This document shows, piece by piece, positions 1 through 30,644 of a stretch of DNA of 30,644 nt. Numbering within the stretch: position 1 is the stretch's first letter; every line of letters starts with the position of its first letter. The position numbers were made by a program, and so were the translations under genes. Source of the stretch: a virus; IMG/VR virus record IMGVR_UViG_3300030118_005586, positions 1 through 30,644 of that record, one strand, 5' to 3'. The notes under the pieces were generated by a model. That model searched no databases. It saw only the letters and a program-made list of their open reading frames with translations, and was not told where the DNA came from.

Positions 1-150
1 AAGCTTTTTTTGCGCGTACGGGTTCCGGGTTTTTTGTTGCTGTTATAATTTTTTTTGTTTATAAATCTTTTTTATTGTTGCTACAATATATTTTAAAGTT
101 GTTTGTTGTTGTTATACGTGCAACAAAGTAACCCCTAAGGAGTTTTTACA
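1..150. other. Non-coding left end, candidate cos/terminase-binding and promoter region
   Basis: This AT-rich stretch has no open frame. It carries three similar elements, TTGTTGCTGTTATAAT (34-49), ATTGTTGCTACAATAT (74-89) and TTGTTGTTGTTATACG (103-118), spaced about 40 and 30 bases. The last is the 5' arm of a small hairpin, TTGTTG (106-111) against CAACAA (121-126). TGTTATAAT at 41-49 is an extended -10 box that could drive terS. The right end of the window carries an HNH endonuclease gene, which in cohesive-end phages usually sits by cos and terS, so the packaging site may lie here if the two ends join. That is inference; no cut site can be identified. Confidence 0.4.
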
Positions 151-612
151 ATGCCGGGACCTGCACCTAAAGATCCGCAAAAAAGACAAAGACGAGATAC
201 GCCTCAAGTTGAATTAGTACCTGATCAATTAGCAATTGTACCCAAAGCGCCAACTGGTTTATTAAAAAAATCAAAAGAACGTTGGCAAGTATTTTGGGAA
301 AGTCCGGTTTCAAAGATGGTTGATATGAATTCCGATATGCCGGCACTTGAAAGATTATTTTTTTTATACGACGAAAGATTAAGAGCAAGCAGAGGATTTA
401 GAAGGCAAAGAATGGTTGAAGGATCGCAAGGTCAATTAGTAGTAAATCCTTTAGCTAAGTTATTTAAAGATTTTGACGCAGAAATCAGACAGCTTGAAGA
501 TCGTTTTGGATTAACTCCTATGGCACGAATGCGTTTAGGTTTTACTTTTGGCGAAGCAGCCGGATCTTTAACAAACTTAAATAAATTATTAGAGGAAGAT
601 TTTAATGACTGA
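151..612 (+). CDS. terS: Terminase small subunit, P27-like family
   Basis: A 153-residue protein that should recognise phage DNA and load it onto the large terminase during head filling. The basic Pro/Arg-rich N-terminus (MPGPAPKDPQKRQRR) and the two blocks GSQGQLVVNPL (residues 91-101) and LTPMARMRLG (121-130) are typical of the P27 family found in HK97-like phages. A strong ribosome site, AAGGAG, lies 8 bases before the ATG at 151. The gene overlaps the large terminase gene by 8 bases, which implies translational coupling and confirms the usual terS-terL order. Family assignment is by motif reading only, but position and motifs agree well. Confidence 0.85.
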   Translation: MPGPAPKDPQKRQRRDTPQVELVPDQLAIVPKAPTGLLKKSKERWQVFWESPVSKMVDMNSDMPALERLFFLYDERLRASRGFRRQRMVEGSQGQLVVNPLAKLFKDFDAEIRQLEDRFGLTPMARMRLGFTFGEAAGSLTNLNKLLEEDFND

Positions 613-2059
613 GTTAGATCCGGGATCTCGAATAAAAGAAAATGAAGGCGATCGTGCAATTAGATTTATTGAAAAGTTTTGCGTGCATGGCGAAGGGGAT
701 TTTTTTGGTTTGCCGTTTCATTTAGAAGATTTTCAAAAAGATATTATTAGAGAGTTATATCAAAAGAAAAAAGATGGATCAAGAAAGTATAGAGAAGCAA
801 TGATCGGCCTTCCAAAAGGAAATGGTAAATCTGAATTAGCTGCTTCAATTGCTTGTTATGAATTATTAGGAAATAAAGTAACTTCTCCATTAGTTGCTGT
901 TGCTGCTGCAAGTTACGAACAAGCTTCGATCGTATTTAAAGGAATGCAAATAATGTGCAAAGAATCTTCTTACCTTAGAAAAGTTACAGAAGTATATGAA
1001 AAAGAAATTCAAATAATTAATAACCCGGGAAGAGCTTATCGAGTTGCAGCAGTTGCTGGAACAGCAGACGGCCAAAGAAATAGTTGTTTTATAGCAGACG
1101 AAATTCATGAATGGACAGGAAATAAAGAAAGAGTGCATTATGTTTTATCAAACAATACAGCTAAAAGAAAAGATGGTTTAATTTTAAATATTACAACAGC
1201 TGGATTTGATAAAGAAACTTTAGCGGGAAGATTATATGAAAAAGGAAAAAAGTTGCAAACTAAAGAAGTTATTGATGATGAATTCTTTTTTCATTGGTTA
1301 GAAGCAGATCCTGATGATGATCCGGAAAAACCTGAAACTTGGGCTAAATGTAATCCGGCGATCGCTGCAGGTTGGTGGGATATAAATAATATTAAAAGAA
1401 GATTCGAAGCTTTACCATTAAATGAATTTAAAAGATACCATTTAAACCAATGGACAAGATCCGATGACGAAGCTTGGATAACTGATAAAGATTGGCATGC
1501 GTGTTTAGGAGAGGTTGAATTTAATGTTAATGATCCAACTTGGCTAGGAGTTGATATGGCTTTAAGAAATGATTCAGTCGCAATAGTCGCTGTACAAAAA
1601 CACGAAGATGAAAAATATTATATAAAACCGAAAATATATAATCCTCTCGATGGAAAACTTGATTATGAAGAAATTGAAAATTATATTAAAACTATGGTTA
1701 AAAAATATAATGTTATTGAAGTTGCTTATGACTCTATGTTTTTTGAAAGATCAGCGCAAGTGTTGGCTGAAGCTAATTGTCCTATGACAGATTTTCCGCA
1801 AAGTCATTCTCGAATGGTGCCAGCTTGTGGATTAGCATGGACAATGATTAGTAATAAAGAAATTATTCATGCAGGAGAAGTTGATTTTACAGATCAAGTT
1901 TTAAGTGGAGCACAAAAACAAACTGATTCAGGTTGGCGAATCTCAAAAAATAAATCAAGGAGGAAAATTGACGGAGCAATTGCAATGGTTATGGCATTAG
2001 ATCGAGCAGCAAGGCCTAATGATCGCCCAACAGTTGTCCCAACAGTGATAAACTTATGA
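605..2059 (+). CDS. terL: Terminase large subunit (packaging ATPase and nuclease)
   Basis: A 484-residue motor that pumps DNA into the prohead and cuts it to length. The N-terminal ATPase has a Walker A motif GLPKGNGKSE (residues 68-77), a Walker B motif CFIADE (161-166) with the catalytic Glu at 166, and a likely coupling motif LNITTAG (194-200). The C-terminal RNase H-like nuclease shows acidic residues in GVDMA (D317), YDS (D376) and KIDGAIA (D456), so both activities look intact. The length is normal for the Terminase_1 family. Its start overlaps terS, and its stop overlaps the ATG of the next small gene. Confidence 0.95.
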   Translation: MTELDPGSRIKENEGDRAIRFIEKFCVHGEGDFFGLPFHLEDFQKDIIRELYQKKKDGSRKYREAMIGLPKGNGKSELAASIACYELLGNKVTSPLVAVAAASYEQASIVFKGMQIMCKESSYLRKVTEVYEKEIQIINNPGRAYRVAAVAGTADGQRNSCFIADEIHEWTGNKERVHYVLSNNTAKRKDGLILNITTAGFDKETLAGRLYEKGKKLQTKEVIDDEFFFHWLEADPDDDPEKPETWAKCNPAIAAGWWDINNIKRRFEALPLNEFKRYHLNQWTRSDDEAWITDKDWHACLGEVEFNVNDPTWLGVDMALRNDSVAIVAVQKHEDEKYYIKPKIYNPLDGKLDYEEIENYIKTMVKKYNVIEVAYDSMFFERSAQVLAEANCPMTDFPQSHSRMVPACGLAWTMISNKEIIHAGEVDFTDQVLSGAQKQTDSGWRISKNKSRRKIDGAIAMVMALDRAARPNDRPTVVPTVINL

Positions 2060-2202
2060 AAGACAATATAACAACTATAATTGAAATAGCAGGAGCTATT
2101 TTAATGACTTATGGAATTTGGCAATTCGATGAAAGAATTGCAATGATCTTTTTAGGATCTTTAATGATTCTCGGATCATATTTTTATTCTAGGAGAATTT
2201 GA
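2056..2202 (+). CDS. Small predicted membrane protein between terL and portal
   Basis: A 48-residue protein starting MKDNITTIIEIAGAILM and ending SYFYSRRI. It is dominated by two hydrophobic stretches (about residues 7-21 and 28-43) around a short charged turn FDERI, so it is probably a two-span membrane protein. The ATG lies inside the terL stop (TATGA arrangement) and its TGA overlaps the portal ATG (TGATG), so translation is coupled on both sides. Such tiny membrane genes between terminase and portal occur in other actinophages, but I do not recognise a named family and assign no function. Confidence 0.65.
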   Translation: MKDNITTIIEIAGAILMTYGIWQFDERIAMIFLGSLMILGSYFYSRRI

Positions 2203-3395
2203 TGAGCATTTTTAAAAGAATTGAAAAACGAGAAGCGTCTCTTAATACATTAACAGAACTTTTAAAGCAAAGAGGTGGAAGTCCGGGTTATACCGGAGAA
2301 ACCGTTAATGAAGCGAGCGCTTTATCTGTTTCAACAGTTATGGCTTGCGTTTCTTTATTAGCAGATTCAATTGCAGGTTTGCCATTAAATTTATTTAGAG
2401 AACAAGCCGGAAGAAAAATAGAATTAAGCAATACTGCATTTTTAGATAAACCAAATATTAATGAAATGCGGTTTGAAACTATTCATCAAATAATTTCATC
2501 ATTAGCAATTCATGGAAATAGTTATTCAATTATTGATCGAGATAAACAAGGAAGAGTAACAAATATCCAAAATATACATCCTTCGATCGTAAAAGTAAAA
2601 TTTAACGGATCAAAAAGATCATATCAAGTAAATAATAAAGTTGTTGATCCTGCAAATATGCTGCATATTTTATGGTTTAGCCAACCCGGACAAGCGCAAG
2701 GAATTAGTCCATTAAGAACAAACAAAAATACAATTGGTTTAGCTTTAGCAATGGAAAGACACGTTGCGCAATGGTACGGTCAAGGCGCAACTCCTTCTTC
2801 TGTTTTAGAAACAGAACACGATCTAACACCAGAACAAGCAAAAATGTTGCAAGAAAGCTGGAGTTTATCTCATAATATGAACAGAAAACCTGCAGTATTA
2901 ACCGGCGGCTTGCGTTGGAAAGCAATTCAAAGCGAAGCAGGATCTGAATTAGTTGCAGCTAGAGAATTACAAGTTTCGGAAATAGCAAGAATTTTTAGAG
3001 TACCTTCTAATATGATCAACGCGCAAGGTCCTTCAATGACATATTCAAATGTACAAAGTCAAGGTACAGCATTTTTAAGATTCACTTTATTACCTTGGAT
3101 TAATAGAGTTGAGCAAGCTTTAACTAGTTTATTTCCTCGTGGTCAATTTGTTAAGTTTGATGTTGGAGAATATTTACGATCCGATAAATTAACTCAAGTT
3201 AAAACACAACAAACAATGATCGCTTCAGGATTATTAACACCAAACGAAGCTAGGTTTGAACACGATCTGGAACCTTACGAAGGTGGAGATAAATTTGTTA
3301 TGGCACTTCCGGGAGCGCCAATGGCTACTCCGTTTGATCCGCCTCCGATAGGTGAAGACGAAGTTAAACCAGAAGACAACGAAAATGCCGTATAA
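2202..3395 (+). CDS. Portal protein, HK97 family
   Basis: A 397-residue portal, close to the roughly 420 residues of HK97 gp3. It forms the dodecameric ring at the head vertex through which DNA enters and leaves. Recognisable segments are the N-terminal helix VSTVMACVSLLADSIAGLPL (about residues 44-63), the HGNSY block, and EIARIFRVPSNMI, which is very characteristic of HK97-like portals. A TTG three bases upstream would extend the frame by one residue, but ATG at 2202 has AGGAG (2191-2195) at good spacing and overlaps the preceding stop. The 3' end overlaps the next gene by 11 bases. Confidence 0.92.
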   Translation: MSIFKRIEKREASLNTLTELLKQRGGSPGYTGETVNEASALSVSTVMACVSLLADSIAGLPLNLFREQAGRKIELSNTAFLDKPNINEMRFETIHQIISSLAIHGNSYSIIDRDKQGRVTNIQNIHPSIVKVKFNGSKRSYQVNNKVVDPANMLHILWFSQPGQAQGISPLRTNKNTIGLALAMERHVAQWYGQGATPSSVLETEHDLTPEQAKMLQESWSLSHNMNRKPAVLTGGLRWKAIQSEAGSELVAARELQVSEIARIFRVPSNMINAQGPSMTYSNVQSQGTAFLRFTLLPWINRVEQALTSLFPRGQFVKFDVGEYLRSDKLTQVKTQQTMIASGLLTPNEARFEHDLEPYEGGDKFVMALPGAPMATPFDPPPIGEDEVKPEDNENAV

Positions 3396-5148
3396 AATAA
3401 TTGAAAATCATCCGGACTGCGCTTATTTTGCAGTTATTAAAGAATCAGACGGCGAATTAATGGGTTGTCATCAAACAAAAGATAAAGCAAAAAAACAAAT
3501 AACAGCTTTAAATATTTCTGAGTACGATGAAAATGCAAAAAAGTATAAAACTAAAACAAAAAAAATTAAATATAACAGAGATGAAGGAGCACAAACTCCT
3601 GCGCCGAAAAAAGATCAAATAACAGGATCTGACAAAAATAAACCGGGATCTGCTGGATCAGGATCAGGTGCTTCAATTAAGTTTTCAGAAAAAACTTTAA
3701 AAAGTATTGAAGGCAGAATTGAAAAACACAATCAAGAAGTTGCTGATAAAGGTTTAGCAAGTTGGCGTAAATTAAAAATGGGTCAAGCTAAAAAAGTTGT
3801 GCGTAGAGGATTTGGAGCGTTTAGCAGTAGTCATAGACCCGGAATGAGCAGAGTCCAATGGGGTTTAGCAAGATTAAAAGCATTTAGTTATTTATTGTTA
3901 AATGATAAACCGCAAAACAGTAAATATACAACTGACAATGATATTCTTCCTAGCCAACATCCAAGATCTAGTAAAGAAAAAAAAGAAAATGAAAATATTG
4001 AATTAGAGTTAAGACAAGCGCCTTCAACAGTTCCGCCGGCTTGGATGATCGCAAACTTTAAAAAAGGTTTAAAGTTTTATGAAATGGGTTTAGGCGGTCA
4101 AGGTTTAGTTAGATCTACTATAGCAGACGCAAGAAAAGGCGCTGCAGGAGAAGCATTAGGAGAAACTAAGATAAGAAAAATGGCTGGTTGGTTTCCTCGT
4201 CATAAAATAGATTTAACTGCACCTAAAAATAATATAAACTCTAGTGAGTACGGTCCTAAACAAGATCCTCCAAAAAAAGCGCCGGGAATTACAGCTTGGC
4301 TTTTATGGGGAGGCGATGAAAACGGATCTGATCGAGCAGAAGAGTGGGCTGAAAGAAAAAGAGATCAATATAATAAACACGAAGAAGAAATGAAACGAAA
4401 CGCGCAAGAAAATATGGCTATTAACGCTAAACTTAAAAAAGAGAAAGAAGCAAGGGAGCATTTTGTGAGCACAGCAACAATTGAAAAAGAAGTCAGGCAT
4501 TTTAATGTTCAAGAAATAGAATGCAGAGATAACGAAGACGGATCATTAACATTAAAAGGTTATGCTTCTGTTTTTGAAGTGCAATACCCAGTTAATGATC
4601 AAAGAGGAAGTTATTTAGAAAGTATAAATCCCGGAGCATTTAAAAAAACTTTATCGGAAAGAGCAGATGTAAAACTTCTAGTAAATCACGACGGAGTTCC
4701 GTTAGCTAGAACACAATCAGGAACAATGGAGTTAAGAGAAGATCAGCACGGTTTATTTGTTGAAGCAACACTTGATCCTGAAAATCCTAAAGTTAAAGAA
4801 ATAAATTCAGCAATGAAGCGCGGCGATATGGACGAAATGAGTTTTGCTTTTGCTGCAGTTAGAGATGAATTTAATGAAGATTATAGTGAAAGAAATATTA
4901 AAGAAGTTAAGCTTTATGATGTTTCAGTTGTTACTTATCCGGCTTCAAGCGCAACTCATGCAAATATAAGATCTACTTTTGGAAGATTAAATGAATTATT
5001 AGATAGCGAAACAGATCCTGAAAATAAATTACAAGAAATAAGAAAAGTAGTGAATAACCTCGATCAAGTTGATGATCAAAAAGAAGTTTCTAAAAATAGT
5101 ATGTCAATAGATCAAGCTAAAAGAAAACTTGATTTATTGGATCTATAA
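3385..5148 (+). CDS. Multidomain head protein with C-terminal HK97-type prohead protease
   Basis: A 587-residue protein, far longer than a free prohead protease (about 225 residues). Residues 1-50 form a small domain (YKIIENHPDC, WxVIKESDG-like, ELMGCH) seen at the start of many phage head proteins. A Lys/Gly/Ser-rich linker follows, then two blocks common in uncharacterised phage structural proteins: GFGAFSSSHRPGMSR and, further on, ITAWLLWGGDENG. The last 227 residues are the protease: LKGYASVFEV, VNHDGVPLA with the likely catalytic His, and DEMSFAFAAV with the likely nucleophilic Ser. A GTG at 3352 is possible, but ATG 3385 gives the conserved N-terminus and overlaps the portal gene. Confidence 0.8.
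   Translation: MPYKIIENHPDCAYFAVIKESDGELMGCHQTKDKAKKQITALNISEYDENAKKYKTKTKKIKYNRDEGAQTPAPKKDQITGSDKNKPGSAGSGSGASIKFSEKTLKSIEGRIEKHNQEVADKGLASWRKLKMGQAKKVVRRGFGAFSSSHRPGMSRVQWGLARLKAFSYLLLNDKPQNSKYTTDNDILPSQHPRSSKEKKENENIELELRQAPSTVPPAWMIANFKKGLKFYEMGLGGQGLVRSTIADARKGAAGEALGETKIRKMAGWFPRHKIDLTAPKNNINSSEYGPKQDPPKKAPGITAWLLWGGDENGSDRAEEWAERKRDQYNKHEEEMKRNAQENMAINAKLKKEKEAREHFVSTATIEKEVRHFNVQEIECRDNEDGSLTLKGYASVFEVQYPVNDQRGSYLESINPGAFKKTLSERADVKLLVNHDGVPLARTQSGTMELREDQHGLFVEATLDPENPKVKEINSAMKRGDMDEMSFAFAAVRDEFNEDYSERNIKEVKLYDVSVVTYPASSATHANIRSTFGRLNELLDSETDPENKLQEIRKVVNNLDQVDDQKEVSKNSMSIDQAKRKLDLLDL
4465..5148 (+). CDS. Probable internal start yielding a free prohead protease
   Basis: Inside the long frame a GTG at 4465 is in frame and is preceded by AAGGGAG (4452-4458) at about 6 bases, a ribosome site as good as those of independent genes here. 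Starting there gives 227 residues (VSTATIEKEVRHFN...), nearly the length of the HK97 gp4 protease, and begins just before the protease fold. Lambda uses the same device for its overlapping C and Nu3 products. The motif and spacing are seen; use of the start is inferred. The free form would cleave the delta domain of the capsid protein and the long form could act as an accessory scaffold. Confidence 0.5.
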   Translation: MSTATIEKEVRHFNVQEIECRDNEDGSLTLKGYASVFEVQYPVNDQRGSYLESINPGAFKKTLSERADVKLLVNHDGVPLARTQSGTMELREDQHGLFVEATLDPENPKVKEINSAMKRGDMDEMSFAFAAVRDEFNEDYSERNIKEVKLYDVSVVTYPASSATHANIRSTFGRLNELLDSETDPENKLQEIRKVVNNLDQVDDQKEVSKNSMSIDQAKRKLDLLDL

Positions 5149-5226
5149 TAAGAAAAAATCGCGCCGCAATTAAGATTTTATTCTGATTTGCACCCGATAG
5201 AAAATAATAAATAATAGGAGAAACAA

Positions 5227-6585
5227 ATGAGCGAAGAGAAAAAAGAATTAACCTTGGTTGATAAACTCGTTGATTCAAGAAAAGCACTCCGTGATGAATT
5301 AGATTCTTTAGTTGCAAATGCAGAGGACGAAAAAAGAGAATTAAACGAAGACGAAGCTGCAGATTTTGAAGCTAAGAGCGCAAAAATCAAAGAAAAAGAT
5401 TCTTTAATCGAAGAAATGAGATCTATGGCAGACAGAGACAAAGAAGTTGAAGAGTCAAGAAAAGTTATGTCAATTGACAATGACGACCTAACTCCAGCTG
5501 TTGAAGTTATGTCAGAGCCAAAGACTTATTCTGAAGAAGGTCGCAACTCATTCTTGAAGGACGCTTTTGCTGCAAAAGTAAATGGCGATTATTCTGCACA
5601 AGAAAGAATTGTTAGACACCAAAAAGAAACTCAAGAAACTCGTGATATTGGAACAGACGCATTCGCAGGATTAGTTGTTCCTCAATATTTGACAGACAGA
5701 GTTGCATTAAAAGCTAGAGCGGGATCACCGTTTTACAATGCACTTCCTAAAGCACCTTTACCAGATAAAGGTATGAAGGTTGAACTCTCAAGAATAACAA
5801 CAGGAACTGAAGCTGCTTTTCAAGCAACTGAAAATGCTGGTGTTCAAGAAACAAATATGGACGATACACTTTATTCAGTTAATGTAAATACAATCGCTGG
5901 CCAACAAGATGTTTCACGTCAAGCAATCGAAAGAGGAACTGACGTTGAGCAAATTGTTCTAGGCGATCTTGTATCTGCATATTTCACAACTCTTGATGAA
6001 AAACTTATCAATGGTGATGGAACAAATAACACTCCTGTTGGAATCAGAAACGTTGCTGGAATAAATACAGTAACCTATACTGACGCAAGCCCAACAGTTG
6101 GAGAGTTATATCCAAAGCTTATTGACGGAATACAAAAAATTAATAGCAATAGATTTGCTGCTGCAACTGCAATTATTATGCACCCAAGAAGATGGGGTTT
6201 CCTATCTGCTGGAGTTGATGGTAATTCAAGACCATTAGTTTTGCCTGCTGGTAATCAGCCGGACAATGTTTATGGAGTTGGAGAAGCTGCAGGATATGGC
6301 CAAGTTGTTGGTCAAATTGCAGGTTTGCCAGTAATTGCTGACGCAAACATCACAACAGCTGATGGTGGCGGAAACGATCAGGATCAAATCTATATCGTTA
6401 AAGCAGACGATCATATTCTTTTCGAAGAATCAGGAGCACCATTTAAGCTTCGATTCGAAGATGTGGGATCTGGATCTTTAACAGTTAAGTGCGTTGTTTA
6501 TGGTTATGTTGCTTACGCAGCTGGCCGTTATCCAACAAGCATAACAAAAATTCAGGGAACAGGGTTAGTTACACCTTCTTTCTAA
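5227..6585 (+). CDS. Major capsid protein, HK97 fold, with N-terminal delta domain
   Basis: A 452-residue major head protein. The first 90 or so residues are highly charged and helical (KLVDSRKALRDEL, then many Glu/Lys) and match the scaffolding delta domain removed by the prohead protease. The fold follows: AFAGLVVPQYLTDRV at the start of the shell domain, AGSPFYNALPKAPL, ISRITTGTEAAFQ-like and TIAGQQDVSRQAIERG segments, then LINGDGTNNTPVGI and MHPRRWG. The exact cleavage site is not visible. The ATG has AGGAG 6 bases upstream. It uses more C-ending codons (ATC, CTC, TTC) than its neighbours, as expected for the most abundant product. Confidence 0.92.
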   Translation: MSEEKKELTLVDKLVDSRKALRDELDSLVANAEDEKRELNEDEAADFEAKSAKIKEKDSLIEEMRSMADRDKEVEESRKVMSIDNDDLTPAVEVMSEPKTYSEEGRNSFLKDAFAAKVNGDYSAQERIVRHQKETQETRDIGTDAFAGLVVPQYLTDRVALKARAGSPFYNALPKAPLPDKGMKVELSRITTGTEAAFQATENAGVQETNMDDTLYSVNVNTIAGQQDVSRQAIERGTDVEQIVLGDLVSAYFTTLDEKLINGDGTNNTPVGIRNVAGINTVTYTDASPTVGELYPKLIDGIQKINSNRFAAATAIIMHPRRWGFLSAGVDGNSRPLVLPAGNQPDNVYGVGEAAGYGQVVGQIAGLPVIADANITTADGGGNDQDQIYIVKADDHILFEESGAPFKLRFEDVGSGSLTVKCVVYGYVAYAAGRYPTSITKIQGTGLVTPSF

Positions 6586-6597
6586 TTAAATAAATTT

Positions 6598-6632
6598 GGT
6601 TAAGGTGGATCTGGCAACAGATCTGCCTGACC
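6598..6632 (+). promoter_or_regulatory. Intercistronic hairpin with GNRA tetraloop after the capsid gene
   Basis: GGTGGATCTG (6604-6613) pairs with CAGATCTGCC (6618-6627) around a GCAA tetraloop, and GGTTA (6598-6602) continues the stem with TGACC (6628-6632) past one bulged A. That is 15 pairs, several G.U. No T-run follows, so it is not a classical terminator. It may act as an mRNA-stabilising or processing element that sets the capsid message apart from the downstream head genes. Confidence 0.6.
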
Positions 6633-6647
6633 ATATAAGGAAAAATT

Positions 6648-6803
6648 ATGGCAAAAGATAATGAAATGATAAATGCTTTATTAGCAGAGCTTAAACATTA
6701 TGAAACTTTTAAAAACAAAAAAAGGGCAGACGAAGTTAAAGCGGAATTAAAAAAAGCTGGCTGGAAAGCACCTAAAGAAAAAACAGAGACAAAAAAGAAA
6801 TAG
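6648..6803 (+). CDS. Small lysine-rich protein after the capsid gene
   Basis: A 51-residue, strongly basic and probably helical protein: MAKDNEMINALLAELKHYETF followed by a Lys-rich tail ending TETKKK. It is preceded by AAGGA at 6638-6642 and lies between the capsid gene and the connector gene. Short charged proteins with the same look (a MAK start, an LRAEL-type helix, a basic tail) are common directly after the capsid gene in actinophages, but their role is not established. A head-associated or DNA-contacting role is only a guess. Confidence 0.65.
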   Translation: MAKDNEMINALLAELKHYETFKNKKRADEVKAELKKAGWKAPKEKTETKKK

Positions 6804-6809
6804 GTTTTA

Positions 6810-7427
6810 ATGGCGATCACTAATGGTTATTGCGCATTGTCAGAACTTAAAGCTTATATTGGAATTACAGATTCTAATGACGATAATCAGTTGGAAGACG
6901 CTGTAAATTCTGCAAGCAGACAAATTGATTCTTATTGCAGACGTAGGTTTTTCGTCGATGGCGGCGCAAGCAGTAGAAAATATATAGCAAAAGATATTTT
7001 TAATTTATATACAGACGATTTTTCAAATAACGATCCAACTGTAAAAATTGACACGAACGATGATGGAACTTTTGATTTAACTTTAGCTGCGGCTGATTTT
7101 GAGCTGCACCCTTTAAATGGATTAGCTAATGGAATTGAAGGTTTGCCATTTAATAAAATAGTTTTAATGGACACAGCTTCTGACACTTTTCCTACTCACG
7201 ATCGTAGGGCAAGAGTTCAAGTTACTGCAACTTGGGGTTTTGCTGCAGTACCTGAGCCAATCAGACAAGCTACTTTAGCTTTATCTTCTGAATTATTTAC
7301 AATGGCTACTACACCTTTAGGAGTTGCTGGAGTTTCTGAATTTGGTGTTGTTATGTTAAGAGAAAACAGAAAAATAACAACTATGATCAAAGACTACAGA
7401 AGAGGTGATGGTTTTGGCGTCGCTTAG
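6810..7427 (+). CDS. Head-tail connector, gp6-like adaptor
   Basis: A 205-residue protein. The N-terminal helices CALSELKAYIGITDSNDDNQLEDAVNS and QIDSYCRRRF (given as separate blocks around residues 8-45) match the gp6/gp15-like adaptors that bind under the portal in HK97-like phages. The gene stands at the expected place, after the capsid gene and before the tail-completion genes. A β-rich insertion (residues about 50-130) precedes a C-terminal helix TMIKDYRRGDGFG. The start at ATG 6810 has only a weak ribosome site (AAATAGG), so coupling with the preceding gene is likely. It overlaps the next gene by 20 bases. Confidence 0.75.
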   Translation: MAITNGYCALSELKAYIGITDSNDDNQLEDAVNSASRQIDSYCRRRFFVDGGASSRKYIAKDIFNLYTDDFSNNDPTVKIDTNDDGTFDLTLAAADFELHPLNGLANGIEGLPFNKIVLMDTASDTFPTHDRRARVQVTATWGFAAVPEPIRQATLALSSELFTMATTPLGVAGVSEFGVVMLRENRKITTMIKDYRRGDGFGVA

Positions 7428-7833
7428 TTCAGTTAGAGATGGTTTAAAAACAACAATTGAAAATGTATCTGCTTTAAGAGTACATGATACAATTCCAGAT
7501 ATTATAAACCCTCCGGGAGTTGTTATTTCTCCCGATCGTATTGAATTCGCAACTTCAATGCAAAGAGGTTTTGATGAATACAATTTTGACTTGCTTGTCC
7601 TAGTCAGCAGGGCTAGTAGCAGATCGGGACAAGATGAACTTGACTCTTATATAACTGGATCAGGATCTAATAGTATAAGACAAGTTATTTTTAACAATGC
7701 TACATTAGGATTATCGGAAACTGACGCATTCGTTGAGTCAATGACCGGATATAATGCTAGTTATGAAGCAAACGGTAGAGCGCTTATTGGCGCAAACCTA
7801 AGCGTTAAAGTTATAACTAAAGGAACAGCATGA
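7408..7833 (+). CDS. Probable head closure or tail-completion protein
   Basis: A 141-residue protein read as ASLSSVRDGLKTTIENVSAL, then IPDIINPPGVVISP and a mixed α/β body. This layout (an N-terminal helix, a Pro-rich turn, strands of alternating hydrophobics) resembles the small tail-terminator or neck proteins next to the gp6-like gene in actinophages; no specific family is certain. GTG 7405, ATG 7408 and TTG 7414 are all possible; AGAGG at 7401-7405 is better spaced for the TTG. Codons 7591-7614 contain a stretch found again, with one mismatch, in the non-coding hairpin at 23241-23264. Confidence 0.6.
   Translation: MVLASLSSVRDGLKTTIENVSALRVHDTIPDIINPPGVVISPDRIEFATSMQRGFDEYNFDLLVLVSRASSRSGQDELDSYITGSGSNSIRQVIFNNATLGLSETDAFVESMTGYNASYEANGRALIGANLSVKVITKGTA
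7591..7614 (+). repeat. 24-base repeat, coding copy
   Basis: TTGCTTGTCCTAGTCAGCAG followed by GGCT. The same 24 bases recur at 23241-23264 with one change (T to A at the sixth base). Here the repeat provides the 5' arm of a local stem, CTTGTCC (7594-7600) with GGACAAG (7627-7633). The codons used (GTC, CTA, GTC, AGC, AGG) are uncommon in this AT-rich genome. Confidence 0.8.
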
Positions 7834-7976
7834 AAGTAAAAATTATATCTGACAAATTAGTTTTAGGAAAAAAAGATGAAGTAATTGATCTTGATAATGG
7901 TCAAGCCGAGTCTTTAATTAAATCAGGTCACGTTAAAGAAGTAAAAGCAAAGAAAAAAGTTAAGGACAAAAAATAA
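7830..7976 (+). CDS. Small basic protein upstream of the tail-tube genes
   Basis: A 48-residue protein MKVKIISDKLVLGKKDEVID followed by a helix and a Lys-rich tail ending KKVKDKK. Its ATG overlaps the previous stop (ATGA) and its TAA overlaps the next ATG (TAATG), so it is translationally coupled on both sides. The short β-turn-β start with GKKDEV resembles the small proteins with a receiver-like strand pair found between neck and tail-tube genes in other phages. I do not recognise a named family; the coupling argues for a morphogenetic role. Confidence 0.6.
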   Translation: MKVKIISDKLVLGKKDEVIDLDNGQAESLIKSGHVKEVKAKKKVKDKK

Positions 7977-8701
7977 TGGCTGCTTTTATATTAAAAGATG
8001 GTAAGTTTGTTTTAAATGGTTACGATCTTTCAGGATTTGTAAGGTCAATGGATCTTTCACTAAGTACAGCTGAAATAGATGTTACAACAATTGATCAAGA
8101 TTCAATTAAAAAAATTGGTGGTTTGGAAGATCTTAGTATTTCAGCAGAAGGTTATTTTGAAGCAGGAGTTGATAAACCGGACGAATTATTTGGATCTAAT
8201 TTAGGATCTAATGTAAATTTTGCTGTTGCTGCAGATAACGGAAAAGGAAATTCTGCGTATTTCGGTGGTGGTCTTGAAACTAGTTATTCAATATTTGGTG
8301 CTGTTGGTGAAGCTGCACCGTTTCAATTTAATGGATCAGGAACAGAAACAAAACACGTTAAAGGAACAATTGAAGATCCGGGAACAACAGCAATCACAGC
8401 TAATGCTAATACAACTGGATTTGAATTAGGTGCTGTTACTTCTAGTCAAAAACTTTATGCTGCAATATTTGTTTTTACTCCTTCTGGTACTAGTCCAACT
8501 CTTGATGTAAAAGTTCAATCAGATGACAATTCAAGTTTTACTTCTGCAACTGATCGCATAACATTTACTCAAGCAACCGGTAGAACGTCAGAAATTAAAA
8601 CAGCTGATGGAGCTATTACAGATACACACTATAGATTTAATTATACAGTTGGAGGATCTACTCCAAGTTTTACAATTTTCGGAATAATCGGAAAAAGATA
8701 A
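7976..8701 (+). CDS. Tail-tube-like protein 1 with an extra C-terminal domain
   Basis: A 241-residue protein whose first ~110 residues (AAFILKDGKFVLNGYDLSG, then DLSLSTAEIDVTTI and KKIGGLEDLSISAEG) are clearly homologous to the whole of the next gene product. The extra C-terminal part (about residues 140-241) is a Thr/Ser-rich β domain with KLYAAIFVFTPSGTSPTLDV and FTSATDRITFTQATGR, a module common in marine phage tail proteins. It is probably a tail-tube subunit or a surface-decorated variant of one. The start codon is fixed by the TAATG overlap with the upstream gene. Confidence 0.7.
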   Translation: MAAFILKDGKFVLNGYDLSGFVRSMDLSLSTAEIDVTTIDQDSIKKIGGLEDLSISAEGYFEAGVDKPDELFGSNLGSNVNFAVAADNGKGNSAYFGGGLETSYSIFGAVGEAAPFQFNGSGTETKHVKGTIEDPGTTAITANANTTGFELGAVTSSQKLYAAIFVFTPSGTSPTLDVKVQSDDNSSFTSATDRITFTQATGRTSEIKTADGAITDTHYRFNYTVGGSTPSFTIFGIIGKR

Positions 8702-8714
8702 GAAAGGATAAACA

Positions 8715-9122
8715 ATGGCTGCATTCGTACTTAAAAACGCTTCGGTGGTTTTAAATTCGGTCAATATCTCAGATCATGTGGCCTCAGTTACTTTAGATAT
8801 GTCAGTTTCAGAAATCGAAACTACAGCGATGGGGGATGACAATATCACAAGAATTGGGGGCCTAAAGGACGGGAGTCTTAGCTTAGAACTGCACCAAGAT
8901 TTTGCTTCGTCAGAAACTGACGCAACAATAAATGGCGCATTCGGTACTGTTGTTTCTTTCGTCGTAAAAGCGGACGCTGGATCCGTGAGCGCTACTAATC
9001 CAAGTTATACAGGATCAGTACTTGTTTCACAGCACACTCCAGTTGCTAACGGCGTAGGGGAACTCGCTACTCAAAGTTTGACATTCCCTCTCAGTGGAGC
9101 GGTTACACGCGCAACTAGTTAG
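8715..9122 (+). CDS. Tail-tube-like protein 2 (likely major tail protein)
   Basis: A 135-residue β-rich protein, AAFVLKNASVVLNSVNISDH followed by VTLDMSVSEIETTAM and TRIGGLKDGSLSLEL. It aligns along its length with the N-terminal half of the preceding product, so the pair arose by duplication. Its codon use differs from its neighbours (GGG, GGC, CTC, GTC and ACG are frequent), as in the capsid gene, which suggests high expression. It is the better candidate for the main tube subunit. A good ribosome site AGAAAGGA precedes the ATG, and a strong terminator follows the stop. Confidence 0.75.
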   Translation: MAAFVLKNASVVLNSVNISDHVASVTLDMSVSEIETTAMGDDNITRIGGLKDGSLSLELHQDFASSETDATINGAFGTVVSFVVKADAGSVSATNPSYTGSVLVSQHTPVANGVGELATQSLTFPLSGAVTRATS

Positions 9123-9135
9123 GTTGAGATATATA

Positions 9136-9170
9136 AAGAAAAGGGATCCGTTTGGATCCCTATTCTTTTT
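9136..9170. terminator. Bidirectional intrinsic terminator between convergent genes
   Basis: GGGATCC (9143-9149) pairs with GGATCCC (9154-9160) around GTTT. The stem is extended by A-rich bases on the left and TATTCTTTTT on the right, giving T-runs in both directions. It ends the head/tail-tube transcript from the left and the short reverse gene from the right. Confidence 0.85.
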
Positions 9171-9183
9171 ATATATGAAGATT

Positions 9184-9408
9184 TTAAAATTCAGATATAA
9201 TTTCTTTAAGATCGTTAATGTTATTCATTAATTCTGATCTATCTCTTTTTAATTTATTTCTTTTATTAGCAAGTTTATGATCATGACTAAGATCAGCATA
9301 AAACCCGCCGCATTCGTCAAGTTTAGTATTTACTTTATTTAATTTAGCTTCTTTAGTTTCAAGTAATTGTTTCCAATCTGCTTGAGTATCTTTACTAATT
9401 TTTTCCAT
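9184..9408 (-). CDS. Small coiled-coil protein of unknown function
   Basis: A 74-residue, mostly helical, highly charged protein (EKISKDTQADWKQLLETKE, later KLANKRNKLKRDRSEL). Heptad-like spacing of Leu/Val suggests a coiled coil. It is one of only two reverse-strand genes in the window. Its leader contains the strong ribosome site GGAGGACA and it has its own promoter of the same design as those at 22790-22817, 22850-22877 and 28483-28509. This places it in a small regulon separate from the structural operon. No family is recognised. Confidence 0.65.
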   Translation of the reverse strand: MEKISKDTQADWKQLLETKEAKLNKVNTKLDECGGFYADLSHDHKLANKRNKLKRDRSELMNNINDLKEIISEF

Positions 9409-9443
9409 TTTGTATGTCCTCCGTTTGTTTAACTTATATATAT

Positions 9444-9472
9444 ATTATAGGCATGTTTTAATTTATATGTAA
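9444..9472 (-). promoter_or_regulatory. Promoter of the shared type (reverse strand)
   Basis: Read on the reverse strand, GCTTACAT supplies the -35 box TTACAT (9467-9472), followed by 17 bases and TATAAT (9444-9449). GCC stands directly before the -10, as at the sister promoters. The transcript would start near 9436 and carry the leader AAACGGAGGACA before the ATG at 9408. Confidence 0.75.
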
Positions 9473-9529
9473 GCATTTTAAATAATTTTATTTTTTACAA
9501 AATAATTAAGTATATTAAGCTTATTTAGC

Positions 9530-9535
9530 TATAAT
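9530..9535 (+). promoter_or_regulatory. -10 box of the candidate small RNA
   Basis: GCTATAATTAAAG contains a perfect TATAAT at 9530-9535. No strong -35 is visible (TTAAGT lies about 17 bases upstream). The same GCTATAATTAAA string occurs before the gene at 19936. Initiation 6-7 bases downstream would fall at 9541-9542. Confidence 0.6.
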
Positions 9536-9540
9536 TAAAG

Positions 9541-9630
9541 AAACATAAATAAATAAAGAAAGGATAAGCTTTCCATCTTTAAGACTTTATGTTTGAAAAA
9601 CGCGTTGCCTCCGCTGCGCGTTTTTCTTTT
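9541..9630 (+). ncRNA. Candidate small RNA with paired ends and intrinsic terminator
   Basis: A roughly 90-base transcript is predicted between the -10 at 9530-9535 and the terminator at 9595-9630. Its first nine bases AAACATAAA (9541-9549) pair perfectly with TTTATGTTT (9586-9594), which directly abuts the terminator stem. Inside this closing helix, GAAAG (9558-9562) can pair with CTTTC around a GATAAG loop. No gene with a ribosome site fits. The design (promoter, 5' end sealed in a helix, terminator) is that of a stable small RNA. Expression is inferred. Confidence 0.6.
9595..9630 (+). terminator. Intrinsic terminator of the candidate small RNA
   Basis: GAAAAACGCG (9595-9604) pairs perfectly with CGCGTTTTTC (9617-9626) around a 12-base loop, followed by TTTT. 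It is followed within 30 bases by the promoter for the next operon. Confidence 0.85.
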
Positions 9631-9656
9631 ATGTACCCTAATTCAATTTAAAATAC

Positions 9657-9662
9657 TATAAT
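9657..9662 (+). promoter_or_regulatory. -10 box for a leaderless tail-operon transcript
   Basis: TATAAT ends 6 bases before the ATG at 9669, and there is no ribosome site between them. Initiation at the usual distance would fall on the A of the ATG, so the message is expected to be leaderless, a common mode in Actinobacteria. Confidence 0.7.
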
Positions 9663-9668
9663 CAAAGC

Positions 9669-10115
9669 ATGGCAAGAACAGAAGTAAAAGGTTTAAACGA
9701 AGTTAGGAAAGCATTAAGACAAATGGATCCTGAACTAGTTAAAGAGTTTAAAACTCAATTTAAAGCCGTTGGTGAGGAAGTTGCTGCAGATATTCGGCCT
9801 AATGTACCGGTTTCTGATGGTAAAAGAATAAACGGCAGAAGAGTTGCAGGAGGAAGAGCTAAAAAATCTTATAAAGCAACGCAAGCTGGAACAACTACTT
9901 TTGTACAAATGGGATCAAATACAACTGCTAAATATGTACCTTGGTTGGATTTTGGTGGAACTTTAGAGCCAACTGGAAACAGAAGGAATACTCAAGTTAG
10001 ACCATTTAAAAAAGAAGGTCGTTATTTATATCCCGGAATTGCTGAAAATAGTGAAAATATAACTAAAGCTGCAGGCAAAGCTTTTGATAATGCAAAAAGA
10101 AAGGCGAAATTATAA
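9669..10115 (+). CDS. HK97 gp10-like tail completion protein
   Basis: A 148-residue basic protein. The opening EVKGLNEVRKALRQMDPEL, the segment TAKYVPWLDFGGT and the closing helix with KAAGKAFDNAKRKAKL follow the HK97-gp10-like family, whose members act at the head-tail interface or as tail terminators. It is the first gene after the 9.1-9.6 kb island and appears to be transcribed from a leaderless promoter, unlike the genes before it. Its TAA overlaps the ATG of the next gene (TAATGG), showing coupling. Confidence 0.75.
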   Translation: MARTEVKGLNEVRKALRQMDPELVKEFKTQFKAVGEEVAADIRPNVPVSDGKRINGRRVAGGRAKKSYKATQAGTTTFVQMGSNTTAKYVPWLDFGGTLEPTGNRRNTQVRPFKKEGRYLYPGIAENSENITKAAGKAFDNAKRKAKL

Positions 10116-10384
10116 TGGAAGAGTTTGATCTTAAAGTTGTTTTATTAGACGGATCTGAATTTACTTTTAGTTTAGAAATGTTTGATTTAATAGAATACGA
10201 AAGAAAATTTAAAAAACCTTCATCAAGATTAGAAGAGGGATATTTAGAAGAGTTGTTATTTATTGCATATACTCACCTTAAAAGAAAAGAAAAAATTACT
10301 CAAGACTTTGAAGGGTTTGCGCAAGAAGTTAAAACTGTTACAGGAAACGAAGCTAACTTGGGAAAAGACCAAGAGGCGGAGTAA
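10115..10384 (+). CDS. Tail assembly chaperone, short form (G-like)
   Basis: An 89-residue acidic protein, EEFDLKVVLLDGSEFTFSLE then DLIEYERKF, followed by two helices. It occupies the place of lambda gpG, between the tail-completion gene and the tape measure gene. The chaperone wraps the tape measure during tail assembly. Near its 3' end lies the heptamer G GGA AAA (10360-10366) in the correct phase for -1 slippage, so this frame is only the unshifted product. The ATG is coupled to the upstream stop. Confidence 0.85.
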   Translation: MEEFDLKVVLLDGSEFTFSLEMFDLIEYERKFKKPSSRLEEGYLEELLFIAYTHLKRKEKITQDFEGFAQEVKTVTGNEANLGKDQEAE

Positions 10385-10518
10385 TTGACACGATTGCAGC
10401 AATAGCGTCTGAAACTGGCATTCCGCCGCAGAACTTAATGGCCCTAGACTATGATATTTATAAAGCGATCTTAGACTATTTAGAAGATCGTAACAGAAGG
10501 AACAAGCATGGCAGGTAG
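10115..10518 (+). CDS. Tail assembly chaperone, -1 frameshift fusion (GT-like)
   Basis: Slippage by one base at GGGAAAA (10360-10366) avoids the TAA at 10382 and continues in the -1 frame as AGA CCA AGA GGC GGA GTA and onward to TAG at 10516-10518. This adds 50 codons (RPRGGVIDTIAAIASETG, then PPQNLMALDYDIYKAILDYL) to 84 upstream codons, a total of 134 residues. The heptamer is in the X XXY YYZ phase and resembles lambda's GGGAAAG. The added part has no start codon or ribosome site of its own, and it ends 11 bases inside the tape measure gene. This is the classical G/GT arrangement of siphoviruses. Confidence 0.85.
10360..10366 (+). promoter_or_regulatory. Programmed -1 ribosomal frameshift site
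   Basis: The heptamer G GGA AAA is read in the zero frame as TTG GGA AAA GAC. Both tRNAs can re-pair one base back on GGG and AAA. An open -1 frame of 50 codons follows and overlaps the tape measure start. Confidence 0.85.
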
Positions 10519-12721
10519 GCAAGTTAAAGTTGCCATTATTGGTGACGCAAAACAATTCAATAAAGTTTTAAATGAAACATCAACTAAATTAGGAAGATTT
10601 GGATCTGATGTAACCGAAGTAGGAAAAAAAGCAATCAAAGGTTTTGCTGTTGCAGGAGCGGCAGTTACAGGTTTTGCAGCTAAATCTATTGGAGAACTAA
10701 GCACATTCCAAGCAGGAATGAATGAAGTTTTTACATTGCTTCCGGGAATATCCGGAGACGCAATGAAAGAAATGACAAAGCAAGTAAAACAATTTTCAAA
10801 AGATTTTGGAGTTTTGCCTGAGGATGTAATACCTTCTCTTTATAATTCTTTATCAGCTGGCGTTCCGCCTGATAATGTTTTTGCATTTTTAGAAACAGCA
10901 AACAAATTAGCTAAAGGTGGAGCAACAGAATTAGGTACCGCGGTTGATGGTTTATCAACAGTTATCAATGCGTTTGGCGCAGATGTTATAGACGTTGGAA
11001 CAGCTTCAGATTTAATATTTACTGCTGTTAAAGGTGGTAAAACTACAGTTGATGAAATATCAAGATCTCTTTTCCAAGTTGCTCCGGTTGCTGCAGGTTT
11101 AGGAGTTGAGTTTGGAAACGTTACTGCCGCTTTAGCAACATTAACAGCTTCAGGTACTCCAACAAGTGTAGCCGCAACTCAGTTAAGAGCGGTATTTGCA
11201 GAACTATCAAAGCCAACAAGTAAAATTTCACAAATATTTGGCGATCTAGCAGGAAAAGATTTTGCAACATTTATTAAAGAAGGCGGCAATGTAAAAGAAG
11301 CTTTAGATCTAATTGCTAAGTTTGCAGATGAATCTGGAGTTTCCATGTCAGCATTTTTCGGATCTGTTGAAGCTGCTGGTGCTGCGCAAGTATTAACAGG
11401 AAAAGGCGCAGATAAATTTGCACAAGAATTAGAAGCGGTAAATAGTGCGGCTGGTGCCACGAATGCAGCTTTTGAACAAATGGAAAAAGGTTTGCAACCT
11501 ACTATTGATCGAATTAAAGCAGCTGGACAAGTTTTAATGTTAGATATTGCAGAAAAAATAGTTCCGATCGTAGAGCCAGCATTAATTAAAGTTAAAGAAG
11601 CTTTTGATATTATATTGCCAGCTATTGATAAAGTAGTTGCAAAAATTCAAGAATTTACTACTTCAGGGCCGTTTGTTGAATTTGTTGATAAAGCTAGAAC
11701 AAAATTAGAAGAATTACAAAAAGCTATTCAACCGGTAATTGATCGCATAAAAGAATTTTTTGATGAAAATCCAAGATCTAAATTTGCTGCTATTGCTGCA
11801 ACTATAGGAACTTTATTAATTCCAATTGTATTTGCTTTAATTTCTGCATTGTCTGTTTTATTTAGCCCGATCGTATTAATTACAGGAGCGATCGCTGCAT
11901 TGGCCGCAGGATTTACTTTTGCTTATGACAATGTTGAAGGGTTTAGAAATTTTGTAGATAATTCAATTAAATTTTTAAAAGATCTATTTCAAAGATTTGT
12001 AGCATTTTTTCAGTCCGATGGTTTTGTTGCTGCGTTTCAAAAAGGTTTAGCGATCGTAAAGCTTAATTTTAATATGATTAGAAACGTTATTAACGGAGTC
12101 ATTGGATTTATAAAAGCACTTTTTAAAGGTGATGTTGGAGAAGCTGTAGAGCAGCTTAAAGAAACTTTTAAAGGATTATTAAGATTTTTTAAATCAGATT
12201 TCAATTTATTTAAAGTTTTAAAGGATTTATTTTTTACCGCATTAAATAAATTAGGAGATTTGTTAATTCCAAAATTAAAATCTTTTGGATCAGGATTTTT
12301 AGAAACTATTTCAACAGTTTTAAAAACATCAGCTGGGGTTGTATTAGAGGGAATTAAATTTGTATTTAATAAAGTAATTGACAAACTAAACGGTTTTATT
12401 AATGATCTAAACGCAGGTTTAGGTTTTAGTTTTTTTGGAATTGATATAGATCCGCCAGATATTCCTAATATTCCAAGATTAGCAAAAGGTGGAATTGTTG
12501 ATTCGCCTACGTTAGCATTAATCGGCGAGAGCGGGCCTGAGGCAGTCGTACCTCTCTCTGGTGGCAATCAAATGGGATTCACTGCGAATATTACAGTAAA
12601 TGCCGGAATGGGAGCAGATGGAGCTGAAATAGGATCTGAAATCGTGGATGCTTTAAAAAAATATCAACGATCTAACGGATCAATTCCTATAACAGTTGGA
12701 AATAGCTTAAGCGTTGTCTGA
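10508..12721 (+). CDS. Tail tape measure protein
   Basis: A 737-residue protein that sets tail length. The N-terminal part holds the TP901-type core: FQAGMNEVFTLLPGIS, YNSLSAGVPPDN, ANKLAKGGATELGTAVDGL, and TASGTPTSVAATQLRAVF. Central hydrophobic segments (about residues 430-470) include likely membrane-active helices for DNA entry. The C-terminus ends in LAKGGIVDSPTLALIGESGPE, a very common tape measure ending. No lytic domain is visible. At about 1.5 Å per residue the tail would be near 110 nm, an estimate from other phages. It starts inside the GT frame with ribosome site AGAAGGA. Confidence 0.92.
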   Translation: MAGRQVKVAIIGDAKQFNKVLNETSTKLGRFGSDVTEVGKKAIKGFAVAGAAVTGFAAKSIGELSTFQAGMNEVFTLLPGISGDAMKEMTKQVKQFSKDFGVLPEDVIPSLYNSLSAGVPPDNVFAFLETANKLAKGGATELGTAVDGLSTVINAFGADVIDVGTASDLIFTAVKGGKTTVDEISRSLFQVAPVAAGLGVEFGNVTAALATLTASGTPTSVAATQLRAVFAELSKPTSKISQIFGDLAGKDFATFIKEGGNVKEALDLIAKFADESGVSMSAFFGSVEAAGAAQVLTGKGADKFAQELEAVNSAAGATNAAFEQMEKGLQPTIDRIKAAGQVLMLDIAEKIVPIVEPALIKVKEAFDIILPAIDKVVAKIQEFTTSGPFVEFVDKARTKLEELQKAIQPVIDRIKEFFDENPRSKFAAIAATIGTLLIPIVFALISALSVLFSPIVLITGAIAALAAGFTFAYDNVEGFRNFVDNSIKFLKDLFQRFVAFFQSDGFVAAFQKGLAIVKLNFNMIRNVINGVIGFIKALFKGDVGEAVEQLKETFKGLLRFFKSDFNLFKVLKDLFFTALNKLGDLLIPKLKSFGSGFLETISTVLKTSAGVVLEGIKFVFNKVIDKLNGFINDLNAGLGFSFFGIDIDPPDIPNIPRLAKGGIVDSPTLALIGESGPEAVVPLSGGNQMGFTANITVNAGMGADGAEIGSEIVDALKKYQRSNGSIPITVGNSLSVV

Positions 12722-13935
12722 TGGATTATAAACTTTCAATTGGATTTACAACAGATACTTTTACTCTTGATGATGTTATTCGAGGAGTTTTAGACGGATC
12801 CGCTGGGTTAGGTGGGGTTACAGAATTTACAGATGTAACAGCCGACGTGCAGCAAATAAGTATTTCAAGAGGTAGATCAAGGGAAACTGATGAATTTAAT
12901 GCAGGATCTGTTTCTTTTGCATTAAGAAATGAAACAGGAAAATATAATCCTCTAAATACAGCAGGACCATATTATCCGGGAATTGAGCCATTAATGGAAG
13001 TTAAAGTTGAAGCTTCGCATAACGGATCTACTTATTACACAATTTTTAGAGGTACAATTGACGACTGGTCAATTCAATATCCAAGTAAAAAAGAATCGTT
13101 TGTTTTATGTAGAGCTTCAGATTCAATTGCTTTATTATCATCAACAGAAGTTTCTATTACAAGATCTGCAGAATTATCAGGAACAAGAATAACAGCAATA
13201 TTAGATGACGCTTCAGTTGGTTTTCCATCTTTATTAAGATCTATAAATGCAGGAAATACAACTTTACAATCAGGATCACAAAGCGGAACAACGATCGACG
13301 TTTTAAGAAATATTGAGCAAAGTGAAAATGGAGCATTATTTGTAGATCGTGAAGGTAAATTAACTTTTAAACAAAGAACTAGTACGTTTCCTTCAGGTAG
13401 TCCTTCAATAACATTTTCTGATGATGGATCAGATTTTTCATATATGCAAACTCAACTTAATTTAAACGATGATCTTTTATTTAATAGAGTAACAGTACAA
13501 AGAAAAAACGGAACAGCACAAACAAAAACAGACGCAACAAGCCAAGCTAAATATAGAGTTAGACAATTAACAAGATCAGATCTTAATATGTCTAATGATA
13601 CAGAAGCAGCAGATTCAGCATTGTTTCTTTTAAATAAATTTAAAAATCCTGAAACAAGGTTTGCAGGATTAAATATTTCTGTGGATAAACTTTCAACTAG
13701 CCAACAAAGTTCGCTTGCGCAACTTGATTTAGCGGATATAATAAAAGTTGAATTAACACCTATTGGCGAAAGTTCTCAAAGATCTAAGCTGCTAAGTGTT
13801 AATAATATGATTTGGAGCATTAAACCGGGATCATCAAATATAACGATCGGAACGGCTGACGCAACAAATTTAACGTTTTTAATTTTAGACGATACCGAAT
13901 TTGGTAAATTAGATTCGGCAAAGTTAGCTTATTAA
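12721..13935 (+). CDS. Minor tail protein (tail tip)
   Basis: A 404-residue β-rich protein directly behind the tape measure gene, where siphoviruses encode the distal tail or tip proteins. Visible features are the N-terminal strands YKLSIGFTTDTFTLDDV, an SISRGRSRETDEFNAGSVSF block typical of actinophage and marine phage tip proteins, and RNIEQSENGALFVDREGKLTF in the middle, which is common in baseplate-hub-like tail proteins. The stop of the tape measure gene overlaps its ATG (TGATGG), so the two are coupled. It probably links tube and fibres; the exact equivalent in lambda or TP901 cannot be fixed by eye. Confidence 0.75.
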   Translation: MDYKLSIGFTTDTFTLDDVIRGVLDGSAGLGGVTEFTDVTADVQQISISRGRSRETDEFNAGSVSFALRNETGKYNPLNTAGPYYPGIEPLMEVKVEASHNGSTYYTIFRGTIDDWSIQYPSKKESFVLCRASDSIALLSSTEVSITRSAELSGTRITAILDDASVGFPSLLRSINAGNTTLQSGSQSGTTIDVLRNIEQSENGALFVDREGKLTFKQRTSTFPSGSPSITFSDDGSDFSYMQTQLNLNDDLLFNRVTVQRKNGTAQTKTDATSQAKYRVRQLTRSDLNMSNDTEAADSALFLLNKFKNPETRFAGLNISVDKLSTSQQSSLAQLDLADIIKVELTPIGESSQRSKLLSVNNMIWSIKPGSSNITIGTADATNLTFLILDDTEFGKLDSAKLAY

Positions 13936-13943
13936 GGAGCAAA

Positions 13944-14423
13944 ATGGCATTATCAGGATATAAAGAATTTACGGTTGGCGAGGTTTTATCTGCTGCAGAT
14001 GTTAATAATTTTCTCATGCAGGGAGTTATGGTTTTTGCAGATTCGAGCGCTAGAGATTCGGGAATTACCTCATCAAAAAGAGAAGAAGGCCAATTTGTAT
14101 TTTTAAAAGATACAAATACTTTACAATTTTATAATGGAAGTTCCTTTGTAGATTTTATTGGTGAAGGTGATATTACTGGAGTTACTATCACAACTTCTGG
14201 AACTTCTGGTTTATCTGGAGGAGCCGCAGCAACTTCTGGAGCTTTTGCTTCAACATTAGTTATCGCGCCTAATAGTGCAACTTCAGCAACGGTTGCTGGA
14301 TCTGATATTGTTTTAATAGGTGACGCTGACGACAGCAATAATTTAAAAAAGACAACAGCGCAAGACATTGCTAATTTAGCACCAGCTGGCGTTAGTCTTG
14401 GTTTAGTATTAGCATTAAGTTAA
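13944..14423 (+). CDS. Tail tip or fibre-base protein
   Basis: A 159-residue protein with an N-terminal segment FTVGEVLSAADVNNFLMQG followed by MVFADSSARDSG and FVFLKDTNTLQFYNGSSF. That head is common at the N-terminus of tail-tip or fibre proteins in actinophages and marine phages, where it probably anchors the protein. The rest is Gly/Ser/Thr/Ala-rich and low in complexity, ending in TTAQDIANLAPAG, reminiscent of fibre shafts. AAGGAG lies 6 bases before the ATG. Confidence 0.65.
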   Translation: MALSGYKEFTVGEVLSAADVNNFLMQGVMVFADSSARDSGITSSKREEGQFVFLKDTNTLQFYNGSSFVDFIGEGDITGVTITTSGTSGLSGGAAATSGAFASTLVIAPNSATSATVAGSDIVLIGDADDSNNLKKTTAQDIANLAPAGVSLGLVLALS

Positions 14424-14437
14424 GAAAGGAAATATAA

Positions 14438-14764
14438 ATGGCCGATACCCTGCATTCCGTTCAAGGAGTTTTAGCAACTTCTGCTGGTGATATTATAGAC
14501 GCAGTTCCTTCATCCACTACAGAAACAGCAATTGGAATTTTGCTTTCAAATGTTTCTGGAAGTAGTGCTGACGTTACTGTTGATTTAAGTGTTACTAAGT
14601 CAGGCGGATCTTTACGACACATTTTAAATAATGTTTCGCTTCCGTTTGGAACAACAATTGAAATACAAACAAAGATTGCATTGGAAACTGGAGATAAGCT
14701 TCAAGGTTTATGTTCAGCAGCTTCAAGCGCGGAATATAACGTTACGTTTCTAAGACAAACCTAA
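14438..14764 (+). CDS. Small β-sandwich structural protein
   Basis: A 108-residue protein rich in Ser, Thr and Val with alternating hydrophobic strands (AIGILLSNVSGSSADVTVDL, then LPFGTTIEIQTKIAL and GDKLQGLCSAAS). The pattern is that of small β-sandwich proteins encoded beside fibre genes in many marine phages, but no family name is certain. A strong AGAAAGGA ribosome site precedes it. It marks the boundary after which base composition and GATC frequency change abruptly. Confidence 0.6.
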   Translation: MADTLHSVQGVLATSAGDIIDAVPSSTTETAIGILLSNVSGSSADVTVDLSVTKSGGSLRHILNNVSLPFGTTIEIQTKIALETGDKLQGLCSAASSAEYNVTFLRQT

Positions 14765-14774
14765 AGGAGTTTTT

Positions 14775-15392
14775 ATGGCTTACTTAGGTACGCAACCAAA
14801 TAACGTAAAACAAAATACAGGTTTATATACACTTAGTGAAATACTACAACTAACTAAAGACGGCAGTTGGGGTGGTAGTTTAGAACTTATAGAATCTCAA
14901 ACAGTATCAAGTGCAAGTGCAGTAGATTTTACAAGTATTAAAGGTAATGTCTATGATGTTCATATACTTCAATTAATTAATGGACATTGTGCAGATGATA
15001 ATAAAGCATTTACAACTCAATTATCAAATGATGGTGGAAGTTCTTTTGAAACTTCTAATTATCAATGGGCTTTTAGTTATCAAAAATCAAATGGTACTTT
15101 TCAAGAAAAAAAATCAACAAGTGATAGTGCAATTTCATTAATCCATAATATTGGTAACAGTACAGGGGAACAAGTTAGTGGATATATATATTATTACAAC
15201 CTTAACAATAGTTCAAAATTTTCTTTTACAACTCATCAATTTACAGGTATGACGCAAGACCCCGATTATATTTCAACTTTTGGTGGTGGTGTTTATGCAG
15301 TTGCTGAAACTATAAATGCTATAAGATTATTAATTACTTCAAGCACTTTTGCTAGTGCTACTGTAAATTTATATGGAGTAAAACAAATATGA
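14775..15392 (+). CDS. Fibre-like protein A1 of a duplicated cassette
   Basis: A 205-residue β-rich protein that pairs with the product at 16419: both have an N-terminal segment ending in GLYT or GIFT, then LTKDGSWGGSLELIESQTVSS, a YDVHI strand, the YIYYYNLNNSSKFSFTTHQ block and a LYGVK-type ending. No catalytic motif is visible. By position behind tail-tip genes it may be a receptor-binding or tail-surface protein. It has a GGAG ribosome site. Codon use (AGT, AAT, ACA) differs from the rest of the genome. Confidence 0.65.
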   Translation: MAYLGTQPNNVKQNTGLYTLSEILQLTKDGSWGGSLELIESQTVSSASAVDFTSIKGNVYDVHILQLINGHCADDNKAFTTQLSNDGGSSFETSNYQWAFSYQKSNGTFQEKKSTSDSAISLIHNIGNSTGEQVSGYIYYYNLNNSSKFSFTTHQFTGMTQDPDYISTFGGGVYAVAETINAIRLLITSSTFASATVNLYGVKQI

Positions 15393-15898
15393 GTAACCTA
15401 AGATTAATTAATGAAAGTTCAGGAAGTGCAATAACAAGTTTTTCTATGACAGATGTTTTTAGTTCTGATTATGATATTTACAAAGTTGTTTTAGATACTA
15501 TTGATTTTGCAAATGCAGATTTATTTTTTAGATTTATTAATTCAAGTGGAAGTGTTGTAAGTGCAAGTAATTATGATGACGCAGTTTTATTGCTAAGAAG
15601 TTATAGCGCATTTGGAGAAAATAAAAATACAAATGCAACATCTCTTGGATCAATAGGATTTAGTGATTTATCAGATAAAGGAAATGCAACTGTTATATAT
15701 ATATTTAATCCAACAAGTTCTAGTTTTTATACTTTTGCATTGTGGCAAAATGCTGGTGTATCAAGTATTGGAACACCAGTAAGAAAAGGCATTGGTGTTT
15801 TAAAACAAACTGCAAGTATGACAGGTATAAATTTTAATGCTAGTTCATCAATATTAAATATTAGAGCAAGAATTTATGGATTGAGAGTTGATAGCTAA
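15389..15898 (+). CDS. Fibre-like protein B1
   Basis: A 169-residue protein. Residues 1-35 (LRLINESSGSAITSFSMTDVFSSDYDIY) align with the gene at 17072, and both have a YIFNPTSSSFYTFA-like central strand pair and an ending RIYGLR or IYGVK. The same central block (Tyr-rich strand, Asn/Ser turn, FSF-like strand) occurs in the A and C types, so all six proteins probably share one fold. The ATG overlaps the A1 stop (ATGA) and its TAA overlaps C1 (TAATGG), implying coordinated synthesis in fixed ratios. Confidence 0.65.
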   Translation: MSNLRLINESSGSAITSFSMTDVFSSDYDIYKVVLDTIDFANADLFFRFINSSGSVVSASNYDDAVLLLRSYSAFGENKNTNATSLGSIGFSDLSDKGNATVIYIFNPTSSSFYTFALWQNAGVSSIGTPVRKGIGVLKQTASMTGINFNASSSILNIRARIYGLRVDS

Positions 15899-16416
15899 TG
15901 GCAGGTCAATTACTTCAAGTAGCAACATCAACAGTAACAAGCGGAGTAAGTTCTGTAATTCTTACAGGAATTGATGATGATAGTGTTTATATGTTATCTA
16001 TTAATCATGTTGTTGCATCAGCAAATGGTAAACAATTAACATTTAGAGTAACTGCTAGTGGTACTGCAAAAACAACTAGTGATTATGACCAATCACTTAA
16101 ATCAATGTACACAGCGGGAAGTTTTATTAATCAAGGCAACACAAATTTGTCAGCTTGGTTAGATAGCACTTTTTCTAGTGGTAATGGGACGGGAGAGGGA
16201 GATAGTGGCATTGTGTATTTATATAATTTTAATAATTCAAGTGAATTTAGTTTTGCTACCTTTGAAATGGTTAAAGTTCAACTTACACCATATTTAGCAG
16301 GAGAACAAGGTGGTGGTGTTTATACAGTAACAGAAGCGCATGACGGAATAGAAATAAGATATTCAGATGGAACTAACATAGCAAATGGCACGTTTACATT
16401 GTATAAGGTGGTGTAA
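15898..16416 (+). CDS. Fibre-like protein C1
   Basis: A 172-residue protein opening MAGQLLQVATSTVTSGVSS and LTGIDDDSVY, matched by the gene at 17578 (MAGALIKIAETTVSS, LTGIDSTYDVY). It shares the block YLYNFNNSSEFSFATFE and the ending TLYKVV with the rest of the array. It may belong to a hetero-oligomer with A1 and B1; the strict A-B-C order in both copies supports that, but it is inference. Confidence 0.65.
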   Translation: MAGQLLQVATSTVTSGVSSVILTGIDDDSVYMLSINHVVASANGKQLTFRVTASGTAKTTSDYDQSLKSMYTAGSFINQGNTNLSAWLDSTFSSGNGTGEGDSGIVYLYNFNNSSEFSFATFEMVKVQLTPYLAGEQGGGVYTVTEAHDGIEIRYSDGTNIANGTFTLYKVV

Positions 16417-16418
16417 TT

Positions 16419-17072
16419 ATGAGTAATGAATTTGGATATATACCAGAAAGCCCTGAACAAAGTTTTGGAAATAATAAAGGGATCTTTACACCTACTGATA
16501 TTTATGATTTAACAAGAGCAGATAAATTTACACAGTATGGACAATTAGAATTAATACAAACTCAAAGCATTACTTCATCTACAAACAGTATGATTTTTAG
16601 TAGCATACAAGAAAGCACTTATAATATTCATTTTATAACTTATAGTAATTTTGTACCAGCAACAGCTAATGATAGATTGGGGATTAGATTTTTTGAAAAT
16701 GGGGTTGAGGAAAGTTCAACAGTATATAAACTTGCAAATCAATTAAATAGGACAGATGGTACTTTTTTAGAAATTAATTCTACAAGTAGTAATCACATTA
16801 GACTTGGTACAAATCCTTCAAATGGGTCAAATAATTGTGATAATGGTTATGTATATTTATATAATTTAGGGGATAATAATAAATTTAGTTATACAACAAA
16901 TCAAGCAACAGGTTTATATTATACTTCTAGTAGATACACATCTGAATTTGGAAGTGGTGCATTACCACAAAGAAGCACAGTTAATCAGATAAAATTATTA
17001 GTAGGTAACAATCCAAGTAATAACATAGCAAATTTACAAGCAAGTCTTTATGGCATAAAGGAATATTCATAA
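16419..17072 (+). CDS. Fibre-like protein A2
   Basis: A 217-residue homologue of the 14775 product: GIFTPTDIYDLTRADKFTQ, GQLELIQTQSITSS, VYLYNLGDNNKFSYTTNQ and SLYGIKEYS. It has a longer N-terminus (FGYIPESPEQSFGNN) that could be a different attachment peptide. It starts 2 bases after C1. The insertion NGVEESSTVYKLANQLNRTDG lies where A1 has an unrelated loop, as expected for a variable surface. The function may be adhesion to the host, but there is no direct motif. Confidence 0.62.
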   Translation: MSNEFGYIPESPEQSFGNNKGIFTPTDIYDLTRADKFTQYGQLELIQTQSITSSTNSMIFSSIQESTYNIHFITYSNFVPATANDRLGIRFFENGVEESSTVYKLANQLNRTDGTFLEINSTSSNHIRLGTNPSNGSNNCDNGYVYLYNLGDNNKFSYTTNQATGLYYTSSRYTSEFGSGALPQRSTVNQIKLLVGNNPSNNIANLQASLYGIKEYS

Positions 17073-17578
17073 TGGCTACTAATTTACAATTTATAAAATC
17101 TACTAGTGGGCTTGGTGTAAGTTCATTATCTTTAACAAATTGTTTTAGTTCTCATTATGATGTTTACCAACTTCAAGTTAATTATAACAATGGAAGTGGT
17201 AATAATAATTTAAGTATAAGACTTTTAGATAGTGGTGGTAGTCAAGTATCTACTTCAACTTATGATTTAGCAGGACTTGATATGAATAGTTGGACATCTT
17301 TTTCAGAAGTTAGAAGCACAGGTAATACTGCTTTTATAAATACTGCACAAGTTGCTGATAGTGATGATAATTCAGTTGGTAATACATATTTTTATAATCC
17401 TAATAATGCAAGTTATACATTTATTACAAGCCAACAAGCTAATGTAACTACTAATGATTTTAGAGGTAGAAAATTGATTCAAGTTGAAAAATCTACAACA
17501 CAAGCAACAGGTTTATATTTTTTTACAGTTAATAGTGGAACTGCAAATATAAAAGCAACAATATATGGAGTTAAATAA
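17072..17578 (+). CDS. Fibre-like protein B2
   Basis: A 168-residue homologue of the 15389 product: LQFIKSTSGLGVSSLSLTNCFSS followed by YDVYQLQV, a TYFYNPNNASYTFITSQQ block, GRKLIQVEKSTTQATG and TIYGVK. It overlaps A2 (TAATGG) and C2 (TAATGG) in the same way B1 overlaps its neighbours. Low-complexity Asn/Ser/Gly turns dominate. It is in the GATC-poor segment. Confidence 0.62.
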   Translation: MATNLQFIKSTSGLGVSSLSLTNCFSSHYDVYQLQVNYNNGSGNNNLSIRLLDSGGSQVSTSTYDLAGLDMNSWTSFSEVRSTGNTAFINTAQVADSDDNSVGNTYFYNPNNASYTFITSQQANVTTNDFRGRKLIQVEKSTTQATGLYFFTVNSGTANIKATIYGVK

Positions 17579-18093
17579 TGGCAGGTGCATTAATAAAAAT
17601 AGCAGAAACAACAGTTAGTTCAGCAGTAGCAAGTCTAACTTTAACAGGTATTGATAGCACTTATGATGTGTATCAACTTGTAATAAGAAATTTACAAAGT
17701 GCAAATGATAATACTGCTTCTAGGTATAGAGTAACAAAAGGTGGAACTGTACAAACAGATAGTGAATATGATAATGCTTATAAATATCTAACTACTAGTG
17801 GAACTTTTGGTAATGGCACTGCAACAAATATAGATAGGTGGTATTTAGATAATCAAGGTACAGGAACAGGGGAAGCATTTAATGCAAATATATATTTATT
17901 TAACTTTCCTAATGCAAGTGAGTATAGTTTTGCAACAAAAGAAACAGTAGGGTTACAATCTAGCCCAAACTTAACAGGTTTGCAAGGTGGAGATGTACAT
18001 ACAGTTGCAAGTGCAAGTGATGGTGTTAATATTTCAATGGATAGTGGAAATATTACAGCAGGAACTATCACATTATATGGTTTAAAGAAGTAA
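17578..18093 (+). CDS. Fibre-like protein C2
   Basis: A 171-residue homologue of the 15898 product: LIKIAETTVSSAVASLTLTG, YDVYQLVIRNLQS, then IYLFNFPNASEYSFATKET, LTGLQGGDVHTVASA and TLYGLKK. It closes the duplicated array. After it the usual genome composition returns, with a short gap containing TGTTATAGT, an extended -10-like box before the next gene. Confidence 0.62.
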   Translation: MAGALIKIAETTVSSAVASLTLTGIDSTYDVYQLVIRNLQSANDNTASRYRVTKGGTVQTDSEYDNAYKYLTTSGTFGNGTATNIDRWYLDNQGTGTGEAFNANIYLFNFPNASEYSFATKETVGLQSSPNLTGLQGGDVHTVASASDGVNISMDSGNITAGTITLYGLKK

Positions 18094-18133
18094 GTATAAG
18101 AAATATATGTTATAGTAATGAAAGGAAAAAATT

Positions 18134-18436
18134 ATGGCAACAATAGAAGAATTAACGGTTGAAGCGCAAGCGGAAATAGAAGCTGCAAAACCGTTATATG
18201 CACAAGTAAATAATGAAAGACGAGAATTTACAGAAGCAGAATATGATCAAGCTGTAACTGATCTTGCTAATTCAAAGTTTGATGAGCAAGAAAATGGTTA
18301 TAAAAGAGCAAGGCAAGAAGCTTATTTACCTATTGCAGAACAATTAGATATGCAATATTGGGACGGCGTTAATGAAACTACAAATTGGGTAGATCATATT
18401 GCGCAAGTTAAAGCTGATAATCCAAAGCCAGAATAA
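18134..18436 (+). CDS. Conserved small tail-associated protein
   Basis: A 100-residue acidic helical protein. Its second half (RQEAYLPIAEQLDMQYWDGV followed by NWVDHIAQVKADNPKP) is a motif pattern found in small proteins encoded just after fibre genes in many marine phages; these are thought to help tail or fibre assembly, though the role is not proven. AAAGGA lies 9 bases before the ATG. A TGTTATAGT box at 18109-18117 may give it a separate promoter. Confidence 0.6.
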   Translation: MATIEELTVEAQAEIEAAKPLYAQVNNERREFTEAEYDQAVTDLANSKFDEQENGYKRARQEAYLPIAEQLDMQYWDGVNETTNWVDHIAQVKADNPKPE

Positions 18437-18460
18437 TTTAAAAGTTAAAAAAAGTCTTAT

Positions 18461-18489
18461 TTCTGTTATATAATTAAATAACAACAGAA
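18461..18489 (+). promoter_or_regulatory. -10 box inside an inverted repeat (possible operator)
   Basis: TTCTGTTAT (18461-18469) and ATAACAACAGAA (18478-18489) are near mirror images with one extra base, and TATAAT (18469-18474) lies between them. A repressor bound to such a site would block the promoter. The adjacent gene at 18497 encodes an HTH-like protein, so autoregulation is possible. Confidence 0.4.
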
Positions 18490-18496
18490 GGACTGC

Positions 18497-18727
18497 ATGA
18501 CTTTAGAAAATTACGCTAAACAAAGAGTAGGCCGCAAAAATTTTTTGCATAGTAACCCAGACGCTTTAAAAGAATTAAAAAAATTAATGATCGAAGCAGA
18601 TGATCTTAATTTATCTGACACTCAATTAGCAATTTATGTTGTTAAAAATTTTGATCAATTAAAACATAAATCACATAATACTGTTAGGCGTTGGTTTAGT
18701 GAAATAAGATTAGGTTTGTATGACTGA
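18497..18727 (+). CDS. Small helix-turn-helix-like protein
   Basis: A 76-residue basic, helical protein. The C-terminal half, LSDTQLAIYVVKNFDQL then HNTVRRWFSEIRLG, has the spacing of a helix-turn-helix, with TVRRWF as a plausible recognition helix. It overlaps the metallophosphoesterase gene by 8 bases, so the two are made together. The pairing suggests a DNA-directed role, perhaps in replication or repair, or autoregulation through the inverted repeat just upstream. The family is not certain. Confidence 0.55.
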   Translation: MTLENYAKQRVGRKNFLHSNPDALKELKKLMIEADDLNLSDTQLAIYVVKNFDQLKHKSHNTVRRWFSEIRLGLYD

Positions 18728-19919
18728 TCTTAGCGATTTTGCAAAAAGTCATCAAGAAAAATCTTTAAGAATATCTAAGAAAAAAAATAAACACCCAGAA
18801 GGATTTGATCCGGGAATTCATTTTGACGGAAAAAAGGGAACAATTACTTCAACTCCTCAAGGATCTTTAAACGTCGAATGGAAAGATCAGCTGCAAAAAT
18901 ATTTTGGAAATGATTATAAAAATTATAAAGTTGTTGAGCCAGCTGAAATAAGATCTTGGGACATGGTTGTTGGACCGAATCAAATTGAAACTTTATATTA
19001 TTTCAAAGCAAAAATAGTTTCAAACAAACATTATATGGGTGATGATGATTTTAAAAAATTATTAAATGAAATTAAAAGAAAAAAAACAATTGCTAAACCA
19101 GATCTTAAAAAAGGCAAAAGTTTTGTTGTAGCTTGCAGCGACTGGCAAATCGGCAAAAAAGGGACGGAAAAAGTTGTTGATAGATGGATCGAAGGAATAG
19201 ATCTAATTAAGTCTGAAATAAAAACAATAAGAAAAACCGAGCCAATAAATAAATTAATATTTGCTGGGTTAGGTGATATTGTCGAGGGCTGTTCGGGGTG
19301 GTACGATCAACAAGAATTTTCAACAGAGTTAGATCATCGGCAGCAACAAAAAGTTGCTAGACGAATGATGGTTTATGCGATCAAAGAATTGTTACCAATG
19401 TTTGATGAAACTTTAGTTTGCTTTATAGGAGGAAATCATGGTGAATTCCGTCAAAATAAAAAATCAAATACAACGTTTGGAGATAATAAAGACGTAATGC
19501 TGGCGGAAGAGTTATATGACATTTTTAAAGCTAACCCGATCTATAAAGATCGTATTAAATTTGTTATTCCTGAAAATGAATTATCTGTTACTTTAGAAAT
19601 TGATGGCGTAGTTTGTACATTAATTCATGGACATCAAGCAAGATCTGGCGGAACAAACGCGCAAGCTAAAGCAAAAAAATGGTTAGCTGATCAATCTTTG
19701 TCGAGATCGGGAATTGCTGATTCAGACATTTTGCTTATGGGTCATTATCATTTTTTTAGTGCTTTTGAAACTTCCGATCGGTTAATAGTTCAAGCACCAA
19801 CATTAGATAATGGATCCGAATGGTTTGAAAATACTAGTGGCGATCAAAGTAATCCGGGAATATTAACAATGATTATTGGTGGTGAAAAAAAGTGGAGCCA
19901 TATCCGCATAATACGCTAG
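18720..19919 (+). CDS. Calcineurin-like metallophosphoesterase
   Basis: A 399-residue enzyme of the metal-dependent phosphoesterase superfamily. Residues 1-130 are an uncharacterised basic N-terminal region. The catalytic part shows CSDWQIG (D141, with Gln where many members have His), GLGDIVEG (D186), IGGNHGEF (N239, H240), LIHGHQ (H303, H305) and MGHYHFF (H342, H344). Apart from the Asp-x-Gln first motif, the metal ligands are present. Members act on nucleic acids, nucleotides or phosphoproteins; the substrate cannot be told. Phages often place such an enzyme near replication or lysis genes. Confidence 0.85.
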   Translation: MTDLSDFAKSHQEKSLRISKKKNKHPEGFDPGIHFDGKKGTITSTPQGSLNVEWKDQLQKYFGNDYKNYKVVEPAEIRSWDMVVGPNQIETLYYFKAKIVSNKHYMGDDDFKKLLNEIKRKKTIAKPDLKKGKSFVVACSDWQIGKKGTEKVVDRWIEGIDLIKSEIKTIRKTEPINKLIFAGLGDIVEGCSGWYDQQEFSTELDHRQQQKVARRMMVYAIKELLPMFDETLVCFIGGNHGEFRQNKKSNTTFGDNKDVMLAEELYDIFKANPIYKDRIKFVIPENELSVTLEIDGVVCTLIHGHQARSGGTNAQAKAKKWLADQSLSRSGIADSDILLMGHYHFFSAFETSDRLIVQAPTLDNGSEWFENTSGDQSNPGILTMIIGGEKKWSHIRIIR

Positions 19920-19920
19920 C

Positions 19921-19926
19921 TATAAT
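19921..19926 (+). promoter_or_regulatory. -10 box for a nearly leaderless transcript
   Basis: CTAGCTATAATTAAAAAAGT places TATAAT 9 bases before the ATG at 19936, with no ribosome site. The start point would lie within 0-3 bases of the start codon. The string GCTATAATTAAA is shared with the small RNA promoter at 9530. Confidence 0.65.
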
Positions 19927-19935
19927 TAAAAAAGT

Positions 19936-20517
19936 ATGAAAATACAATTATTAAGATTTAGCAGCCAAGCGGATTCTACCTCCGGAATACTTTTAATTGA
20001 TAATGAATTTGCTTGTTATACTCTTGAAGACGAAGAAAGAGAAGTTAAAGTTATGCACGAAACTTGCATACCTGAAGGCACTTACGAAATTAAATATAGA
20101 AAAGAAGGCGGTTTTCATAATCGCTACAAAGCAAGATATGGATCAGATCATTTTGGAATGTTAGAATTGCAGGAAGTTCCGGGATTCAAATGGATCCTTA
20201 TTCACTCCGGAAATACGGACGAGCACACTTCGGGATGTGTATTGGTAGGAGATCAACAAAAAAATAATTTAATTTATAAAGATGGTTTTATAGGTGAATC
20301 ACGAAATGCTTATTCACGTATTTATAAAACTATTTCAAATGCTTTAAACAATAATGAAAAAGTTACGATCGAAATAAAAAAAATAAATAATAATAAACTA
20401 TCTAATAAACAAACAGATTATATTCCGGGTAATATACCTCTTTCTAAAAAATTAAATAAAATTGAAGCTTTACTTATTGAGCTTATTGCTGCTAATGGTG
20501 GGAGGACTATAACTTAG
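19936..20517 (+). CDS. DUF5675-like protein, possibly cell-wall related
   Basis: A 193-residue protein. Its first 145 residues match the DUF5675 pattern: a strand pair TSGILLIDNEFACYTLED, CIPEGTYEIKYR, then HFGMLELQEVPG and the signature IHSGNTDEHTSGC (residues 89-101). The conserved His and Cys in that signature recall L,D-transpeptidase-like sites, and such genes often lie in lysis regions, so a wall-related function is plausible but unproven. A Lys/Asn-rich linker and a short hydrophobic C-terminal helix (ALLIELIAA) follow. It seems to have its own nearly leaderless promoter. Confidence 0.7.
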   Translation: MKIQLLRFSSQADSTSGILLIDNEFACYTLEDEEREVKVMHETCIPEGTYEIKYRKEGGFHNRYKARYGSDHFGMLELQEVPGFKWILIHSGNTDEHTSGCVLVGDQQKNNLIYKDGFIGESRNAYSRIYKTISNALNNNEKVTIEIKKINNNKLSNKQTDYIPGNIPLSKKLNKIEALLIELIAANGGRTIT

Positions 20518-20531
20518 CAGAAAGGAGGGAT

Positions 20532-20669
20532 ATGAAAATTTTATGTCCCAAATGTAAAACCGAACTAAAAAATTTAAGACAGCAATTTTATTGCCCTAAT
20601 AAAAAATGTGAAACATTTAAGAGGATTCAAATCGGGTCCGAGCATGGTAATATCATTGAGGAGGAATGA
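20532..20669 (+). CDS. Small zinc-ribbon protein
   Basis: A 45-residue protein, MKILCPKCKTELKNLRQQ, then YCPNKKCETF and an acidic tail ending IIEEE. Two cysteine pairs (CPKC and CPNKKC) would hold one zinc ion. It has one of the strongest ribosome sites in the window (AAAGGAGGGAT). The function is unknown; it lies between the DUF5675 gene and membrane proteins of the probable lysis region. Confidence 0.65.
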   Translation: MKILCPKCKTELKNLRQQFYCPNKKCETFKRIQIGSEHGNIIEEE

Positions 20670-20678
20670 AGGAGATTT

Positions 20679-20894
20679 ATGAAAACTAATTGGAAAGCTT
20701 ACTGGAAGTTTATGTTTGCAAAAGCATTTCGTACTGGAATGCAATCAGCATTAAGTTTGTGGTTGGCACAATCAAGCGGAATTATCGACGCCGCATTAAT
20801 GGAACTTATCGGGGTAGCATTTTTAACCTCATTCGTTACTGTAATTCAGCACGCGTTAGAACAATATAAGCCAAAGGCAACATTCGAGGATTAA
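20679..20894 (+). CDS. Small membrane protein, possible holin
   Basis: A 71-residue protein with an aromatic and basic N-terminus (NWKAYWKFMFAKAFRTG), a first hydrophobic helix (MQSALSLWLAQSSGIIDA), a second (LMELIGVAFLTSFVTVI) and a charged C-terminal tail. Two short membrane segments, small size and closeness to a lytic enzyme gene fit a holin, but holins have no diagnostic motif. The ribosome site GAAGGAG precedes the ATG and the stop overlaps the next ATG (TTAATGA). Confidence 0.5.
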   Translation: MKTNWKAYWKFMFAKAFRTGMQSALSLWLAQSSGIIDAALMELIGVAFLTSFVTVIQHALEQYKPKATFED

Positions 20895-21106
20895 TGAAAG
20901 CGCAAGTTAATCTCGGACAAATACTTCAAGGCGGTTTAGCTGCATTGGTTGGTTGGTTATTTAAAACAGTTAATGATATGCAGCAAGAAGTTGCTACTCT
21001 TAAAGCGCAAGTTGTAGCTTATCAAAATTCAATAGCTGGTTTTAATGATAACTTAACGATCATTGAAGAAGTAATTAGAGAAATATTATTTAAGGTTGGT
21101 GGATAA
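20894..21106 (+). CDS. Small membrane-anchored coiled-coil protein
   Basis: A 70-residue protein with a weakly hydrophobic N-terminal helix (LGQILQGGLAALVGWLF) followed by a heptad-rich region (VNDMQQEVATLKAQVVAY, then NLTIIEEVIREILFK). It could act as a holin partner or spanin-like protein. It is coupled to both neighbours by overlapping start and stop codons. No family is recognised. Confidence 0.5.
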   Translation: MKAQVNLGQILQGGLAALVGWLFKTVNDMQQEVATLKAQVVAYQNSIAGFNDNLTIIEEVIREILFKVGG

Positions 21107-21144
21107 TGGACTGTTGCGGACAAGGTTGCTGCGGAGGCAAATAA
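21106..21144 (+). CDS. Cysteine-rich micro-ORF 1
   Basis: A 12-residue frame, MDCCGQGCCGGK, with four cysteines in two CC pairs. Its ATG lies in the TAATGG overlap with the upstream stop, and its TAA overlaps the next ATG (AATAATG). Translation by re-initiation is therefore possible. The vicinal cysteines suggest metal binding or a redox role if it is made. It is far below normal gene length, so this is tentative. Confidence 0.35.
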   Translation: MDCCGQGCCGGK

Positions 21145-21218
21145 TGTGCAAGTGCAAATATTTATGTTGCGGTTGCATTTTACATTGTAATAATTATGAT
21201 CAAGAAATTAAAAGATAA
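21144..21218 (+). CDS. Cysteine-rich micro-ORF 2
   Basis: A 24-residue frame, MCKCKYLCCGCILHCNNYDQ then EIKR, with six cysteines in the first 15 residues. It begins in the stop of micro-ORF 1 and runs 23 bases into the gene at 21196. Six cysteines in so few codons of an AT-rich genome are most unlikely to be neutral. The peptide may bind metal or insert into the membrane by a palmitoyl-like or disulfide mechanism; this is speculation. Confidence 0.4.
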   Translation: MCKCKYLCCGCILHCNNYDQEIKR

Positions 21219-21717
21219 TTTAGCTTTAGTAGTTACAGGAATAACGCTTTTAGGATCTATAGGTGCAGGTTTTCAATCAGTTACAAATATAGTTAATACT
21301 TTAACTGGCATTGATGATCGCATGAATAATATTGAATATGAGTTTTATCAATTAAAAGAATCAACAATGGTTTCAAATGATATTGCAATTCTTTATGAAA
21401 AAATTTATCAGCTTGAGCAAGTTGCTTATAATGCAGAATTTTTAGAAAATGAGTTAACAACTTTGAAAGCTAATTATCAGAATTTAGATAATGAATTGCG
21501 CGATCTTGAATGGAAAGTTGAAGATTTTCAAGCACGATATATAAGCGATCTAAATAACCCTTCTTCAGATTCTCAAGCTTACGAATTAATGAAATGGGAA
21601 TGGCAAGATCTTATTAAGAAAGTTACAGTAATTGAAACTAATCAACTTCAAACTTGGGAATTAGATGAAATTAAAAATAGAATTTCATGGTTAGAGGCGA
21701 ATCAACATGGCCACTAA
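21196..21717 (+). CDS. Membrane-anchored coiled-coil protein
   Basis: A 173-residue protein. Residues 8-26 (LALVVTGITLLGSIGAG) form one membrane helix and the remainder is a long coiled coil (DRMNNIEYEFYQLKE, ENELTTLKANYQNLDNEL, and EIKNRISWLEAN). It resembles an inner-membrane spanin-like or holin-associated protein in shape. It overlaps micro-ORF 2 and the next gene, so it belongs to the same translationally linked membrane cassette. No family is recognised. Confidence 0.6.
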   Translation: MIKKLKDNLALVVTGITLLGSIGAGFQSVTNIVNTLTGIDDRMNNIEYEFYQLKESTMVSNDIAILYEKIYQLEQVAYNAEFLENELTTLKANYQNLDNELRDLEWKVEDFQARYISDLNNPSSDSQAYELMKWEWQDLIKKVTVIETNQLQTWELDEIKNRISWLEANQHGH

Positions 21718-21892
21718 TGACAATTTTACGCAGAAAGAAATGATTCAAGTTGTTATGGCAGACATAGAAAAAATATTTGAAAAGTTAGATCAGATCCAAA
21801 AAGATTTAGCAACTAGACCGACAAGACAGGAAATTTATGGTTGGATTATTGCTGGAATATCTATAGCAACGTTAATAACCATTTTAATGTAG
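21707..21892 (+). CDS. Small tail-anchored coiled-coil protein, holin-like
   Basis: A 61-residue protein with a charged coiled-coil N-terminus (MIQVVMADIEKIFEKLDQI) and a C-terminal membrane helix (IYGWIIAGISIATLITILM). The layout, a short soluble helix before a single terminal span with a TRQEIYGW junction, resembles small holin-like or haemolysin-XhlA-type proteins next to phage lysis enzymes. It overlaps the preceding gene by 11 bases. The role is inferred from context. Confidence 0.55.
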   Translation: MATNDNFTQKEMIQVVMADIEKIFEKLDQIQKDLATRPTRQEIYGWIIAGISIATLITILM

Positions 21893-21989
21893 CTAGCACT
21901 TGTTTAGCTATCGCGATCAAAAGCCGCATAAATATGTTTATAAAGCTTACAGATACAAAATATAAGCTAAATTTATATCAGGAGGACTT

Positions 21990-22397
21990 ATGATCTTAAT
22001 AGATATAATGGTTGTTTGTGCATTACCATTTAATTTAACCGCAGCTGAAATAAATAATTATGTTGTATGTCAAGAAAAAAAAGAAATGATCGAGCACGTT
22101 TCTGAATATCATTCTTTAATTCAAAGTCATTTTAAAATTGAAGATTGGCATTGGGCAGCATTAACAATTTATTGTGAAAGTTCTGGTCATTATAATGCTT
22201 ACAACGAAAATAAAGACGGATCTAATGATCAAGGATTATTTCAATTTAATAATCGAACTTTTAAATGGTTGAACGAAAAATTTAACAGATCGTATATAAG
22301 ATTAAATATTTTACATCAGTTTAAATACGCCAGCTGGTTAGTTTATAATGACGGAAAACACCATTGGAACGCGTCAAAACATTGTTGGAATAGATAA
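21990..22397 (+). CDS. Lytic transglycosylase or lysozyme-like protein, probable endolysin
   Basis: A 135-residue protein with a hydrophobic N-terminus (ILIDIMVVCALPFNLTAAE, residues 2-20) that could be a signal peptide. The catalytic core reads WAALTIYCESSGHYNAYN, with Glu63 as the likely general acid, and NDQGLFQFNNRTF (residues 79-91), the usual second motif of SLT/goose-type folds. It ends WNASKHCW; Cys62 and Cys132 might form a disulfide. It would cut peptidoglycan at lysis or be a virion-borne wall enzyme. AGGAGGA precedes the ATG, and a strong terminator follows. Confidence 0.8.
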   Translation: MILIDIMVVCALPFNLTAAEINNYVVCQEKKEMIEHVSEYHSLIQSHFKIEDWHWAALTIYCESSGHYNAYNENKDGSNDQGLFQFNNRTFKWLNEKFNRSYIRLNILHQFKYASWLVYNDGKHHWNASKHCWNR

Positions 22398-22402
22398 AAA
22401 AA

Positions 22403-22426
22403 AAGGGGCCGAAGCCCCTTCTTTTT
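22403..22426. terminator. Bidirectional intrinsic terminator
   Basis: AAGGGGC (22403-22409) pairs with GCCCCTT (22414-22420) around a CGAA loop. An A-run lies on the left and CTTTTT on the right. It ends the late operon and the convergent reverse gene at 22438-22755. Confidence 0.9.
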
Positions 22427-22437
22427 GCGTTTCTTTA

Positions 22438-22755
22438 TTAAGAAACTTGAGCTGAGTCAGATATTACTCTATGAAGCAAATTAGGGCTAACATTCCAAAC
22501 TTGTCCATTTTTTTCTTCTAACTTTATTGTTTTTACATTAATTTTTAATATTGTACCTTCAATAACGCCTTCTTTTTTGCTATAAAATTTTACATATTCA
22601 CCAACTGAAAAGCTTTTAGCTATTTCGCCTTGTAGTGATCGCTGTTTTTCTTTTATAGCGCCGTTTAGTACTTCTATTATATTATTTAATTCGTTATTGG
22701 TTTCTGCTTTAGCGATCGCTTCAACAGCACCTTGAACTTTATCTACATTTTCCAT
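22438..22755 (-). CDS. Small protein with a KOW/SH3-like domain
   Basis: A 105-residue protein. Residues 1-45 are helical; the rest (FSVGEYVKFYSKKEGVIEGT, ILKINVKTIKLEEKNGQ, and WNVSPNLLHRV) is a compact five-strand barrel of the KOW or SH3 type, seen in small proteins of many marine phages. It may bind RNA or the transcription machinery. The gene is divergent from 22912 and has the shared promoter type plus the leader AGAGAGGACAAA. It shares promoter design with the giant RNA at 28517. Confidence 0.65.
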   Translation of the reverse strand: MENVDKVQGAVEAIAKAETNNELNNIIEVLNGAIKEKQRSLQGEIAKSFSVGEYVKFYSKKEGVIEGTILKINVKTIKLEEKNGQVWNVSPNLLHRVISDSAQVS

Positions 22756-22789
22756 TTTTTTGTCCTCTCTTTAGTTAATGTATAATTTA

Positions 22790-22817
22790 ATTATGGCATA
22801 CTTTTAAATAAATGTAA
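22790..22817 (-). promoter_or_regulatory. Promoter of the shared type (reverse strand)
   Basis: Reverse strand: TTACAT (22812-22817), 16 bases, CATAAT (22790-22795), with GC before the -10. It drives the gene at 22438-22755. Confidence 0.75.
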
Positions 22818-22849
22818 AGAAAAAAAATAAAAAAAAATAATAATAATGC

Positions 22850-22877
22850 TTACATATATAAAAAAATACGCCATAAT
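22850..22877 (+). promoter_or_regulatory. Promoter of the shared type (forward strand)
   Basis: GCTTACAT gives the -35 TTACAT (22850-22855), then 16 bases and CATAAT (22872-22877). CGCCATAATT is identical to the -10 region of the giant RNA promoter, and TTATATAAGAC follows. The leader then carries AAACGGAGGACA, which also occurs before the reverse gene at 9408. Confidence 0.8.
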
Positions 22878-22911
22878 TCTTATATAAGACAAAAACAAAC
22901 GGAGGACAAAA

Positions 22912-23139
22912 ATGAAATTTAGAGGAACTTTAGAAACAAACGACGGAAATGTTGAAGTTTTTGAGTTTGAAGGGATCACTAAAGACCAAGCTAAAGCAGA
23001 AATGAGAGAAAGAATTCAAGGAAAGTTAGTTGATGTTGCATTCGCTAGACTTTTCGAAATTCATAGATCTGATGTTGATTTAATTTGTAGGTGGTCTGTT
23101 GATAGTAATTTAGTTATTACAGAAAAATTTATGATCTAA
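22912..23139 (+). CDS. Small protein of unknown function under a strong promoter
   Basis: A 75-residue α/β protein: KFRGTLETNDGNVEVFEFEG (two strands), DQAKAEMRERIQGKL (helix), then IHRSDVDLICRWSVDSNLVI. The β-β-α start with an EFEGITKDQAKAE turn resembles small proteins that carry a sensor-like EFEG-x-T-x-EEA motif, but I cannot name a family. It is monocistronic, with its own promoter and its own terminator, so it is probably expressed at high level early in infection. Confidence 0.65.
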   Translation: MKFRGTLETNDGNVEVFEFEGITKDQAKAEMRERIQGKLVDVAFARLFEIHRSDVDLICRWSVDSNLVITEKFMI

Positions 23140-23157
23140 ATAAATAAACTTAAAAAG

Positions 23158-23184
23158 AAAGCGGCTTTCGGGCCGTTTTTTTTT
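23158..23184 (+). terminator. Intrinsic terminator
   Basis: AAAGCGGC (23158-23165) pairs with GCCGTTTT (23172-23179) around TTTCGG, and the T-run continues to 23184. Confidence 0.9.
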
Positions 23185-23271
23185 AGGACTTGGCGCCGTT
23201 GTAGATATTTATTTTATTAACTTGTTTGTTAATCGGCGCCTTGCTAGTCCTAGTCAGCAGGGCTGCGCTGA
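23185..23271 (+). ncRNA. Non-coding structured element before whiB, holding the second copy of the 24-base repeat
   Basis: AGGACT (23185-23190) pairs with AGTCCT (23246-23251), and GGCGCCG (23192-23198) pairs with CGGCGCC (23234-23240), enclosing an AT-rich loop that contains TTAAC/GTTAA. A second hairpin, TCAGC (23254-23258) with GCTGA (23267-23271), follows. The pairings are seen directly. It lies after a terminator and ends before the leaderless whiB promoter, so it may be a DNA site instead of an RNA. Confidence 0.5.
23241..23264 (+). repeat. 24-base repeat, non-coding copy
   Basis: TTGCTAGTCCTAGTCAGCAG followed by GGCT. It matches 7591-7614 at 23 of 24 positions in the same orientation. 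It spans the 3' arm of the first hairpin and the 5' arm of the second. Confidence 0.8.
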
Positions 23272-23312
23272 TAATTTAATTATAAACTCTAAACAACAAA
23301 TTTATTGCTAAC

Positions 23313-23318
23313 TATAAT
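23313..23318 (+). promoter_or_regulatory. -10 box for leaderless whiB
   Basis: TATAAT ends 7 bases before the ATG at 23326, with only T/A bases between and no ribosome site, so the transcript should begin at or next to the start codon. Confidence 0.7.
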
Positions 23319-23325
23319 TTTTTAT

Positions 23326-23601
23326 ATGACTTGGAAAAACAGGGCCGAGTGTATCGGAGAAGATCCAGATATATTTTTTGAATATTTAGAGCACGAAAAA
23401 GCAGTTAAATTATGTCAAGCTTGTGAAGTTAGGTTTGAATGTTTAAGTTATGCAGTTGAAAACAGGATCCGGGACGGTTTTTGGGGTGGAGTTAAATGGA
23501 ACAGCCGCAGAAAATTAACAAACAAATCAAACTTAATAGAATTTATTGAAAAGTATGATCGTTATAGAAATAGAGTTTGGAATAAAAATAATATAAAATA
23601 A
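23326..23601 (+). CDS. whiB: WhiB-family iron-sulfur transcription regulator
   Basis: A 91-residue protein with Cys at 9, 30, 33 and 39 (C-x20-C-x2-C-x5-C), which would ligate a 4Fe-4S cluster, then GFWGGVKW (the WhiB turn) and a basic tail for DNA contact (NSRRKL). WhiB proteins bind the main sigma factor and are known only from Actinobacteria and their phages; phage versions can redirect host transcription or cause superinfection exclusion. An ATG-like start at 23305 would add seven hydrophobic residues, but the -10 at 23313-23318 excludes it. Confidence 0.92.
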   Translation: MTWKNRAECIGEDPDIFFEYLEHEKAVKLCQACEVRFECLSYAVENRIRDGFWGGVKWNSRRKLTNKSNLIEFIEKYDRYRNRVWNKNNIK

Positions 23602-23658
23602 TTATATTTATTTAAAACTATGTTATGATAATAACAATATTTAATCTAAGGGGGTTAA

Positions 23659-23823
23659 ATGGCTAAATTTGAAAACGAGTTTGATCTCAAAGTCAGTATA
23701 ACAATTGACGCTGAAACAAACGAGGAAGCAAGGATCAAAGCTAGCGAAGAGTTATGCAGGATCCAAGCAAATATAATTTCGCAAAATGTGAAATCAATTT
23801 GGCATGACAAAAAGGAGGACTAA
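23659..23823 (+). CDS. Small protein at the head of the early operon
   Basis: A 54-residue protein: FENEFDLKVSITIDAETNEEA, a helix (RIKASEELCRIQANI) and a charged end WHDKKED. It follows AAGGGGG and a likely promoter region with TGTTATGAT (23623-23631). Its TAA overlaps the next ATG (TAATGG). The β-β-α arrangement recalls other small early phage proteins in this genome, but no family is recognised. Confidence 0.6.
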   Translation: MAKFENEFDLKVSITIDAETNEEARIKASEELCRIQANIISQNVKSIWHDKKED

Positions 23824-24047
23824 TGGCGAAAAATCCAACAATGGAAGATATACTAAGGCATAATCTTAAATTGCATAGGGATCTAAAAATTGAAGCAAAA
23901 AATAAATTTGAACAAGCTAAAAAAGATTTTGTTGAAAGAACAAAGGGCTTAGACGAAAATATTGAAAAAATTCAAGATGATCTTAAAAGAACTAAAGGCG
24001 ATGATTATCCAAACGATGGAAAATTTTTTCCACCGCAAGACTGGTAA
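23823..24047 (+). CDS. Small charged coiled-coil protein
   Basis: A 74-residue helical protein, DILRHNLKLHRDLKIEAKNK then FEQAKKDFVERTKGLDENIE, ending in a Pro-rich tail DGKFFPPQDW. Its spacing of hydrophobics supports a coiled coil. AAAGGAGGAC lies before the ATG, which overlaps the preceding stop. Its role in the early operon is unknown. Confidence 0.6.
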   Translation: MAKNPTMEDILRHNLKLHRDLKIEAKNKFEQAKKDFVERTKGLDENIEKIQDDLKRTKGDDYPNDGKFFPPQDW

Positions 24048-24068
24048 ATAAAACATAGGAAGGGCTGA

Positions 24069-24296
24069 ATGGCTGAAATTAAACAAGGTCCGGGACGACC
24101 TAAAAATAGTTTGCCTACCGCTGCGCATTTATTGCAATGCGTAACTAGATACGAAAAAGAAGGCGTGTTTGATCAAAATATGACTGTTACTGATATTAAA
24201 TTAAAGTTATCGGAATTAATTGTTGATGATCAACTAAATAAAAAAGAAAATCAAAGAGTCTATATGAAGGAGTATAGAAGTAAAAAGGAGGACTAA
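24069..24296 (+). CDS. Small protein with AT-hook-like N-terminus
   Basis: A 75-residue protein. GPGRPKNSLP (residues 7-16) resembles an AT-hook (P-x-R-P-K in place of R-G-R-P), which can bind the minor groove of AT-rich DNA; this is suggestive only. A helix-rich body (AAHLLQCVTRYEKEG, VTDIKLKLSELIVDDQ) and a basic end (YMKEYRSKKED) follow. It ends directly before the next ATG. Confidence 0.55.
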   Translation: MAEIKQGPGRPKNSLPTAAHLLQCVTRYEKEGVFDQNMTVTDIKLKLSELIVDDQLNKKENQRVYMKEYRSKKED

Positions 24297-24488
24297 ATGA
24301 ATGAAGGTTGGTTTATAGAATCAGATGTTACGGGAGACGCAATATTTAACTCTTTAGACATTATCTGGTATTTGTTATTCGCGATCGTAACCTATAAATT
24401 TGTTAAAAGTGTCTTAGGTTATTTACATAATACTTTTAATTTTTGGTGGATGCCGAATAGAGAAAAGTATAAGGAGTATTGGCAATGA
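24297..24488 (+). CDS. Small membrane protein of the early operon
   Basis: A 63-residue protein with an acidic N-terminus and one long hydrophobic segment, DIIWYLLFAIVTYKFVKSVL (about residues 20-39), followed by aromatic residues (FNFWWMPNREKYKEYW). The single span and early position suggest an effect on the host membrane, for example exclusion or host takeover. No family is recognised. It overlaps the annealing-protein gene by 4 bases. Confidence 0.55.
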   Translation: MNEGWFIESDVTGDAIFNSLDIIWYLLFAIVTYKFVKSVLGYLHNTFNFWWMPNREKYKEYWQ

Positions 24489-24949
24489 TTCAAATAAAAG
24501 AATTACAAAAAAGATTTCCTAAAAAATGGATCCGTAAATTAACTAAAGGCGGCGGAAGGTCAGAGGATTATTTAAACTTTGCTACAGTTGCCCAAAGATT
24601 ATTAGAGGTAGTTGGACCATTTAACTGGAAAATTATAAGAGAAATTGAAGAAGCTGGCAAAGTTGTTGGCTGTGTAGGCCAAATAACTTGCAAAATTGAT
24701 GGAGAAACAATTACAGTTGAAGGAGTTGGAACTGCAAACAATACTGGAGAAAACTCAGGCGAAATATTAAAAAAAGCAGAATCTGACGCTTTCAAACGTT
24801 GTGCAAGAATGCTTGGCTTAGGTTTGCATTTATGGGCAGGAACTAATTTAGATGGATCTGACGGTTATTGGCTTGATAAAAAAGGAGGACAAAATGAAGC
24901 CGGAAATATTTCGGGAGAGGGTAATCTCACCGAATCTTCAAACAAATAA
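24485..24949 (+). CDS. Rad52-like single-strand annealing protein
   Basis: A 154-residue recombinase. The Rad52/22 fold is recognised from DYLNFATVAQRLLEVVGPFN-like and WKIIREIEEAG segments, TVEGVGTANNTGENSG, and above all AESDAFKRCARMLGLGLHLW, the signature DNA-binding helix. It would anneal complementary strands during replication and concatemer formation. A TTG at 24479 lies too near the AAGGAG (24471-24476), so ATG 24485 is preferred. The C-terminal tail is acidic and polar. The next gene starts inside its 3' end. Confidence 0.85.
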   Translation: MIQIKELQKRFPKKWIRKLTKGGGRSEDYLNFATVAQRLLEVVGPFNWKIIREIEEAGKVVGCVGQITCKIDGETITVEGVGTANNTGENSGEILKKAESDAFKRCARMLGLGLHLWAGTNLDGSDGYWLDKKGGQNEAGNISGEGNLTESSNK

Positions 24950-25175
24950 AACAGCATTAGTTAAATTTGCTTTAAGGGTAAGCAAAGAAACAAATAAACC
25001 AATTACAAACGGAGAATTCGTTTATGATCTTATGGTTTATAAATTTGGAGCAATTATAGAAAAGCTTAGAAAAAGCGGCTGGATTATTCACACATTAAAA
25101 ACAGAAAAATCTAATGTTTATGAATATAAATTAATTGCTGAGCCAAATGAAGATCTTCAATTATTTAACACATAA
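24894..25175 (+). CDS. Winged-helix-like small protein
   Basis: A 93-residue protein. The body, ALVKFALRVSKETNKPITNG, EFVYDLMVYKFGAIIEKLRK, SGWIIHTLKTEKS then YEYKLI, has the helix-helix-helix-wing order of a winged helix, as in small phage proteins encoded near replication initiators. The frame is open from ATG 24852, but AAAGGAGGACAAA directly before ATG 24894 fixes the start there. The gene overlaps the annealing gene by 56 bases. It may bind DNA in replication or regulation. Confidence 0.6.
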   Translation: MKPEIFRERVISPNLQTNKTALVKFALRVSKETNKPITNGEFVYDLMVYKFGAIIEKLRKSGWIIHTLKTEKSNVYEYKLIAEPNEDLQLFNT

Positions 25176-25199
25176 GCAAAATGTTTATGCTAATGTTAT

Positions 25200-25312
25200 T
25201 GGACGGACATAAAATAAAAGTAGTTACCCCTTTGACTACGTTTAACTATGGAAGGACCAAACAGGGGCAGACTGTCCTCCGCCTCTGTTCCTTCCTATTA
25301 AGAGAGGATAAA
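25200..25312 (+). promoter_or_regulatory. Structured leader of the replication-type gene
   Basis: GTAGT (25220-25224) pairs with ACTAC (25235-25239). AACAGGGGC (25260-25268) pairs with GCCTCTGTT (25281-25289), extended by GGAAGG (25250-25255) with CCTTCC (25290-25295), leaving ACCA bulged. The 12-base loop holds TGTCCTCC, which with the next G is complementary to CGGAGGACA, the ribosome site of other genes here. The leader is clearly richer in G+C than its surroundings. The true ribosome site AGAGAGGA follows. Confidence 0.55.
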
Positions 25313-26068
25313 ATGGTTTTAGAAATAAGATTTGCAATCTTACCGGAATGGTTAGTTAAAGAAAACATTTCTGCTGCTGCCAAAGTTGTTTATGCTGGAA
25401 TTTGGTTATATTCAGACGCTGAAAAAAGAAAAGCGTTTCCTTCGAGAGCGAGACTTTCAAGAGATCTTAATATGAGTACTTCATCTATTGATCGAGCAAT
25501 AAAAGAATTAAAAGAAATAAACGCCGTAAGCGTTAAGGGTAGAATAAGGCCAGATGGTGGAAGAAGTTCAAACATTTACGAGCTGCGGGTAACGCAACCA
25601 GAGGGCCCCTCGTCATATATGAAGGGGGGTCCTGCTCGTATAGAGGCAAAGGCCATATCCACCGACGGCGAAGCAATAACAATAACCAATAAAGAAAAAC
25701 CAATTAAACAGCGCAAGCGCGATTTATTGTTTGAAGAGATGTGTAAAGGTTTAGATATTAACTGGAAAGAAGCAACTAGTGGCGAGTTAGGCAAAATAAA
25801 TGGCGCATTAAAACAGTTAAGAGAAAAAAATGTTACGCCTCAAGAATTAAAAGAAGTTATGGATCATTACAAGAAAAATTGGAAAGTAGCTATTTCAGCG
25901 CCAGCAATTGCAAATAATTGGTCTAAGTTAAAAAACGAAACTAAAGCAAAAAAACCATTTAAAAGAGACTGTAAAATTGAAGGTCACGCTTGGGTTGATT
26001 TAGATCAAATAAATTTTTGTAGATTTTGTAAAAAAGAAGAAGTAAAAGTTAAGGAGGACATTAAATGA
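25313..26068 (+). CDS. Helix-turn-helix replication-type protein with zinc ribbon
   Basis: A 251-residue protein. Residues 1-95 form an HTH_36-like winged helix: VYAGIWLYSD, AFPSRARLSRDLNMSTSSID and RAIKELKEINAVSVKGR, as in phage replication initiators. A linker leads to a second helical region (about 140-205) with an LKEVMDHYKKNW pattern reminiscent of DnaD-like or replisome-organiser domains. The C-terminus, CKIEGHAWVDLDQINFCRFC, can form a zinc site. The frame is open from 25181, but the first 44 codons encode the structured leader, and ATG 25313 has a clear ribosome site. It probably binds the origin; unproven. Confidence 0.65.
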   Translation: MVLEIRFAILPEWLVKENISAAAKVVYAGIWLYSDAEKRKAFPSRARLSRDLNMSTSSIDRAIKELKEINAVSVKGRIRPDGGRSSNIYELRVTQPEGPSSYMKGGPARIEAKAISTDGEAITITNKEKPIKQRKRDLLFEEMCKGLDINWKEATSGELGKINGALKQLREKNVTPQELKEVMDHYKKNWKVAISAPAIANNWSKLKNETKAKKPFKRDCKIEGHAWVDLDQINFCRFCKKEEVKVKEDIK

Positions 26069-26673
26069 ATATATATGAAAAAGTAGTACAGTTTCAAAAA
26101 GAAGTTATAGGATCTGTACCATTAACGAAAATACCAGAAAAAAAAGATTATAACTTTATGATCAATACACTTGAAGAAGAGCTGCAAGAATTTAAAACAG
26201 CTTACGATCAAAATGATTATGGAGAAATGATCGACGCATTAATTGATTTAATTTATTTTGCATTAGGTCATATTTATCGAATGGGTGCGCCGTTTGAAAA
26301 AACTTTTGATCAAGTTCATAAAGCCAATATGAGAAAAAGCGGAGGATCAACAAACCGAGGTGATCAAGACGCCGAAAAACCTGAAAATTGGCAAGCGCCT
26401 AATTTTTCTTGGATCGAAAAGTTACCTGATTTATTTGAAGAAGCTACAAAAGTACAAATTCAAAAAGATCACGATTACAATTCACAAAGTAATTTAAAAG
26501 ATTATTTTCCATTTGGTTTAGTTTCATATATTCAAATGATTTATATAAAAGCGTTGCGCATGGTTAATATAGCTAAGCAAAAAAATATTAAAAATGAATC
26601 AATGGAAGACAGCTTAATTGATTTAGTTAATTACTGTTCATTTATGTATAAAGAGCTTAAGGATAAAGAATGA
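26065..26673 (+). CDS. MazG-like pyrophosphohydrolase fused to an Nmad1-like domain
   Basis: A 202-residue protein in two parts. Residues 1-105 show the all-α NTP pyrophosphatase pattern: NTLEEELQEFKTAYDQ (the E-E-x-x-E metal box), EMIDALIDLIYFALG (second acidic box) and VHKANMRKSGG. Residues about 110-202 carry KDHDYNSQSN, FPFGLVSYIQMIYIKALRM and DSLIDLVNYCSFMY, which fit the DUF1599/nucleotide-modification-associated domain. The first part would hydrolyse unwanted dNTPs; the second is linked to DNA base modification. It overlaps both neighbours by 4 bases. Confidence 0.8.
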   Translation: MNIYEKVVQFQKEVIGSVPLTKIPEKKDYNFMINTLEEELQEFKTAYDQNDYGEMIDALIDLIYFALGHIYRMGAPFEKTFDQVHKANMRKSGGSTNRGDQDAEKPENWQAPNFSWIEKLPDLFEEATKVQIQKDHDYNSQSNLKDYFPFGLVSYIQMIYIKALRMVNIAKQKNIKNESMEDSLIDLVNYCSFMYKELKDKE

Positions 26674-27533
26674 GGTACGGCGCGCCTTCAATTTTGTCCT
26701 TGCAAGTTGCTTGTCGTGAATATGGAAACAAAATTTATAATCAAAGAACTGAAGAAAATACAAAAACATTATTTAACACAATGCTTGGTTATGAGTTTTC
26801 AGTTGTCAATAGTTTAAATGAAAATTATTACGTAATGCCAGAAGGTCGAGCTTTAAGGCCCCACGTTGCAGCAGCCGAGTTAGCTTGGACCCTAATGGGG
26901 GTAAAAGATATTTCATTTTTACAACAATATTCTAAAATGTGGGATAAATTCACAAATGACAATAATGAAGTAGAAGCAGCTTATGGTTATAGGTGGAAAA
27001 AACATTTCGGAAGAGATCAATTATTTGATGCTTTAGATCAACTAAAGAAAAATAGATCTAGTAGGCAAATTGTAATTTCAGCATGGGATCCAGAAACAGA
27101 TGGGTTAAAAAACGAAGGTAAAATTAAAAATGTTCCTTGCCCTATGTCTTTTCAATTAAATATTGATCAAAATGAAAAATTATATTTAACATTATTTATG
27201 AGATCGTCTGACGTAGTTGTTGGGTTGCCTTATGATTTTATGTTTTATGATCAACTAGCTGTTGCGATCGCTAATGAGTTAAAGATAAAAAAAACAGAAA
27301 TAACAATATTTAGTGCTAATACGCATTTATATAGAAAACATCAAACAATAGTAACTGATCAATTACTTTATCAAGAAGAGTGCATGAAGGTTAAATATTA
27401 TTCATCAGATTTAACTTTAAGCGATATTGCACAATATCCAGAGGATTATGTTGAAGAGGTTAAGTTTGAAACATTAAATGATGTTGAACAAAGAAAATAT
27501 TTGTATGATCCAAAACCGGAGGTATTTGAATGA
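26670..27533 (+). CDS. Thymidylate synthase homologue, probable deoxycytidylate (hydroxy)methyltransferase
   Basis: A 287-residue member of the ThyA superfamily. The catalytic loop is VPCPMSFQL with Cys157; the usual CH is CP. The phosphate and folate elements are present: SRQIVISAW, RSSDVVVGLPYD, ANTHLY with H219 and Y221. Position 189 is Asp where ThyA has Asn (E. coli N177). That residue selects uracil, and Asp there is typical of dCMP hydroxymethylases such as T4 gp42. The substrate is therefore probably dCMP, giving 5-hydroxymethyl- or 5-methyl-dCMP. The DHFR-like gene nearby favours a reaction that yields dihydrofolate. The product is inferred. Confidence 0.8.
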   Translation: MRYGAPSILSLQVACREYGNKIYNQRTEENTKTLFNTMLGYEFSVVNSLNENYYVMPEGRALRPHVAAAELAWTLMGVKDISFLQQYSKMWDKFTNDNNEVEAAYGYRWKKHFGRDQLFDALDQLKKNRSSRQIVISAWDPETDGLKNEGKIKNVPCPMSFQLNIDQNEKLYLTLFMRSSDVVVGLPYDFMFYDQLAVAIANELKIKKTEITIFSANTHLYRKHQTIVTDQLLYQEECMKVKYYSSDLTLSDIAQYPEDYVEEVKFETLNDVEQRKYLYDPKPEVFE

Positions 27534-27667
27534 AAAAATATACAATAATAATAAGCGGCCATAGACACGTTTTAGCCGAAAGTGAAAAAGAAGCGTTTAA
27601 AATTGTTGATAAGCAACTTAAACATATTCACCCTAAATTTAATATGAAAACAATTGCGGAATTATGA
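27530..27667 (+). CDS. Small protein between the ThyA-like and DHFR-like genes
   Basis: A 45-residue basic protein: MKKYTIIISGHRHVLAESEK, then EAFKIVDKQLKHIHPK. The β-strand, turn, β-strand and helix pattern (a sensor-like strand followed by ESEKEAFKIV) resembles other small proteins in this genome. It overlaps both neighbours by 4 bases (ATGA), so all three genes are translated in series. GGAGG precedes its ATG. The function is unknown. Confidence 0.6.
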   Translation: MKKYTIIISGHRHVLAESEKEAFKIVDKQLKHIHPKFNMKTIAEL

Positions 27668-28164
27668 AAAATAAATTTGATTTAGTTATGGCAATGTCTG
27701 AGGATGGGTATTTTGCAATTGATGATCTTGACAATATGCAATGGACTGGAGGCGTTGATAAAACAATTTTCAAGGTTTTATCATTTTATAATAATCCAAC
27801 TATATTATGCGGACCAAAAACTTTTGAATCGTTGCCTTTACCACTGCAGGGCAGAAGAGTTATGGTGGTACGATCAGAAAATAAAAAATCATCGTATTAT
27901 CATTCAGCTGCAGCTTTTGCAGAGGAAATAAATTTTGCTAAGTTAAAAAAAGCTAAACCTTTAAACGGATCTGCAATAGTTGGCGGACCTAAGTTAGCTT
28001 TAGCAGCAATAGAAGCAAATTTAATCAAAGAAGCTTATATAACAGTTATACCTAAAAAATTAAAAACCGGTATTGGCTGGGAATTATCAGATTTATTAAA
28101 AACAAGATCACATTCAAAGCTTAAGTTTAGAAATGATATAGAGTTGAGAAAATATGGCTTTTAA
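27664..28164 (+). CDS. Dihydrofolate reductase-like protein
   Basis: A 166-residue protein of the DHFR/RibD-C fold. Visible are FDLVMAMSEDGYFA (first strand and loop), NPTILCGPKTFESLPLPLQG (the GxxTxESL helix start), RRVMVVRS and SAIVGGPKLALAAIEANLI (the GG nucleotide-binding turn). It would regenerate tetrahydrofolate from dihydrofolate produced by a ThyA-type methyl transfer. Its place two genes after the ThyA-like gene supports this. The sequence is diverged, so another pyridine-nucleotide reductase of the fold remains possible. Confidence 0.75.
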   Translation: MKNKFDLVMAMSEDGYFAIDDLDNMQWTGGVDKTIFKVLSFYNNPTILCGPKTFESLPLPLQGRRVMVVRSENKKSSYYHSAAAFAEEINFAKLKKAKPLNGSAIVGGPKLALAAIEANLIKEAYITVIPKKLKTGIGWELSDLLKTRSHSKLKFRNDIELRKYGF

Positions 28165-28423
28165 TAAAGGATTTGTAAGGGTTAAAGAATTAATTGACGC
28201 AAGTGGAATAGAATATAATGATCTTGATGTTGTTGATCGTGATAATAATTTTGTTGGGGGTGCTTATATATTAATTGGCGCAGTTCCGGTAATAATTCAA
28301 TATAACGATCCGCAAAAAAAATATGTTTTTACTATTGAATCAATTGAAGGTAATGCAATAAACGCAGAATCAACAAATAAACAAATTGTTATTGATCTAT
28401 TAAAAGAATTAGCAAAAGGTTGA
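28154..28423 (+). CDS. Hypothetical protein ending the early operon
   Basis: An 89-residue α/β protein, GFVRVKELIDASGIEYNDLD, VVDRDNNFVGGAYILIG, AVPVIIQYNDPQKKYVFTIE and a final helix IVIDLLKELAKG. It overlaps the DHFR-like gene by 11 bases. No motif is recognised. It is the last protein gene before the 1.4 kb non-coding region, and no terminator is obvious after it. Confidence 0.6.
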   Translation: MAFNKGFVRVKELIDASGIEYNDLDVVDRDNNFVGGAYILIGAVPVIIQYNDPQKKYVFTIESIEGNAINAESTNKQIVIDLLKELAKG

Positions 28424-28482
28424 TATAGCACTTTTATAACAATTTGTAAGCTATTGTAATAAAAAAAAATAATAATAATACC

Positions 28483-28509
28483 TCACATAAAACCAAAAGG
28501 CGCCATAAT
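28483..28509 (+). promoter_or_regulatory. Promoter of the giant RNA (shared type)
   Basis: TCACAT (28483-28488), 15 bases, CATAAT (28504-28509). GCGCCATAATT and the following TATTATAAG match the forward promoter at 22850-22877. AATAATAATA lies upstream in both. The transcript should start near 28516. Confidence 0.75.
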
Positions 28510-28516
28510 TATATTA

Positions 28517-29796
28517 TAAGTTGTTGATCAGGCGGCAACTCAAAAGGGCAGCCCTGAAGTCGAGAGCCACGACAATAAAAAACGGGAGGCAAATATCCAG
28601 AAAGTTTGAGAAAGCTAAATGATAGAGGGTTATAACTAAATCTTATGAATGGGACGAAACTTCCAACTAAAAAATTAATAATGTAGCATAAGAGCCAAAT
28701 CGCATTAGCTTTCTCTAAGTTTGAGAGAGTTAGGTTATTAATATTACGCATACCAGTTAATTTTATTCTTAGATCGTTTGGCGAAAATCCAACGCAAAAA
28801 CTAAAAAAACTAAGAGCTGAATGCATGCTTTATTATGCCCCTAACTTTCTCATTACAAGTACATTATAAAGTTATCAGTACGGAGCTAAAATTCTGTGAC
28901 AGGAAATTATGACCAACTAAATATTGGGGGTTTGGCGGACGCGCTGTTTAGCTTTACTAAATTAGATATTCTAGGAGACTTGTTCTAAACTTAGCTTAAG
29001 TCCTGACCTAAATCAGGTGTGAGAAGCTGCACGGTTTTAGACCCGGAAATTGCAGACGAGCTAATATGTAACGGCCATATAGGAGTTGAATTGGTAAAAC
29101 GTGAAAATCACCGCCTTAGTAATAAGGTGTTCCTTAGCGGGAAATAGTAAGAGTACAATTCAGGGGAACGCCCCCCAATGCAGAAAAGAGAAACAGACAT
29201 CGGCTAATGAATATTAAAATAGTAGATAATATGCGTATTAATTTAATGGCGGTAGAGTAACGACAAGCTATGAATCCATTAAAGTGATGACTTTATAATG
29301 TACTTGTTACTGAATACTTTTGTGAGGGTAGCTTAAGCTATTGGCAACGCGTGCCAACAGAGATCACCTTTAACGAGCTTTAATGAAAAACAGAAATCGG
29401 CCGGACAGACTTATGAGCTGTTGAAATAATTGCTGAAATGCGAAATGGTTTTGATGGGGAAAGCAAATTAAACAGATGGAGCACCTTCTTAGTTACAATT
29501 TGAAACAATTGACGGGGAGTTAAAGCGGGAAGATCGAACACAAAAACAAATGTTGAAAAGGTTAGCGCAACTTCTGCCCTCGCAAAAGTATTTAGTAAAA
29601 CAAACTTTTAATGAAGTGCATGACGTTACGATCTGAAAAATAGCTTCCGGGTTTGATACCGGACTTGTTAAGAAGTAAAAGAGTGAATAAGTAGGATCCG
29701 CGTACGAGCCAAAAGTATTCGAAAGATAGTCTTAGTAGCTGTATAAACTTAACTAGCGAGAAAATAACCGGACTGCGCTTCATTAAAGGTTTGTTA
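28517..29796 (+). ncRNA. Giant structured non-coding RNA (GOLLD/ROOL-like candidate)
   Basis: About 1.28 kb without a credible gene. Long helices are seen directly. H1: 28608-28618 with 28705-28715, 11 pairs. H2: 28722-28734 with 28840-28852, 13 pairs. H3: 28855-28877 with 29285-29307, 23 pairs, enclosing some 400 bases. H4: 29599-29620 with 29774-29795, 22 pairs. The four non-Watson-Crick positions in H2-H4 are all G.U on the + strand; on the other strand they would be A.C, which sets the direction. Smaller hairpins include 29341-29357 (TTGGCA/TGCCAA), 29002-29017 (CCTGA/TCAGG), 29242-29283 (TTTAATGG/CCATTAAA) and 29496-29511. Size, ornateness, G+C above the surroundings and phage context fit the GOLLD/ROOL type; membership is untested. 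No terminator follows, so the 3' end may be processed. Confidence 0.85.
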
Positions 29797-29816
29797 AAAA
29801 TAAAGAAGGAGGACTA

Positions 29817-30071
29817 ATGGGAAAGCTTGAAGAAAGCAAAACATTAGCGATCGCGAAACCGTGGTATATAAAGATCACAGTTGAGTTATATAACGAAACT
29901 TATATAACTTATTCAGTGGAAACTGAAGCGCATTCGTCTGATGAAGCTTATAGAAAAGCAGTTAAGTCAGTTGAAGCTAAACTAAAAAATAGCGGAATAG
30001 ATCCGCAATATAAAGGTTTAGGTGGAGACGTTAAAGCTTATCATGAGCTTGAAACAAAAAGATTAAAATGA
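29817..30071 (+). CDS. Hypothetical protein downstream of the giant RNA
   Basis: An 84-residue protein: PWYIKITVELYNETYITYSV, a helix (SSDEAYRKAVKSVEAKLKN) and GIDPQYKGLGGDVKAY. The strand-strand-helix design is like that of other small early proteins here. AAGGAGGACTA stands before the ATG, only 8 bases after the last helix of the giant RNA, so one transcript may contain both. It overlaps the zinc-ribbon gene by 4 bases. No family is recognised. Confidence 0.65.
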   Translation: MGKLEESKTLAIAKPWYIKITVELYNETYITYSVETEAHSSDEAYRKAVKSVEAKLKNSGIDPQYKGLGGDVKAYHELETKRLK

Positions 30072-30271
30072 AATTAATTGAATATAAATTTATATGCCGC
30101 GTTTGCGGTTGTGATCGTCAATGGTTAGGCGAAAAAAATGTTATGTGGTTTTGGTGTTTCTTATGCGATGAAATGACAGTTAATAAAAAAGAATTTCATA
30201 GGCGCACTAATAAAAAATTTAGGGGGGGCCTACTTAACAAAATAAAAAGGGGCCTAGCTTGGCGGAAATAG
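30068..30271 (+). CDS. Small zinc-ribbon protein before the HNH gene
   Basis: A 67-residue basic protein. YKFICRVCGCDRQWLGEKN and FWCFLCDEMTVNKKEF give two cysteine pairs (CRVC and CFLC) 18-20 residues apart, the spacing of a zinc ribbon. The tail (KFRGGLLNKIKRGLAWRK) is strongly basic, so nucleic acid binding is likely. It overlaps the HNH gene by 13 bases. Its direct partner may be the endonuclease in packaging. Confidence 0.65.
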   Translation: MKLIEYKFICRVCGCDRQWLGEKNVMWFWCFLCDEMTVNKKEFHRRTNKKFRGGLLNKIKRGLAWRK

Positions 30272-30576
30272 GAAGGGGTTGTTTAGACTGCGGCATAAGG
30301 TTTATACCTACTAGATCAAGATCAAATTCAAGATGTAATAATTGTGAAGGGGTACGCCGATCCAGAGAAGCTTATAACGATCCTCAATATAGAAAGCTAA
30401 GAAGTTTATTACTAAGCGCCGCTGTAACTTGTGCGATATGCGGCAAAGGTAAAGAAAAAGATAATCCATTTACTATAGATCATATACTTCCGGTTAGTAA
30501 AAAAGGCAGCAATGATCCTGACAACATGCGCGTTGCACACCTTAAATGTAACAGCAAAAGAGGCAATAAAGATTAA
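30259..30576 (+). CDS. HNH endonuclease, probably aiding packaging
   Basis: A 105-residue nuclease starting at TTG with AAAAGGGG as a probable ribosome site. The N-terminal part has CLDCGIRF and CNNCEG (a zinc-binding start). The HNH core reads TCAICGKGK, PFTIDHILPVSKKGSND and NMRVAHLKCNSKRGNK, with the ββα-metal His in DHI and the second and third motif residues Asn and His/Lys present. HNH proteins adjoining terminase genes are needed for cos cleavage in HK97-like phages. It lies at the right end and terS at the left, so they would be adjacent in a circular map. Confidence 0.88.
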   Translation: MAEIGRGCLDCGIRFIPTRSRSNSRCNNCEGVRRSREAYNDPQYRKLRSLLLSAAVTCAICGKGKEKDNPFTIDHILPVSKKGSNDPDNMRVAHLKCNSKRGNKD

Positions 30577-30644
30577 TATTTATAGCTTATTAGCAGCTAT
30601 ATAGGGGTTGCGGTTTTTTTTTATATATATAGCAGGCCCGTCGC
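30577..30644 (+). other. Non-coding right end with hairpin
   Basis: TATAGCT (30581-30587) pairs with AGCTATA (30595-30601), followed by GGGGTTGCGG and a run of T's (30614-30622). The hairpin and T-run are separated by about 12 bases, so it is a poor terminator. With bases 1-150 it would form a junction of some 218 bases between the HNH and terS genes, the expected site of cos. Confidence 0.4.

Follow-up and report, generated by a model that had tools for sequence, protein, structure and literature searches.

A candidate gene for a giant multi-domain structured RNA in an actinophage-like virus genome

What is a stretch of about 1.28 kb that holds no protein gene doing in a small, tightly packed phage genome, and if it is an RNA, of what kind? 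The window analysed here is the whole of a 30.6-kb virus contig (30,644 nt; IMG/VR record IMGVR_UViG_3300030118_005586, positions 1 to 30,644). It starts directly before the small terminase gene, as is likewise the case in Pontimonas phage phiPsal1 and in the related genome G004, and its end lies past an HNH endonuclease gene. Among its proteins are terminase, portal, capsid, tail, exonuclease, thymidylate synthase and dihydrofolate reductase. An earlier note had called the genome actinophage-like, and this description is supported by a gene for a WhiB regulator, by the large terminase (TerL), whose best match among named phages is that of phiPsal1 (32%), and by the 58% identity of this TerL to one on a phage-like contig in a Ca. 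Actinomarina single-cell genome. Genomes of Ca. Actinomarinales have a GC content of ~32.5% and a median intergenic distance of 2 bp (PMC7771536), which makes a marine actinobacterium the likely host and a 1.28-kb non-coding stretch a costly one; we take the virus to be a siphophage of such a host as part of the best explanation. Elsewhere in the window, five adjacent genes at 15389-18093 (168-217 aa) look like paralogues and cross-match in two related genomes, G001 and G003; G001 carries a shuffled set of genes of this type, which possibly encode receptor-binding proteins.

The protein-free region and its probable promoter

The region lies on the + strand at 28518-29796. It contains no + strand ORF longer than 42 aa, and for the single long ORF on the minus strand (28509-28826, 105 aa) the close relative G001 offers no counterpart of at least 50 aa, so that the long protein-free stretch reported earlier stands. 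Five inverted repeats, identified in a DNA inverted-repeat search, tile 28518-29796, with neighbouring helices separated by 0-2 nt. The three longest uninterrupted + strand helices of the 30.6-kb window (25, 23 and 22 bp, at spans up to 700) form the closing helices of the last three domains, H3-H5, the next longest being 18 bp, and no minus-strand helix in the window exceeds 18 bp. A previous list of 11-, 13-, 23- and 22-bp helices was right about the 23- and 22-bp helices and overlooked the one of 25 bp. Six of the 70 positions in the H3-H5 helices are non-Watson-Crick (1, 3 and 2), and all six are G.U when read on the + strand, as the earlier note had seen for four such positions; by arithmetic, the chance of this is ~2e-5 if mismatch types are equal, or 1/64 when transitions only are counted. 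G.U on the + strand only is unexpected for a strand-neutral DNA repeat. The region folds at -322.7 kcal/mol versus -289.4 for shuffles (sd 8.9, z -3.7), with 0 of 60 shuffles as low, and the divergence from G001 is bounded by the same interval. Judged from the last helix, the 3′ end of the RNA would lie near 29796.

The RNA is probably transcribed from a promoter of its own. The 60 bp upstream (28458-28517, + strand) contain an A-rich tract, a -35 element CTCACA (28482-28487) and a -10 element CATAAT (28504-28509), and are a near copy of a second site of the same type at 22826-22896 (+ strand), upstream of the gene at 22912. Shared by 28458-28522 and 22826-22896 are a long A-rich tract, AATAAAAAAAAATAATAA, the -10 CATAAT and then TATAAG; both promoter-like copies are present in the window and in G001, while the count of matches to the -35/-10 pattern is by itself at chance level. 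The variable part of the RNA starts directly after the shared TATAAGTT. From their position and elements, these 60 bp would be a promoter, and an early one, with transcription predicted to begin near 28516-28520. The near copy at another intergenic region, and the retention of both copies in G001, strengthen the claim of separate expression from an own promoter made in the earlier note. Downstream on the + strand (29817-30576) are genes for 84-aa and 67-aa proteins of unknown family and for the HNH endonuclease, with a Shine-Dalgarno sequence, AAGGAGG, just upstream of the first ATG and a terminator-like site after the HNH gene at 30593-30611. No terminator was found between the end of the RNA and the gene that follows, and the RNA could therefore either be released by processing or form the leader of the HNH operon.

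Predicted domains of the RNA and a short version in a close relative

The transcript would start near 28518 and fold as a row of independently closed domains: a 5′ domain followed by H1, H2, H3, H4 and H5. The 5′ domain (28519-28600, + strand) carries hairpin P1 (28519-28526/28533-28540). Domain H1 (28601-28722, + strand; helix 28601-28618/28705-28722) is an inverted repeat and a tandem paralogue of H2 (28717-28853, + strand; helix 28722-28743/28831-28852), the conserved hairpin that holds the core motif at 28782-28804 and on which covariance model R1 is based. The two align end to end with a score of 62 against a shuffle maximum of 42, and their outer stems show two double compensatory differences. 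They share the motif CGAAAM..UCCAAC..AAAAA (H1 copy at 28655-28678), a pattern derived from these two copies that has two exact matches in the window and none in shuffles. Model R1 recovers H1 at the correct place with 16 bits (E 0.76 over 150 kb), a match that is weak alone, and its antisense match at its own locus mirrors the hairpin. H4 contains a third relative of the core motif (29529-29550). The remaining three domains, all on the + strand, make up the bulk of the RNA. H3 (28855-29307) is closed by the 23-bp helix 28855-28877/29285-29307, with 407 nt between the arms and a multibranched interior; H4 (29307-29598) and H5 (29599-29795), each found both as an inverted repeat and in the helix scan, are closed by the 25-bp helix 29307-29331/29574-29598 and the 22-bp helix 29599-29620/29774-29795, respectively. 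A hairpin in H4 (29340-29358), UUGGC[AACGCGU]GCCAA, has a 6-nt palindromic loop of the type used in symmetric kissing between copies. Besides the H1/H2 repeat, the motif AAACAGA.ATCGGC occurs in both H3 (29185-29204) and H4 (29382-29401), and is possibly a tertiary element that recurs in the RNA.

Searches of IMG/VR turned up one close relative, G001 (IMGVR_UViG_3300030380_004661; loci L004/L012). Upstream, the two genomes share 97% DNA identity over a flank of 1,023 bp that runs into the very start of the RNA; downstream, the identity is 98% over the stretch that begins with the last helix arm and takes in the 84-aa gene. At the same site they carry RNAs of ~490 nt in G001 versus ~1280 nt in the window. 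In the short version H1 is missing, and one 3′ domain with a 14-bp closing helix takes the place of H3-H5; this domain shows borderline similarity to part of H3, and the 3′ arm alone of the H5 helix is kept. Taken by itself, the G001 RNA is not clearly more stable than its shuffles (z -1.7).

The changes between the two RNAs are informative where the stems can be aligned. H2 is 88% identical in G001, with 16 differences and an identical inner 70 bases. Seven pairs of the window's predicted H2 structure differ, yet 38 of the 39 are kept, the broken one being the outermost, and one pair has changed on both sides from U-A to C-G. If these substitutions are scattered randomly, 5.4 pairs are broken on average and one or fewer in 0.4% of trials (P 0.004). 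On a minus-strand reading, G001 would keep just 33 of the 39. In the P1 stem, too, the changes come in pairs (AGUUGUUG/CGGCAACU in the window versus AGUUAAU/AUUAACU in G001), with pairs 5 and 6 changing on both sides, and the 5′ domains of the two genomes have a local similarity of p about 0.01. The P1 loop could in addition pair with a segment ~20 nt downstream (UCAGG 28528-28532 with CCUGA 28553-28557 in the window, CUGCAG with CUGCAG in G001), which is suggestive only of a candidate loop pairing. Compensatory change had been set beforehand as one test of the helices, and it was found in both stems alignable with G001, H2 and the 5′ hairpin, within a homologous comparison of one pair of genomes in which the 22-25 bp helices of H3-H5 have no alignable homologue.

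Helix statistics, G.U polarity, pair-preserving changes in H2 and internal paralogy together give good support to the proposal that a giant structured RNA is encoded on the + strand. Large, ORF-free and highly structured, it is of the general kind of giant phage-encoded structured ncRNAs, with covariation limited to H2, P1 and the H1/H2 paralogues. The body of the RNA is far more variable than the flanking genes, though unevenly so, as a core is kept. In the G001 locus L004, the 84-aa and 67-aa genes are separated by an extra 157-aa gene (6265-6738) that the window lacks; the locus as a whole looks like a hot spot for gains and losses.

Comparison with known RNA families and distribution

ROOL assembles into an 8-mer nanocage and GOLLD into a 14-mer nanocage, and both are often encoded near tRNA islands, which for GOLLD is usual rather than strict. 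The 30.6-kb window contains no tRNA gene. With all 4,227 Rfam models, cmscan gave no match in the window at gathering cut-offs, and at E up to 10 nothing meaningful in the window or G001, including no GOLLD, ROOL or OLE; a GOLLD match in G001 (8 bits) is noise. Single-family searches with ROOL (RF03087) and OLE (RF01071) gave no window match, nor did one with GOLLD (RF02032, which covers the conserved 3′ region) at E up to 10, the positive control obtained being for ROOL only. This control was a ROOL-like RNA of Staphylococcus phage K (L128, 38019-38584, minus strand), which was missed at gathering (36.5 bits versus a cut-off of 99.1) and found by sensitive cmscan (E 1.4e-5); 15 Firmicutes genomes yielded no positive control for either ROOL or GOLLD. 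The Rfam threshold hides divergent ROOLs, and since the phage K RNA was detected by the sensitive search, a ROOL of that divergence should have shown up in the window.

Phages and prophages encode GOLLD, a giant structured RNA that often exceeds 800 nt and in which one part is conserved and another varies (PMC12286853). The RNA described here resembles it as a giant structured phage RNA with conserved and variable parts, and differs from it in the lack of a model match and of a nearby tRNA, in its length of 1.28 kb, and in the location of the conserved part, which in GOLLD is a universal 3′ region and here is an internal hairpin plus the 5′ hairpin. With ROOL it shares the character of a large phage RNA, and the long ncRNA of phage K, which is tRNA-linked and reported as expressed, is similar in style, its transcribed strand forming helices of 22, 19 and 16 bp; the differences are again the missing model match and the simple row of separately closed domains. 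OLE is likewise a large ornate bacterial RNA and likewise gives no model match. The Vibrio phage ICP1 makes an orf-less transcript of ~800 nt, its most abundant transcript, whose length its authors compared with those of GOLLD and ROOL (PMC7567579). Like the RNA predicted here, it is a large phage non-coding RNA away from tRNAs. The earlier suggestion of a GOLLD relative is not supported by these searches or by the absence of tRNA genes, and the alternative offered with it, a new class, fits better.

BLAST against 50,697 phages returned no homologue, and neither did searches of viral and genome contigs with exact and degenerate DNA motifs, where three extra motif matches inside coding genes were attributed to chance. 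Scans with four proteins (TerL, TS, the 84-aa protein and an 89-aa protein) led to the one close relative and to many distant phages without the RNA. It was absent, by sequence, model R1 and a long-helix scan, from 80 TerL-related loci, from phiPsal1 and from G003 and G004, which are near-full-length relatives with TerL about 54-55% identical. Model R1 likewise found no RNA in the 80 related loci and 26 whole related phage records besides G001, or in 42 genomes from the order of Ca. Actinomarina; as R1 covers H2 alone, similar RNAs with another core would be missed. ORF-free gaps of ~310 nt in related phages contain small unlisted ORFs, and the phiPsal1 gap at 28440-28942 resembles an unlisted gene; within the same phage (L006), the open stretch at 28494-28821, without an annotated gene, looks like an unlisted protein gene.

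Interpretation and significance

We consider that the locus encodes a giant structured ncRNA of several domains, transcribed from the + strand by its own promoter and acting most likely in trans (probability about 0.62). By analogy with what has been proposed for GOLLD and ROOL, the RNA would serve in the infected cell as an RNA scaffold or assembly, and not as a protein template. Its conserved functional core would be the 5′ hairpin plus H2, with H1 and H3-H5 as accessory modules that were gained by duplication or exchange, or were lost in G001. Hints that the RNA forms multimers are weak, and palindromic kissing-loop candidates in the whole RNA are not enriched over chance. The main rival, given that no terminator separates the RNA from the operon, is a giant structured 5′ leader with a cis-regulatory or stability role, in which transcription would continue past the RNA, across the 84-aa, 67-aa and HNH genes, as far as 30593-30611, and the message would be controlled or protected by the fold. 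The missing terminator, a Shine-Dalgarno sequence and ATG only 10-20 nt past the last helix, and an 84-aa gene that stays adjacent to the RNA in both genomes at 98% DNA identity all fit a leader. However, the G001 RNA has been more than halved while the promoter and the first downstream gene were kept, and the leaders known to us are far below 1.28 kb in five domains. Several phage RNAs of similar size are, moreover, free and abundant (PMC12286853, PMC7567579), and we regard a leader as unlikely, with roughly one chance in five.

The other explanations fare worse. That the RNA is a GOLLD or ROOL too divergent for the Rfam models is improbable: size, phage setting and long helices are alike, and gathering cut-offs miss even the phage K ROOL, but the same cmscan recovered that RNA, while the window gave nothing at E up to 10 or in single-family searches and has no tRNA nearby. 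A decayed or ORF-less intron, or another mobile RNA element beside the HNH gene ~460 nt downstream, would account for the modular gain and loss; it is nevertheless very improbable, as group I and group II introns and HEARO have no Rfam core match at E up to 10, no gene is interrupted, the region has its own promoter, and the HNH gene is the terminase-neighbour HNH that also occurs in relatives without the RNA. We give hardly any credence to a feature of the DNA itself, in which inverted repeats would act in replication, packaging or recombination near the genome end. The site is ~1-2 kb from the packaging end and its inverted repeats are long, but the one-strand G.U, the conserved unpaired loops, the one-sided pair-keeping changes in H2 and the own promoter all point away from it.

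The best reading of the trans-acting RNA is a new class of giant phage RNA, represented by two genomes, that is GOLLD/ROOL-like in kind, belongs to neither family, and combines a conserved core with exchangeable accessory domains. More tentatively, and at somewhat less than even odds, this class may be unrelated to GOLLD and ROOL by origin and may evolve by swapping and duplicating closed domains around the conserved core hairpin, giving RNAs of 1.28 versus 0.49 kb in phages with 97-98% identical flanks. To our knowledge, only a few large ornate RNAs of phages have been described, none with an established function. An unrelated giant RNA in a small, tightly packed marine phage would mean that RNAs of this sort have arisen more than once and are worth their length. 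The natural occurrence of a short and a long version in near-identical genomes offers a ready comparison of essential domains and a basis for domain-by-domain tests. If the RNA self-assembles, phage RNA cages or scaffolds would have originated independently once more, here with interchangeable parts.
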